A stretch of DNA of 64,000 nt from Alphaproteobacteria bacterium (GTDB taxonomy: Bacteria; Pseudomonadota; Alphaproteobacteria; Rhizobiales; Aestuariivirgaceae). Shown piece after piece: positions 1 through 64,000 of this stretch. The stretch lies in contig JAHEFB010000013.1 in the NCBI GenBank assembly GCA_024640405.1, positions 1-64,000 of the forward strand, given 5' to 3'. Position 1 is the first letter of the stretch. Each line of letters begins with the position of its first letter. Position numbers and translations under genes: made by a program. The notes below the pieces were generated by a model that was given only the letters and a program-made list of their open reading frames with translations, did no database searches and was not told the DNA's origin.

Positions 1-1
1 G

Positions 2-805
2 TCGTTCGCAGCACTGACCAACCTGAACAATATTATGAAGATGGAAAGTGAACGCCCTGATGGCAAGTCCTTCGTGGCGCAACCGATCAATGATGCGAAG
101 ATCGAGTTCAGAGCGGTCAAATTTAGTTATCCCAACGCCCCTAATGCCGCATTGAATGATCTCAGCTTCAGCATACAACCTGGTGAAAAAGTTGGCATCA
201 TTGGCAAGATCGGCTCAGGCAAAACCACAATCGGTCGTTTGTTGGCAGCCCTTTATGATGTACAGGAGGGCGCAGTACTAATTGACAATATTGATATACG
301 GCAGTTCCATCCACATGAAATTCGTCGTGCTATAGGCATTGTTAACCAGGATTCAGACCTGTTCTTCGGAACATTGCGAGACAATATCCTGATGGGTAAT
401 TCCACCGCGTCAGATGAACAGATCGTCGCAGCAGCCCGTTTGGCTGGGGTTGAGGGTTTTGCGATGCGTCATCCGTCCGGCTACGACATGCCTGTTGGCG
501 AACGCGGCAGCTTTCTCTCCGGTGGTCAACGGCAAACGGTGGCATTGGCGCGGGTGCTGCTTCACAATCCGAAAGTGGTCTTTCTGGATGAGCCATCGGG
601 ATCGATAGATCTGGCCAGCGAACGTGTCTTGATAAGAAATCTTAAACAGGCACTCACTGCGGACCAGTCCATAATTCTGTCAACTCACCGCTATAGCATG
701 CTGGAACTTGTGGATCGATTGCTTATCCTCTCCGACGGCAAACTGGTGGCTGACGGACCAAAGGACAAGGTACTTGCGTCACTAAAGGCGCGGATTAAGG
801 GATAG
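2..805 (+). CDS. ABC transporter ATPase domain, type I secretion (LapB/HlyB-like), 5' truncated by window edge
   Basis: Frame open to the window edge; Walker A GKIGSGKTT, signature LSGGQRQ, Walker B VVFLDEP, H-loop STHR. Confidence 0.85.
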   Translation, partial: SFAALTNLNNIMKMESERPDGKSFVAQPINDAKIEFRAVKFSYPNAPNAALNDLSFSIQPGEKVGIIGKIGSGKTTIGRLLAALYDVQEGAVLIDNIDIRQFHPHEIRRAIGIVNQDSDLFFGTLRDNILMGNSTASDEQIVAAARLAGVEGFAMRHPSGYDMPVGERGSFLSGGQRQTVALARVLLHNPKVVFLDEPSGSIDLASERVLIRNLKQALTADQSIILSTHRYSMLELVDRLLILSDGKLVADGPKDKVLASLKARIKG

Positions 806-923
806 TTCAGGGGCGCAAAGGCCGGGTGGCTGTCTATGCCACTGGGCCGATGATCTAACACGAGAAATGCTCCGATTTGTTATTTTGTTGCTTTTTGTAA
901 ATTTGAAGCAAGTGAATCGCGGG

Positions 924-1460
924 CTAGATGTTCAGCCGTCTCCTGCGCCACCCCAGGTAACCGAAAGCACCCAGTGCTGAAATCATAAGGGGCAGGGTCG
1001 CGGGTAATGGAACGGGACTGGCAACGATTGATCCGGTTGTAACTTGCCTTATTAAAGTAGCCTCCAAGCAACTTGCTGTGGTACATAATACTTCATAGAT
1101 CGTCTGCAATGCTATTATTCCACCCGCGTTGGTCAACTTACCACCGGCAAGTGCCGCAGTAATTCTGTGTTGTGTGTTCGAACCTTCTACTGGACTTCTA
1201 AGATCTAGATTCACATCATTGCTATGATTGCCGATTGCGGAATAAATTGTTACTCCATACAACCCCCCAGTTGTCGTGACAATATTGATGTTGCTAAAAT
1301 TACCTGTGTCAGCATCGAACCCGAATGAACCTGTTGCTGTTCCGCCATCCAGGAAGGTCACACCCTCCAGATTCCAGGTCAGTGTACTTGCACAGACTTG
1401 CGACACCAATGTTACACACATTGTTACGGCAACAATCGCAACGGTGATAATGCGTTTCAA
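924..1460 (-). CDS. VPLPA-CTERM (PEP-CTERM-like) sorted exported protein
   Basis: N-terminal signal peptide; GTATGSFGFDADTG motif; C-terminal VPLPATLPLMISALGAFGYLGWRRRR tripartite sorting signal. Confidence 0.85.
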   Translation of the reverse strand: MKRIITVAIVAVTMCVTLVSQVCASTLTWNLEGVTFLDGGTATGSFGFDADTGNFSNINIVTTTGGLYGVTIYSAIGNHSNDVNLDLRSPVEGSNTQHRITAALAGGKLTNAGGIIALQTIYEVLCTTASCLEATLIRQVTTGSIVASPVPLPATLPLMISALGAFGYLGWRRRRLNI

Positions 1461-1748
1461 TATATCGTCCCATTAGGCAACAAACAAAAAAATGAACCAT
1501 CGCTAGTTTCTTTCCAAAAATGTCCACATCCTGCGGCTCATGTCAATCCTGCCATATAGTACCTCCCTTTTTGAATGCTGAAATGCAAACAAATGACATC
1601 ATGCTTGCACCTCTGAAACTTTTCTTCTTTCTGTGAGGTCGTTGCAAAATTTCGAGGAGGTGTCCAACACAGCTGCAGATGGGAGATTTGTTCTTTAAGG
1701 CTATTCACAACACTGTATAACTAGATCAGGATCGGTGGATTTGCTGGT

Positions 1749-3968
1749 TTGGTGATTCCGGGTTGGGAGGCAACGCTGTTAAAGAGCTTGAACAAAATAA
1801 ATTACAGCCGCCTGTTTGCGTTGATGTTACTTGTTTTGGTGATTGTTCTCCGGTTGTTTGACCCGGCACCACTTGAAACTTTGAGGCTGAAGACATTTGA
1901 CCTGTACCAGATTGCACTGGTGCCGAAACCTGTTCCCGAACAGGTCATAATCGTTGATGTCGACGAAAAGAGCCTCAATGAACTGGGCCAATGGCCATGG
2001 CCACGCCCGATTCTCGCGCGGATAATTGAGAAACTTAGCCAGAACGGCGCGATCGCTGTTGGTTTGGATATGCTGTTTCCCGAACACGATCGGACATCAC
2101 CGGCCAAAATCGCTGAGGCAGTTGAGGCATACGACAAGGAGACTGCCGCCCGATTGCGAGCAATGAAGTCAAACGACGAGGTGTTTGCCGATGCCATGGC
2201 GGGAACCCGCGTTGTGCTGGGGCAATCCGGATTTCACAAGGAATTGACGCAGTGGCATGCTGGTGAACTGAAGCGATCTGCCATTGCTCTACTTGGCCCG
2301 GATCCATCTCCGTTTCTGGATAGCTATCCGGGAATGGTACGGAACGTGCCGGAACTGGAAGCGAAAGCTAAGGGGCGGGGCATGGTCTCGATCCGACCCG
2401 AGACCGACGGTATTATCCGGAAAATGCCACTTGTGATGATGGCGCAGGACGCAATTTTGCCCTCGCTCGGTCTCGAGTTGCTGCGAGTGGCCACAGGCCA
2501 ATCGACTGTTCTAATCCGATCGGATGCCGCTGGTGTAAGTTCCCTTGCCTTGGCTGGCGTTGCAATGCCGACCGATCGCAATGCGAAAGCCTGGCTGCAC
2601 TTTCGCCCCCACAATCAAGAAATCTTTGTGTCGGCCTCTGATTTGCTGGCGGACAGGGTTGGTACCAGTATTTTTAAAGGGAAAATTATTCTTCTGGGAG
2701 CATCTGCGACCGGTCTGTTTGACTTGAAAGCAACCCCAGTTGAGGCTGCAATGCCCGGTGTAGAAGCCCATGCGCAACTCATCAATGCCATACTCAGCCA
2801 GGCGTTACTGCAACGTCCTGCCTGGGCCGACGGTCTGGAAATTAGTCTGGCTCTGTTGATTGGCTTGGTGCTGATCGCCGTGCTTCCGCGATTTGGTGCC
2901 ATTATTACAATAATCGCGGGCGGCGTAGTGGCGGCTTGTGTCGTGAGTGTTTCATGGTGGGCATTTACTTCGAAATCTCTGATATTCGACTACGCGTTCC
3001 CTTTGATGGCATCGCTTGCGGTAACGGGTGTCATGGTCACCCTGGGATACCTGCAGGAAGAAATTGATCGCAGGCGAATACGCACGGCATTCGGACAATA
3101 TCTGTCGAAGGACATGGTGGAACAGCTGACTGAGGATCCTGACAAACTGATCCTGGGCGGTGAAACCAAAGAGATGACTATCCTGTTTTCCGATGTTCGC
3201 GGTTTCACCACGATATCGGAGAAGTTCAAGTCCAATCCGCAAGGTCTTACCATGTTGATCAATTCCCTGCTCACTCCATTGTCTGAAGCTGTTGTTTCTC
3301 ACGGGGGCACGATCGATAAGTACATGGGCGACAACATAATGGCATTCTGGAATGCTCCGCTTGTAGATGATCAACACGCCTTCAACGCCTGTCTGGCTTC
3401 GCTGAACATGACGGAGCGTCTCAGACTGCTTAACGAGGAAAGAGTGGCTGCCGGTGATGAGGCGCTTGATATCGGGGTTGGAATCAACACCGGCGAGTGT
3501 GTCGTCGGCAATATGGGTTCAGATTTCCGCTTCGATTACACCGTGTTGGGAGACGCGGTAAATCTTGGCGCCCGACTGGAAGGGCAGACAAAATCCTACG
3601 GCACCAAAATTATCATAGGTAGGCTGACCGCCAATGCGGTTGAGGGCAGGCTTGCGGCGTTGCTCATTGATCGGGTCAGGGTAAAAGGTAAAAATGAGCC
3701 GGAAGACATCTACGCGCTGTTGGGCAATGAGGAAATGGCAGCCAGCAGTTCGTTTCAGAATTTGAGCACGCTGCACAAGACCATGCTGGATGCCTACTTC
3801 AAGCAGCGTTGGAAAGAGGTCAGCACAATTGCAGCGAAATGTCACGATCTGGCCAAGGAATTCGATTTTGCGGAATTCTATGAAATCTACACGAGCCGGG
3901 CCAAGGAATTTGCTGCCAACCCGCCAGATAAGGACTGGGACGGGGTAAACGACATACTGGTAAAGTAA
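1749..3968 (+). CDS. CHASE2 domain-containing adenylate/guanylate cyclase
   Basis: N-terminal TM plus CHASE2-like region, TM cluster, class III cyclase motifs (TILFSDVRGFTTISE, DKYMGDNIMAFWNAP, GVGINTGECVVGNMGS). Confidence 0.9.
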   Translation: MVIPGWEATLLKSLNKINYSRLFALMLLVLVIVLRLFDPAPLETLRLKTFDLYQIALVPKPVPEQVIIVDVDEKSLNELGQWPWPRPILARIIEKLSQNGAIAVGLDMLFPEHDRTSPAKIAEAVEAYDKETAARLRAMKSNDEVFADAMAGTRVVLGQSGFHKELTQWHAGELKRSAIALLGPDPSPFLDSYPGMVRNVPELEAKAKGRGMVSIRPETDGIIRKMPLVMMAQDAILPSLGLELLRVATGQSTVLIRSDAAGVSSLALAGVAMPTDRNAKAWLHFRPHNQEIFVSASDLLADRVGTSIFKGKIILLGASATGLFDLKATPVEAAMPGVEAHAQLINAILSQALLQRPAWADGLEISLALLIGLVLIAVLPRFGAIITIIAGGVVAACVVSVSWWAFTSKSLIFDYAFPLMASLAVTGVMVTLGYLQEEIDRRRIRTAFGQYLSKDMVEQLTEDPDKLILGGETKEMTILFSDVRGFTTISEKFKSNPQGLTMLINSLLTPLSEAVVSHGGTIDKYMGDNIMAFWNAPLVDDQHAFNACLASLNMTERLRLLNEERVAAGDEALDIGVGINTGECVVGNMGSDFRFDYTVLGDAVNLGARLEGQTKSYGTKIIIGRLTANAVEGRLAALLIDRVRVKGKNEPEDIYALLGNEEMAASSSFQNLSTLHKTMLDAYFKQRWKEVSTIAAKCHDLAKEFDFAEFYEIYTSRAKEFAANPPDKDWDGVNDILVK

Positions 3969-4134
3969 GTTGCAGATCGCCGATTAGCCGTTGAGTATAA
4001 AAATGCAGGTGAGGTCCAACGTAAACGATATCAATGGCACCACCGCTACGGTGATTTCCCGATTCTTAACGGTAATGCAAAAAACCGAACGGTAAATCCC
4101 ACGGATTGTTACTTCCTTTGCTGCACACTGCCTG

Positions 4135-4389
4135 ATGACAGGGAGTGGCGGCGACATGAAAAACACTATCAACAGGAGTGCAATTGACAGGTTGCGCTCA
4201 ATACAAACGGCGGAACAGTATCTGATTGCCAGAACCCACGCTGAACTCGACCGGGCAGCGGTGAAACCGGCTGCTTTGGCCTTTGGTCAACCAATTTACA
4301 AGTCTGCTTTGGCTATTGGAGTGACGGTTGCTGTGGTGTGGGTATTGCAGATCGGTTTCATCAGGGAAATGCTGACAGTTACGGTCTAA
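4135..4389 (+). CDS. small hypothetical protein with a C-terminal transmembrane segment
   Basis: 84 aa ORF (alternative start 4156), hydrophobic ALAIGVTVAVVWVLQIGFI near the C-terminus; intergenic position. Confidence 0.4.
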   Translation: MTGSGGDMKNTINRSAIDRLRSIQTAEQYLIARTHAELDRAAVKPAALAFGQPIYKSALAIGVTVAVVWVLQIGFIREMLTVTV

Positions 4390-4437
4390 AACGTCTGCAG
4401 TTAACTGCAACACGTTTTAGCGGCCAACTTGTACTAG

Positions 4438-4677
4438 AAGGCGGCCATGGCCGAACATGGATTGGCCCGGCATGAATTGGCGTTCATGTATTTCTCAGGG
4501 GCAGGCGTACCGCAAGACCCGGTGCAGGCTTGCAACTGGTTGATGATCGCGGAATTGCAGGTCAGTAATTTGCGGCTGGCTGGAAACAAGCTGCAACCGT
4601 GTTGCGCTTCAACGAGCCGTCACACAAAATACGCTGATTGTCCGGTAACCTGTGCGTGTTATACCAGATCTCAGTAA
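4438..4677 (+). pseudogene. Sel1-like repeat remnant
   Basis: One Sel1-like repeat (EHGLARHELAFMYFSGAGVPQDPVQACNWLMIAE), then non-Sel1 sequence; stop codon just upstream (4435-4437). Confidence 0.4.
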
Positions 4678-4761
4678 CAGCGGCTCATTTCATGGGATCA
4701 TAGCGGTTCACTCGGGCAAGCACTGCAACGCACCTGATGAACATCTATGACCCACCCGACG

Positions 4762-4814
4762 GGTCAGATGAGTATGGTTTTTGATTGAACCAATCAAAAA
4801 CCATTAAACTGACC
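4762..4814. repeat. Palindromic element, copy A: GGTCAG..ATGGTTTTTGATTG-AAC-CAATCAAAAACCAT..CTGACC
   Basis: Perfect 14 bp inner stem (4774-4787/4791-4804) with 3 nt loop; outer GGTCAG/CTGACC arms. Confidence 0.8.
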
Positions 4815-4824
4815 GATACATAAG

Positions 4825-4922
4825 TACTGGAGCGATTTTACCGCCAGCTGCGTTGCCCGCCACTTGTGGTACACGTACCACGGCGCGACACGCACCTTGC
4901 CGGCGGAATAAATCGTTCCGGT
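4825..4922. repeat. Long imperfect inverted repeat upstream of mgtE
   Basis: GGAGCGATTTTACCGCC pairs with GGCGGAATAAATCGTTCC; apex GTGGTA-CACG-TACCAC at 4866-4881. Confidence 0.65.
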
Positions 4923-4995
4923 GAAATGGGTCGCTGTTACTGCGATCTGGTATTATGTATCTACATGACAGACTCAGACAGGACTTGAGAACGCA

Positions 4996-6375
4996 ATGCC
5001 GGAACTGGTGGACGAGTTGGGCATACATGATGAAGACGGTGCCTTGCGTGCCGAATATGTGCGTGCCGTTGCCGATAGTCTTCAACAGGCCGATGCACGC
5101 CGGTTGCGCAAACTGGTCAAGGAACTGCACGTAGCTGACATCGCTGACCTGATCGAGTTTCTGCCTGCAGACGAGCGAATCCAGTTTATCGAGATGCAGG
5201 GCCGGACGTTCAATTTCGAAGTATTGCCTGAACTCGATGAGTCCCTGCGCGACGAGCTTATGGAGGCGCTCCCGAACCAGTTCATCTCTTCTGCCGTTCG
5301 CAAACTCGATACCGATGACGCCCTTTACCTCATCGAGGATATGGATGAGGAGGATCAACAGGAAATCCTCTCCAAGGTCTCGCGCGAAGACCGGACTGCA
5401 CTGGCCAGGGGGCTTGAGTATCCTGAATATTCAGCTGGGCGCCTGATGCAGACCAGCTTTGTTGCAGTGCCGTCGTTTTGGTCGGTGGGGCAGACCATTG
5501 ATTACATGCGCAATGAAGAAGATCTGCCGGAGGACTTCATAGAAATCTACATCGTTGATCCGATGTTTCACACGGTTGGCTTCGTGCCGGTGAGTCTGGT
5601 TTTGCGGCATCCCAGATCACAGCAGATATCGGAAATTATGCGCGAACATGAGGTCGTCTTTAATGTGACAGACGAGCAAGACGACGTGGCCTACAAATTT
5701 GAACAGTATCACCTTGGTTCAGCCGCTGTCGTTGATGATAATGACAGGCTGGTTGGCTCCATAACCATTGATGACATTGTTAATGTTATCCAGGAAGAAG
5801 CCAGCGAAGACATCCTGCGTCTGGGCGGCGTGGGTGATGAAGAAATTACCGATACGATCTGGACTACGACGCAGTCGCGGTTTGGCTGGCTGGCGCTCAA
5901 TCTGCTGACCGCCGTATTGGCGTCGTGGGTTATTTCGCTGTTCGACGCCTCCATTGAACAGATGGTGGCATTGGCAATCCTGATGCCCATTGTTGCTTCG
6001 ATGGGCGGCAATGCAGGTACCCAGACCATGACTGTTGCCGTCAGGGCGATTGCCCAGAGAAACCTTGGTCCGGTAAACGCGGTTCGCGTCGTGATACGCG
6101 AAAGTACCGTTGGTATTCTGAATGGCCTGGCCTTCGCCATCATCATGGGGTTGTTTGCCTGGTGGTGGTTTGGCTCCGATCAGTTGGGTCTGGTAATAGC
6201 GGCGGCGATGGTCATCAATATGTTTGCCGCTGCACTGGCCGGTATACTGATACCACTTGCTCTGGATCACTTCGAAGTCGATCCTGCAATCGCCTCCGGG
6301 GTGTTCGTAACAACCGTCACGGATGTTGTCGGGTTCTTTGCGTTTCTCGGTTTGGCCGCCTGGTGGTTGTTGTAG
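4996..6375 (+). CDS. mgtE: magnesium transporter MgtE
   Basis: MgtE N domain, CBS pair, five TM segments with MGGNAGTQTMTVAVRAIA signature. Confidence 0.95.
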   Translation: MPELVDELGIHDEDGALRAEYVRAVADSLQQADARRLRKLVKELHVADIADLIEFLPADERIQFIEMQGRTFNFEVLPELDESLRDELMEALPNQFISSAVRKLDTDDALYLIEDMDEEDQQEILSKVSREDRTALARGLEYPEYSAGRLMQTSFVAVPSFWSVGQTIDYMRNEEDLPEDFIEIYIVDPMFHTVGFVPVSLVLRHPRSQQISEIMREHEVVFNVTDEQDDVAYKFEQYHLGSAAVVDDNDRLVGSITIDDIVNVIQEEASEDILRLGGVGDEEITDTIWTTTQSRFGWLALNLLTAVLASWVISLFDASIEQMVALAILMPIVASMGGNAGTQTMTVAVRAIAQRNLGPVNAVRVVIRESTVGILNGLAFAIIMGLFAWWWFGSDQLGLVIAAAMVINMFAAALAGILIPLALDHFEVDPAIASGVFVTTVTDVVGFFAFLGLAAWWLL

Positions 6376-6412
6376 GCGTGGCAGTCAGCGGAAACAGTAT
6401 GCCGGCGGGAAA

Positions 6413-6907
6413 TCAAACCACCCACCAGGCTTTCACCCTGGATGCATAACCTGACCATTGTTCGCCAAATTTCCGTTCGAGATGCGCTTGTTCGCGCACA
6501 ACTGCGAGATGGTGAGTTGCAATTATCGCAATTGGTGTGGCGATAACCAGCCATCCGTTCTGCAATACCAGCCCCAAACCCAGTGTTGCGACTGAATTGC
6601 CCACATAAATCGGATTGCGCATTAGAGCAAAAGGGCCCGTTGTTACAAGACGATCAGCAGCTCTATGAGGCAGTATATTGGTGCGTGCCGAGGCCATTGT
6701 CACCATGGCCCAAACATCCAGCACAATTCCAAACGTCAGGACCGCGTAACCGGGTGTTTTAAAGTTGGCAACCAGTCCAAGTGGATAAGTGTGCTGCATA
6801 AGCAATCCGAGGACAACAAGCCCGCCAAATATCATCGGCGGCCACGGCAGTGTGTTCGGGGTTTCATTCGCCATTGCTGGTTGCTTTCTCGTGGTTTTCC
6901 CAGTCAT
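6413..6907 (-). CDS. isoprenylcysteine carboxylmethyltransferase (ICMT/PEMT-like) family membrane protein
   Basis: VTTGPFALMRNPIYVGN motif, C-terminal EQAHLERKFGEQWSGYASRVKAWW; start chosen at MTGKTT. Confidence 0.8.
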   Translation of the reverse strand: MTGKTTRKQPAMANETPNTLPWPPMIFGGLVVLGLLMQHTYPLGLVANFKTPGYAVLTFGIVLDVWAMVTMASARTNILPHRAADRLVTTGPFALMRNPIYVGNSVATLGLGLVLQNGWLVIATPIAIIATHHLAVVREQAHLERKFGEQWSGYASRVKAWWVV

Positions 6908-6951
6908 GATGAAGGCAGTAATCTCTAAAAAGCAAAGAGGCATTAGGGCAC

Positions 6952-7782
6952 ATGAGAACTGTATCGGCGAATGGAGCCAACATTCCGGCAATTGGCCTTG
7001 GAACCTGGGAGTTGCGGGGCCAACAATGCGCTGAACTGGTCTCCGCAGCACTTCAGAATGGGTATACCCACGTGGATACGGCGCAGATGTATCAGAACGA
7101 GGCCGCGGTGGGCGAAGGTGTCAGGGCCTCTGGTGTAAATCGGGATCAACTGTTTCTTACTACCAAGGTTTGGCCGGACAACTTCTCAAGCGATGATTTT
7201 GCCCGTGCGGTTGACGAACGGCTTGAGTTGTTGGATTGCGGGACTGTCGATTTACTGCTGTTGCACTGGCCGTCCCGTGTCGTGCCGATGGCGGAGACTA
7301 TCACAGCGTTGAACAAGGCCAAGCAGGCCGGTTTGACCCGTCACATCGGTATCTCCAACTTCACCGTGCAGCAAGTAGATGAAGCAGTGGCGCTTTCAGA
7401 TGAACCGCTGGTATGCAATCAGGTTGAATTTCACCCGTTATTGAACCAGGACAAGGTGCGCGCAGCCTGTTCGCGCCACGGGCTTGCGGTCACCGCTTAT
7501 TGTCCCATCGCGCGGAACAAGGTAGCGGCCGAGCCGATGATTACGGAAATTGCCCAGCGCCATGAAGTCAGCCCCGCGCAAATTGCCCTGGCCTGGCTGG
7601 CCGGGCACGGTGATGTCATTTCAATCCCGCGTTCTTCCAAGCCCGACAGACTTGCAGATAACCTGAAAGCACTGGAAATTTCCCTCAATCAGGCGGAGAT
7701 GGACGAGATTAGCGGTTTGGCGTCCCGCAATATCAGGCTGGTGGATCCGGAAAGTGTCAGACCGGACTGGGATCTGGTGTAG
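6952..7782 (+). CDS. aldo/keto reductase
   Basis: IGLGTWELRG, HVDTAQMYQNEAAVGEG, LLLLHWPS, GISNFTVQQ, IPRSSKPDRLADN motifs. Confidence 0.93.
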   Translation: MRTVSANGANIPAIGLGTWELRGQQCAELVSAALQNGYTHVDTAQMYQNEAAVGEGVRASGVNRDQLFLTTKVWPDNFSSDDFARAVDERLELLDCGTVDLLLLHWPSRVVPMAETITALNKAKQAGLTRHIGISNFTVQQVDEAVALSDEPLVCNQVEFHPLLNQDKVRAACSRHGLAVTAYCPIARNKVAAEPMITEIAQRHEVSPAQIALAWLAGHGDVISIPRSSKPDRLADNLKALEISLNQAEMDEISGLASRNIRLVDPESVRPDWDLV

Positions 7783-7823
7783 GGCAACCCTGAAATTTAA
7801 GGCTTCACTGAACTCTGCCCGCT

Positions 7824-8306
7824 TCAGGCTGCCTGGTTCTGGCTCAGGCCCCAACCCTTTGATGTCCCGCCCATTTTCTGGGCCCAGGTCTGGAGTGTGG
7901 CCTCAACAGTATGAATTTCCTGAGGAACAGGGGCCATGCTGAGCGTGACTGCAACCTGCCATACACCGTCGCCTACCATTTTAGATTCGGCGGACAAGCA
8001 GTTGTCTGCGTGCCGCGAAATTTCCATGATTTCGTTGACCGAACCCTGGTTTGGAAGTTCAGCAAAAAATTGTATGCCAACCTGTTCCACATGGGCCTGC
8101 GGAATGCTTGATTGTGTTGCGATGGTTAGAGAGCCGGAAACAGGTGAGTCCTGCCGAGGTATTGTCGTTGCCGGTTGAGTGGCTGTTGCCAGACCAATGC
8201 GCGCCAGATTGGCGGTGGTATTTATCACACTGCCCTGATCTGCAATGTCCGAGGTTTTTTCGCGCGACATTACGTCCCGCAGTTTACCGAATAGACTTTC
8301 ACCCAT
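7824..8306 (-). CDS. hypothetical protein with possible RraB-like (RNase E inhibitor) C-terminal domain
   Basis: FFAELPNQGSVNEIMEISRH..VWQVAVTLSM..TLQTWAQKMGGTSKGWG resembles the RraB fold pattern ending in (G)G-x-x-x-G-W. Confidence 0.45.
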   Translation of the reverse strand: MGESLFGKLRDVMSREKTSDIADQGSVINTTANLARIGLATATQPATTIPRQDSPVSGSLTIATQSSIPQAHVEQVGIQFFAELPNQGSVNEIMEISRHADNCLSAESKMVGDGVWQVAVTLSMAPVPQEIHTVEATLQTWAQKMGGTSKGWGLSQNQAA

Positions 8307-8477
8307 GTTCTACCGATCCCACATAACTGAAAATTTGAGTGCGGAAACCATAACGGGTTTTGACTAACGAAAGGTTGCGGAACGGTCGGTCGACTATCGT
8401 CGGGGCTTGACCCATCCGGTCTATCGATATGAAACTGCAGTTGATTTGAAGCGACTCAGCACGGGAACACACAGGTC

Positions 8478-8882
8478 ATGCCTCAGGAGATAACAACCGG
8501 GATAAAGGAACTTCTTGCACAAGCGAAATCCGAGATTGCCGAGGTTGATGTTGCCGGCGCCCTTTCCCTGATCAAAAACGACAACGCCATGTTGATTGAT
8601 ATAAGGGATGTCCGCGAGTTATGGCGTGACGGCAAGGTGCCTGATTCAAAACATGTACCACGTGGCATGATCGAATTCTGGATTGCACCGGACAGTCCGT
8701 ATCACAAGGAAATTTTCACTGAAGATCGTCCGTTTGTATTCATGTGTGCAGGTGGAATGCGATCTGCACTTGCCACCCAGATCGCCCAACGCATGGGGCT
8801 CAAGCCGGTCTATAATCTGATTGGCGGATTTGGAGCATGGCGTGAAGCCGAGGCGCCAGTTGTACCGCACGAAAAGAAGTAG
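8478..8882 (+). CDS. rhodanese-like domain protein
   Basis: LIDIRDVRELWRDGKVPDSKHVPRGMIEFW, active-site CAGGMRSA loop. Confidence 0.92.
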   Translation: MPQEITTGIKELLAQAKSEIAEVDVAGALSLIKNDNAMLIDIRDVRELWRDGKVPDSKHVPRGMIEFWIAPDSPYHKEIFTEDRPFVFMCAGGMRSALATQIAQRMGLKPVYNLIGGFGAWREAEAPVVPHEKK

Positions 8883-8999
8883 GGTGCACCTCGGTTGTTG
8901 ATGCGGATGTGGCTTGGTCATCGCAGTTTGCGACTGAAAACTGTGTAAACCGGACGGTTGAGAGTTGCTCCTACGGATGCAGGCGCGGATGGTGGGCAT

Positions 9000-9416
9000 A
9001 TGGCTTTGCATATTCTGAAATTGTGTGTCGGTGTCAGCGATATTCCGCAACTCGCGGAATGGCAAACCCTGCGACTTAGCACGGTGGGCAGAATTTGGCA
9101 CATCACGAGAATGCTGCCCAAACGGGCTGACGAGATCGTGTCCGGCGGTTCTCTGTATTGGGTTATCAAGGGTATGGTGGCAGTACGCCAGCGCATTATT
9201 GAAATTGAACCGTTCAAGGATGAGGAAGGGATCTCCCGTTGCAAATTCATTTTTGACGAGGAACTGGTGCCGGTGCGGCCGCAACCGCGCAGACCTTTTC
9301 AGGGCTGGCGCTATCTCAAGGATGAGGACGCCCCCGTGGATCTGCCAAAGGGTGCGGCAGCGCACGACATGCCTGAAAAGATGCGCAATGAACTGGCCGA
9401 ACTGGGCTTGCTGTAG
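9000..9416 (+). CDS. DUF1489 family protein
   Basis: MALHILKLCVGVSDIPQLAEWQ...PKRADEIVSGGSLYWVIKG...RPFQGWRYL; start at 9000. Confidence 0.85.
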   Translation: MALHILKLCVGVSDIPQLAEWQTLRLSTVGRIWHITRMLPKRADEIVSGGSLYWVIKGMVAVRQRIIEIEPFKDEEGISRCKFIFDEELVPVRPQPRRPFQGWRYLKDEDAPVDLPKGAAAHDMPEKMRNELAELGLL

Positions 9417-9427
9417 GCGCCGGGCTG

Positions 9428-10279
9428 CTAAACAGCAATATTGTCGATCAGCCGTGTTTTTCCCAACCAGGCAGCCGCAAGAATACGCAACTCGGCCTCC
9501 GGCACGGATTTTACCGGCTCCAGGGTTTCTGCCACGCGTATCTCGACATAGTCGGTCTTGAAACCGTTTTGCTTGAGGGTTTTTTTGGCGGCGCTGCAGG
9601 CACGGGTCATGTTTTTGCCATTACGGATATCTGTAGCGAGATGTTGCAGGGTCTGATGCAGCATAGGTGCAATTGAGCGCTGTTCTTCAGACAAGTACGC
9701 ATTCCTGGATGCAAGTGCGAGACCATCGTCTGCACGAACCGTAGGAACGCCAATTACACTGGTTGGGATGGAAAGGTCACGGGCCATTTTGGTTACGACC
9801 TTCAATTGCTGAAAGTCCTTTTCACCAAACATGGCATAATCACAACCTGCCGCGATGAACAGCTTTGCAACAACAGTTGTTACCCCCTCAAAGAAATGCG
9901 GGCGCGATTTGTCCTCCAATCCGGCCTTAGCCGGCCCGGCAGTGGAAACCGAAGTGCAAAAACCTTCCTGGTACATTTCCAGAAGCGGTGGTGCAAATAT
10001 GAGATGAACGCCTGCTGCGCGCAGTTTTTCAACATCGGATTTCTCGGTGCGTGGATAAGCGTCCAGGTCTTCACCGGGGGCAAATTGCTGCGGGTTGACA
10101 AAAATGGTGGTCACGACCCTGTCCGCTGTTCGCAACCCCATTTCGACAAGCCGCAGATGTCCGTTGTGCAATGCACCCATTGTCGGCACCAGAGCAGTGC
10201 GCATATCCCTGCGCCGCCATTGTGATACTTGTGCCCGCAAGGCTTCGACGGTTCGAACTATTTTAAGTTTATCGGGCAT
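9428..10279 (-). CDS. panC: pantoate--beta-alanine ligase
   Basis: VPTMGALHNGHLRLVE, TTIFVNPQQFAPGEDLDAYPRT, FGEKDFQQL motifs. Confidence 0.95.
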   Translation of the reverse strand: MPDKLKIVRTVEALRAQVSQWRRRDMRTALVPTMGALHNGHLRLVEMGLRTADRVVTTIFVNPQQFAPGEDLDAYPRTEKSDVEKLRAAGVHLIFAPPLLEMYQEGFCTSVSTAGPAKAGLEDKSRPHFFEGVTTVVAKLFIAAGCDYAMFGEKDFQQLKVVTKMARDLSIPTSVIGVPTVRADDGLALASRNAYLSEEQRSIAPMLHQTLQHLATDIRNGKNMTRACSAAKKTLKQNGFKTDYVEIRVAETLEPVKSVPEAELRILAAAWLGKTRLIDNIAV

Positions 10280-10473
10280 CTATCTGGAATCGCATTGTTT
10301 GACGGTCGGTTTAACCCTATCACTTTTTCTGCCTGGTCGCAGTGGCTTCAGGGCCAAGAGGGGTTCCATCGGCAATGATGCAATCCCGCCAACAGGCGCA
10401 CTCGTCAAACTGAAACCAATTGAGTGTCAAGTTCCAAGACTCCCGATTTGTTCGTGGACTTTTACGCTCCACG

Positions 10474-11658
10474 TTAACCGGCGAAATGATCTCGGAGCGC
10501 CGAGATCATTTTCAGGTTCAACAGACTAACGTCAGGATCCAGCGGTTTGGGTCGCGATGACATCTTGGCCACTACCAGTTGCTGCTCGGGGATCACGAAC
10601 AAATTCTGTCCGTGTATACCAATGCAGAACACCATTGGACTATCGCTGCGTTCTACATACCACTTATTGCGGTAATGCATGTTGCTGGTTGGGAAATAGG
10701 GTGCGAAATCACCGTTGTTCCAGGCTTCCGGGTCACCGTTGTTCATCACATCGCAAATCCAGTCACCCGGCAACACCTGCTTGGTGCCGCGCATTCCGCC
10801 GTTCGACATGAGCAGGCCAACGCGGGCAAGGTCCCGCAAGGTGACGCACATGCCACCGGCAGCGCGTGGTGCGCCAAGTCGATCCACCGTGATATAGGCC
10901 GACGTTTCTGCTCCCATGGGTTGCCACAGATGTTGCGACATCAGGTCGGCATAACGGGTTCCGGTGGCGCGTTCGATAATCCACGCCATCAAGTCTGTAT
11001 TTGGTGATACATAGTGAAAGCGTTGCTGGTGAGTGCCATCGGCATCGGTAACCTTGTTGAAAAAGCTTCTAAGGTCGGTAGCGATCTCGCCAGGTTCCAG
11101 AGGGTTCCATCCGGTTGACTTTCTGTATTCAATAATGGCTCCTGCAGTGGCTTCATAGTCCTCGTCGAATTGAATACCGGTGCGCATGTCCAGGACATTC
11201 TGAACACTTGCGCCATTCCACGCAGTGAACTGCATTTCCGGAAGGTACCTGGTAACCGGAGCTGAGACTTCCAGTTTGCCTTTTTGAGCCAGAATACCGG
11301 ACAGGGCACCAAGCATCGACTTGGACACAGACATCAGGATGTGGGGTTTATGAGGACCAGCCGCATTGCGGTATTCTTCAGCTACTACCCGGCCATCATG
11401 GACAATAATGAACCCATCCGTATAGGTGGCTGCAAGGTATGCGTTCAGGTCGAGATTCTCATCTACAGCAAGAGTGGAAAGATCCCGCAGTTCCGTTTTC
11501 AATTGCCAGACATCCGAAGGATCGTTTGGTATGTCTGCGGTAGGGATAATCTCGCGGACATGGGAAAATGCCCAGGAACTGAAAGGCGCAGTGCGCCAGT
11601 TTGCAAGTGTGACCTGGTTGTGAGCCGATGGCGGAAATTCTCGCATTAGGTTGCTCAT
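10474..11658 (-). CDS. beta-lactamase family serine hydrolase
   Basis: SxxK motif SVSKS, YVSPNTD (YxN-like), GMCVTLRDLARVGLLM. Confidence 0.85.
   Translation of the reverse strand: MSNLMREFPPSAHNQVTLANWRTAPFSSWAFSHVREIIPTADIPNDPSDVWQLKTELRDLSTLAVDENLDLNAYLAATYTDGFIIVHDGRVVAEEYRNAAGPHKPHILMSVSKSMLGALSGILAQKGKLEVSAPVTRYLPEMQFTAWNGASVQNVLDMRTGIQFDEDYEATAGAIIEYRKSTGWNPLEPGEIATDLRSFFNKVTDADGTHQQRFHYVSPNTDLMAWIIERATGTRYADLMSQHLWQPMGAETSAYITVDRLGAPRAAGGMCVTLRDLARVGLLMSNGGMRGTKQVLPGDWICDVMNNGDPEAWNNGDFAPYFPTSNMHYRNKWYVERSDSPMVFCIGIHGQNLFVIPEQQLVVAKMSSRPKPLDPDVSLLNLKMISALRDHFAG
10484..10511. repeat. Perfect 12 bp inverted repeat inside the 3' end of the serine hydrolase CDS
   Basis: AAATGATCTCGG-AGCG-CCGAGATCATTT; a second hairpin CGTGGA..TCCACG lies just past the stop codon (10453-10473). 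Confidence 0.75.
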
Positions 11659-11740
11659 GGGCTGGTCTTTAAACTCCTGATTGTTCTACGGTCTGCATTT
11701 GTACACAGCACAATTAGAGTGGAACCAAGGACACAAGTAA

Positions 11741-12148
11741 ATGCAGCATTACAAGGCAGGCACCAGACCAACCAAACAGGCTCCAGCCAGCTATTTCACG
11801 GGTACAGTATGGCAGGATCCCATTGTCGAAGCGCCAGAACCTGCGCGCATCCGCGCACTGCGGGTAACTTTTGAACCCGGTGCCCGGACAGCATGGCACA
11901 CCCACCCGCTGGGACAGACGCTGGTAGTGCTGTCGGGCGCCGGGCGGTTCCAGACCGAAGGCGGCCCGGTTGTCGCCTTGATGCCCGGTGATGTCATGTG
12001 GATTTCTCCGAATGAGAAGCATTGGCACGGGGCTTCGCCGGACAACGGCATGGTACATATTGCTTTCCAGGAGGCGCTTGACGGAACTCACGCCAACTGG
12101 CTGGACCATGTGACGGACGAGGAGTATCTTGTGAACCCAGCAGAATAG
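11741..12148 (+). CDS. cupin domain protein
   Basis: FEPGARTAWHTHPLGQTLVVLSGAGRFQTEGG...PGDVMWISPNEKHWHGA cupin motifs. Confidence 0.92.
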   Translation: MQHYKAGTRPTKQAPASYFTGTVWQDPIVEAPEPARIRALRVTFEPGARTAWHTHPLGQTLVVLSGAGRFQTEGGPVVALMPGDVMWISPNEKHWHGASPDNGMVHIAFQEALDGTHANWLDHVTDEEYLVNPAE

Positions 12149-12227
12149 GCGGCAAACCGCCTGGCAGCGGTATTTGTATTTTGTGCAGGAATTCCTATCT
12201 CTTTAAATATGTCATTTATCGGGGGAA

Positions 12228-12974
12228 TTGCTTTTGACGAAACGCGAACATAGCAAATCTGGCCTGAAACCGGTTGTGGAACAACAATCAGGGAAGACAC
12301 CTGCCGTGAGCGATGACGTTGATCATTTTCTCGCACAGTTGAAGGCAATTCCTGTTGCTGCGAGTCCGGGCCGCGGCCGGCTGATATTTGCCATGGACGC
12401 CACCATGAGCAGGCAACCCAGTTGGGACGCGGCCCTTCAGACCCAGGCGGAAATGTTTCGCGAAGCGGGCCGGATTGGCGGCCTTGACGTTCAGTTGATC
12501 TATTTCAGGGGATTCGGCGAATGTCGCGCATCAAAATGGGTGTCCAATGCCGAAAGCCTGGCTCGCCTGATGACAACGGTGGATTGTCGGGGCGGTAACA
12601 CTCAAATCGGCAAAGTTCTGAAGCGTATCCGCAAGGAAGCCCAATCCAACAATGTCAGTGCGGTGGTCTATGTGGGCGACTGCATGGAGGAGAACATCGA
12701 TCAACTGTGCCAGCAGGCCGGGGAAATTGGTTTGTTGGGTGTCCGCATGTTTATGTTTCAGGAAGGCCATGATTCAGTTGCCCGCAATGCGTTCGCTGAG
12801 ATTGCCCGTCTGACCGGCGGCGCTTACAGTCGGTTTGATTCCGGTTCTGCGGATCACTTGCGGGAATTGTTGTCTGCGGTGGCAGTTTATGCTGCCGGAG
12901 GGCGTGCCGCACTTGAAAGCTACTCGGGCAAACAGGGAAATGGCGTTCGCGGACTTTTGGAGCAGATGAGTTGA
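12228..12974 (+). CDS. VWA domain-containing protein
   Basis: RGRLIFAMDATMSRQPSWDAA (MIDAS-like DxTxS variant), VVYVGDCMEE; overlaps the next gene by 4 nt. Confidence 0.75.
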   Translation: MLLTKREHSKSGLKPVVEQQSGKTPAVSDDVDHFLAQLKAIPVAASPGRGRLIFAMDATMSRQPSWDAALQTQAEMFREAGRIGGLDVQLIYFRGFGECRASKWVSNAESLARLMTTVDCRGGNTQIGKVLKRIRKEAQSNNVSAVVYVGDCMEENIDQLCQQAGEIGLLGVRMFMFQEGHDSVARNAFAEIARLTGGAYSRFDSGSADHLRELLSAVAVYAAGGRAALESYSGKQGNGVRGLLEQMS

Positions 12975-13657
12975 TGCAGTATGCCATTGCCGCCATAGCC
13001 GTGTTCGTGGGTGCTGCGTTGCTGCTTCCGCGACTCGTTAACGCAAACCCCTCGACCATCGCTTTCGCCACCCGTAACGGCGTTTCAGGCCTTGTACTGG
13101 GATTGGCTGTGTTCTTTGCGCTTCGTGGTTTGATGGCTGTGGCCGTTCCGTTGTTCTTGTTCGGGCTGTTTCTTCACGGCGCGCGCAAGGGTTTCAACCG
13201 GACCAGTAAATCGTCCGGGCAAAAATCCTCGGTCCGAACAGCAATGCTTGATATGTGGTTGAACCATGATGATGGAACCATGGACGGGACAGTCTTGTCA
13301 GGCAACCTGAACGGTCGACAATTGTCCGAGCTTGAACTGAATGAGTTGCTTGGACTTCTCGGTGAATGCGTTGCCGCCAATGACCAAAGCGAAGCATTGT
13401 TGATGGCATACCTGGACCGAGTTCATCCCCGGTGGAGAGAGCAGGCGGGGCAGGCCGGGAATGCAAATGGCGGCAGCGCCATGAGCAGGGATGATGCGCT
13501 GGATGTTCTGGGCCTGAAAGAAGGTGCGAGCGAAAAGGAGATTCGCGCCGCTTACCGGCGAATGATGAAAAAACACCATCCGGACAACGGCGGGTCAGCT
13601 TACCTGGCTGCGCGTATCAATGAAGCCAATGATGTTCTGACGGCCGGCAAACCTTAG
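12971..13657 (+). CDS. membrane-anchored C-terminal J-domain protein (Pam18/Tim14-like J domain)
   Basis: N-terminal TM segments; C-terminal VLGLKEGASEKEIRAAYRRMMKKHHPDNGGSAYLAARINEANDVL with HPD motif. Confidence 0.88.
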   Translation: MMQYAIAAIAVFVGAALLLPRLVNANPSTIAFATRNGVSGLVLGLAVFFALRGLMAVAVPLFLFGLFLHGARKGFNRTSKSSGQKSSVRTAMLDMWLNHDDGTMDGTVLSGNLNGRQLSELELNELLGLLGECVAANDQSEALLMAYLDRVHPRWREQAGQAGNANGGSAMSRDDALDVLGLKEGASEKEIRAAYRRMMKKHHPDNGGSAYLAARINEANDVLTAGKP

Positions 13658-13710
13658 CAACAAATACAGCTGTGATACTTTGGTTGGAGGCGGTGTCTGG
13701 TTCTCCGGGC

Positions 13711-15375
13711 TCAGCTTTTGGGCGCCAGGGGAAAACATCCAACGCCTGCGCGTTTTAGCTGGCGACAGGCGCTGCTTGCCTGGTCCCTGTTCAGACCCGA
13801 GAAGCGGGCGCGATACAGCGTGTTGCCGTTTTTATCCACCTCCATCAGGAAGGGTGTTGCCTGCCTGAGTTCAGCTACACGGCGGGTTTTGGCGGCATCC
13901 AACCGCTCGCGGGCGCCCTGACGTGTTGGAAAGGCACCAATCTGTATATTCCAGGATGCCTTGTGACTGGCCCGGTGTTGGTTTGTGGTCGCGGGTTTAG
14001 GCGCAGAGACGGCCGCAGCCCATATTTTCGTGTCAGTTGGGGGCAGGGCCGGTTCCTGAGAACGTCGTGTTGCAGATGGCAAAATCCGGGACTGATCCTT
14101 GGCCGGTTCCGTTACAATCGCCAAATTTGTTATGGGATCAGCGACGTTCAGGCTGTCGGTTTTTGCGGAAGAAGACTGCACGACTACCGAGGTAAACGTA
14201 ACACCGGCCAATGGCAGTGGTTCCGTCAATTGCTGTGTGATGCCTGATTCTTCGTTTTCTGAGGCGAATTCAGCCGGGGCCTCTGCGACCGGAATAGTAT
14301 GCTGATAGGCTGACGCCAACTCGGCAAGTTTAGCCGTCTCCGCAGGCGCGAGCGAAGGTTTTTTACGCGGTAAGGGTGCGCTTCTGCTGGAGGGGTCCGT
14401 TGCCTTCTTCCCGGTGTTCTCTTCAGCAGCTTTGGTTTTTGTCGCCTTGTAGCCGGGTGGATTGCCCGCAACTACGGCGATTTTCGTGCCGCCCCGAGTT
14501 GCCTTTTTCAGATCACGTTTGAGAATCTTGGTCATAAAAGCATTGCGGGAGCGGCCACTGCGCCCTCCCATAACCACAGCAACGATACGGCGGCGTCCGA
14601 CGACTCTGGATGATACAAGATTGAAACCGGATGCGCGGGTGTACCCGGTTTTAATTCCGTCGACACCTTTTACCCTGCCTAGCAATCTGTTGTGATTGCG
14701 ATATTGACGGTTGCGATACTTGAAAGTGCGAGTGGCGAAATTTTTGTAGTATTTTGGAAAATCGCGCTGAATCCGCAAACCAAGAGTGGCCATATCTCTT
14801 GCAGTGGTTACCTGGCGACTGTCGGGCAAGCCATTGGGATTGGTGAATCTGGTTCTGGTCATTCCCATTGCACGTGCCTGGTTTGTCATGCGTTTGGCAA
14901 AACCTTCCTGGGAGCCGCCAATATGTTCCGCGATTACCATCGCTGCGTCATTTGCCGATTTGGTAATCAGAGCGAACATTGCATCGCGGGCTGTTATCGT
15001 CGACCCAACCCGCAAGCCGAGTTTGGATGGTTGCTGGGCGGCGGCATGTTTTGAAACTTTCATGGGGGTGGAAAACGTCATTCTGCCGGCGTCGATATCC
15101 TGGAACATCAGGTAAAGCGTCATGACCTTTGTCAAAGAAGCCGGGAAACGTTTGGAATCTATATTGCTGGCGTAAATCACATTGCCAGTGGAAGCGTCGA
15201 CAGTAATCGCACTGAACGCAGGCCTTGCAACAGCCTGTCGGCTGCTTCCCGCGAACAACAACAGGGCCATGACAAGCGCCATAAAAACAGCCAGTCCCTT
15301 GTCGTAACTGGATTGAGTTGTAAACTGATTGACCGTCAAGATGCCCATAATACGTACTACCCACCAGTTTGACAC
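13711..15375 (-). CDS. D-alanyl-D-alanine carboxypeptidase (S11) with C-terminal SPOR domain
   Basis: SLTKVMT (SxxK), SANDAAMVIAEH (SxN), DGIKTGYT (KTG); C-terminal SPOR-like WNIQIGAFPTRQGARERL; start may be 15348. Confidence 0.92.
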   Translation of the reverse strand: MSNWWVVRIMGILTVNQFTTQSSYDKGLAVFMALVMALLLFAGSSRQAVARPAFSAITVDASTGNVIYASNIDSKRFPASLTKVMTLYLMFQDIDAGRMTFSTPMKVSKHAAAQQPSKLGLRVGSTITARDAMFALITKSANDAAMVIAEHIGGSQEGFAKRMTNQARAMGMTRTRFTNPNGLPDSRQVTTARDMATLGLRIQRDFPKYYKNFATRTFKYRNRQYRNHNRLLGRVKGVDGIKTGYTRASGFNLVSSRVVGRRRIVAVVMGGRSGRSRNAFMTKILKRDLKKATRGGTKIAVVAGNPPGYKATKTKAAEENTGKKATDPSSRSAPLPRKKPSLAPAETAKLAELASAYQHTIPVAEAPAEFASENEESGITQQLTEPLPLAGVTFTSVVVQSSSAKTDSLNVADPITNLAIVTEPAKDQSRILPSATRRSQEPALPPTDTKIWAAAVSAPKPATTNQHRASHKASWNIQIGAFPTRQGARERLDAAKTRRVAELRQATPFLMEVDKNGNTLYRARFSGLNRDQASSACRQLKRAGVGCFPLAPKS

Positions 15376-15692
15376 TTCACTTCAGGTAACGTGTCTGATC
15401 CATATACCTAGTCGATTCGACAACGAATCAACAAGATTGCTGTCCACAGGTGCGCGCTGGAATTTGTCGGTGGATTAGTACTGGCACCGGCATACCTGCC
15501 AATACCGATAATTTACACACACACTAACAATTCGGACATATACGCGCCCGGTCTATCCAACTTTCAGGTCGATAACGACCCCGTAAGTCCGATGACTCCC
15601 CCGTCATCGCAAACAAATCATGAAGGATGAGCCTTACTAACCGGTAAACAGGGCGACGATTGGGCCTGTCATTTTGATGTCTGAAACTTTTT

Positions 15693-15743
15693 ATGGTGCA
15701 GTGCACAAAAATGCTTGACAAAAAATGGTGCAGTGCATATATC
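15693..15743 (+). promoter_or_regulatory. Putative phasin promoter with two direct repeats ATGGTGCAGTGCA
   Basis: Repeats at 15693-15705 and 15725-15737; TTGACA 15715-15720, 17 bp spacer, TATATC 15738-15743. Confidence 0.7.
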
Positions 15744-15790
15744 AACGTCATCCGAAGAGTTCGGGGTCACACACACCAAGGATTTTTATC

Positions 15791-16135
15791 ATGTTCAAGT
15801 CATTCGAAGATATGCAGGCTGCAGGCAAACAGGGTTTTGACGCTTACATCTCAAGCGCAAATGCATTCAACAAGGGTTTCCAGACACTTGCCACTGAAGC
15901 TGCAGAGCTCACAAAGAAGTCTTTTGAAGATACAGTTGCACTGACCGAGAAGGTCGTTGCTTCCAAGTCAATCGAAAAGGCAGTTGAATTGCAGCAGGCA
16001 CATGTCACCAAGTCTTATGAAGACTTCATGGCGCAGGCCAACAAATTCGGCCAGTTCTACATGGAAACTGCCAAGGAAGCATACAAGCCTTTCGAAGCTC
16101 AGGTCGAAAAGTTCGCTCCCAAATCTTCCAAGTAA
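15791..16135 (+). CDS. phasin family protein
   Basis: MFKSFEDMQAAGKQGFDAYISSANAFNKGFQTLATEAAELTKKSFED...; start 15791 after AAGGA. Confidence 0.9.
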   Translation: MFKSFEDMQAAGKQGFDAYISSANAFNKGFQTLATEAAELTKKSFEDTVALTEKVVASKSIEKAVELQQAHVTKSYEDFMAQANKFGQFYMETAKEAYKPFEAQVEKFAPKSSK

Positions 16136-16145
16136 GCAGCATGCA

Positions 16146-16248
16146 CTAGAGCGACATAGGTTCATTTGAGCCCATAAAGTTGCTCTAGCACTCTGGAATC
16201 GATCAGTTTTGTGACTTTTGATTGAATCAATCAAAAGTCATACTGATC
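16146..16248. repeat. Composite intergenic repeat: CTAGAGCGAC..GTTGCTCTAG plus palindromic element copy B
   Basis: CTAGAGCGAC (16146-16155)/GTTGCTCTAG (16179-16188); GATCAGT..TGACTTTTGATTGA-A-TCAATCAAAAGTCA..ACTGATC (16201-16248). Confidence 0.75.
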
Positions 16249-16290
16249 TGGTGCAGGGATACGGCGTCCCTGGTGGTGCTTGCCAATGCC

Positions 16291-16323
16291 AACCGTCTGA
16301 CACCTGGTGTCAGGCGGTTTTTT
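16291..16323 (+). terminator. Rho-independent terminator after phasin
   Basis: AACCGTCTGACACC T GGTGTCAGGCGGTTTTTT. Confidence 0.85.
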
Positions 16324-16487
16324 GTGTCTGAATTTGGCGGGGAATTTTCTCAAGGCAGGAAAATTTTTGTCAAATCCTCGTATCTCACCCATTGACGCCT
16401 ATATGCTAGGGCATGGATGATTGCGTTGCCGGATGGTTGCAACGTTCCATCGCGGCGATTGCCCTGATCAAGCGTGTACGGTTTTCA

Positions 16488-16838
16488 ATGTCGATATATC
16501 TGGCTGACAAAGACAAAAATGGTGGTGACCAAGGCGACGGCGAAGGCCAGACCGGTGTTATTACGCGCGAACAGGTCAAAACCAAGAAACCTAGCATGTA
16601 CAAAGTGCTGCTTTTGAATGATGATTACACACCCATGGAGTTTGTGGTGCATGTGTTGGAACGGTTCTTTGGCAAAAACCGGGAAGAGGCGACCGTGGTA
16701 ATGTTGCATGTGCATCAAAAAGGTGTCGGCGTATGTGGTGTCTACACATACGAAATTGCCGAAACGAAAGTTACACAAGTCATGGATTTTGCCAGGCAGC
16801 ATACTCATCCGCTGCAGTGCACCATGGAAAAGGAATAG
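16488..16838 (+). CDS. clpS: ATP-dependent Clp protease adaptor ClpS
   Basis: [28 protein letters not shown]...[20 protein letters not shown]. Confidence 0.95.
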
Positions 16839-16847
16839 GAGCCTCGC

Positions 16848-19301
16848 GTGCCGACATTTTCCCGTAGTCTTGAACAAGCGCTACATCGGGCTCTGGCATT
16901 GGCCAGTGATCGTAGTCATGAATACGCCACGCTGGAGCATCTGTTGCTGGCATTGGTGGATGACAAGGATGCAGCATCGGTGATGCGCGCCTGCAGTGTC
17001 GACGTGGATCAGTTGCGTCGCAGCCTGGAAAACTATGTCGACAATGACCTGGCAAGCCTGGTGATGGCTACCGGTGATGACGCAAAACCAACCGCAGGTT
17101 TTCAGCGGGTTATCCAGCGCGCGGTCATTCATGTGCAATCGTCCGGAAGAGAAGAAGTTACCGGCGCCAATGTGCTGGTTGCCATCTTTGCCGAACGGGA
17201 GAGCCATGCGGCCTATTTTCTGCAGGAACAGGATATGACCCGGTACGATGCGGTCAATTTCATATCGCATGGCATAGCCAAGAAACCTGGCTTGTCGGAA
17301 AGCAGGTCGGTGCAGGGAGCAGCTTCTGACGAAGAAAACGAGGAAGGCGAAGACGTTATCGACGGAGAAAAATCTGGTGATGCGCTGGATAATTTCTGCA
17401 TTAATCTCAACCAGAAAGCCACCGATGGCAAAATTGACCCGCTGATTGGGCGTGAATCCGAGGTGGATAGAACCATTCAGGTCCTGTGCCGCAGGTCCAA
17501 GAACAATCCGCTGTTTGTGGGAGATCCGGGTGTTGGCAAAACCGCAATTGCGGAAGGCCTTGCTCGCAAGATTGTGAAGGGTGAAGTTCCAGAAGTGCTG
17601 AAAGAATGCACAATATTCCAGCTGGATATGGGGGTCTTGCTGGCCGGCACGCGCTATCGCGGTGATTTCGAAGAACGTCTCAAAGCCGTGATCAAGGAAA
17701 TCGAGGAATATGATGGAGCCATCATGTTCATCGACGAAATTCACACGGTAATTGGCGCCGGCGCCACGTCCGGCGGAGCGATGGACGCGTCCAATCTGCT
17801 CAAACCGGCATTGTCGGCGGGTTCCCTGCGTTGTATCGGTTCGACCACTTACAAGGAGTACCGTCAGCATTTCGAGAAGGACCGGGCGCTGGTTCGCAGG
17901 TTCCAGAAGATCGACGTCAAGGAGCCTTCGGTTCCCGATGCGATCAAGATTCTGACCGGCCTCAAGCCGTATTTCGAGGAATTTCACAAGGTTCGCTATA
18001 CCAATGATGCGATAAAGTCTGCGGTGGAGCTTTCCAGCCGCTACATCAATGATCGGAAGCTGCCGGACAAAGCCATTGACGTAATCGATGAAACCGGCGC
18101 ATCGCAAATGTTGCTGGCGGAAAACAAGCGCAAAAAAACCATTGATGTCAAAGACATCGAGGCGGTTATTGCAACCATGGCCCGCATCCCTCCCAAAACT
18201 GTTTCCAAGAATGACCGGGAATTGCTCAAGGACCTGGATACTGAACTCAAGCGCGTAGTATTTGGGCAGGATGATGCGATTGGTGCTCTGTCTTCGGCTA
18301 TCAAGCTGTCTCGTGCGGGACTGAGAGAACCTGAAAAGCCGATCGGTTGTTATCTGTTCTCCGGACCGACAGGCGTCGGCAAAACCGAAGTGGCCAAACA
18401 ACTGGCAGCTGTTCTCGGTGTCGAGATATTGCGCTTTGACATGTCGGAATACATGGAGCGGCATTCGGTTTCTCGTTTGATTGGAGCGCCTCCGGGTTAT
18501 GTCGGCTTTGATCAGGGCGGACTGCTGACCGACGGCATTGATCAGAATCCCTACAGCGTGCTGCTGCTGGACGAGATTGAAAAGGCTCACCCGGATCTGT
18601 TCAATGTTCTGCTTCAGGTCATGGACCACGGCAAATTGACGGATCACAACGGCAAGTCGATCGACTTCCGGAACGTTATTTTGATCATGACCACCAATGC
18701 CGGGGCCGCTGATCTGGCCAAATCGGCATTTGGATTTACACGTTCCAAACGTGAAGGTGACGACAGCGAAGCGATAAACAAGATGTTTACGCCAGAGTTC
18801 CGCAACCGGCTTGATGCAACGATTGGTTTCGGGCATTTGCCGCCGGAAGTTGTGCGTCTGGTAGTGCAGAAGTTCGTGTTGCAACTGGAAGCCCAGCTGG
18901 ATGAACGACAGATCAATATTGAACTGTCTGATGAGGCTGCCGACTGGCTTGCGCGCGAAGGTTACGATGAACAGATGGGTGCCCGGCCGCTGTCCAGGGT
19001 TATACAGAAATACATCAAGCAACCGCTGGCGGATGAAGTGTTGTTCGGCAAGCTGGTCAAGGGCGGAACGGTGAGCGTGCTGCTCGGCAAGGACGATCAG
19101 GGTCTTGATGAGTTGAAGTTCAAGTTCCTGTCGCGCGATCAGGAAAAGGCGCTGCCGAAACCGGTTGAGCGTAAATCCCTGCCACGCAACAAAAAATCCG
19201 TTGCGGAAAAGTTACAGACACCGTCGCCTGCATCAAAAGCTGCAGCGAAAAAGAAGAAGGGTGGTGGTGGAACGCCGGGCCGCACTGAAAAGGTGAAGTG
19301 A
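16848..19301 (+). CDS. clpA: ATP-dependent Clp protease ATP-binding subunit ClpA
   Basis: Two AAA+ modules (GDPGVGKTAIAEG, GPTGVGKTEVAKQ), Clp N domain, downstream of clpS. Confidence 0.96.
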   Translation: MPTFSRSLEQALHRALALASDRSHEYATLEHLLLALVDDKDAASVMRACSVDVDQLRRSLENYVDNDLASLVMATGDDAKPTAGFQRVIQRAVIHVQSSGREEVTGANVLVAIFAERESHAAYFLQEQDMTRYDAVNFISHGIAKKPGLSESRSVQGAASDEENEEGEDVIDGEKSGDALDNFCINLNQKATDGKIDPLIGRESEVDRTIQVLCRRSKNNPLFVGDPGVGKTAIAEGLARKIVKGEVPEVLKECTIFQLDMGVLLAGTRYRGDFEERLKAVIKEIEEYDGAIMFIDEIHTVIGAGATSGGAMDASNLLKPALSAGSLRCIGSTTYKEYRQHFEKDRALVRRFQKIDVKEPSVPDAIKILTGLKPYFEEFHKVRYTNDAIKSAVELSSRYINDRKLPDKAIDVIDETGASQMLLAENKRKKTIDVKDIEAVIATMARIPPKTVSKNDRELLKDLDTELKRVVFGQDDAIGALSSAIKLSRAGLREPEKPIGCYLFSGPTGVGKTEVAKQLAAVLGVEILRFDMSEYMERHSVSRLIGAPPGYVGFDQGGLLTDGIDQNPYSVLLLDEIEKAHPDLFNVLLQVMDHGKLTDHNGKSIDFRNVILIMTTNAGAADLAKSAFGFTRSKREGDDSEAINKMFTPEFRNRLDATIGFGHLPPEVVRLVVQKFVLQLEAQLDERQINIELSDEAADWLAREGYDEQMGARPLSRVIQKYIKQPLADEVLFGKLVKGGTVSVLLGKDDQGLDELKFKFLSRDQEKALPKPVERKSLPRNKKSVAEKLQTPSPASKAAAKKKKGGGGTPGRTEKVK

Positions 19302-19346
19302 CTGGCGTCTCGCGTGGGAATTTTGCTGTAAAATGAGCGAATACTG

Positions 19347-19374
19347 CGCCGGGTCTCAACAGGTCCGGCGTTTT
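19347..19374 (+). terminator. Putative terminator after clpA
   Basis: CGCCGG...CCGGCG stem followed by TTTT. Confidence 0.6.
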
Positions 19375-19437
19375 CGCATGTAGACCATGCGGCTGTGCGG
19401 GTTGCGGGAGTGCCTCGCGTACCAGTAAGTATGCAGC

Positions 19438-20190
19438 ATGGGGCAGATAACACAATCTGACGATCAACATGACGTCGCCGCCTATGACTGGGCCGGCATG
19501 CCGAGTGGTATTCGGGCGGCCTTTTCCCTGCCTGGCCTGGTCATGGCCTGTTCATTCATCGGGTTTGGCGCTCTGATACATGATGTCGGATTTCCGTTGC
19601 TCGCCGGTGTTGCGACGATCCCCCTGATATGGGCCTTGCCCGGCCAGGTGCTGTTTGTGACCATGTGGCAATCAGGCGCAGCGCTGCCCGTGATTGCAGC
19701 GGCGGTCTCGCTGACGGCTGTTCGCCTGCTGCCGATGACCATAGGGGTGTTGGCCCAGGTCCGGTTGAAACAAGCGGGCCGGGTGCCGGAATTCCTGCTT
19801 GGCCACTTCACCGCTGTTACGATCTGGGTCTTGTCGCTGACCAGCCTGCATGACGTTTCCGCACCAAGGCAGTTGCCGTGGCTTGTTGGCCTGGGCGTTG
19901 CCCTGATGGGACTTATGATACTGGTCGTGCCGACCGGATACTATCTTGCCGAAAGCCTGCCAACCGCGCTGGCCGCAGCCATGGTGTTCTTCACGCCGGC
20001 GTTCTTCTTGCTGTCTCTATTGTCCGGCGCAATTTGGCGGTTCGACTACGCCGCCGTTTTTTTGGGTTGTCTCATTTTGCCGATTGCGCGGTACTACGCG
20101 CCGGAATTCGACCTGTTGATTGCAGGTGTTGGCGGCGGGACCCTTGCATTCATCTGTTTGCGTCCACGCCGCAAGGGGTTGCTGAAATGA
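19438..20190 (+). CDS. azlC: AzlC family branched-chain amino acid permease
   Basis: GIRAAFSLPGLVMACSFIGFGALIHDVGF... multi-TM AzlC pattern; followed by AzlD. Confidence 0.85.
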   Translation: MGQITQSDDQHDVAAYDWAGMPSGIRAAFSLPGLVMACSFIGFGALIHDVGFPLLAGVATIPLIWALPGQVLFVTMWQSGAALPVIAAAVSLTAVRLLPMTIGVLAQVRLKQAGRVPEFLLGHFTAVTIWVLSLTSLHDVSAPRQLPWLVGLGVALMGLMILVVPTGYYLAESLPTALAAAMVFFTPAFFLLSLLSGAIWRFDYAAVFLGCLILPIARYYAPEFDLLIAGVGGGTLAFICLRPRRKGLLK

Positions 20191-20522
20191 ATGAGAGCTT
20201 GGTGATCGTGGCAGCCATGATCCCGGCCGGGTTTGCCGCCACCTATATGTGGCGGGCACTGGCGGTAGTCGCCGTGACCCGGATCGATCCGGAAAGCGAC
20301 CTGTTGTTGTGGGTGAGGGCGGTATCCACGGCGCTGGTTGCGGCTCTGGTCATGCGCATGATCATTGTGCCGTCCGGAGTTCTGGCCACCATTGCCGTTG
20401 AACACCGCATTGGCGCTGTGGCGATTGGCATCGCGGTTTTCTACGCGGCATCACGGTCAACGCAAGTTGCAACCTTTGCGACAGTCATCGCCCTGGTGTT
20501 ACTTCACATAGTGTCGGGTTGA
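20187..20522 (+). CDS. azlD: AzlD domain-containing protein
   Basis: Overlaps azlC by 4 nt; small multi-TM protein TYMWRALAVVAVTRIDPESDLLLWVRAVSTALVAALV. Confidence 0.85.
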   Translation: MNESLVIVAAMIPAGFAATYMWRALAVVAVTRIDPESDLLLWVRAVSTALVAALVMRMIIVPSGVLATIAVEHRIGAVAIGIAVFYAASRSTQVATFATVIALVLLHIVSG

Positions 20523-20543
20523 CCGTGTATCGGCTGGCAGGGA

Positions 20544-20969
20544 TTAACAGTTAAGTACGGCGCGCAGTTTTTCAGCCCAGTCCGCGAGATCATCCTGATC
20601 GGCCATATCGGTGGCTGGCGGTCGCATTTTCACACCCTCATGGCGTGGAACGACATGAACATGGGTGTGGAACACCACCTGGCCACCGGCACTTTCGTTG
20701 AACTGCTGGATCGTTATGCCGTCAGCATCAAATGCCTTGATGACCGCATGCGCCACTTTCTGGACTGTCGCCATTACCGCATTTAGATCATCGGTCGCAA
20801 TGTCTAGCATGTTGCGTGACGCAGCCTTTGGAATGACCAGGCAGTGCCCGTCCGCGCGCGGCATGATGTCCATGATCGCAATGGTCTTGTCGTCTTCGTA
20901 AATCTTGTGGCTGGGCAGTTCGCCGCGCAGGATCTTGGCGAATATGTTGGCGTCGTCGTAAGTCGTCAT
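20544..20969 (-). CDS. HIT family protein
   Basis: ANIFAKILRGELPSHKIYEDD, HTHVHVVPR histidine triad. Confidence 0.95.
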   Translation of the reverse strand: MTTYDDANIFAKILRGELPSHKIYEDDKTIAIMDIMPRADGHCLVIPKAASRNMLDIATDDLNAVMATVQKVAHAVIKAFDADGITIQQFNESAGGQVVFHTHVHVVPRHEGVKMRPPATDMADQDDLADWAEKLRAVLNC

Positions 20970-21032
20970 TGATCATCCCCAATCTGAATTCAGTTACAGG
21001 TGACTAACTCAGAATTCGTGTTACGCCAACCT

Positions 21033-22226
21033 TCAATAGTCATCTTCAGGCTGGCCTTTTCTGAAAGGCGAGTGATGTTGCTCGATAAGTTTGTTGTCAC
21101 GCGCAACTGCCTTGCGCTCCTGCTCCAGGTAATCAGCCACGGCAGAACGCAGACGCGGGTCCTGGATCATGTGGACGGATCGGGTGGTGACGGGCAGGTA
21201 GCCGCGTGCCAGCTTGTGGGGACCCTGTGCGCCGGCTTCCACCCGTTTCAGGCCACGAGTTATGGCGAATTCGATTGCTGTGTAGTAGCAAACCTCAAAA
21301 TGCAGACAATCGTGGTGTTCTATGCAACCCCAGTTGCGGCCATATAATGCATCGCCGCCGATAAAATTTATCGCGCCGGCAACCCAACGCCCGTTGTTTC
21401 GAACCATGATCAGGGCAATGTCGTCGGACATGGCATCGCCCACGCAAGAGAAAAATTCCCGGGTGAGGTAGGGTGTTCCCCATTTCCGGTCACCGGTATC
21501 GATGTAAAAATGGAAAAAGTTATCCCAGTGGTCCTGGGTTATTTCATCACCAGTCAAAACCTGAATTTCCAACCCGGCCTTCGCCACCGCCTCCCGTTCC
21601 TTGCGGATGTTCTTTCGCTTGCGCGAAGAAAGAACCGCAAGAAACTCGTCAAATGAAGAATACCCGTTATTGTGCCAATGAAACTGGGTGTCGTTGCGCT
21701 TTAACCAGCCAAGCTCGCCAAAGTCAGTATATTCATCCTCGTTAATGAAAGTCATGTGGGCTGAAGATGCTCCCAGACGGGCGGCCAGTTGATCAGTTGC
21801 GCTGGCCATGGCGGCCCGGGACTGCCTGACCTGGTCCTGCCGGGCGGCAAGTACCCGTGGGCCTGTTGCCGGCGTGAACGGAACAGATATCTGCAGTTTG
21901 GGATAATACTGTCCGCCGGCCCGCTGGATGGCTTCAGCCCATCCATAATCGAAGACATACTCACCCTGCGAGTGGTTTTTCAGATAACACGGCATGACGG
22001 CGATGGTTTTTCCGGCACTGGATTTAAGCTGCATGTGCTGACCCAGCCAGCCGGTCTCCGCGACAGCTGAGCCCGAATTTTCCAATGCCAGCAGGAAAGC
22101 ATGACGCACAAACGGGTTGTATGGACGCCATGCCGGATTGGCGCATGCGTCCCACGTGCTGGGTTCAATGCCGGCGATGGATTGATGAACCTCGATAGAA
22201 AACTGGTCTTGTTCCGGTTTCGTCAT
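21033..22226 (-). CDS. GNAT family N-acetyltransferase / DUF482-type (peptidogalycan biosynthesis-like) protein
   Basis: SSRKRKNIRKEREAV, GRNWGCIEHHDCLHFEVCYYTAIEFAI, EAGAQGPHKLARGYLP. Confidence 0.9.
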   Translation of the reverse strand: MTKPEQDQFSIEVHQSIAGIEPSTWDACANPAWRPYNPFVRHAFLLALENSGSAVAETGWLGQHMQLKSSAGKTIAVMPCYLKNHSQGEYVFDYGWAEAIQRAGGQYYPKLQISVPFTPATGPRVLAARQDQVRQSRAAMASATDQLAARLGASSAHMTFINEDEYTDFGELGWLKRNDTQFHWHNNGYSSFDEFLAVLSSRKRKNIRKEREAVAKAGLEIQVLTGDEITQDHWDNFFHFYIDTGDRKWGTPYLTREFFSCVGDAMSDDIALIMVRNNGRWVAGAINFIGGDALYGRNWGCIEHHDCLHFEVCYYTAIEFAITRGLKRVEAGAQGPHKLARGYLPVTTRSVHMIQDPRLRSAVADYLEQERKAVARDNKLIEQHHSPFRKGQPEDDY

Positions 22227-22234
22227 AATGGGAC

Positions 22235-23008
22235 TTAGACCATGACCTTAGCCAGATACCCTTCAAATGTAACCTGATCGCACCATCTTAGCGCATCTGA
22301 TGCTTCTTGTTCGGATCGGATCGTCCAGCAAATCATCGGGGTGTGTGTTTTCCTGTAACTACGAGATACAGGACAGGGCAGCCAGTGTTTGTCCAGAGAC
22401 AGGAAATCCGGCCTGGTGACATCGGCGTGGCGAAATTCCCGCAATGAAAGCCTGGTTGCAAAAGGCAGCCACGGGTAATCGTCCTGCGTCGCGCCGTCGG
22501 CAACGATGCCCCGCATGATGTTTGGGGCCTCATGAGCAAGCCAGGCAACCTGAACCGGGTCAAACGACATTACAGCGGCGTTTCCCTCATAAGATCCCAG
22601 ACATTGCGCGGTCCTGCGTACCAATTCGGTGTTTCGCTGCCAATCACTCTTGACCTCGATAATCAGACCTGCCCGTCCGGCCACCATGTCCAATACCTGC
22701 AAAAGTGTCGGGATGGTGCCTTTGCCGTTTGCATAGGCGGTCTGGTTCAATTTTGCCGCTGTGAATTTGGTGATAGAACCGGTTTCGCCGGTCAACCGGT
22801 CCAGTGTGCGGTCATGGAACACCATTGCCTCGCCATCAGCGGACATTTGAACGTCGAGTTCGATGGAATAACCACTTGCGATGGCCGCCCCGATAGCCGG
22901 CAGGGAGTTTTCCTCCACGCCGTGTTTCGTGTCATGCAATCCGCGATGTGCGATGGGCAGGCTCGTCAACCAATCACAATCGGGGTCGGATGGCCGCCAC
23001 ATCGGCAC
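22235..23008 (-). CDS. glycerophosphodiester phosphodiesterase family protein
   Basis: IAHRGLHD, ELDVQMSADGEAMVFHDRTLDRLTG, IIEVKSDW. Confidence 0.93.
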   Translation of the reverse strand: MPMWRPSDPDCDWLTSLPIAHRGLHDTKHGVEENSLPAIGAAIASGYSIELDVQMSADGEAMVFHDRTLDRLTGETGSITKFTAAKLNQTAYANGKGTIPTLLQVLDMVAGRAGLIIEVKSDWQRNTELVRRTAQCLGSYEGNAAVMSFDPVQVAWLAHEAPNIMRGIVADGATQDDYPWLPFATRLSLREFRHADVTRPDFLSLDKHWLPCPVSRSYRKTHTPMICWTIRSEQEASDALRWCDQVTFEGYLAKVMV

Positions 23009-23015
23009 TAGCCTT

Positions 23016-23480
23016 CTATTCGATCTCTACAACTGCTTCTATTTCGACCGAAAGATTGATTGGCAGTGATCCCGCGCCAACAGCAGACCGGGCATGTTTT
23101 CCCTTGTCACCGAACACGGCAACCATCATGTCGGACGCTCCATTGATGATTTTGGGCTGATCTCCGAAGCCCGGCACACCGTTTACAAAACCAACAAGTT
23201 TGACGATGCGCTTGACCCGATCCAGATTGCCGTCACAGGCCTGTTTCACCTGGGCGATGATGTTTATGGCGCACAATTTTGCGGCTTCGGTGGCATCTTC
23301 AACAGAAATACTGTCGCCTACTATGCCCTGATACATGAATTCGCCATCCTTGAGCGGTACCTGACCGGCGGTAAACACCAGATTGCCTGTGCGAACCCAG
23401 CCGACATAGTTGGCAACCGGGGCTGCAGGCGTCGGAATTTCGATGCCCAGTTCTGCCAGGCGGTCGTCGATAGTACCCAT
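23016..23480 (-). CDS. RidA family protein
   Basis: VGWVRTGNLVFTAGQVPLKDGE...VGAGSLPINLSVEIEAVVEIE. Confidence 0.92.
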   Translation of the reverse strand: MGTIDDRLAELGIEIPTPAAPVANYVGWVRTGNLVFTAGQVPLKDGEFMYQGIVGDSISVEDATEAAKLCAINIIAQVKQACDGNLDRVKRIVKLVGFVNGVPGFGDQPKIINGASDMMVAVFGDKGKHARSAVGAGSLPINLSVEIEAVVEIE

Positions 23481-23645
23481 TATTAAATCCTCTGAATGGT
23501 TCAAGGTGACTTATGTCTGCCGCAATCTAAGGGCGGATGCGACACTTGACCAGCCCGGAAATGCGAAGCTTTGCGAAGTCGTTGCTTGCGGTGATCGGCC
23601 GGGTCAAGCTAGCGTATCTGTGGATTGAACCAGGGATATTTGTTG

Positions 23646-24602
23646 ATGACCAAAATTGTTTTTCTGGACCGGGGTACTTTCGCCCCGGAGATTGATCTTG
23701 TACGTCCGGCGATCGATCACGAATGGGTGGAATATGCCGCCACGCCTGCCGACAAGATTGTTGAGCGGCTGGAAGGGGCAACTGTTGCCATAACCAACAA
23801 GGTGCCGATCCGGGCCGAGACACTTGAAACACTTCCGGATTTGAAAATGGTTTCCGTGGCCGCCACCGGGTTTGATGTCATCGATGTACCTGCCTGCCGC
23901 AACCATGGCGTCACCGTTTCAAATGTGCGCGGATATGCCGTCACCACGGTACCGGAACATACATTTGCGTTGATATTTTCATTGCGTCGAGCCATCGCCG
24001 CCTACGCTCAGGATGTGGTTGACGGCAAGTGGCAGGAATCAGGGCAGTTCTGTTTTCATACCCACTCCATGAAGGATCTCAGAGGATCAACGCTGGGAAT
24101 ATTCGGCGAAGGCAGCCTGGGGCAGTCAGTGGCAGAGATTGCACGCGCACTCGGCATGACAGTGCTGTTCGCCGCACACAAGGGAGTGGACGGTCTTGGC
24201 CCGCTTTACACACCATTTGACGAAGTTCTTGAGCGGTCCGATGTCATCACTTTGCATTGTCCGTTAATGCCCGGCACCCGAAACATGCTTGCCGGTGAGG
24301 AATTCAGGAGAATGAAGCGCCAGCCGCTGATTATAAATACGGCTCGTGGCGGGTTGGTGGATGAGGAAGACCTGGTTGCAGCTTTGGACGATGGTCTGAT
24401 AAGCGGAATTGGGTTTGATGTGCTGACCATCGAACCACCCACGTCCGACCATCCACTGATGAAAGTTGCAAACCGGCCGAATGTGATCATAACACCTCAT
24501 GTGGCCTGGGCGAGTTTCGAAGCTCAAACCGAGTGCTGGCGGCAGACCGTTGACCATGTAAATGCCTTTTTCGAGGGGCAAGCAAAGAATGTGGTAATTT
24601 GA
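23646..24602 (+). CDS. D-2-hydroxyacid dehydrogenase
   Basis: LGIFGEGSLGQSVAEIARALG (Rossmann), INTARGGLVDEEDLVAAL, ITPHVAWAS. Confidence 0.92.
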   Translation: MTKIVFLDRGTFAPEIDLVRPAIDHEWVEYAATPADKIVERLEGATVAITNKVPIRAETLETLPDLKMVSVAATGFDVIDVPACRNHGVTVSNVRGYAVTTVPEHTFALIFSLRRAIAAYAQDVVDGKWQESGQFCFHTHSMKDLRGSTLGIFGEGSLGQSVAEIARALGMTVLFAAHKGVDGLGPLYTPFDEVLERSDVITLHCPLMPGTRNMLAGEEFRRMKRQPLIINTARGGLVDEEDLVAALDDGLISGIGFDVLTIEPPTSDHPLMKVANRPNVIITPHVAWASFEAQTECWRQTVDHVNAFFEGQAKNVVI

Positions 24603-24630
24603 ACTGGAGTTTGAGATAATTGCACAAACC

Positions 24631-25473
24631 TTGCGGAGTACGGTCTTGAACAAGATATCCAATTTGTTTGGTCATGCAGTCGTGCTGGCCTGCGGCTTGT
24701 CTTTCGTGTTGCCTGCGTATGCTGCATCGCCTCTGGCTGCGCACCGCGCCGTTTATGACATTTCGCTCAAATCGGCGGAAGACAGAAGTGGCATTTCTGG
24801 CGCCAACGGCCGCATGGTTATCGAGTTCAGCGGCAGCGGTTGTGAAGGTTGGACGGTAAACTTCCGGATGATGAACCAGTTCTTTCTGACGGGCGGTAAA
24901 TCTCGCGTGTTGGACAGCAGGTCATCTATGTGGGAATCCGGAAAAAGTGATCAATTGCGCTATGTGCAACGTCAATTCGTTGACAGCAAGCTGCAGGAAG
25001 AAAAAGAGCTGCGTGCGAAACTGGCAGCCGGAAGGTCCGGCGGTTCCGGCGCCATTACAAAACCCAAGGAAGAAATCTTTTCTCTACCGGAGGGTGTAAC
25101 ATTCCCGGTCGATCACCAGTTGAAGATAGTCAAAGCGGCTGAAGCAGGGCAGTCTCGCGACGAAACTTTGCTCTATGACGGATCAGACGGTTCCAATCCC
25201 GCCGTTGCAATTACCTTTATCGGATCCAAAAGGGACGCAGGGAAAGATCAGACCGACGCCAAGATGAAGGACGTCAACGGATTGTCCGGCTGGCCTGTTT
25301 CGATTTCATATTACAAGCCGGACAAACAGGACCAGGAGACACCGGAGTATCAGGTCAGCATGGTGCTTTACGAGAATGGTGTCTCGGGTGACATGAGCCT
25401 GAATTACGGTGATTTCGTTCTGAATGCCAAATTAATCAACATCAAGCTCCTGGAAGTCAATTCCTGTGACTAG
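24631..25473 (+). CDS. EipB/DUF1849 family periplasmic cell-envelope protein
   Basis: Signal peptide; LAAHRAVYDISLKSAEDRSGISGANGRMVIEFSGSGCEGWTVNFRM... Confidence 0.85.
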   Translation: MRSTVLNKISNLFGHAVVLACGLSFVLPAYAASPLAAHRAVYDISLKSAEDRSGISGANGRMVIEFSGSGCEGWTVNFRMMNQFFLTGGKSRVLDSRSSMWESGKSDQLRYVQRQFVDSKLQEEKELRAKLAAGRSGGSGAITKPKEEIFSLPEGVTFPVDHQLKIVKAAEAGQSRDETLLYDGSDGSNPAVAITFIGSKRDAGKDQTDAKMKDVNGLSGWPVSISYYKPDKQDQETPEYQVSMVLYENGVSGDMSLNYGDFVLNAKLINIKLLEVNSCD

Positions 25474-26111
25474 CTGTGAGCTTTCAACAGGTCATTCAGG
25501 TCGCAAATAGAACCGAACAGGTGGCTTTCTGACGCGATAATTTCCAGCGCCATATCGTGCCAGTTCTGCTGGGGCGAACTACAGCAGTCAGCAACTGTGA
25601 GGCACCAGTATCCGGCGTCGACGGCTTCGCGCAATGTTGAATGTACACAACATTGCGTTGTTACGCCGGCAAGCACCAGATGGGTTATGCCGCTATTCTG
25701 CAGTAGGTCCTGCAAACCGCTGCCGTGCAGTTTTCCGAAACCCGGCTGGTCAATTACCGGTTCGCGGGGCAGCGGTTTCAATTCATCAACGAAATCACAA
25801 CCGTGTTCGCCCCGTATCAGGTATTTGCCGTCTCGGCCTGGCCTTCCCACATAATTCTGGCTTGCCTTATGCGCCGTAACATCAGACAGATCTGCGGCAT
25901 AGGATTCTCTGGTGTGGATGATTTCGCAACCCCAGTCCCTCATGACAGCGGTGAGTTTCGCAAAGTTTGGAATAATCCGGGCCATTTCATTTGGTTGTCC
26001 GTCGTCGCCGGTTAGAAAATCCCGCTGCATGTCGATTGCCAGGAAAGCGGTACAGGCAGGGTCGATATCGAATGTCCTCTGGTGCCAGCACTTGATTCGA
26101 CGAGCTGTCAT
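25470..26111 (-). CDS. cysteine hydrolase (isochorismatase-like)
   Basis: [41 protein letters not shown]. Confidence 0.92.
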
Positions 26112-27376
26112 GATCTCGTGTCCTTGAGGCTTCTGCCTTTTTCAATAGCCGCAGTGCCGTACTTGTCGCGAAGTTTGTCCATGGCCAGTTCTACTTTTGC
26201 ATTCGCATCAGCTCGTTGATCAAGGCCGCCAACCTCCGCGTCCGTTTCCATGTGCACGAGGTTGGAAATGCCCACACCGATTAGCCGAAACGCAGTTTTT
26301 CCATCGACCTCGCGCTCCAGCATCGGTCTTGACGCATCAAAAATCCTGATCGCCAGCGACGTTGGATCCGACAACGAGGTGTTTCGGGTACGGGTCTTGA
26401 AGTGATCCGTCTTCAGTTTAAGGACCACCGTACTACCGGCCATGAACTCCTTCTTCGCACGTCGTGATACTTTTTCCGCCAGTCGCCAGAGTTGCTTCTC
26501 AAGATCGTGGTAGTTTTTGAGATCGGTGTTGAATGTTGTCTCGGCAGAGATGCTTTTTGATGCGCTCAAGCCTTCCACAGTTCGGGCATCCTGTCCGCGT
26601 GACAGGTGGTACAGGCGGGACCCCATGGAACCGTACTGTCGCATCAATTCGTTCTTTTCCATCTGCTGCAACTGACCGATAAGTCGGATGCCGTTCTTGT
26701 TGAGTTTGCTCTGCATGGCCGCGCCCACGCCCCAGATGAAACTGACCGGCCGGTCCCGCAAAAACTCAACACATTCATCGGGACCTAGTACAAACATGCC
26801 TCGCGGTTTGTCCATGTCGGACGCCAACTTGGCGAGGTACTTGGTGTGCGACAGCCCGATTGACACGGTAATACCGATGTCCTGTTCTATCGTTTTTGCG
26901 AGTCTGCACAGGGCCTTAACCGGACTCATGCCATGCAATCGTTCAGTGCCGGTCAAATCCATGAATGCTTCGTCAATCGATATCGGTTCGACCAGCGGTG
27001 TGAGTTGTCTCATCAACTCCCGTACCTGCTTGCCAACCGCGGCATACTTGGTCATGTCAGGCTTGATTACGACAGCTTTTGGACAAGCCTTCAAAGCCTT
27101 GAACATGGGCATTGCAGACTTTACCCCGTGAATACGGGCAATGTAGCAGGCAGTGGAAACAACGCCACGCGTGCCGCCGCCGATGATGACCGGCTTGTCG
27201 GCAAGTTCGGGGTTGTCGCGCTTTTCAACCGCTGCATAAAACGAATCGCAATCCAGATGGGCTATTGAAAGTTCTTCAAGACGAGGATGTCCGATCAGCC
27301 GCGGACCCCGGCATTGCGGGCAGCGAGTAGCGGTTTCGGGAACACTGGCCAGGCAGTCTCGGCATATGGTCTGCAT
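26108..27376 (-). CDS. dinB: DNA polymerase IV with N-terminal zinc ribbon
   Basis: CRDC..CPQC ribbon, [37 protein letters not shown]-family motifs. Confidence 0.93.
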
Positions 27377-27380
27377 GTTG

Positions 27381-28724
27381 TCATTCCAGTTCGCGCACCA
27401 TTCGGTCGACAGTCTGTATGGCGTCACCGGTGTAATTGGCCGGGTCCAGCAGCGCGGCAATCTGTTGCGGCGTGCGCAACGCCATTATCGTGCTGTCCTC
27501 ATTCAGAACCCTGGAGAAGCTTACACCTGTTGTGTGAGCATGTGAAATCAGGTCTGCGACTGCATGATGGGCCTGTGAACGGCCCATATCCGGGGCAAGG
27601 TCCATCATTACTGCCTCGGCACAGATCAGGCCCTCACTGGCGGCGAGATTTTGCCTGATTCGAGTTTCATCAACTTGCAGGTTTGCGACCAGGCGGGCAC
27701 ATTGGCTAACCGCAGCGTGTCCGTAGACAAAACTTTCCGGTATAACTGCCCACTCCATCGTCCATGCCGCCATGTCGCGTTCATGTTCGTGCATCATCGC
27801 GTCCAGTGCGATGGATGGGTGGTTCGTCATCAAACGGGCAAGCGCCACAATATTCTGGGACAGCATCGGGTTTCGCTTCTGTGGCATGGTGGATGATCCA
27901 CCGGCGCCTGGTGCCGCACCTTCTGCCAGTTCACCGATTTCGCTGCGTTGCAGATTTACAACTTCGTTGGCAATCTTTCCGCAGGTAGCTGCGGTAATGG
28001 CCAGCTGGCTGATGATATGGGCAATCAGGTCGCGGCAGGTATGCCAACTTCCATGCGGATCAACCAACCCGAGTTCTGCAGCCAGGTTTTCGCGTACCTT
28101 TTCACCTTTGGTTCCCAGCGTTGCAAGTGTGCCGGCAGCTCCGGCGAATTGAACCGGCACTGCGTCGTGCAGGTCTCCCAACCTGCCAAGATGGCGATGG
28201 ACCTCTCCGGCCAGCAGGGCGAATTTCAAGCCAAGTGTAATGGGAACGGCGTGCTGACCATGAGTACGGCCGGCCATCGGCAGTGCGCGCCAGGTTTTTG
28301 CCTGCAACAGGCAAGCTTTCAATAGATGTTCATGTTCGGCGGCAAGCAGTGCCAAACCCGCCTTCATCTGCAGCGCCATGCCAGAGTCCATGATGTCCTG
28401 GGTGGTTGCTCCAAAATGGACGTACTGGCCATAGAGACCCGCCTTGTTTTCGATTTCGGCAATTATGGGGGTCAGTGGATGGGATGCTTCAGCTATCCGT
28501 GTTCCAAGCGCCTGCAGGTCGTATGTAACCGGTTCACACGCCTGACTGATGGCTTGCGCTGCTTTTTCCGGTATCAGCTGGAGGTCCGACTGGACCCGGG
28601 CCAGCGCGGCTTCCACCTCCAGCCAGTGTCGTAGGGTCGATGTATCCGAGAACACATCTTTCATGGCAGGTGTCGAGAACAGATGGCCCAGCAGCCGGGA
28701 GTCCTGCGCGTGTGCAAATTCCAT
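27381..28724 (-). CDS. lyase family protein, 3-carboxy-cis,cis-muconate cycloisomerase (PcaB)-like
   Basis: [15 protein letters not shown] fumarase/ASL signature; start chosen at MEFAHAQD. Confidence 0.85.
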
Positions 28725-28761
28725 CACTTCGTTGCTCCCAATTCCATTTCCGGAGAACTTG

Positions 28762-29664
28762 TCATACGGGCCACAGGCGGGCCGCACCACGCACGCCGGA
28801 TTCCGGGCCATGCCTGGCTGCTTTCACCCGAATATCTGCAGCGTCTGTAAAGACATATGATGCAATTGCTCCGGGAAGACGATCCACCAATCCATTCAGG
28901 CCGGATAGCCCGCCACCAACAACTAAGATATCCGGGTCGATGATGTTGATGACATGCGCCAGTCCCCGGGCACATCTGTCCAGATGCCGGTCGAGTGTAG
29001 CTATGGCGGAGAAATCTCCCCTGCTGGCGTTGAGGCCGATTTCTTCTGCCGGCATTGTCTTGCCGGTCCAGGCGTGGTGATCGTTGGACAGGGCAGGACC
29101 GGAAAGCCAGGTCTCAAGACAGCCGTGACGACCGCACCAGCACAATGGACCGGGCAGTTCCGAGCCCTGTGCCCACGGCAGGGGATTATGTCCCCATTCT
29201 CCGCCAATACAATGCCGGCCCGATATTGCGGAGTTATCGATAACCAGACCGCCCCCGCACCCTGTTCCCAGAATTACCCCAAACACGGATGTTGCATCAC
29301 TGCCGGCGCCGTCAAATGCTTCTGATACCGCGAGGCAATTGGCATCATTGGCCAAACGGACATCACGCCCCAGAGCAAGCTCAATGTCCTTTTGAAAGTA
29401 TTGGCCATTGATCCAGGTGGAATTGGCGTTTTGTACCTTTCCGGTCGAAGGGGAGACGGAGCCTGGAATTCCAATTCCCACACTGTAATCTTCAGAATTA
29501 GCCGTTTCGGCAAGTTCGTGAACCATGGCGCGTATGGCGGCGATGGAACCGTTGTAGTCACCGCGCGGTGTTGGAATTCTTGCGGCCGCCATCACCTCTT
29601 CATCATCGCCGATCGCAATTCCGGCAATCTTGGTTCCGCCGAGATCAATGCCAATGCGCATCAA
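28762..29664 (-). CDS. ROK family sugar kinase
   Basis: MRIGIDLGGTKIAGIAI, GVILGTGCGGGLVID, EWGHNPLPW, CWCGRHGCLETWLSG. Confidence 0.93.
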   Translation of the reverse strand: MMRIGIDLGGTKIAGIAIGDDEEVMAAARIPTPRGDYNGSIAAIRAMVHELAETANSEDYSVGIGIPGSVSPSTGKVQNANSTWINGQYFQKDIELALGRDVRLANDANCLAVSEAFDGAGSDATSVFGVILGTGCGGGLVIDNSAISGRHCIGGEWGHNPLPWAQGSELPGPLCWCGRHGCLETWLSGPALSNDHHAWTGKTMPAEEIGLNASRGDFSAIATLDRHLDRCARGLAHVINIIDPDILVVGGGLSGLNGLVDRLPGAIASYVFTDAADIRVKAARHGPESGVRGAARLWPV

Positions 29665-30332
29665 TTCATGGCCTCGCGACCGGTGAAGACAGCTTCGATA
29701 TGGCGATGGGCATCCGGCCAGTTGTCGGTGCGGTAATGAATGTATTCTTCCTGGTTTACATGTCGGCCAAACCGCTCGTCCTGCATGAAATGGACCAGAT
29801 TGGCATGCGGCAGATGTTCGGCGGCAGACTTCAGATACCCGGTATGATCATCTATGAACACGACCGGTCCTGTGTGTTGAGCTGCTATGGCGGCAATCGC
29901 CGGGCCTTTGGGCCCTGAGTTTGTTACCAGTGGGAACGTCAGGCCGTGGCTTGCAAGATTGGTGATGCGTTCCTGTTTGAACTGAGATGGCAAATTGCTC
30001 AACATGACTATATCGCCATGCATTGCCAACGCATGCAGGGCAGGGACTGCGCCATCAATTACCTCCAGGGAATGCGTGAGTTCTTCGAAAAAGCTCATGA
30101 TTGCCGGCCCAACCCTGTCTTCTTCGAGAGGCTGATTGTCACTCTTGTGTTTGATGTTTCCGTTCAATGCAAAACTGGCGGGATCAAGCCAAAGCCCGTT
30201 CCTGTCAAGCCAGCTTTCCAGACCTTTCAAAAAATGCACCACGACTTCGTCCACATCACAGAGCAACAGTGGCCGGGCCTTGTCCAGCCGGAGCTGGGAT
30301 ATCTGTTCAAGAGTGTTATCGGTTGGGTTCAT
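29661..30332 (-). CDS. HAD-like hypothetical protein
   Basis: LLCDVDEVVVHFLKGLE (DxD), MLSNLPSQFKQERI, VVFIDDHTGYLKSA. Confidence 0.8.
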   Translation of the reverse strand: MNPTDNTLEQISQLRLDKARPLLLCDVDEVVVHFLKGLESWLDRNGLWLDPASFALNGNIKHKSDNQPLEEDRVGPAIMSFFEELTHSLEVIDGAVPALHALAMHGDIVMLSNLPSQFKQERITNLASHGLTFPLVTNSGPKGPAIAAIAAQHTGPVVFIDDHTGYLKSAAEHLPHANLVHFMQDERFGRHVNQEEYIHYRTDNWPDAHRHIEAVFTGREAMN

Positions 30333-30338
30333 GAATCC

Positions 30339-30620
30339 TCAGGCGGCTCCCGTGTCAGCTTGTTTTTGTAGCGCATGCAGTGCCCGCATCGGTTCATCGG
30401 GCTGGATTCCTGCCGTCTCACAAAATCCGAGCAGAATTGATTCGTCCTGGCACAGGTAATCCAGCAGTCCTGCCAGTCCTTCACGGGATTGGGCATTTTG
30501 CTTTAAGGAATTGGTATCCATACCCGTGATTGTCATCATGCGCCGCAACTCTTCCGGCGTGTTTGCAAGATAACTAAGTGCTTGAATTGCCAATAGTTCT
30601 GCTTGTTCTGGGGTGTACAT
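30339..30620 (-). CDS. DUF3572 family protein
   Basis: AELLAIQALSYLANTPEELRRMMTITGMD...DYLCQDESILLGFCE. Confidence 0.85.
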   Translation of the reverse strand: MYTPEQAELLAIQALSYLANTPEELRRMMTITGMDTNSLKQNAQSREGLAGLLDYLCQDESILLGFCETAGIQPDEPMRALHALQKQADTGAA

Positions 30621-30832
30621 ACAAGTCTAACAATTTGTTCCAACGGATCTTAACCAGCCGATTGATGTCAACCTTTCGGCGGGTAAACTTTAAGCTCTAT
30701 GTAACTTTCTTCCGACACATTGGTCGGTCTAAACACAAAGGGCTGGCAGAACGCTAACACGCCGTTTTATTTACGAGAATAGCGCGTTTGGTTCATTGCT
30801 GGATCAACTGACTAACAAAGGCCAAGTGAGCC

Positions 30833-31240
30833 ATGGCTCAAACATCTGGACAATCCGAAACTTCTGCGGTCAAAACAGTCCTTATTGTAGAAGACAATGA
30901 ACTGAACATGAAGCTGTTCAACGACCTGCTGGAAGCGCATGGCTATCGTGTTCTGCAAACCAGGGAAGGCTTGTCGGCGCTTGATATTGCGCGCGAGCAC
31001 AAACCCGATCTGATCCTGATGGATATCCAGCTTCCTGAAGTTTCGGGAATTGAAGTGACCAAGTGGCTCAAGGAAGACGATGAACTCCGGTCTATTCCGG
31101 TTGTTGCGGTGACCGCATTCGCCATGAAAGGCGATGAGCAGAAAATTCGCGACGGCGGATGCGAAGCCTATATCTCCAAGCCGATTTCGGTGGCGTCATT
31201 CTTGTCAACCATCAATGGATTTTTTGAGGCGCCATCATGA
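30833..31240 (+). CDS. divK: response regulator DivK
   Basis: [39 protein letters not shown]; adjacent to pleD. Confidence 0.93.
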
Positions 31241-32604
31241 CAGCACGTGTGCTTGTCGTTGATGATATCCTCGCCAATGTCCGTTTGCTGGAAGCAAAAC
31301 TGACGAGCGAGTATTTTGACGTACACACAGCCTCAAACGGACTGGATGCACTGGAGGCAATTTCGTCTTTTAACCCGGACATCATTTTGCTGGATGTGAT
31401 GATGCCTGGTATTGATGGTATCGAAGTTTGCAAACGCATAAAGTCCAATCCGAAATCCCAACACATACCTGTCATCATGGTCACGGCGCTGGATCAGCCT
31501 GAAGACCGGGTGAAGGGGCTGCAAGCCGGCGCCGATGATTTCATCACCAAGCCGATAAATGACGCGGCATTGTTTTGCAGATTAAAAAGCCTGGTCAGGC
31601 TGAAGATGCTTATCGATGAATTGCGCGGTCGCGATACGTCGAGATTGCTGGATGAGCCAGACGAACCGGTGGACCTGGCTGAAGTGGAAGCAAACGCCAA
31701 TGTCTTGATTGTGGATAATCGGGGAATAGTTGCTGACCGGATAACGGACTCACTGTCCGAGTTGCATAATCTGGTTGTGCTCAAAAACCCCGCCGAGGCC
31801 ATAAACCTCAACCTGGAATCCGAATTTGATCTGGTAATCGTAAGTCTGGATTTGCTTGATCATGATGGCCTGCGGCTTTGTTCCCAGCTTCGGTCATTTG
31901 AAAAGACACGGCAACTTCCGTTGCTGATTGTTGTCGATCCTGAAGATGGTGCGCGTCTCATGCGCGCCCTTGATATGGGCGTCAATGACTACCTGCATCG
32001 ACCTGTTGACAAACTGGAATTGCGTGCTCGCGTCAACACCCAGATCAAGCGCAAACGCTACACTGACCGGTTACGCAAAAATGTAACGCGATCGATGGAG
32101 CTGGCCGTAACCGATCCTTTGACCGGACTGTACAACAGACGCCATATGGACAATCAGATGGAGATACAGCTTGCCAATGCCGGTCAACACGGGCGGCCGA
32201 TGTGTGTCCTGACAATTGACGTCGATTTTTTCAAACCAATTAATGACACACACGGGCATGACGTGGGCGACAGGGTGCTTCAGGAACTTGCCAGACGACT
32301 CAAGGAACAGGTTCGGACAATAGATTTGTGTTGCCGCATCGGCGGGGAAGAGTTTCTGGTGATCCTTCCTGGCACGAAACTGCAGGTCGGTTTCACCGTC
32401 GGAGAACGCCTCAGACGCACCATCGCGTCAAGACCGTTTGATGTCGGGGCGAAATCCGGCCCACTGTCAATCACGGTATCGATTGGCGTGGCAGATTTTC
32501 AAACAATTGGTGATACCTCGGAAAGCATCCTCAAACGGGCTGACGAGGCGCTGTACAGAGCCAAGAGAGCAGGTCGAAACCGGGTTATTTCCGAAGCTGC
32601 ATAA
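31237..32604 (+). CDS. pleD: PleD family two-component response regulator/diguanylate cyclase
   Basis: Two REC domains plus GGDEF domain ([13 protein letters not shown]); overlaps divK by 4 nt. Confidence 0.95.
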
Positions 32605-33027
32605 CCGGTTACTTTGATGGATCGAGCGCTGTTATTGGCTTTGGCTGTTTACCATAAGAATATACGATAAATATAGAATTTGCCTCTCCAAGGCGTTGGT
32701 GTCGTTGAAATTACCTGAGTATATAGTATTTTGTACACCGCGTTCAGATTCACCTGGGTGAGTCTTTCTTGTGAAGCATCCGCCCTGATTTTCCTGAACC
32801 AAAGTTGATCGTTGGTTGTCGAACCATGTGAAGAAGCGCGGTGTCAGGTGTGTTCGCAGTGTCGACAGATTGATTGATCAGACAGTTTGCCCCGAGGCTC
32901 TTCAGGTCCGCCGCATCTCCTGAAAACCACGGGGTTTGGCCGGTCCGGACTTGTTTGAGAGGCCTCCTCGAACTTGACCCCGGGCCGGTCAGCCTTTTCA
33001 GCCAGAATTCTCGTCCGGGAAAATACG

Positions 33028-33056
33028 AAAGCGCCACCCGATGCGGGCAGCGCTTT
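33028..33056 (-). terminator. Putative rpmG terminator hairpin
   Basis: AAAGCGC-TG-CCCG-CAT-CGGG-TG-GCGCTTT on the minus strand, downstream of rpmG. Confidence 0.7.
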
Positions 33057-33103
33057 GCGAAAATTCTACCGTATGTCCGAGGCACCCATGCGCCCCGTGC
33101 CGG

Positions 33104-33271
33104 TTACTTGATTTTTGCTTCCTTGAATTCAACGTGCTTTTTTGCAACGGGATCATACTTGCGGAAAGACAGCTTTTCAGTTTGCGTGCGAGAATTCTTC
33201 TTTGCGGTATAGAAAAACCCTGTATCCGCTGTCGACAGCAGTTTGATCTTTATAGTGGTAGCCTTGGCCAT
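33104..33271 (-). CDS. rpmG: 50S ribosomal protein L33 (absent from the supplied ORF track, 55 aa)
   Basis: Hand translation [53 protein letters not shown]. Confidence 0.95.
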
Positions 33272-33401
33272 TGCCGGACCTTTCCTGATGCACCTGTGCC
33301 TGCTAGCAGGGCAGGGCGCATGTCATGTCGTGTGATAATGAAACTCTTGAAGCGCGGTATCGCCCAAGCTGCCTGCATTGTCAAGATATCAACAACCCGC
33401 C

Positions 33402-34118
33402 CTACAGCGTCTCATACTGCCACTGCCTGCCGCGCATGTACTGATATGTTACAGGTTGTTGCGGTCCGAACGGGTCCGGGTCATCAAGGATGGTTTCCAG
33501 CCGCCGGAGTATCTGTCCTGTGATCCAGGGAAGGTCCAGTTGCCTGGCATCGTCGATACTTACCCAGTGCGGGGTCAGAAGTTCGTCCGTTTCAGGAGCA
33601 ACGGGGGCATCAATGTTGGCCAGAGTTTCTGCATCGGCAATGAAAAACCGGGTGTCAAACCGCCTCGGACGGCCCGGGGGGGTCACAGCGCGGGCCAATA
33701 GTCGCAAACCGCGCAGGTCGGGTGCATGCCCTGTCGAGTAGAACTGCCGCCAGGCAACGCTACGCGTTTTGGGAACCGAAGCCGGTTGACCGACGATCAA
33801 ACCGACCTCTTCAAATGTTTCACGTACCGCCGCCAGTGCAATGCCGGTTGCCCTTCCGGCTGTCGCCTTTCCCTTCATCGACGCCAGCAATTTCTCAGAC
33901 ACATCCGCAGGAAGTCTGAACTGCGGCATAATGCGGCTATCTCCAGCGTCAACGCGTCCGCCGGGAAAAACAAACTTTCCGGGCAGGAATTTATGCGCGC
34001 TATGGCGTTTGCCCATCAGCACCCGCGGGGTTGGCGCGTCGCGCCTGACCAAAATCAATGTGGCCGCGTCGCGGGGCCGTATAGTGCTTGGGTGAGGTTT
34101 ACCGGCTATGTCTTGCAT
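33402..34118 (-). CDS. NUDIX hydrolase
   Basis: FVFPGGRVDAGD...AAVRETFEEVGLIVG Nudix box; start approximate. Confidence 0.9.
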   Translation of the reverse strand: MQDIAGKPHPSTIRPRDAATLILVRRDAPTPRVLMGKRHSAHKFLPGKFVFPGGRVDAGDSRIMPQFRLPADVSEKLLASMKGKATAGRATGIALAAVRETFEEVGLIVGQPASVPKTRSVAWRQFYSTGHAPDLRGLRLLARAVTPPGRPRRFDTRFFIADAETLANIDAPVAPETDELLTPHWVSIDDARQLDLPWITGQILRRLETILDDPDPFGPQQPVTYQYMRGRQWQYETL

Positions 34119-34230
34119 CCGGTCAGGATATTGACACCTTTGCCACTTCACAAGCTCCAGAGCAAAAACGCTTTTGCAGATGGACAGGTAGATGGGCCGG
34201 GCCGGTGTGTCACGGCAACCTGCGCTTTTG

Positions 34231-34713
34231 TCATTCCATCCCGGTGACATCCTTTTCGAGCGCCTTGGGGTCGATGTGGGAAGATTCTTCGTCAGACAAA
34301 GCGAATCCGTGCATTCTGACTGCCCACTGCAAGCCCACGATCGCCCCCTTCACCATGGGCAACAGCCAAAGCGTCAAAAGGATGGCCAGTGGCAACCACA
34401 GCGCTGCATGCACGCTCAGGTCAGGTTTCCAGCTGCGTTCAACCCAAAACACCAGAGGTACGAGGAGATGACCTACGATAAACATGGTGAAGTAGGGCGG
34501 CGCGTCGTCGGCTCTATGGTGATGCAGGGCCTGACTGCATGACTGGCAGCCCTGTGACACCTTCAGATAGGCAGAGAACAGTTTTCCGTTGCCGCATCGC
34601 GGACAGCGACCCTTGAATCCTCTCCACATGGATCGCCAAACGGGGCGACCGGCACCTGCAGATGCACGATCAAAGGGTGTTGACGGGGATTTTTGATCTA
34701 ATTCGTAAGCCAT
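34231..34713 (-). CDS. DUF983 family membrane protein
   Basis: GFKGRCPRCGNGKLFSAYLKVSQGCQSCSQALHHHRADDAPPYFTMFIVGH. Confidence 0.9.
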   Translation of the reverse strand: MAYELDQKSPSTPFDRASAGAGRPVWRSMWRGFKGRCPRCGNGKLFSAYLKVSQGCQSCSQALHHHRADDAPPYFTMFIVGHLLVPLVFWVERSWKPDLSVHAALWLPLAILLTLWLLPMVKGAIVGLQWAVRMHGFALSDEESSHIDPKALEKDVTGME

Positions 34714-34850
34714 GGCCAACGCAATCACTTCACCAGTAGTTTTGATATGCCGATTTTCATCCTGTTTGCAGGTTTCCGACAGCCCGCCTTCCGCCGCGCG
34801 TCAGGATGCCACATTCAACACGGCAGCCAAATTTTCCGAATTTCAATGAT

Positions 34851-37118
34851 CTAACGCTTGCTTGATACCCTGCGTTGCCGGTTGCCGGGTTTGCGGTATT
34901 TTCCAGGCTTTGCCGAACGCGATTTGCGCCCTGCAGGTTTTCCGGCTGTGCCATCTGACAACATTTCAAAACGAAGACCACCGGCCAACGGGGTAACTTC
35001 AAGCAGGCGTACGTCAACCATGTCACCCATTCGAAAGGTTTCGCCGCTGCGTTCGCCCACCATGGACATTGCCTGCTCGTCGTGGACGAAGTAGTCCTGT
35101 CCCAATGTCGATGCGGGAATAAAACCGTCAGCACCGTTTTCTGTCAGGGTGACAAACAGCCCCGCTTTTACAATGCCGTTGATGCGGGCAGTAAAGTCCG
35201 CGCCAATGCTTCCGGACAGAAAATGCGCGATCAGACGATCTGTCGTTTCGCGTTCAGCCAACATGGCACGGCGTTCCGTCATGCACAGGATGCCGGCCAA
35301 TTCCTCCAGAGTTGCCACATCCTCTTCACTCAGGCCGTCGTCACCAAGCTTCAAGGCGCTGATCAGAGCCCGGTGCACGATCAGGTCGGCATAGCGGCGA
35401 ATAGGCGAAGTGAAGTGAGCGTAACGACGGAGATTCAAGCCGAAATGCCCCTGGTTATCCGGTGTGTATACGGCTTGGGCTTGCGAACGCAGCACAGTTT
35501 GCGACACCAGTTGCTCGTTTGGTCCGCCGCGAGCAGCACTTAAGATGCGATTGAAATGCTGCGGTTGCATGACTACACCTTTTGGTGCCGACATGCCCAG
35601 CGTCGCCAGGAATTTTACCAGTCCATCGACTTTTTCCGGCGATGGTGCTTCATGCACACGAAACACCAAAGGTGTGCGATTTTTCTCGAGCGTTTCTGCG
35701 GCCGCAACGTTGGCCTGGATCATGAACTCCTCGATCAGTTTGTGTGCATCCAGCCTCGCCGGTGTAATCACCCGCTCCACTCGTCCATCTTCGTCGAGTA
35801 TCAATTTGCGTTCCGGCAGGTCCAGTTCCAGCGGCTGTCGCTTGTCGCGTGCGGTCTTCAGCGCCTGATAGGCTTTCCACAGCGGTCTCAGCACTGGTTC
35901 GAGCAATGGTGCGGTTACGTCGTCACAACGCCCGTCGACAGCAGCCTGAGCCTGCGCATAAGAAAGCCTCGCGGCCGACTTCATCCAGATGCGGTCAAAG
36001 CGGTGGTTCAATTTGCGGCCAGTTTTATCAAAAATCATGAAGCAGGCAAACGCCGGCCGGTCTTGCATTGCCCGCAGCGAACACAAATCCGTGGACAGGC
36101 GCTCGGGCAACATCGGCACTACGCGATCCGGGAAATACACCGAGTTGCCGCGAACTCTGGCTTCCTTGTCTATCACGCTGCCCGGTCGTACATAGGCCGC
36201 GACATCGGCAATCGCGACAATCACCTTGAAGCCGCCCTTGTTTTCCGAGTTGTCATCCGGCGCAGCCCATACGGCGTCATCGTGATCACGTGCATCGGGC
36301 GGATCAATCGTCACCAGAGGCACGTCTCTCAGGTCTGTTCTGCCTTCAGGGGGCTTAAGCTGTGCAAGTTCAGCAGCAGCTGTATCGACTTCCCGTGAGA
36401 ACTGATCCGGGATGCCGTGTTGATGAATGGCAATCAGTGATATGTTTCGCTGGTCCTTAGCGTCCCCCAGTCGTTCGATGATGCGAACCTGGGCGGTGCC
36501 GTGCCTGCGTTCACGGGTTATTTCCGCACGTACCAGTTCACCTTTTTGCGCGCCGCCTTCGTCTCCACGAGCAACTTCAAACTCCAACCTGTCCTTGCGA
36601 TTGGCAGACAACACCCGGCCATTGCCGCGAGATGACGGATGGTAGGTGCCAACTACATGACCGGTGGCGCCAGGCAATTTTCGAATAAGGCGGGCTTCGT
36701 AGGGGTAAGTCTCATCGTCGGTCGACGAGATACGACACAACACCTGATCGCCGACACCGGGTGGTTTGGTAAATGAAGCCCGATTGCTTCCGCCACGGGT
36801 CTGGATGATCACCTTTGGAGGAGTTTCACCTTCGCGAGCCCACTCAGCCGGTTCTCCAACCAGTTCGCCGTCAGAATCCAGTCCGGTAATGCGCAACACG
36901 GTTACCGGTGGCAGACCTGATGCATCAGACATCCGTTTGCGCCGGGTCGCGATCAGGCCATCATCTGCCATCTTGCGGAGTATCTTTTTCAGGTCGACGC
37001 GATCAGCGCCCTTTACTCCGAAGGCACGCGCAATTTCACGTTTGCCCACTTTGGCGTCCGCTGTCTTGAGGAACTCGAGTATTTGTTCCGGCGACGGCAG
37101 ACCGCGGCTACGTGCCAT
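34851..37118 (-). CDS. rnr: ribonuclease R
   Basis: RNB domain (TIDPPDARDHDDAVWA), S1 domain, basic tail. Confidence 0.95.
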   Translation of the reverse strand: MARSRGLPSPEQILEFLKTADAKVGKREIARAFGVKGADRVDLKKILRKMADDGLIATRRKRMSDASGLPPVTVLRITGLDSDGELVGEPAEWAREGETPPKVIIQTRGGSNRASFTKPPGVGDQVLCRISSTDDETYPYEARLIRKLPGATGHVVGTYHPSSRGNGRVLSANRKDRLEFEVARGDEGGAQKGELVRAEITRERRHGTAQVRIIERLGDAKDQRNISLIAIHQHGIPDQFSREVDTAAAELAQLKPPEGRTDLRDVPLVTIDPPDARDHDDAVWAAPDDNSENKGGFKVIVAIADVAAYVRPGSVIDKEARVRGNSVYFPDRVVPMLPERLSTDLCSLRAMQDRPAFACFMIFDKTGRKLNHRFDRIWMKSAARLSYAQAQAAVDGRCDDVTAPLLEPVLRPLWKAYQALKTARDKRQPLELDLPERKLILDEDGRVERVITPARLDAHKLIEEFMIQANVAAAETLEKNRTPLVFRVHEAPSPEKVDGLVKFLATLGMSAPKGVVMQPQHFNRILSAARGGPNEQLVSQTVLRSQAQAVYTPDNQGHFGLNLRRYAHFTSPIRRYADLIVHRALISALKLGDDGLSEEDVATLEELAGILCMTERRAMLAERETTDRLIAHFLSGSIGADFTARINGIVKAGLFVTLTENGADGFIPASTLGQDYFVHDEQAMSMVGERSGETFRMGDMVDVRLLEVTPLAGGLRFEMLSDGTAGKPAGRKSRSAKPGKYRKPGNRQRRVSSKR

Positions 37119-37119
37119 A

Positions 37120-39741
37120 TCAACCTTCAGCTTTCGTCACGGCTTTTTTCGCTGTGGATTTTTTTGTCGCAGTTTTCCTGGCTGCTTTCTTCGCAGGCTT
37201 TTTCTTTGCCGCTTTCTTTTTGGCCTTTGCCCCGCCTTTGGCTGTAATCAGTTCGACGGCCTGTTCCATTGTCACCTGTTCGGGAGTTATGTCCTTCGGC
37301 AAGGTCGCATTTATTTTGCCAAATTTCACATACGGTCCGTAGCGTCCATCCATCACCAGTACATTGCCACCGCCGTCAGGGTGGGCGCCAAGATCCTTCA
37401 GAGCACTTTGCTGACCACGCTTGCCGCGACTGGCCACCTTTTCGGCTATGAGATCAACCGCACGGTTCAGGCCGACATTGAATATTTCCTCGAAATCACT
37501 CAGGTTGGCGTAGACCCCTTCATGCAACACAAAGGGGCCGTACCGTCCCAGCCCCGCTACGATTGGCTTTCCACTTTCAGGATGCAGACCGACTTCGCGC
37601 GGCAGCGATAACATTCGCAGAGCAAACGCCAGGTCAATGTCTTCCGGTTTGACTGTTTTCGGAATTGAGGAGCGCGGTGGTTTTTCACCATCCTCAGCCT
37701 TGCCGAGCTGAACATATGGACCAAACCTGCCATCATGCCTTGTTACCGGAAAACCGGTTTCCGGATCCTGGCCCAGCAGGATACCGTCAGCAGGCACTGA
37801 TGAAGCATCACCTTCACCCGCTGTTCCCAGTTGCTTGGTAAAGCGGCACTCGGGATAATTGGAACATCCCACGAACGCTCCGAATTTACCAAGCTTCAAC
37901 GACAACTGACCATTTTCGCAAGAAGGACAAGCGCGGCGATGCTTACCGTCTTCGCGTTCGGGGAAAACATGGTTCTCGAGCAGATCATTCAGAGCATCCA
38001 GAACATGGGTGACCCTCAACTCCTTGGTATCGTCAATCTGACTCGAAAAATCCCGCCAGAAATCACTCAGCAACTGTTTCCAGTTTTTGTCGCCGGCCGA
38101 TACGAGATCCAGTTGTTCTTCAAGGTCGGCGGTAAAATCGTATTGCACATAACGCTTGAAGAATGACTCGAGAAAGGCTGTTACCAATCGACCCTTGTCT
38201 TCCGGGATCAACCGCTTGGCATCCATGTGAACGTAACCGCGATCCTTCAACACCGTCAGAATGGCGGTGTAGGTTGACGGACGGCCAATGCCCAGTTCTT
38301 CCATGCGCTTGATGAGAGAAGCTTCGGAATAACGCGGAGGTGGTTCAGTGAAATGCTGCACGGGCTCAATTTGTCGTGCACCGACAACATCACCCTTCGT
38401 CAGTCGCGGCAGGCGTTTGTCATCTTCTTCATCAGCGTCGTCCTTGCCTTCTTCATACACCTTAAGGAAACCGTCAAACTTGAGCACCGATCCATTGGCA
38501 CGCAAGGTGTATGACTTGCCGTCGTTGCCGGTGGTGACGATGTCAGCGCTGGTACGCTCGAAATCCGCACTTTCCATCTGGCTTGCCATGGTGCGCTTCC
38601 ACACCAGGCCATACAGGGCATACTGATCTGCATCCAGGGCATTTCGGACGTCCTCAGGCGCCCGAGAAAGTTCGGTCGGGCGGATCGCCTCATGGGCTTC
38701 CTGCGCGTTCTTGGCTTTGGTTTTGTACACCCTCGGGGCAGACGGCAGATAAGGCTCACCGAATGTGGACTGAATGACGTTGCGGGCTGCCGCTATGGCC
38801 TCATTCGCCATCTGTACACCATCAGTACGCATATAGGTAATGAGGCCTGTAACCTCACCGTTTATGGTAATGCCTTCATACAGTTTCTGGGCGACCTGCA
38901 TGGTACGTTGGGACGAAAACCCCAGCTTGCGGGAAGCTTCCTGCTGCAAAGTGGATGTCGTGAAAGGCGGGGAAGGGTGGCGTTTGGAGGGTTTGGTTTC
39001 CACCGATCCAATGGTAAACCTGGCATCGTTCAAGGCACTCTGGATAGCCCGTGCCGCAGCTTCATTCGCAATATCGAGCTTGTTCAGCCGTTTGCCATCA
39101 ATGACTTGCAGACGGGCGGCAAAAGCCTGGCCGGCACCGGTTGCCATTGCTGCTTCAATTGTCCAGTACTCTTCCTTGATGAATGCTTCTATTTCCAATT
39201 CACGTTCGCAGATCAATCGCAACGCAACTGACTGAACGCGTCCGGCGGACCGGGCACCCGGAAGTTTTCGCCACAACACCGGTGACAGGTTGAAACCAAC
39301 GAGATAGTCGAGTGCGCGCCGAGCCAGATAAGCTTCAACCAGCGCGTCATCAATCTGTCTGGGATTCTGCATCGCATCCAGAACAGCGTTTTTGGTTATG
39401 GCATTGAAAACTACCCGTTCGACATTCTTGCCCTTGATTGCACCTCGCTTGTTCAGCGCCTCGAGTACGTGCCACGAAATAGCTTCGCCTTCGCGGTCGG
39501 GGTCAGTAGCCAGGATCAGTTTGTCTGCTGTTTTCAGAGCGGTTGCGATATCCCCGAGACGTTTTGAAGATTTGCTGTCCATTTCCCAAAGCATGGAAAA
39601 ATCTTCGTCCGGTTTGACCGATCCGTCCTTCGCCGGGAGATCCCGGATGTGTCCGTAGGAAGCCAGGACATGGTAGTCGGTGCCCAGGTATTTATTGATC
39701 GTTTTGGCTTTTGCGGGCGATTCTACGACTACTACATTCAT
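37120..39741 (-). CDS. topA: DNA topoisomerase I
   Basis: MNVVVVESPAKAKTINKYLG, Toprim DPDREGEAISWH, active-site TYMRTDG, Cys4 zinc finger, basic KKAAKK tail. Confidence 0.97.
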   Translation of the reverse strand: MNVVVVESPAKAKTINKYLGTDYHVLASYGHIRDLPAKDGSVKPDEDFSMLWEMDSKSSKRLGDIATALKTADKLILATDPDREGEAISWHVLEALNKRGAIKGKNVERVVFNAITKNAVLDAMQNPRQIDDALVEAYLARRALDYLVGFNLSPVLWRKLPGARSAGRVQSVALRLICERELEIEAFIKEEYWTIEAAMATGAGQAFAARLQVIDGKRLNKLDIANEAAARAIQSALNDARFTIGSVETKPSKRHPSPPFTTSTLQQEASRKLGFSSQRTMQVAQKLYEGITINGEVTGLITYMRTDGVQMANEAIAAARNVIQSTFGEPYLPSAPRVYKTKAKNAQEAHEAIRPTELSRAPEDVRNALDADQYALYGLVWKRTMASQMESADFERTSADIVTTGNDGKSYTLRANGSVLKFDGFLKVYEEGKDDADEEDDKRLPRLTKGDVVGARQIEPVQHFTEPPPRYSEASLIKRMEELGIGRPSTYTAILTVLKDRGYVHMDAKRLIPEDKGRLVTAFLESFFKRYVQYDFTADLEEQLDLVSAGDKNWKQLLSDFWRDFSSQIDDTKELRVTHVLDALNDLLENHVFPEREDGKHRRACPSCENGQLSLKLGKFGAFVGCSNYPECRFTKQLGTAGEGDASSVPADGILLGQDPETGFPVTRHDGRFGPYVQLGKAEDGEKPPRSSIPKTVKPEDIDLAFALRMLSLPREVGLHPESGKPIVAGLGRYGPFVLHEGVYANLSDFEEIFNVGLNRAVDLIAEKVASRGKRGQQSALKDLGAHPDGGGNVLVMDGRYGPYVKFGKINATLPKDITPEQVTMEQAVELITAKGGAKAKKKAAKKKPAKKAARKTATKKSTAKKAVTKAEG

Positions 39742-39927
39742 GATTAAGCGAATATTCCTGTGCTCACAGCGAAGCCTGCGAATGGCTTGGGTGTTGTTTT
39801 AGGTCAAGCGTCATAGGGCCAAACCAGCGCTTCGCGCAAGAACCTTGGACAATGATATTCCATTTACCGTTGCAAAGTTGCTCCGGCCGTACCTGCAATT
39901 TTGGAAATTTCCATCAAAACATCTTGC

Positions 39928-41109
39928 TCACGCAATAAGTGAGACCCTTTGTCCGGAGTGCCGTTCCAAACGCCCGGCCAGATCAAGCTCGATCATCACC
40001 ATCTGCACAATTCGCGGTGATAGACCGGCTTCTCTTACAACCACATTGACTTCGACAGGATCAGCGCCGAGCAATTCCACGACAATCTTCCTGTGGGAAT
40101 CATCAAGTACACGGTCATCATTATATGTAGGCGGTTTTCCAGTTTCGTTTAATTCTGGATTCTGCAATACCTGTGATCCTGCGGAAATTTGTTCCGGACT
40201 GCCACCGGCGAGACTATCTGAATAAAGGTGCCCGCGCTCAAGCACATCCACGATATCGCGATACGATGTGATCAACATCGCACCGTCCTGTATCAACTTG
40301 TTTGTGCCGGCAGTCCTGGGATCAAAGGGCGATCCCGGAACCGCAAACACATCCCGACCGATTTCATTGGCCAAACGGGCCGTTATCAATGAGCCGGACC
40401 GCATGGCGGCTTCTATGACGACAACGCCGGCTGCCAATCCGGCAATGATCCGGTTTCGACGTGGAAACAGTTCCGCTCTAGGCTGGGTACCTGGAGGCAT
40501 CTCGGTCACAATGCAGCCTTCAGCTCTGATTTCACTATAAAGCTTTTCGTTTTCCGGCGGGTAAACAACATCGAGGCCGGTTGCAACGACTGCAATTGTG
40601 CCTTGTGCAAGTGAGGCTTCGTGTGCCGCGGTATCTATGCCCCGCGCCAGCCCGGATGCAATATTCCAGCCTTCGTTCCCCAGCCCCTTTGCAACTTGGC
40701 GGGCGAAGCGTTTGCCATTGGCTGACGAGTTTCGTGATCCGACTATTGCGCAGGTGGATTGTTGCAACAGTTCACCTCTGCCGGATGCATACAGAATTGG
40801 CGGCGGGTTGACGGTCTGCGCAAGCAACCGAGGATAGGAAGCATCGCCGTGACACAATATCCGGCCGCCAACTGCATTTGCAGCTTCAACGTCGCGTAAA
40901 GCGCGATCACGTGAGCAAAGCTTGATACGGCGTCCCCCGGTGTGTTTTGACGCCAGGTGCGGAAGTGCGGCCAGCGCCTCTGCTGCCGAACCATATGCCT
41001 CAATCAACTGATGATATGTCGCTGGACCGATGTTGTCACTTTGAGCCAATTGCAGCCGCGACAACCGCTCTTCATCAATATCGCATGACGAGTTGGAAGG
41101 TTCGTTCAT
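39928..41109 (-). CDS. dprA: DNA-processing protein DprA
   Basis: [46 protein letters not shown]; start MNEPSN overlaps plsY stop. Confidence 0.94.
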
Positions 41110-41735
41110 GTGGCATTGGTCTTTGAGCCAATTCGCGACTCCTGACCGCTCGCCAGTCGCACAATGTTTTTGCGGTGGGTAAGAAATACTATGAATGTCA
41201 TGACAAGCAACGCAACGGCCAATTTCGTGTTTCCGGTGTACAGCGCAAAGACAGGTACTGCGACTGACGCCACGAGTGCAGCAAGCGATGAATATCTGAG
41301 TGAAATGGCAAGCCCCAACCAGACAACTGCAAATGCGGCAAGATATTGCCAACCGAAGCCCAGCAGAACACCAACATAGGTGGCAACACCCTTGCCTCCT
41401 TTGAACTTGAGCCAAAACGGCAGAATATGACCGATAAACGCGCCAAAACCTGCGGCCATAGCCATATCGATGCCGAAAAAATGCCCGGCAGCAAGTACGG
41501 GCAGGGTGCCTTTCAGCGCGTCAAGCAACAACGTTGCAGCAGCTGCCGGTTTGTTGCCGGTACGCAGCACATTGGTGGCGCCGATGTTGCCTGAACCAAT
41601 ATCGCGAAGATTGCCGAGACCAAAAACCCTGGCCATCAGAATTCCGAAGGGCACCGACCCACACAGGTACCCCAATCCAAACCAGAGTGAAATCAGGCCG
41701 AGCAATTGCGGGTTGATGCCGAGAAAGGATTCCAT
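41106..41735 (-). CDS. plsY: glycerol-3-phosphate acyltransferase PlsY
   Basis: [47 protein letters not shown]. Confidence 0.95.
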
Positions 41736-41768
41736 CCGCTGTCAACTCCTGTAATCCGTTACGAGTGA

Positions 41769-43076
41769 CTACAGTTTATACACACTGACGCCGCCGACAA
41801 TGGTTTCGATCACGCGGCCTTCGAAGGCGCGGGCTTCAAAGGTCGTGTTGCGGGAAGCGGATTTGAGCAGGTCCGCATCAACGATCCAGGGAACGCTCAT
41901 GTCAACTATTGCGATATCTGCATTGGCACCCTGTTCCAGACGGCCACCCTTGATGCCCAAGAGCCGTGCCGGCGCATCAGTCATCGCTTCAACCAGACGT
42001 TCCAGCGGCAATTGACCTGAATGTACCAGTGACAGTCCCGCGGCCAGCAATGTTTCAAGCCCGACGGCACCGAAGGCAGCTTCGGAAAACGGAACTCTCT
42101 TGGTATCAGCATCCTGCGGATCATGGCTTGAAACGATCACGTCAATTGTGCCATCAGCGACGCCGGCAACCAGTGCCTTCCTGTCTTCTTCGCGTCTGAG
42201 CGGTGGTGATATCTTGAAGAAGGTTCGATAGGCTCCAATATCGTGCTCATTGAGTGTCAGGTGATTGATCGAGACACCACACGAGACGGGCAGCCCCCGG
42301 TCTTTCGCCTGCCGGATGATTTGCAGTGACGCCTCGCAGGATATCTGGGCGGCGTGATATGGTGACCCGGTCATCTCCACAAGCCTTATATCGCGTTCGA
42401 GCGCGATCAGCTCGGCAACTGCCGGAATGCCGGGCAAACCCAATCGGGTAGCTGATTCTCCAGCATGCATGACGCCGCCGGCGAGGTCGGAATCTTCCAC
42501 GTGCTGGACCACAAGCATGTTGAAGTTGCCGGCATATTTCATTGCGCGGCTCAGTACCTTTGAATTTCGTACCGAGTGAATTCCGTCGGTAAGGGCAATA
42601 GCGCCGGCTTCCTTCAACAAGCCGAACTCGGTCATTTTCTCGCCGTTCAGGTCCTGGGTGATGGCGGCCATGGGGTAAACGCGGACATCGGCAGTGTCTT
42701 GCGCTCGCCGAAGAATGAAGTCGACGATTGAGGCATCATCCATTACCGGTTGAGTGTTGGGCTGGATGACAATCGAAGTAACGCCGCCTGCAGCCGCGGC
42801 ACGCGATGCTGAATGCAGGGTTTCACGATGTTCCGATCCCGGTTCACCGGTGAACACCCTCATGTCAATGAGGCCGGGGATCAGCAGGGCGCCCTTTACA
42901 TCGGTGATGCTTGTGCCTTCAGGCAAACTGGCCCTGGTGACAGCATCACCCATCCATTTGATGACACCGTCCTCGATCAAAACTCCTCCTGTCTGATCCA
43001 GCTTTGTAGCCGGATCAAACAGGCGCGCATTAACATAGGCCGTGCGGTCGGTAATGTTTGAAATGTTTTTTGCCAT
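41769..43076 (-). CDS. pyrC: dihydroorotase
   Basis: GALLIPGLIDMRVFTGEPGSEHRET, VIVSSHDPQDADTKRVPF. Confidence 0.9.
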   Translation of the reverse strand: MAKNISNITDRTAYVNARLFDPATKLDQTGGVLIEDGVIKWMGDAVTRASLPEGTSITDVKGALLIPGLIDMRVFTGEPGSEHRETLHSASRAAAAGGVTSIVIQPNTQPVMDDASIVDFILRRAQDTADVRVYPMAAITQDLNGEKMTEFGLLKEAGAIALTDGIHSVRNSKVLSRAMKYAGNFNMLVVQHVEDSDLAGGVMHAGESATRLGLPGIPAVAELIALERDIRLVEMTGSPYHAAQISCEASLQIIRQAKDRGLPVSCGVSINHLTLNEHDIGAYRTFFKISPPLRREEDRKALVAGVADGTIDVIVSSHDPQDADTKRVPFSEAAFGAVGLETLLAAGLSLVHSGQLPLERLVEAMTDAPARLLGIKGGRLEQGANADIAIVDMSVPWIVDADLLKSASRNTTFEARAFEGRVIETIVGGVSVYKL

Positions 43077-44047
43077 TACGCATCAGCCTTGCGGGTGGTT
43101 TCCAGATTTCTGGAAAGTGCATCCAGGACGGCCATGCGCGTGGCCACCCCCATCTCCACCTGCTCGCGAATGACCGACTGGACACCGTCGGCAACAATGG
43201 AGTCTATTTCAACGCCCCGGTTCATTGGACCGGGATGCATGACAAGCGCGCCTTCGTTGGCAATGGCCAGCATCTGCTGGTCAAGACCAAAGAAGCGATA
43301 ATACTCCCTGGCGGACGGAATGAAGCTGCCGTTCATGCGTTCAAGCTGCAGCCGCAACATCATGACAACGTCGGCACCTTTCAATCCTTCCTGCATATCG
43401 GTAAAAATTTCTGCTCCCAGGTTTTCCGCGCCGGATGGGAGGAGGGTCGGAGGAGCAACCAACCTCAGTCGAACATTCATCTTTGACATAAGCGCGATAT
43501 TCGAACGCGCAACCCGGGAATGGGCGATGTCACCACAAATTGCCACTGTCAGTCCCTCGAGGCGCTTCAAGTGACGGCGAATTGTAAGCGCATCCAGAAG
43601 CGCCTGGGTTGGGTGCTCGTGCTGTCCGTCACCGGCATTTACAACAGCGCAGGAGACTTTTTGGGCGAGGAGCTCCACGGCACCTGAGGATTGATGACGG
43701 ACAATCAGCAAATGCGGACGCATGGCGTTGAGTGTCATTGCGGTGTCGAGCACGGTTTCGCCCTTTGCAAGCGATGACGCACTGACCGCCATGTTGAGTA
43801 CATCGGCACCAAGTCGTTTGCCGGCGAGTTCAAACGAACTCTGAGTACGGGTCGAGTTTTCGAAAAAAAGATTTATCTGTGTGAGACCCTTGAGAACTTT
43901 GGCATGTTTACCACCCTTGCGGGTATCGTCGGCATATTTGTCGGCAAGGTCGAGCAGGGCACCGATTTCGGTCGGCGAAAGATCTGCGATGGAGAGCAGA
44001 TGGTTGCTTTCGATAACGGGGCGGGGTGATGATGATGTCTTGGCCAT
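43076..44047 (-). CDS. pyrB: aspartate carbamoyltransferase catalytic subunit
   Basis: [51 protein letters not shown]; start MAKTSS. Confidence 0.95.
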
Positions 44048-44208
44048 TAAAACCGTGTCTATAGGCAGGCTTTGGCCCAAGTGCAAGCGGCAAACACGCA
44101 AGTTGGCTAGCGTTTACGCAGCTTGCTTCGCCAAACGCCACCGCAATGTCTGGCCTGCGCGACGCCAGGAGGCTCGGGCAAACGCGCCACCGCAGTTTGA
44201 AGCACCTG

Positions 44209-45150
44209 TCAACCCAGCCAGTGAAGATGGCGCGACAGCCATATTACAAGCGGGATAGTCGCAAATGACAGCACCGTCTGCACCGTCGCCGTGGCTGCAT
44301 ACAATTCGGCGTCACCCCCCATGGTTCGGGCCAGAACATATCCGTTCATTGCAGTTGGAACAGCAGCGCAAATCATCGCGGCTTCGAATGCTTCGCCTGA
44401 GAGCCCGGTCGCCAGGGCCAACAACAACACAAGCAAAGGTGTAACTGCCAAACGCACCATCACGCCCGTCCAGACCAGCACACTGGGTTTCAGCGCAGCC
44501 TTTATCCGCAACCCCGCGCCAACGGCCAACAGACCTGCACCAAGTGCCGCGCCACCTAGCAGGTCGAGCGTCGTCTGCAGCGGTTCCCAGATGCCCAGGC
44601 CGACAAAATTCAGCATCAATCCGATGATTGCGCCCCAGATAATGGGGTTTCTTGTGACAACGCGTGCAACATTTTTGAAACCGGGTGTCTGTCCCGTGCC
44701 GAATGCTGCCAGCACCACAATGTTCACAACATTGATGGGTGGTACCAGAAGGGCCATTATTATGGCCACGTAGGCTGCACCTGTTTCCCCGTAAAGTTTC
44801 AACACGATGGCCAGTGCAATGAAACCGTGGAACCGCGAGCCGGCCTGAAAGATCGAGGTGAATTGCGCATTGGTAGCGCCATATCTGGTATGCAGGACGG
44901 GTTTCAGGGCGAACAGAATGGTCCACATTACTCCAGTCACAGCAAGGACCGTCACACTCAGGGCGCCGACAGGAAGATTGCGCAGGTCGACCGTGGCCAG
45001 AGTTACACACAGGATTGCCGGAAAGAACAGCCAGAAGCATATGAGTTCAAGGCCTCGCCAATCCTGCATAGGCACAATCTCGGTGCGGCGGATGACATTG
45101 CCTACCACCACCAGTGCAAATATTGGAAGAATGCTGTTAAATATGTCCAT
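44209..45150 (-). CDS. AEC family transporter
   Basis: Multi-TM auxin efflux carrier pattern (FNSILPIFALVVVGNVIRR..., AAVPTAMNGYVLARTMGGDAE). Confidence 0.9.
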   Translation of the reverse strand: MDIFNSILPIFALVVVGNVIRRTEIVPMQDWRGLELICFWLFFPAILCVTLATVDLRNLPVGALSVTVLAVTGVMWTILFALKPVLHTRYGATNAQFTSIFQAGSRFHGFIALAIVLKLYGETGAAYVAIIMALLVPPINVVNIVVLAAFGTGQTPGFKNVARVVTRNPIIWGAIIGLMLNFVGLGIWEPLQTTLDLLGGAALGAGLLAVGAGLRIKAALKPSVLVWTGVMVRLAVTPLLVLLLALATGLSGEAFEAAMICAAVPTAMNGYVLARTMGGDAELYAATATVQTVLSFATIPLVIWLSRHLHWLG

Positions 45151-45155
45151 GGCGG

Positions 45156-45647
45156 TCAGGTCTCGGAGAGACGTGGCGGATCGCCGGCAAGACGATCAAG
45201 CGCTCCCTGCAAAATCCATGCTGCAGCCAGCTTGTCGACCAGTTCAGCGCGCCGGGCACGTGATCGGTCCGCCTCGATAAGCATTTTTTCGACGGCAACG
45301 GTGGATAATCGTTCATCCCATAATGCGATTGGAATATCGGTTAGTTTGGCAAGGTTTCTCGCAAACGCGTGGGTGGCCTGAACCCTGGGACCGTGAGTGC
45401 CATCCATATTGACCGGCAGGCCAAGTACAAACCCGGCGGCCTTTTCCTCGGCAGCAATTTGGAGAAGCTGTGCTGCATCCGCCTTGAACTTTGACCGCTT
45501 GATGGTGAGCCTTGGAGATGCAATCGTTCTTAGCCGATCTGATATGGCCACACCAATCGTCTGGGATCCGAGGTCGAGTCCGATCAAGCTGGCCGGACCG
45601 GTCAGTATTTTTCGAAGTTCATCGGGGCTGGACAGAATGCTTGTCAT
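45156..45647 (-). CDS. ruvX: Holliday junction resolvase RuvX (YqgF)
   Basis: LIGLDLGSQTIGVAISD, VLGLPVNMDGTHGPR, LWDERLSTVAVEK. Confidence 0.94.
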   Translation of the reverse strand: MTSILSSPDELRKILTGPASLIGLDLGSQTIGVAISDRLRTIASPRLTIKRSKFKADAAQLLQIAAEEKAAGFVLGLPVNMDGTHGPRVQATHAFARNLAKLTDIPIALWDERLSTVAVEKMLIEADRSRARRAELVDKLAAAWILQGALDRLAGDPPRLSET

Positions 45648-45723
45648 TTTGTCTGCTTAAGCCCTGCGACAAGCAGGTGCAATTGGTTCAGCGCGCATCT
45701 GCCATGCGAAAAGGGGAATACAT

Positions 45724-46413
45724 ATGAAGATTACATGGTTTGGCCATTCTGCGTTCAGGGTTGAGTTCGACGACACGGTCATTCTCATTGATCCGTTTTT
45801 GTCCGGATCACCGACTTTCGATGGCAGCGTGGAAAACGCCACATCCGGGTGCACGCATGTCATCCTCACCCATGGTCACGACGACCACATCGGCGACACC
45901 GTGGAAATCTGCAAGGCGACCGGTGCTACGCTGATTGCCGTTTATGAACTGGCGGCTCACCTCAACAACAAGGGTGTCGAGAAATTCGACCCTGCCAACA
46001 CTGGCGGTGCCGTCTATCATCCGGACTTCATGTGCACGTTTGTAAGGGCTGATCACTCCTCGTCATCTGACGGGGTGTATCTTGGTAATCCGTGCGGGAT
46101 CATCGTCCGGCCAAACAGTACCGGCAAGCCGCTCTATCACATGGGCGACACTGACATTTTCGGCGACATGGGGTTGATAGGCCGGATACACGAACCGGCC
46201 GTGGGAATTGTCCCGATTGGTGACAGATTTACCATGAACCCGGTGACGGCAGCCATGGCGTGTCGCAATTTTTTCGATTTTGAAGCCATTATCCCATGCC
46301 ACTACGGTACTTTTCCGTTGCTGATACCGGATGCAGATCCTTTCGTGCAGGCAATGGGCGAAGATGCCGGAAAGGTCAAGGTACCGTTCATCGGTCAAAC
46401 ACTGGATTTCTGA
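45724..46413 (+). CDS. UPF0173-type metal-dependent hydrolase
   Basis: MKITWFGHSAFRVE, LTHGHDDHIGDTVEI, CHYGTFPLL. Confidence 0.94.
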   Translation: MKITWFGHSAFRVEFDDTVILIDPFLSGSPTFDGSVENATSGCTHVILTHGHDDHIGDTVEICKATGATLIAVYELAAHLNNKGVEKFDPANTGGAVYHPDFMCTFVRADHSSSSDGVYLGNPCGIIVRPNSTGKPLYHMGDTDIFGDMGLIGRIHEPAVGIVPIGDRFTMNPVTAAMACRNFFDFEAIIPCHYGTFPLLIPDADPFVQAMGEDAGKVKVPFIGQTLDF

Positions 46414-46508
46414 TTTTGGCGCCATATCATCCTTAGGGCATTGCAGCCTTATGTCGGCGATGGTATCACGCGCAGCAATTCAGCCATCGAATTGGAGAAT
46501 ATCAGATC

Positions 46509-46796
46509 ATGTCTGTTGACCAGGCAACAGTGCGCCGCATTGCCCGGCTTGCCCGCATCCGTATATCGGACAACGAAGTCCCGAAGTTGGAAGGCGAGTT
46601 AAACCATATTCTCGGTTGGATTGAGATGCTTGAAGAGGTCGATACGGACAATGTCGAACCAATGACATCGGTGGTCGACACCAGCATGCGGCTTCGTCAA
46701 GACGTAGTGAACGATGGTGGTTACCCGGACCAGGTGACGGGTAATGCGCCCGCTAGCGACGAAAACTTTTTCCTGGTGCCAAAGGTCGTCGAGTAG
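46509..46796 (+). CDS. gatC: Asp-tRNA(Asn)/Glu-tRNA(Gln) amidotransferase subunit GatC
   Basis: [46 protein letters not shown]. Confidence 0.95.
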
Positions 46797-46852
46797 CCCC
46801 ATACAACACATCCACATCATATCCCAACGATATTCGAGTATCCGGAAATCCC

Positions 46853-48334
46853 ATGTCCGACCTTCTGAAACTTACAATTGCCCAGGCCCGCGACGGGTTG
46901 AGTTCAGGCCAGTTCAAGGCTGCCGAGTTGACTGAAGCGTATATTGAGGCCGTCGAAGCAGCCCGTGCGCTTAACGCCTATATTGTGGAGACACCCGATA
47001 AGGCTCGAGAGATGGCGGCGGCAAGTGACGATCGGATTGCCAAAGGTGAAGCCGGCGCACTGGAGGGCATTCCCCTGGGCATCAAGGATCTGTTCGCCAC
47101 GAAAGGTGTTCACACCCAGGCCTGCAGTCATATTCTGGATCAGTTCAAGCCGGCTTATGAGTCGACGGTTACTGCCAACCTGTGGGCGGATGGCGCCGTC
47201 ATGCTGGGTAAATTGAACATGGATGAGTTTGCGATGGGCTCATCCAACGAAACATCCTATTACGGCCCGGTTAAAAACCCCTGGCGCAGCAAGGGATCCA
47301 ACGCTGATCTTGTGCCGGGAGGATCGTCAGGAGGCTCTGCCTGTGCAGTGGCGGCTCATATTTGTGCCGGTGCCACGGCGACCGACACCGGTGGTTCGAT
47401 TCGCCAGCCTGCTGCCTTTACCGGAACAGTCGGCATCAAGCCTACCTATGGGCGCGTGTCTCGTTGGGGAACAGTAGCGTTTGCATCTTCACTGGATCAG
47501 GCCGGACCGATAGCGCGCGACGTACGCGACGCTGCCATTCTACTTAAATCCATGGCAAGCGTTGACCCGAAGGACACCACCTCAGTTGACATCGAGGTGC
47601 CTGACTACGAGGCGGCCATCGGGAAGTCGATCAAGGGCATGAAAGTTGGAATACCGGCGGAATACCGAATGGATGGCATGCCTGATGACATAGAATCCCT
47701 CTGGCAGAAAGGCATTGACTGGTTGCGTGACGCAGGAGCCGAAATCGTCAGTATTTCTCTGCCGCACACCAAATATGCCTTACCCGCCTATTATATTGTG
47801 GCACCTGCCGAGGCATCATCAAATCTGGCACGTTACGATGGCGTGCGCTATGGATTGCGTGTGCCGGGCGATGATATCGTATCGATGTATGAAAACACGC
47901 GCGCTGAAGGGTTTGGCACTGAGGTGCGCCGGCGCATCATGATCGGTACATATGTTCTGTCCGCCGGCTACTACGATGCCTATTACGTCAAGGCGCAGAA
48001 AGTACGCACCTTGATCAAACGGGATTTTGAAACATCGTTTGCTGATGGGGTAGATGCCATACTGACGCCGGCCACACCTTCTGCGGCCTTTGGCATTGCA
48101 GATCAGGACATGAAAGCTGATCCGGTCAAGATGTACCTGAATGACATTTTCACGGTAACTGTAAATATGGCCGGCCTGCCGGGCATTGCAGTTCCAGCCG
48201 GTCTGGATGCAAACGGTTTGCCGTTGGGGCTGCAACTGATCGGCAAACCGTTCGATGAATCCACTTTGTTCCAGATCGGCAAAGTCATAGAAGACCAGGC
48301 TGGCGGTTTTGAAGCGGAAAACTGGTGGTCATAG
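46853..48334 (+). CDS. gatA: Asp-tRNA(Asn)/Glu-tRNA(Gln) amidotransferase subunit GatA
   Basis: [39 protein letters not shown] amidase signature. Confidence 0.96.
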
Positions 48335-48440
48335 CAGTCTCATCGCCCTGATTGAGTTTTACCTGACCGGACGTTTACCCTATATTCGCTAGCGGGCAGA
48401 ATCGTTTGGGGCACAAAATCAACGACAGGGCAGGGCAGCC

Positions 48441-48836
48441 ATGATTTCTCGGATATTCAAGTTGAGCGCAATATTAATGGTTGCGCTGGCGCTGTTTCTG
48501 TTGGCGCCTGTTAGCAGCCACTTCACTTCACAGGCGCAAGCGGCTTCGTGTAATTCCCTTGCGAAAGAATTCAAACGCAAGGGCCGACCTCGTTTCATGC
48601 GAGTGGTCAATCGCAATCGATCAATCGCCAACTATTTCAATTCGACCCTGAGACGCCTGAAGAGGAAATCAGCGCCGACGAGAGCGGAAATGGGCAAGGC
48701 CTACCGTGTGACATCGCGCAGCTGCTCGTCCAGCAAGTGCAGATCTGATGCCAAAAGAATATATAATGCGGCATTGAAGCTTCATGCGTACAATCGCCGG
48801 TGGGCCAGATCCGGTTGTCGCGGTACGCTGAGTTAG
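48441..48836 (+). CDS. hypothetical small secreted basic cysteine-containing protein
   Basis: Signal peptide (ILMVALALFLLAPVSSHFTSQAQA), Arg/Lys-rich mature part with Cys residues. Confidence 0.6.
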   Translation: MISRIFKLSAILMVALALFLLAPVSSHFTSQAQAASCNSLAKEFKRKGRPRFMRVVNRNRSIANYFNSTLRRLKRKSAPTRAEMGKAYRVTSRSCSSSKCRSDAKRIYNAALKLHAYNRRWARSGCRGTLS

Positions 48837-48849
48837 GACCCGGCTCGCA

Positions 48850-49122
48850 TTGGATAGAAGTTCCAGGCAGGGAAATCTGAAAGACAGGCCATTGCTGTTG
48901 CTCGTATTGAGGGTCATGCGCGCAATGCTCTGGTGTTGCATCGCTGGTCTGATTTTTGTTGGCGGTGCCATCTGGTACAGCATTACGACAGTGCAGGGCA
49001 GGGCATATGAGCAGTTTACCAATGGCGACACGTTGCTGCTGTCGTTCATTGCTGTTCTCACCACGATATCCTGCCTGCTGTTGCTGGGGGTTCACAGAAT
49101 GCTCAGACAGAATCGGCGATGA
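48850..49122 (+). CDS. hypothetical two-TM membrane protein
   Basis: Two hydrophobic segments, immediately downstream of the previous ORF. Confidence 0.55.
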   Translation: MDRSSRQGNLKDRPLLLLVLRVMRAMLWCCIAGLIFVGGAIWYSITTVQGRAYEQFTNGDTLLLSFIAVLTTISCLLLLGVHRMLRQNRR

Positions 49123-49137
49123 GTAATTGAAAAGACG

Positions 49138-50268
49138 CTAACTGCAAATCTTCTTCAACGCGTTCCATTCCTGATCGGTCAAGATAGCTGGATCGGTGCC
49201 GCCCGCTCGGGGTTTGATACTGGAGATACGATCACTGGTTCCTGGGTGGGTCGAGAACAGATCGGTAAACGGCTCTATACGTTTTTTGAGTGCTGAACTG
49301 TCTTTGCCGGGCCTGTCGGCTCCGGTACCAGTGTTTTTTTTCAGCAATCGTCTGAAAAATGTCTGAAGACCCTTTGGGTTAACCTTGGCATTATCCAACA
49401 CTTCGACAGCATAGGCGTCGGCTTCGACTTCAGCGGCGCGGCTGTATCTTAGCACGGCGAGTAATCCGGCGATGTTGCTGATCGTGTCGGCGCCCTGGCC
49501 GGCGGTAAACACAGACATGAACACCTGCATGCCATACACCCGCACTATTGCAGCTTCCGGATGACGATGCGCAACATGACCCAGCTCATGGGCCATGACA
49601 CCTGCTACTTCATCAGCGCTTCCGGCGTTTTCAATGAGACCGGCACTGAACACCATGCGCCCGCCGGGAAGTGCAAATGCATTGACCAGCCTTTTTTTCC
49701 CGCCAGTGCGAATGTCAAACACCCGCAGGGAAAATGTAGGTGGATCGTCAGCCCCGGATACGACGCGCCGCGCAATTTTGTTGAGTGCGTCCCGGCCCGG
49801 CGGTGAATCACATCGTTTGGACGACTTGATCACCGACTTTTCCAATCCGTCGGCGAAGGAATTAACGACCTCGTCTGGAATAAAGCGAGCCAGTACCTGC
49901 GGTGCAATTGCCATGGTGGCATAACCGGCGGCTGCGATAGCGAGGACAGATGCAACCGCAATCCCCACACCAGACCAGAACCTGCGTTTGTGGGCGCTCA
50001 GGATGGAAGGAGCGACTGCAATCAGAGTATCTGCAGCCGGGCCTTCCGGCAAAGTAAGTCTGCTGCCATGGTCTCCACGCAGCTTCAACCTGAGGGCCTG
50101 GCCGGGTTTGCCACCGGATACAAGCTCGACATTTCTTAACGGCCATTGAATGTCTGGCAGGGCATTCTGGGAGATTACAAGGTTGTCACGTCTGACCTGT
50201 ATGTTGACCAGTCTGGCCATGGCTGACTTGCCATCAAAAAACTCGGCGTTATGGGTGTTTGCTGTCAT
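49138..50268 (-). CDS. M48 family metallopeptidase
   Basis: GVMAHELGHVAHRHPEAA (HExxH), AEVEADAYAVEVL. Confidence 0.93.
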   Translation of the reverse strand: MTANTHNAEFFDGKSAMARLVNIQVRRDNLVISQNALPDIQWPLRNVELVSGGKPGQALRLKLRGDHGSRLTLPEGPAADTLIAVAPSILSAHKRRFWSGVGIAVASVLAIAAAGYATMAIAPQVLARFIPDEVVNSFADGLEKSVIKSSKRCDSPPGRDALNKIARRVVSGADDPPTFSLRVFDIRTGGKKRLVNAFALPGGRMVFSAGLIENAGSADEVAGVMAHELGHVAHRHPEAAIVRVYGMQVFMSVFTAGQGADTISNIAGLLAVLRYSRAAEVEADAYAVEVLDNAKVNPKGLQTFFRRLLKKNTGTGADRPGKDSSALKKRIEPFTDLFSTHPGTSDRISSIKPRAGGTDPAILTDQEWNALKKICS

Positions 50269-50271
50269 GAC

Positions 50272-51462
50272 TCAAAATGCGTCCAGATCGAGAGCATCAA
50301 TAAGGCCTTCGCCACGTTTGTCGAGTTGCGCCTGTGATTGCTGGATTGATGCAAAATCCACAACTCCCACGACCTGCAGTCTTTCAATGAAGTAACGCAT
50401 AACCCGCTGCTCCACGAAAGGTTGAGCAATTCCCAAAGTGAATATGATCAGCGCCATATTGCCGAGCCATAAGGTTACAAGGCTCCAGGCTGTGGCATGG
50501 AATTCGAAACCGGCTCCGGAGAACCGGGTGTATTGAGCAAAAAGGTTCAACTCACGTGCAGTGTAGAATGACCAGACAATTGAGTGAATTGCAACGTACA
50601 GAAGGTAAATCGCAATCACAGCGGCCACGATCCCGACAACGTATGCAGCGGTCCGGCTGTCTGACGCGGCTGTATTATCGCCCAGTTTGTCCAGTACCGC
50701 TTGCAGCTCAGTGAAGGCTCCGGAATTGAATAGTGCAATGGCAAAGCCGCCAACTAGCAAATATGCCAGAACGGTGCCGAACCAACAGAAGGCGTATCGT
50801 GCATAGAGCGGCCCCGAGCGCCCGCTGAAGCTGAACGGTGTGTTCCCGAAACGCATGTCATTGGTGATATGTTCTGCCAGGATGAGGTTCATTGCAGGTG
50901 TCGACCAGCCAGCCGTTATCGGGCCGAGCAACATCGACCCGAAGTACTTACCACTGTAAGATAATGCTGAACCCGGCAGCGCCCCGCGAATGCCACGCCA
51001 TACAGTCCGCGACAGGCGATATCGTCGAGCCCTGTAAATTGCAAAACCGTAAAGGGTCAGCAGCAAAAAAGTGATGGCCAGCTGAAAAGCAATCAAAACG
51101 GGACTTTCGGAGCCATAATAGGCAGCCAGACCCAGTCCGATCAGTGCCAGAGGCAAAAATACGGTGGCCACAATGACGATAAAACCAATGAACAGTTCTT
51201 TACCGGTCCCGGTGTATTCAACAGGTTCTCCATTAACGTGAACGCCGGACCATATATGGCGGCGCACCCTTGTCTTGGCCCAGAACCGGTAAATCCATAG
51301 TGTAATCAGGTTCAAAAAGAAGTTGGAAACAGCAATTGCACCCAACCCGGACTGTGAAATGTATTCGAATTTCACGGCTTCGGCGCCGACCGGTGATTTT
51401 TCGGGCGAAGGGTTTCCAAACAGGCTGGATGTCATCAGGAGAAATACCTTTAGGCTAATCAC
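50272..51462 (-). CDS. YjgN/DUF898 family membrane protein
   Basis: FFLNLITLWIYRFWAKTRVRRHIW, YRLSRTVWRGIRGAL; paired with M48 peptidase. Confidence 0.88.
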   Translation of the reverse strand: MISLKVFLLMTSSLFGNPSPEKSPVGAEAVKFEYISQSGLGAIAVSNFFLNLITLWIYRFWAKTRVRRHIWSGVHVNGEPVEYTGTGKELFIGFIVIVATVFLPLALIGLGLAAYYGSESPVLIAFQLAITFLLLTLYGFAIYRARRYRLSRTVWRGIRGALPGSALSYSGKYFGSMLLGPITAGWSTPAMNLILAEHITNDMRFGNTPFSFSGRSGPLYARYAFCWFGTVLAYLLVGGFAIALFNSGAFTELQAVLDKLGDNTAASDSRTAAYVVGIVAAVIAIYLLYVAIHSIVWSFYTARELNLFAQYTRFSGAGFEFHATAWSLVTLWLGNMALIIFTLGIAQPFVEQRVMRYFIERLQVVGVVDFASIQQSQAQLDKRGEGLIDALDLDAF

Positions 51463-51729
51463 ACGTAATTATCGTGGGGAATCAACATCATCCTAACCTA
51501 ACCGCGATCTACGGCAACTTTTAACTGGTCTGTGGGCAGGTGTTGCAAATATGTCACACTTTTCAGAAATCTGCACCGACTGCCACATAATGCCTTAATC
51601 GCGCTCAAATCAGCACTATAAGAGGTTGGTACATGCAGAGATGACAGCAACAAAAAGCCTTGTGATGTGCATATGGCGCACATGAAGGCAGTGTAAACAA
51701 ACAGGCAGGCCCGGGGCGGATTTGACCAG

Positions 51730-52734
51730 ATGAATGCGAGTTCAATAAACACGAGCAGGCGGCCGAACAGGCCTGTGACAGACGGTTCGCAGAGCGCACC
51801 TCGTCGCGCTCGTTACGTTGCCGACGGCATTTCCGGTACGGCATTGAAGCAGTCGCCAATGCGTTTCGGCCCGGCCAAGAGGCGCACGTTGGCAGGTTTC
51901 TTCCTTGTGGCATGTGCCGGAGTTTTGTCGGCAGGCCAAGGGTGGGCGCAAGCTCAACTGCCACCTGGTTTCTATTCATTCGCGCCCAGCAAACAGGAAG
52001 TGCCGGCCGGTCAGCTTTCGGCTCGCGCGAAGGCAGATCTTACAACTGCCCTTATCGCCTACAGGGCGAGGGATTTTTCGACCACAATGCCTCATCTGGA
52101 GCGACCGTCGAGGGAAGGCAGTATCCAGGCAAACTGGCTGATGGGTCACATGTATCGTAAGGGTCTTGGTGTACCGGCAGATTTGGCGACGGCCTTCAAG
52201 CACTATTATCGGGTCGCCGAGGATTATGTGGACCGGCGGAGCGAAGTTTCCGGGAATGAACGCTATTTTGTGCTGGATAGCCTGACCCACACCGCGAATT
52301 ACCTGCGCAAGGGGAACAAGAAGGCCGGCATTGTAAAAAACGTTGAACGGGCGCTACATTTCTTTCAAACGGCAGCGTCGGCAGGGCATGCCGGTGCCCA
52401 GTATGGATTCGGCATCATGTACCTCAATGGTGAAGGTGTCACCATGGACCGCTCATACGGGATGCGATGGCTTGGTACCGCAGCACAGAAACGCTATGCA
52501 CCTGCCGCGTCACTGCTAGGCGATATTTATGAAGACAGTGGCGACGATGTGCGGGCTCTGGTTTGGTACCGGATTGCCGCCGATACTGCCGAGCATTCCC
52601 TCAACAAGAGAATTACACGCAAGTACAAGAAACTCCTGTCGGGTGTTGATCAGAAAGAGATAGCTGAAGCCGACAGGCTGTACATACAGTGGTCTAACCG
52701 TTTTCCCGTACGTACTCGCCAGGCGCAAAACTAG
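51730..52734 (+). CDS. Sel1/TPR-like repeat protein
   Basis: NWLMGHMYRKGLGVPADLATAFKHYYR, AQYGFGIMYLNGEGVTMDRSYGMRWL repeats. Confidence 0.85.
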   Translation: MNASSINTSRRPNRPVTDGSQSAPRRARYVADGISGTALKQSPMRFGPAKRRTLAGFFLVACAGVLSAGQGWAQAQLPPGFYSFAPSKQEVPAGQLSARAKADLTTALIAYRARDFSTTMPHLERPSREGSIQANWLMGHMYRKGLGVPADLATAFKHYYRVAEDYVDRRSEVSGNERYFVLDSLTHTANYLRKGNKKAGIVKNVERALHFFQTAASAGHAGAQYGFGIMYLNGEGVTMDRSYGMRWLGTAAQKRYAPAASLLGDIYEDSGDDVRALVWYRIAADTAEHSLNKRITRKYKKLLSGVDQKEIAEADRLYIQWSNRFPVRTRQAQN

Positions 52735-52769
52735 GATGCCGGGACGCGGTTGTTAACCGCGACACGCAA

Positions 52770-53558
52770 TTAGATATCCAACTCTACAATGACAGGAACG
52801 TGGTCGGATGGTTTTTCCCATCCTCGAACGTGTTTGTCTATTCGACAGCCGATCGCCCGGTCGGCAGCTTGCGGTGACAGCAGGATGTGATCGATTCTTA
52901 TGCCGTTGTTTTTCTGCCAGGCTCCTGCCTGATAATCCCAGAATGTATAAATGCCGTCTGACAGGTCGAAACTACGCACCGCGTCGCTGAAACCCAGTGC
53001 GGTAAGTTCTCTGTACTTTTCCCGGGTTTCCAGCCGGAACAGGGCATCCTCGGTCCACATGGCCGGGCGTGCCGCGTCACGAGCCTGGGGAATCACATTG
53101 TAGTCGCCAAGAAGCGCAAACGGTTCTTCCAGTTTCAGGTTGCTTTTGGCATGGGCAATCAGCCGATCCATCCAGGCCAGCTTGTAAGGATATTTTTCCG
53201 TCTCGACCGGATTGCCGTTCGGCAGATACAGGCATCCGACCCTGCAGACACTGTGGTCGCCAACGACCAACGCTTCTATGTAGCGTGCCTGCTCGTCCGT
53301 ATCATCGCCCGGAAGCCGGCTGGTCACGTCTTCGACTGGCCTGAGAGACAGGATGGCGACGCCATTGAAGCCCTTCTGTCCATGGGTGGCGACATTATAG
53401 CCGATATCCTCAAAGGCTTGGCGTGGAAAACCCTCGTCGACGGACTTGATCTCCTGGAGGCATGCGACATCGGGGCGGGCTTCGTTGAGCCAGGACACAG
53501 CCGTCTCCAAACGGGCTTTGATCCCATTGATGTTCCAGGTCGCGATCTGCATGGGCAC
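52770..53558 (-). CDS. xth: exodeoxyribonuclease III
   Basis: QIATWNINGIKARLETAVSWL, CLQEIKS, GDYNVIPQARDAARP, KPSDHVPVIVEL. Confidence 0.94.
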   Translation of the reverse strand: MPMQIATWNINGIKARLETAVSWLNEARPDVACLQEIKSVDEGFPRQAFEDIGYNVATHGQKGFNGVAILSLRPVEDVTSRLPGDDTDEQARYIEALVVGDHSVCRVGCLYLPNGNPVETEKYPYKLAWMDRLIAHAKSNLKLEEPFALLGDYNVIPQARDAARPAMWTEDALFRLETREKYRELTALGFSDAVRSFDLSDGIYTFWDYQAGAWQKNNGIRIDHILLSPQAADRAIGCRIDKHVRGWEKPSDHVPVIVELDI

Positions 53559-53680
53559 CTCAAGTTCTTTTTGCCACGGTCAGATCACAGTTGCTGCAGG
53601 CAGTTGATTGCGTCAAGTCCACAAATGTGATCCTCACCGCGTCAGTTCCCCTGTGTGCGATTTCCGTCTATGCCGGCGGC

Positions 53681-55033
53681 TCATTCACAACGATCAAGTT
53701 GTCTTTCGCGTTTGCGATGCTCTCGACGCGCCTTGCGTCTGGATACGTTGCTGCACCATCTGAGATGTCTTTCGTAACTGCCACTCCATCGGCGGCCGCC
53801 GAAACCACAATCGAGAGCACGGGCTTCGCGAACTTGCTGTACCGCGGCGCGGGCATATTGTCGGCAATGCGCGCTGACAGGGCGATCACGTCGCGATGCC
53901 GATAAACGACAATTGCGAATTTGCTGATTCCTCGTATTCAGCAAAGTAGTGGCTTCGCGCGGTCCGATTCGCGTGCACAATTGCGTCTGGCGCACCCGGC
54001 TGGATGACCAGCGTTCGCCCTCGAATCCGCATTTTGACAAACGAGCCTGACGAACCTGTCGTATGCTCTGACCCGCAAAGTTTCGGCAAAAACGGCCCGA
54101 ACGAGTGTCGTCAGCGACCAATTCTTCAGTTTCGTTAGCTTCCGGCTCCGGCAAGACGGTTTCTTCTTCACTTTGTTCCCGGGTCGCAACCTGACGTTTG
54201 CACCTGTCCAGTTCGTTGTCGCGTGCGGCGCGGGAGCCATTGTAAGCGGAAGACGGACTACGCATGCAGAAATTGAAATAAGTGCTTCTGGTATATCCCC
54301 ACAGGCTGCCGGACAAACGGCAATTCAAGCGGTTGTTCTCGTCGTTTTGAACAAGCGCACGGGTTGCGTAATTGTTGCATGCCGCGACCTTGGCGGAATC
54401 CGGTTGAGTTTGTCCGGTGGTTTCCTGCTGGCCACTTTCATCTTGCGGCAACGGTCGCAAAGATGGCTTCGGCTTCGGCAAAACGGTAATTCTCTCCTGA
54501 TCAGCCCGCGGTGGCGGTGGAACAGGAAGAGGCTTGACAATGGTTTGTCTGGCAGGCTTTTCCGGAGCGGATTTTTCTACGACGGTCGGTTTTCTGGGGG
54601 CAGGTGTGGGGACCGGTCTTGCGGTAATGGCGGGCTTTGGCGGAACCCGGGTAGGTGCCGGCTTCGCTGAAACAGCCGGTTTTGCGGGGGCCGGTGCCGG
54701 ATCATCTGTACGGGTAACCGGACCGGATGTCGAAAGAACACCCGAAATGCAGCATGTATCAGAACGTTTTGGCGGAACACCGGTTTTGAGAGCGCACATG
54801 GCTTTTGGCCCCTTGGCGCCGGGCCACGAATATGTCCACGCACGGCATTGCCCATCCTTTTTGCATGCATTTTCGCACAAATCGGGATTGGGAGCCGACA
54901 GCTCGATGGTCTTGTAATCCAGGCCCGGCCGATCGGTCGACCCGTCACGTGCGGCGATTGCAACCGACGACAGAAAAATTACGCCGAAAACAGCGGCTAT
55001 GAAAGGCCGAAGCCAGAAATGTGGGTTCTGCAT
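53681..55033 (-). CDS. secreted PAN/Apple-like domain protein with Pro-rich linker and three tandem 4-Cys modules
   Basis: Signal peptide, PAN-like DLCENACKKDGQCRAWTY...AMCALK, Pro/Lys/Thr-rich linker, C-x18-C-x17-C-x21-C three times. Confidence 0.85.
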   Translation of the reverse strand: MQNPHFWLRPFIAAVFGVIFLSSVAIAARDGSTDRPGLDYKTIELSAPNPDLCENACKKDGQCRAWTYSWPGAKGPKAMCALKTGVPPKRSDTCCISGVLSTSGPVTRTDDPAPAPAKPAVSAKPAPTRVPPKPAITARPVPTPAPRKPTVVEKSAPEKPARQTIVKPLPVPPPPRADQERITVLPKPKPSLRPLPQDESGQQETTGQTQPDSAKVAACNNYATRALVQNDENNRLNCRLSGSLWGYTRSTYFNFCMRSPSSAYNGSRAARDNELDRCKRQVATREQSEEETVLPEPEANETEELVADDTRSGRFCRNFAGQSIRQVRQARLSKCGFEGERWSSSRVRQTQLCTRIGPREATTLLNTRNQQIRNCRLSASRRDRPVSAHCRQYARAAVQQVREARALDCGFGGRRWSGSYERHLRWCSNVSRRKARREHRKRERQLDRCE

Positions 55034-55131
55034 GAATAATATGGCGTCCCTGAATATGCCCTTCAGGAACGATTTTGCGCACGATCATGGCGCAATTGTG
55101 GGCTCAAGCCAATCAGGCACCTTCAAATTGA

Positions 55132-55461
55132 TCAGATTGAAAAACTCGTACCACAACCGCATGACGCGGTTGCGTTTGGATTGTTGACCTGAAACTGCGC
55201 GGCCATGAGGTCGTCGACAAAGTCAACTTCCGATCCCAGGACATAGGCCAGTGATATGGAGTCTATTAAAAGTGTTGCACCGTCGCGCTCGACAACTGCA
55301 TCACCTTCTGCAGCTTTGTCATCAAGTTCGAACTCGTATGAAAATCCCGAACAACCGCCTCCATTGACCGCCAGCCGCAAAGCGGTCTTGTCGGCTTCAC
55401 TGGCAACAATTTCCCGGATCCTGCGCGCAGCGTTTTCGGTTAGTGTTATTGCAGCAGACAT
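55132..55461 (-). CDS. erpA: iron-sulfur cluster insertion protein (HesB/ErpA-type)
   Basis: LRLAVNGGGCSGFSYEFELDD, C-terminal NPNATASCGCGTSFSI. Confidence 0.93.
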   Translation of the reverse strand: MSAAITLTENAARRIREIVASEADKTALRLAVNGGGCSGFSYEFELDDKAAEGDAVVERDGATLLIDSISLAYVLGSEVDFVDDLMAAQFQVNNPNATASCGCGTSFSI

Positions 55462-55588
55462 GGCTATAGAAGTCCTGATTGATCCTGTTTACGAGACCAC
55501 AAACTTGCGTCTATCAGGATTGTATGTTGGTTGAGATGAATGGTTTGTCAATGCGCATCCTGAAATTGTCTCAGATGGAAGTACTCTC

Positions 55589-56782
55589 ATGGAACAACTA
55601 GCGGCCTGGGCCTGCTATCCTGGCAATTCACGCGGCAGGTTCATTGATGAACACGATGCGGCCGGCCGCTCGCCATTTCAGCGTGACCGTGACCGCATTA
55701 TTCACTCAGCAGCGTTCAGACGACTGAAGCACAAGACCCAGGTTTTTGTCTATCACGAGGGTGATCATTATCGCACACGACTGACCCATTCGCTGGAAGT
55801 GGCTCAGGTGGCCCGGTCCATAGCTCGCGCCCTGCGCCTGGACGAAGATCTTACCGAAGCGCTGTCGTTGGCACATGATCTGGGCCATACGCCGTTTGGT
55901 CATGCAGGAGAGCGGGAGTTGGACAGTTGCATGGCGGATAACGGAGGATTTGATCATAACGCACAGGCACTGCGCATTGTTACCAGACTTGAGCGCCGGT
56001 ATGCGGCTTTTGACGGTTTAAATCTGACATGGGAAACGCTTGAGGGGCTGGTTAAACACAACGGCCCTGTTCTTGATGCCAAAGGCCGGCCGGCCGGACG
56101 TTATGCAGAAACCGGTTTGCCGCATGCGATGTTGGAATTTGCCCAAAATCATAACCTGCACCTGGACAGTTATGCGTCCGCAGAGGCACAGGTTGCGGCA
56201 ATTTCCGATGACATCGCCTATAATGCGCATGACATTGATGACGGATTGCGGGCGGGGCTTTTTGATGTGAAGGCGCTGCGGGATACGGCAATCGCCGGCA
56301 GGGCAGTTCGTGAGGTCGAGGACATGTGGCCCGGACTGGATCGGCATCGCCTGATTCATGAAACTGTCAGGCGTGTCATTTCCTGGATGATCTACGATGT
56401 TATCGCGCAAACCCAGGCCAATGCGACTGCAAATGCCGTCGACAGCGCCGATGCTGTTCGAGGATCGAAGACTGCTATCGTGGATTTCTCAACGCAAATG
56501 ACACAAAACAATACGGATTTGCAGGGTTTTCTGGCCCAGCACATGTACAAACATGACAAAGTCAATGCGATCATGCGCCGGGCTCGACGGGTGATAAGGG
56601 ATTTGTTCGAAGCCTATAGAAGTGATCCCGAGCAATTGCCCGGCGATTGGCGGGAACATGGCTACTCGCGCGGAGACAGTCGTCAGGCCCGGCAGATTTG
56701 TGACTTTATTGCCGGCATGACTGATCGTTACGCCCTGGATGAACACAAGCGGTTGTTTGACCTTGATCCGCTTTTCCGTTAA
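55589..56782 (+). CDS. dgt: deoxyguanosinetriphosphate triphosphohydrolase
   Basis: SPFQRDRDRIIHSAAFRRLKHKTQVF, RTRLTHSLEVAQVARSIAR, LAHDLGHTPFGHAGE HD domain. Confidence 0.94.
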   Translation: MEQLAAWACYPGNSRGRFIDEHDAAGRSPFQRDRDRIIHSAAFRRLKHKTQVFVYHEGDHYRTRLTHSLEVAQVARSIARALRLDEDLTEALSLAHDLGHTPFGHAGERELDSCMADNGGFDHNAQALRIVTRLERRYAAFDGLNLTWETLEGLVKHNGPVLDAKGRPAGRYAETGLPHAMLEFAQNHNLHLDSYASAEAQVAAISDDIAYNAHDIDDGLRAGLFDVKALRDTAIAGRAVREVEDMWPGLDRHRLIHETVRRVISWMIYDVIAQTQANATANAVDSADAVRGSKTAIVDFSTQMTQNNTDLQGFLAQHMYKHDKVNAIMRRARRVIRDLFEAYRSDPEQLPGDWREHGYSRGDSRQARQICDFIAGMTDRYALDEHKRLFDLDPLFR

Positions 56783-56845
56783 GCCCCGCGCGGCACATCC
56801 GGTAATCCGGATGCAGGCAAAACTCACAGCACACCGCCGGACAAG

Positions 56846-58597
56846 ATGAACCCGTTTAACCATTTCAAGACCATACTCGACAGAACGCTCCTTGACCTTG
56901 TTGATGATGGCCTGCTGCCTGAGGGCGTAGATACCGCCAAAGTGGTTGTCGAACCGCCCAGAGATGCGGCACATGGTGACATTACCACCAATGCGGCCAT
57001 GGTTCTGGCCAAGCCTGCCGGCAAGCCGCCGCGTGAAATAGCAGGGCATTTGTGCAAGGCGCTGGCGGCGCATAAGGACGTAGCATCGGCGGATATTGCC
57101 GGTCCGGGATTTGTCAACCTTCGAATTTCCAAGGCCTTCTGGCCCGGTTTCATTCGCTCGGTGCTGGCCGCCGGTGAAAAGTTTGCCGAATCGACCATAG
57201 GGCAGGGGCGCTCTGTCAATGTGGAGTATGTCTCCGCAAACCCTACCGGGCCGTTGCACGTAGGCCATTGCCGGGGCGCTGTATTTGGCGACGCGCTGGC
57301 CAATCTGCTGGCGGCAACCGGTCATGACGTCTCGAGGGAATATTACACAAACGACGCTGGCAGCCAGATCGACACCCTCGGTGACAGCGTCTATCTGCGT
57401 TACCTCGAGGCCCTGGGCGAAGACACAGGCGAAATTCCGGCCGGATTGTATCCCGGTGACTATCTGGTGCCGATCGGCAAGGCGCTTGCCAGCGAGTTCG
57501 GGGATCAACTCAAGAAAATGGATACGGCACTGCGCAAGTCATTGATCAAGGACCGCGCCATATCCGCAATGATGGATTTGATACGAAGTGACCTTGGCTT
57601 ACTGGGTATTCATCAGGACGTATTTTTTTCCGAGAGAATACTGCATGAAAACGGGAAGATAGCCGAAACAGTTCAGACCATGCGCGATGCCGGCCTGGTT
57701 TTTGAGGGCCGTATTCCTCCTCCCAAGGGACAGTTGCCGGAAGACTGGGAAGATCGCGAACAGACATTGTTCAGGGCGACACAGTTTGGCGACGACATCG
57801 ACCGTCCATTGATGAAATCAGATGGCAGTTTCACCTATTTCGCAGCTGACGTAGCCTATGCTCGCGACAAGATTGAGCGCGGGTTCAACGAGCTGGTATT
57901 TGTTCTGGGCGCAGATCATGGCGGGTATGTGAAACGGCTGAAAGCCGTTACCAGGGCGCTGTCGCAAAACCAGGTAACCGCTGACGTATTGCTGTGTCAG
58001 CTGGTCCGCCTCTTCCGAGGTGGTGAACCCGTCAAAATGTCAAAGCGCGCAGGTGAGTTCGTCACTTTGCGTGAAGTCGTTGATGAAGTTGGTGCGGACG
58101 TCTTGCGCTTCATGATGTTGACACGCAAGAATGACGCGCCGCTGGACTTCGATTTTCAGAAGGTCACGGAACAATCACGGGACAACCCGGTATGGTATGT
58201 TCAGTATGCTCACGCGCGTATCGGCTCAGCTTTTGCCAAGGCCAAACTCGAAGCCGCCGAGGCGGCCAGTGATCTGTCGGATGTCAGCGAAAAATCGCTG
58301 CTTCTGCTGGATGATGAGACCGAACAGCGAATCATCGCGCTGGTCGCCGGGTGGCCTCGTGCCGTCGAATTGGCCGCGGCCAATCGTGAACCTCACAGGT
58401 TGGCGTTCTATCTATATGAAGTTGCAGCAGAATTTCATTCGTATTACAACAAGGGCAAAGATCAGCCGCAATTAAGATTTATTTTGCCTAATCAGGTGCA
58501 TCTTACGCAAGCACGTCTCGCCTTGTTGCAAATGATCCGCTATACTTTATCTAGTGGGCTTAACATCTTGGGCGTAAGACCTGTCGATGAGATGTAA
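56846..58597 (+). CDS. argS: arginyl-tRNA synthetase
   Basis: VEYVSANPTGPLHVGHCRGAVFGDAL (HIGH-like), KMSKRAGEFVTL (KMSKS). Confidence 0.97.
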   Translation: MNPFNHFKTILDRTLLDLVDDGLLPEGVDTAKVVVEPPRDAAHGDITTNAAMVLAKPAGKPPREIAGHLCKALAAHKDVASADIAGPGFVNLRISKAFWPGFIRSVLAAGEKFAESTIGQGRSVNVEYVSANPTGPLHVGHCRGAVFGDALANLLAATGHDVSREYYTNDAGSQIDTLGDSVYLRYLEALGEDTGEIPAGLYPGDYLVPIGKALASEFGDQLKKMDTALRKSLIKDRAISAMMDLIRSDLGLLGIHQDVFFSERILHENGKIAETVQTMRDAGLVFEGRIPPPKGQLPEDWEDREQTLFRATQFGDDIDRPLMKSDGSFTYFAADVAYARDKIERGFNELVFVLGADHGGYVKRLKAVTRALSQNQVTADVLLCQLVRLFRGGEPVKMSKRAGEFVTLREVVDEVGADVLRFMMLTRKNDAPLDFDFQKVTEQSRDNPVWYVQYAHARIGSAFAKAKLEAAEAASDLSDVSEKSLLLLDDETEQRIIALVAGWPRAVELAAANREPHRLAFYLYEVAAEFHSYYNKGKDQPQLRFILPNQVHLTQARLALLQMIRYTLSSGLNILGVRPVDEM

Positions 58598-58615
58598 GGG
58601 TTTGATGGGAACTGG

Positions 58616-60997
58616 ATGGATCAAGAATCAAATAGCAAACCGGGAAGTCGCGGCAGTTGGCGTGATCGGCTTGGCATTAGCGACGACAGCAAGGTAAAAC
58701 CAGAGGCGGCTGCAAAACCGGTGGAAACACCAGCGAAGCCGGTTGACGGCGGGCAGCCGAAGGTGGTGTCCAAGCCGGCCCCCATGGCACCGCGTCCTGG
58801 AGCGGCTGCCAAAGCGCCTCTTCGAGTCAATACTGCTCCAACAGAAGATACCGCGGCTCAGGAAAAACCCAAGACCGCTTCCGAACGGCCGCAGGCTCAG
58901 GTGGCAAGCGGCGCGAAGGACGATGCCTTCGCCGAACGGTTGCGGCAGCACCGGGCAGCTGCTGAAGAGGCTGTAAAAAAACGCAGTGTGTCTTCCAACC
59001 TGGACAAGTTCTCGTTCGCCAAGAAGGAAGTCGAAAACGCACGGGCAGAGTCTACACCGGCAAAACAGCCTGCTGCCAGACCGGCATTAGCCACTGTTGC
59101 AAAACCAGCCGCGCCGCCGGCACCTGCGCGGTCGCCAGCGCCTGTACGGCCACCGGCCCCGCTGGCGACGCCGATCAGCCAGCCGTCTACGGCGCCAATA
59201 CGGCGCCAGCCGCCGCTGCAACCGGTCAGGCCTCCCGGAGCAGGTGGCATTCCTGCGCCAGCGCCAAGGCAGAACCCATATACACCTCAGCCTTCTCCGC
59301 ATGGCCAGCCGCCGTTTGGTCAACCGCAGCAGCCTCCACCAGCCTATCGGCCTCAGGCACGATATTCGCCTCCGCCCGGCCCGCGGCCACAGCCGTATCA
59401 GGGATACGCACCGCAGGGAGCGGATCCTTATGGGCGTGGCGGCTACAATGCCCCGAGGCCGCCGATGCCACAGCCGGCACCTGGTCATGGGCATCGGTTT
59501 GCTCCGCCTTCCGGTGAACAGGATCTGTTTGAAGACAATGGATACCGACCGGCAGCGCCTCTTGGACGGCCTACTGCGGCGCCGGCACGCAGTGAGCCGC
59601 TGCGGCCGGATTTTGACGATCCTTATGATGACAACCGGGAGTATGGCGGTCGTACTGCCAACGAGTATTCCCAGGCCTATCGCGAGTATGACGACGAGGA
59701 CTACGAAGAAGAAGAACCTCGCGGTTGGGGCGGCTTGATAATGGTTATCCTCGCCTTGTTGACTATTGGAGCGATCGCAGCAGGATTGATCTACTGGTAC
59801 ATGCAGCAGAAAACCCCTGTTGGTGGAGCATCAACCGGCGAAGTGCCTGTCATCAGCGCGCCTGAAAAACCTGTCAAGGCAGAGCCGGAATCCACCGTCA
59901 ATCCGCCCGCTTCGGCCCCTGCCCAGGGGAAGAAGCTGATTTACGATCGTATCCTGGGAAACGGTAGTGCCAACGAACCGGAAAGAATTGTTCCGCGTGA
60001 GGAAACACCGCAAGCGCCTGCTGCCGAAAGCAGCGGGGATAGTGATTTCCTTCCGTTGCCATTGCCGCCTCCACCTCAGACCCAGGGTTCCCTGACGCCC
60101 GAGAACGCCGGGCCCGACCCTGCGCAGCGGTCAGCCCGCGCGGCGGCGCAAGAAATTGAAACACAAGAAGCCGCCGGGAGCGAACCGGCGGCTTCTGCCG
60201 TTTTACCGCCGCCACCGGCGTCTTTCGCGCAACCTGACCCACAACCGTTTCAACAGGCTGATCAGAGCGGTTCAATTACACAGCCTCCAATTCCGCCCAG
60301 AAAACCGAGAAACCTGGTGGCGTCGGTGCAACGGGCACCGGCAACACAATTTCGTCCCGTGCTGCAGCCAACGCCGGCTCCGGGCGCCACCCAGCAGTTG
60401 AACGCACCGATAGATTTGCAACAACAGGCGGCAATCGTGAACCCGCAGGTACAGGCTCCGGTGAGCAACCGGATACCACCTCCCGCCCCGGAACCGACGG
60501 TGACGCAAAATCGTGGGGCGTCAAGGGATGATGATCCGCTTTCAGGACTGCGTGCGCCGTTAAATTCGGGCGGCCAGCCAGCCCGGCAACAGGTACCTGA
60601 GGCATTCCAGCAGCAACGCTCTGCCGCAGTGACCCCTGCGCCCCTGCCAATTCCGCAAACGCAACAACCGATTACCTCGCAGTCGTTGCAATCGTTTTCT
60701 CCTCCCCCAGCCAGTCAAAATCAACCGGCACCATCCACAACGGGTTCCGGTTATGTGGTGCAGCTTGCTGCCTACCGGTCTGAACAGGAAGCGCTGGGAC
60801 AGTACCAGCAACTGCGGTCGCGGCACCGCAATATAATCGGCGATCTGCCACCGGCAGTTCAGCAGACCAATCTTGGCGCCAGCGGCACGTTCTATCGCCT
60901 CGGAATGGGCCCGATGCAATCAAAACGGGCTGCTACCGAAATGTGCAACAAACTGATTGCAGCCGGAGAACGCGATTGCCTGGTACGTCGGCGCTAG
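58616..60997 (+). CDS. SPOR domain protein with very long Pro/Gln-rich regions and a single TM
   Basis: TM LIMVILALLTIGAIAAGLIYWYM, C-terminal SPOR SGYVVQLAAYRSEQEALGQYQQLRSRH; follows argS. Confidence 0.9.
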   Translation: MDQESNSKPGSRGSWRDRLGISDDSKVKPEAAAKPVETPAKPVDGGQPKVVSKPAPMAPRPGAAAKAPLRVNTAPTEDTAAQEKPKTASERPQAQVASGAKDDAFAERLRQHRAAAEEAVKKRSVSSNLDKFSFAKKEVENARAESTPAKQPAARPALATVAKPAAPPAPARSPAPVRPPAPLATPISQPSTAPIRRQPPLQPVRPPGAGGIPAPAPRQNPYTPQPSPHGQPPFGQPQQPPPAYRPQARYSPPPGPRPQPYQGYAPQGADPYGRGGYNAPRPPMPQPAPGHGHRFAPPSGEQDLFEDNGYRPAAPLGRPTAAPARSEPLRPDFDDPYDDNREYGGRTANEYSQAYREYDDEDYEEEEPRGWGGLIMVILALLTIGAIAAGLIYWYMQQKTPVGGASTGEVPVISAPEKPVKAEPESTVNPPASAPAQGKKLIYDRILGNGSANEPERIVPREETPQAPAAESSGDSDFLPLPLPPPPQTQGSLTPENAGPDPAQRSARAAAQEIETQEAAGSEPAASAVLPPPPASFAQPDPQPFQQADQSGSITQPPIPPRKPRNLVASVQRAPATQFRPVLQPTPAPGATQQLNAPIDLQQQAAIVNPQVQAPVSNRIPPPAPEPTVTQNRGASRDDDPLSGLRAPLNSGGQPARQQVPEAFQQQRSAAVTPAPLPIPQTQQPITSQSLQSFSPPPASQNQPAPSTTGSGYVVQLAAYRSEQEALGQYQQLRSRHRNIIGDLPPAVQQTNLGASGTFYRLGMGPMQSKRAATEMCNKLIAAGERDCLVRRR

Positions 60998-61264
60998 GGT
61001 CAGAACCCATTAATCTTAAGCAATTCTGTTTGAAGTAAAACAGTCGAATGATGTTGAAAAAGCGCAAGACAAGGCTTTTTGCCTTTTCGAGCATTTTTCG
61101 ACTTCAGGCAGGTGTTTTCCTTCAAACCCGAACGGCGGGGTCTATTTTGCCGCTGACATCGTTGAAAGGTTTTGAAAACCGGACGATTTCCTTCGACCTT
61201 TCGCCTCGTCAGAAGCAAAATATCCTCCCGCAGAGTGGATAAGATTAATGGGTCCTGACCCTAG
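60994..61264. mobile_element. MITE-like non-autonomous element
   Basis: CTAGGGTCAGAACCCATTAATCTTA (60994-61018) and TAAGATTAATGGGTCCTGACCCTAG (61240-61264): inverted repeats with one mismatch, flanked by CTAG (or TA) duplication. Confidence 0.8.
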
Positions 61265-61382
61265 TGTCTTTGCTCGGCAACGGACTTCGACGATCTTGCG
61301 ACACTTGAGACTATTTGGTTCCCGCACCTCTCTCTTTTGATCCCGGCCCGCATATGCTAGATTCATACAGCGGGGGAGAGAT

Positions 61383-61400
61383 TTATCCGTAACGGATTAA
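61383..61400. promoter_or_regulatory. Putative operator palindrome TTATCCGTAACGGATTAA
   Basis: ATCCGT-A-ACGGAT dyad in the leader of the 61414 ORF. Confidence 0.5.
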
Positions 61401-61413
61401 AGGGAAGCAGCAC

Positions 61414-61701
61414 ATGTTCGCTCGTATTACACACTACAAAATGAAGCCTGAGACGACCGATTCCGCGATTGCCAAGCTAAATAGTCTGAAGGACGATATC
61501 ATGGCCCTTCCCGGTATGGTTCACTTTGTCAACACGATGAACAGCGACGGATCAGGTTGTGTTGTTTCCCTGGTCGAAAGCCGGGAAGTTTCAGACGCAA
61601 ATCAGGAGTCAGTGGCCAGGATATGGGCGGCATTTGCAGACCATCTTGAGGGCATACCTGAAGGCCACGGTTTCGATGTTATTGCCAACTGGAGCAAGTA
61701 A
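61414..61701 (+). CDS. antibiotic biosynthesis monooxygenase-like / dimeric alpha-beta barrel small protein
   Basis: MFARITHYKMKPETTDSAIAKLNSLKDDIMALPGMVHFVNTMNSDGSGCVVSLVESRE. Confidence 0.65.
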   Translation: MFARITHYKMKPETTDSAIAKLNSLKDDIMALPGMVHFVNTMNSDGSGCVVSLVESREVSDANQESVARIWAAFADHLEGIPEGHGFDVIANWSK

Positions 61702-61830
61702 GCGCAAATCTTCAACACAACATTGTCGTCACGTGGCAGCACAGTAATCGTGACTATCTCGACCGGCAGGTGAATTTGCCCCTTTTGGTGTGGCAAAAAA
61801 AGTCACAGATTTGGAGATTCTGTGTCTTGA

Positions 61831-62136
61831 GTGTGTTCTTTACTCGCGCCTGCTCGGGCCTGGGCTTGTAGTGGCGGTGGAGAAAGTTTGATATCTGACC
61901 GCCGCCTGAAGACCGACATCACCAGCCTTGGTGAAACGGTTGAAGGCATCAAGCTGTATAGCTGGAAATATCAGAATGATCCGGCCACCATCTGGGTCGG
62001 CGTCATGGCACAGGATCTTGAAACCAGCCATCCAGAAGCCCTTGTAGTCAGCACAGACGGATATTACCGCGTGAACTACGCGACACTGGGAGTTCAAATG
62101 ATGACCCTGGACCAGTGGAACGCAAGGTTGCTTTGA
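61831..62136 (+). CDS. stand-alone S74-type intramolecular chaperone (tail-fibre) domain protein
   Basis: LISDRRLKTDITSLGETVEGIKLYSWKYQNDPATIWVGVMAQDLE...DGYYRVNYATLGVQM; GTG start uncertain. Confidence 0.75.
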   Translation: MCSLLAPARAWACSGGGESLISDRRLKTDITSLGETVEGIKLYSWKYQNDPATIWVGVMAQDLETSHPEALVVSTDGYYRVNYATLGVQMMTLDQWNARLL

Positions 62137-62188
62137 GCCGATCTATTGGTTGAACATCTGATTTCAGCAATGGAATGAACATTCTCAG

Positions 62189-62216
62189 CGGCTCCATGGA
62201 AACATGGGGCCGTTTT
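62189..62216 (+). terminator. Rho-independent terminator after the S74-like ORF
   Basis: CGGCTCCATG-GAAA-CATGGGGCCG-TTTT. Confidence 0.85.
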
Positions 62217-62388
62217 GCTTATCAACTCGAGTATCCGCACACGAGGTTTGGTTCCTCAGGTTGAGGGGCCAAAGGGCGGGCAAACTTGCAGACCATGAGC
62301 AAAACATCTGTTGTAGGGTGAAATGAGGAGTAAAGATGCTTTCGAATACGAAAATATCTTTAGTATCAAATGTTTACATGATCAACAA

Positions 62389-62476
62389 TGGCGGAGGGGG
62401 AGGGATTCGAACCCCCGGGACCGTGAAGCCCAACGGTTTTCAAGACCGCCGCATTCGACCACTCTGCCACCCCTCC
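62389..62476 (-). tRNA. tRNA-Ser (anticodon UGA), CCA encoded
   Basis: Minus strand GGAGGGGTGGCAGAGTGGTCGAATGCGGCGGTCTTGAAAACCG...GGGGGTTCGAATCCCTCCCCCTCCGCCA; loop CT-TGA-AA. Confidence 0.95.
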
Positions 62477-62668
62477 GCAGGAGCTTTATGCATTCATGAT
62501 GACCAATGCCAGATGAAGGGTTTAATCTCGCCGGTGATTGTGTGCAAGACCAATAGGAAAAATTAAATTGGCCGACGTTTTCATCATCCGTTCATCATGG
62601 TTGTCCTACTGTGGCCACAGATCGGTCGTAGGGGATTGATCAAAGTGATTTTGGATGGTTCGAATACG

Positions 62669-63100
62669 ATGAAGACTAACATATGCCTTGCTATGCTGTT
62701 GCTCGTGGCCAGCGTTCAAACAGTTCTGGCACAGCCTGCGCAACGGGCTTTGGGAATATGGGCTGACGAGGATGGCCAATCCAATATAGAAATCGCCCAG
62801 TGCGGCGGGTATCTGTGCGGCCGGCTGGTCTGGCTCAAGGAACCCTACAATGCCAACGGCCGTCCCAAGACCGATATCCACAACCCTGATGCGGCGCAGC
62901 GGAACCGGCCATTGCTGGGAATGACGATCATCAGCGGCTTGCAGCCGAATGACGATACTCAACTCAAGGGCCAGGTTTACAACGCGGAAGACGGCAAAGT
63001 GTATGAGCTCTATCTGAAACCCCGGCGCACCACCATGGACGTGGAGGGTTGTTTTGCGTTTTTCCTTTGCGGATCACAGGTCTGGACGCGGGTTCAGTAG
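62669..63100 (+). CDS. DUF2147 domain-containing secreted protein
   Basis: Signal peptide; GIWADEDGQSNIEIAQCGGYLCGRLVWLKEP...GYL-type DUF2147 pattern; start at MKTNIC. Confidence 0.88.
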   Translation: MKTNICLAMLLLVASVQTVLAQPAQRALGIWADEDGQSNIEIAQCGGYLCGRLVWLKEPYNANGRPKTDIHNPDAAQRNRPLLGMTIISGLQPNDDTQLKGQVYNAEDGKVYELYLKPRRTTMDVEGCFAFFLCGSQVWTRVQ

Positions 63101-63192
63101 TGAATGAGGGACAATCCGGATGTAGCGGTCTGGCCAAAGCAGAACAACGTATGCCATAAAGCGACATCTTGGAAATTGCCCCTGGGGGAGTG

Positions 63193-64000
63193 ATGAGAGT
63201 GTTCAGGAAATTTACAATTACTATCTGTGCAGTGCTGGTGACCGGTTTGCATGCGCCTCACTCCTGGTCACAGTTTGCGCCAGAAACCTCTACGGAGGCC
63301 GTGCAGGAGCCGGAATCAACCGGACCCACATTGCAGGAAAAACTCGAACTGGCGCGGGCCGGGGACGTAGACACCCAGATATCACTGGCCAGAGATTATC
63401 TGACAGGAGACAATGGTACGCCCAGGCAACCGGTTGATGCGGCCAGATGGTTGACTGCAGCGTCGGAAAAGGGCAATGCCGAGGCCCAGTTCCTGTTGGC
63501 AAACCTCCTGCGTGAAGGTGCCAAAGGTCTGAAGGCCAACAAGAAAAACGCCGTAACTCTATATGCAAGCGCCGCAGACAAGGGACATGCGGAAGCCGCC
63601 TACTGGGCAGGTGATGCCTATCTCTATGGCAACGGCGTCAAGGAAGCACCCACCAAGGCCGTTGAGTATTATGGCAAGGCGGCAAATCTCGGCCACGCAG
63701 CATCCAAAAACAATCTGGGTTTGTTGTATCTGCAGGGCAAAGGCGTTGACCGGGATCTGAGAACAGCCTTTCAGTTGTTCAGTGATACTGCCAAGACCGG
63801 CGATTCCTGGGGCCAGAACAACCTTGGCGGCATGTATGAAATGGGCTGGGGCACGGTAAAAAACACCGATACGGCGCTCGCCCTGTACGAACAGTCGGCC
63901 TCGGCAGGGAACGTGCACGGTTCCAGTAATCTGATACGGCTCAGAGCTGTACTGGGCGTGGTGGTGGAAGTGGAGCAGGTGAAGCAAGTGCCAACCGAAA
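63193..64000 (+). CDS. secreted Sel1 repeat protein, 3' truncated by window edge
   Basis: Hand translation open to 64000: repeats AEAQFLLANLLREGAKGLKANKKNAVTLYASAADKGHAEAAYWAGDAYLYGNGV... Confidence 0.88.
   Translation, partial: MRVFRKFTITICAVLVTGLHAPHSWSQFAPETSTEAVQEPESTGPTLQEKLELARAGDVDTQISLARDYLTGDNGTPRQPVDAARWLTAASEKGNAEAQFLLANLLREGAKGLKANKKNAVTLYASAADKGHAEAAYWAGDAYLYGNGVKEAPTKAVEYYGKAANLGHAASKNNLGLLYLQGKGVDRDLRTAFQLFSDTAKTGDSWGQNNLGGMYEMGWGTVKNTDTALALYEQSASAGNVHGSSNLIRLRAVLGVVVEVEQVKQVPTE

Follow-up and report, generated by a model that had tools for sequence, protein, structure and literature searches.

A 450-aa secreted protein encoded in the window (the whole 64,000-nucleotide stretch of DNA analysed here) contains three copies of a repeat module, and the analysis supports the view that this module is both constrained and unnamed. 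It could well be the basis of a new Pfam-type family. The proposed definition consists of four invariant cysteines with C1-x18-C2 spacing, Y/F-A after C1 and G-x2-W after C2, and it holds for the window modules and for 202 distinct copies. The parts of the protein and its neighbouring genes are listed in Table 1.

Table 1. Features of the module protein and adjacent genes, in window positions. The module E-values come from a profile of which all three module sequences are themselves rows.
Feature	Position	Strand	Basis
450-aa secreted PAN_4 + three-module protein	53681..55033	-	translation and ORF list
Putative signal peptide, residues ~1-28	54950..55033	-	read from sequence: hydrophobic core, A-I-A then A-R-D
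PAN_4 domain, residues 33-83	54785..54937	-	Pfam PF14295
Disordered Pro/Lys/Thr-rich linker, residues ~104-207	54413..54724	-	pLDDT <50 over most of 103-207
Module 1, C219-C278	54200..54379	-	spacing 18/17/21; profile match E 8.1e-20
Module 2, C316-C375	53909..54088	-	spacing 18/17/21; profile match E 2.0e-18
Module 3, C390-C449	53687..53866	-	spacing 18/17/21; profile match E 7.2e-23
Presumed xthA-type exonuclease III gene, syntenic neighbour	52770..53558	-	tblastn of neighbours on fetched loci
Presumed erpA-type Fe-S insertion gene, upstream syntenic neighbour	55132..55461	-	tblastn of neighbours on fetched loci

The N-terminal signal, PAN segment and Pro/Lys-rich linker described in the initial annotation were all recovered, using sequence, Pfam and the structure model. 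The putative signal-peptide region forms a helix at residues 8-29 in the full-length structure model. At the N-terminus, PAN_4 is matched with an E-value of 2e-14 and 53.8 bits, against a curated cut-off of 27. The domain contains cysteines 53, 57, 63 and 80, and cysteines 94 and 95 follow directly after it. When the full-length model was used as the query, Foldseek matched mainly this PAN part; the top matches were apple domains of factor XI and prekallikrein, with a probability of 1.00 but an E-value of ~0.09 (0.087) and low TM. The linker is poorly conserved and variable in length among orthologues, which within the genus share 53-70% identity with the 450-aa protein. Upstream of the start codon, positions 55033-55090 (reverse strand) resemble the in-frame N-terminal extension of orthologues (MIVRKIV.EG...), out of frame here; this stretch is possibly a conserved leader and not coding sequence. 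Elsewhere in the window, positions 48441-48836 (forward strand) encode an unannotated 131-aa basic Cys-containing protein, apparently secreted, whose sequence pattern is unrelated to the module.

In the translation, the module cysteines fall at residues 219/238/256/278, 316/335/353/375 and 390/409/427/449, confirming the three identical C-x18-C-x17-C-x21-C quartets first noticed in this protein. Module 3 ends one residue ahead of the stop codon. The modules had been called tandem, which is true of modules 2 and 3, separated by 14 aa, but not of modules 1 and 2, which are split by an acidic linker of 37 aa. The shared [YF]-A after C1 (at +3/+4) and the shared G at +4 and W at +7 after C2 were correctly described. 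An R and an [LI] do precede C4 as claimed, but their spacing is R-x3-[LI]-x2-C and not R..[LI]. A chance cysteine pattern, or a low-complexity Arg/Ala-rich sequence containing no domain, would fit the Arg- and Ala-rich composition of the modules, yet its probability is negligible. When 12 cysteines were placed at random in the same 240-aa stretch, three equal spacings never arose in 200,000 trials and any two equal spacings arose only 11 times. About 200 copies also retain unsubstituted cysteines, and with a module model at pLDDT 97.8 and conserved synteny this reading is already refuted.

Conservation was assessed across 202 distinct modules from 74 proteins in a profile alignment; the modules came from a profile search of loci, and these figures are only partly independent, as the profile was built from an earlier alignment (A1) whose sources are among the loci. 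A1 itself was gathered with a cysteine/A/W pattern, so the apparent invariance of A and W there is partly selected. Among the 202 modules, the four cysteine columns hold Cys or an alignment gap and never a substitution, the gaps belonging to 10 incomplete modules. Other conserved columns are W29 (96%), Y/F6 (95%), A7 (90%), R55 (86%), G26 (82%) and H36 (78%), and the median pairwise identity among modules is only 31%. The 18/17/21 spacing is modal, found in 146 of the 192 modules having all four cysteines. In this complete set the C1-C2 spacing is x18 in 190 modules, and the C3-C4 spacing ranges from 20 to 27, with 21 in 164. That the repeat is constrained, as first proposed, is borne out by cysteine spacing retained in all orthologues of the genus and in paralogous modules numbering in the hundreds. 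The mean net charge of a module is +5.7 (91% are at +1 or more) and Arg makes up 14.5% of residues, a richness that may partly reflect genome composition.

Structure prediction gave a confident module fold with the same helix pattern in all three copies. Modelled alone by AlphaFold with A1 as the input alignment, module 3 reaches a pLDDT of 97.8 and contains three helices at 2-19, 33-41 and 45-62. In the full-length model the helices lie at residues 213-235, 249-258 and 261-289 in module 1, at 311-332, 346-356 and 358-382 in module 2, and at 388-406, 420-428 and 432-449 in module 3. In module numbering the first cysteine, C3, lies where helix 1 begins, and the second, C22, directly after that helix; the third, C40, lies where helix 2 ends and the fourth, C62, where helix 3 ends. 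With helices 1 and 3 antiparallel, C1 would be next to C4, and at the opposite end C2 would be next to C3; judged from these helix ends in the model, the disulfide pairing is most likely C1-C4 and C2-C3. Co-loss of cysteines could not be used for the pairing because no aligned module has another residue at a cysteine column. The predicted three-helix bundle comprises helix 1, a Gly/Trp turn, a short helix 2 and helix 3. The two disulfides would clamp helices 1 and 3 together at either end, leaving the remaining, mostly Arg-rich surface free to vary.

Searches of family collections returned little beyond the PAN domain. The whole protein and its C-terminal half gave no other Pfam match and no NCBIfam match. 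When 50 and 94 diverse modules were scanned singly against Pfam, scattered matches appeared in one to three members only, the best value being E 0.0011 in 2 of 94. Single scans of 50 modules against NCBIfam and of 94 against PHROGs also gave scattered matches, none of them recurrent. A module profile search of PDB sequences found nothing credible; a match to 3oio, an AraC-type regulator (best E 0.24), was judged to be chance. Foldseek, which is weak for 63-aa helical bundles, found no PDB match to the module model at E <=10, and its single match to viral models, at E 9.5, is meaningless. The plasmid and phage collections contained no module match, and no description of the module was found in the literature. 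The initial annotation had placed the module outside named families, and neither a significant match of each module to an existing domain nor a convincing recurrent match in Pfam, NCBIfam, PHROGs or PDB sequences was found. The module looks uncatalogued at the sensitivity of these sequence, profile and Foldseek-PDB searches. It might nevertheless belong, as a remote and so far unrecognised relative, to some known family of helical cysteine-rich domains, for instance the LprI-type inhibitors: LprI too is secreted, contains Cys, carries W, R and C motifs and occurs in the same genomes. This is very unlikely, given the failure of Pfam to yield a convincing recurrent match and of Foldseek to yield a PDB match, and LprI (PF07007) membership itself was rejected on an hhalign profile-profile probability of 0.8% over a 17-column match.

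Matches to the 450-aa protein occur in 30 genomes of 60 relatives, the nearest named relatives being Anderseniella MAGs (L023, L024). With the module profile, 55 genomes out of 298 from the same order proved to carry modules, representing 34 of 123 genera. They are rare in the rest of the class (7 of 387 sampled genomes, two of these from the same order), and strong matches outside the order but within the class come from three genomes (G801, G815 and G832). Outside the class, phylum samples of 200 and 349 genomes contained no member. A Bacteroidetes match (L026) was set aside as chance, its frame being broken by stops near an HU-like ORF, and two others are doubtful: the G143 match (E 3e-4) lies in a frame of 46 aa that contains a stop, and the G057 match (E 6e-5) includes two stops. 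The genome that contains the window encodes two further module proteins, one at C84 with two modules and one at C29 with one clear module and a divergent second.

The module gene lies between two genes that we take, from general knowledge of their sequences, to be an xthA-type exonuclease III gene and an erpA-type Fe-S insertion gene. Among family loci retrieved together with flanking sequence, nearly all have the former beside the module gene; the latter adjoins it in several genera. Both xthA and erpA are intracellular housekeeping genes. Counting modules across orthologues at this syntenic locus, a check proposed at the outset, gave 1, 2, 3, 4 or 6. In a tree of 46 syntenic modules, which has 63 columns only and many unresolved forks, the first modules of most orthologues cluster together (15 rows, SH-aLRT 93), with the six-module proteins outside this cluster. 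The tree suggests that extra modules may have been added behind the first. Most pairs of positional orthologues within the genus share 52-90% identity (60-90% for module 1, down to 48% for module 3), and different module positions are 19-50% identical (~19-35% for module 1 against the others). The three copies are therefore old. Recent tandem duplication in this genus was rejected, since each module resembles its positional orthologue more closely than it does the adjacent modules.

Proteins of the family carry between 1 and 8 modules, and the links within an array are usually 6-10 residues long. The longest arrays seen, with eight modules in one protein, are those of L066 and L036. By a crude export-signal test, 69 of 74 module proteins pass, and of the 5 that fail, 3 are truncated by the end of a contig. 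PAN_4 is fused to modules repeatedly, and other partner domains include PAN_1 (L087, from another order), TPR (L080) and FG-GAP repeats with two modules (L067). WSC is joined to two modules in one relative (L040), and a weak H-type lectin match accompanies modules in L068. Single-module proteins without a detected PAN domain also exist, for example L049 and L003. A second, uncharacterised Cys-rich segment, W..G.C....C.C...C..Y..G....W..GC..P...C..R, follows the modules in other genera, at the C-termini of L009, L011, L012, L016, L019, L020, L007 and L040; it is absent from the window's genus and has no Pfam match where scanned. An uncharacterised LPVDVC ... CGK ... FC ... ACHGKC domain follows two modules at the C-termini of L002 (the C84 paralogue of the same genome), L052 and L073.

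PAN domains in general make contacts with other proteins and with carbohydrates, and they have one common fold with WSC domains (PMC9024836). SiWsc3, a lectin with three tandem WSC domains, binds glucan (PMC9024836). Together with the partner domains, the export-like signals and the basic charge, these contacts suggest a non-catalytic binding module used in arrays; because proteins too are bound by the partner domains, a ligand of the glycan or polyanion kind is one option only. The existence of the module, its conservation, predicted fold, export-like signal, array variation, basic charge and partner domains are computed, and we infer the disulfide pairing, the binding function and the ligand class. 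We give an even chance to the reading that this is a real ~60-residue extracytoplasmic three-helix module with a non-catalytic binding role, arrayed for avidity and directed at a polyanion or glycan. The exported protein would hold its PAN domain and module array at opposite ends of the flexible Pro/Lys tether, and module copy number would set avidity at the cell envelope. The most plausible ligands would be acidic envelope or matrix polymers, such as surface polysaccharide, LPS or extracellular DNA. A bolder version, in which the module represents both a new fold family, three-helix and disulfide-locked, and a new polyanion/glycan-binding class, expanded in this Hyphomicrobiales-type order as surface arrays, is tentative and somewhat doubtful.

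The array could instead be a protein-protein module that docks an envelope protein or holds a complex, with the Arg-rich surfaces incidental. PAN/apple domains often bind proteins (those of factor XI and prekallikrein are the top Foldseek matches of the N-terminal domain), and each module position keeps its own sequence within the genus, as expected if each had its own partner surface. However, the variety of partner domains and the 1 to 6 copies at the syntenic locus are easier to understand as polymer avidity, and no partner gene was seen to co-vary, the adjacent xthA and erpA being intracellular; protein docking is unlikely, if a serious contender. A mechanical spacer, whose rigid rod-like units do no more than hold the PAN domain away from the cell surface, is quite unlikely. 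Short regular inter-module links and the near-continuous helices across modules 2-3 in the model (358-382 then 388-406) would suit such a rod, but the ~100 disordered residues between the PAN domain and the modules in the window defeat rigid projection. The single-module proteins without detected PAN also count against a spacer, and conserved H36, R55 and W39 would be surprising in one, though they may be structural.

The module is sharply defined and readily searched, and it renders intelligible dozens of secreted proteins that lack annotation, in an alphaproteobacterial order with environmental and host-associated members. If it does bind surface polymers, the copy number of 1 to 6 at a conserved locus would be a natural series for the study of avidity. 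Its small size, two predicted disulfides, helical build and permissive surface could also make the module useful as a binding scaffold. Secreted tandem cysteine-rich modules are a known architecture, so the proposed mechanism is not without precedent.

Among known systems, LprI/DUF1311 (PF07007) resembles the module in being exported and Cys-containing, with a Trp/Arg-rich core and late cysteines, and in occurring in the same genomes; it differs in spacing and length, and the hhalign probability is low. Disulfide-stapled helices are also found in the twin-CX9C (CHCH) helical hairpins, with nested C1-C4/C2-C3 pairing, and in the Helicobacter cysteine-rich Sel1-type repeats. The resemblance of the module to these two is a lead only: the module has C-x18-C-x17-C-x21-C spacing and an extra middle helix, and no Pfam or PDB match was returned. 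The PAN/Apple domains (PF14295 PAN_4 and PF00024 PAN_1) are, as is proposed for the module, extracellular, disulfide-stabilised binding domains, and they occur in the same protein and are repeatedly fused to the module. However, PAN is a beta-sheet with one helix, whereas the module is predicted to be all-helical and has another cysteine pattern and no sequence match. WSC domains (PF01822), and tandem-WSC glucan lectins such as SiWsc3 (PMC9024836), offer an analogy as small disulfide-rich secreted tandem modules, although WSC has the PAN fold and the module is a predicted three-helix bundle.
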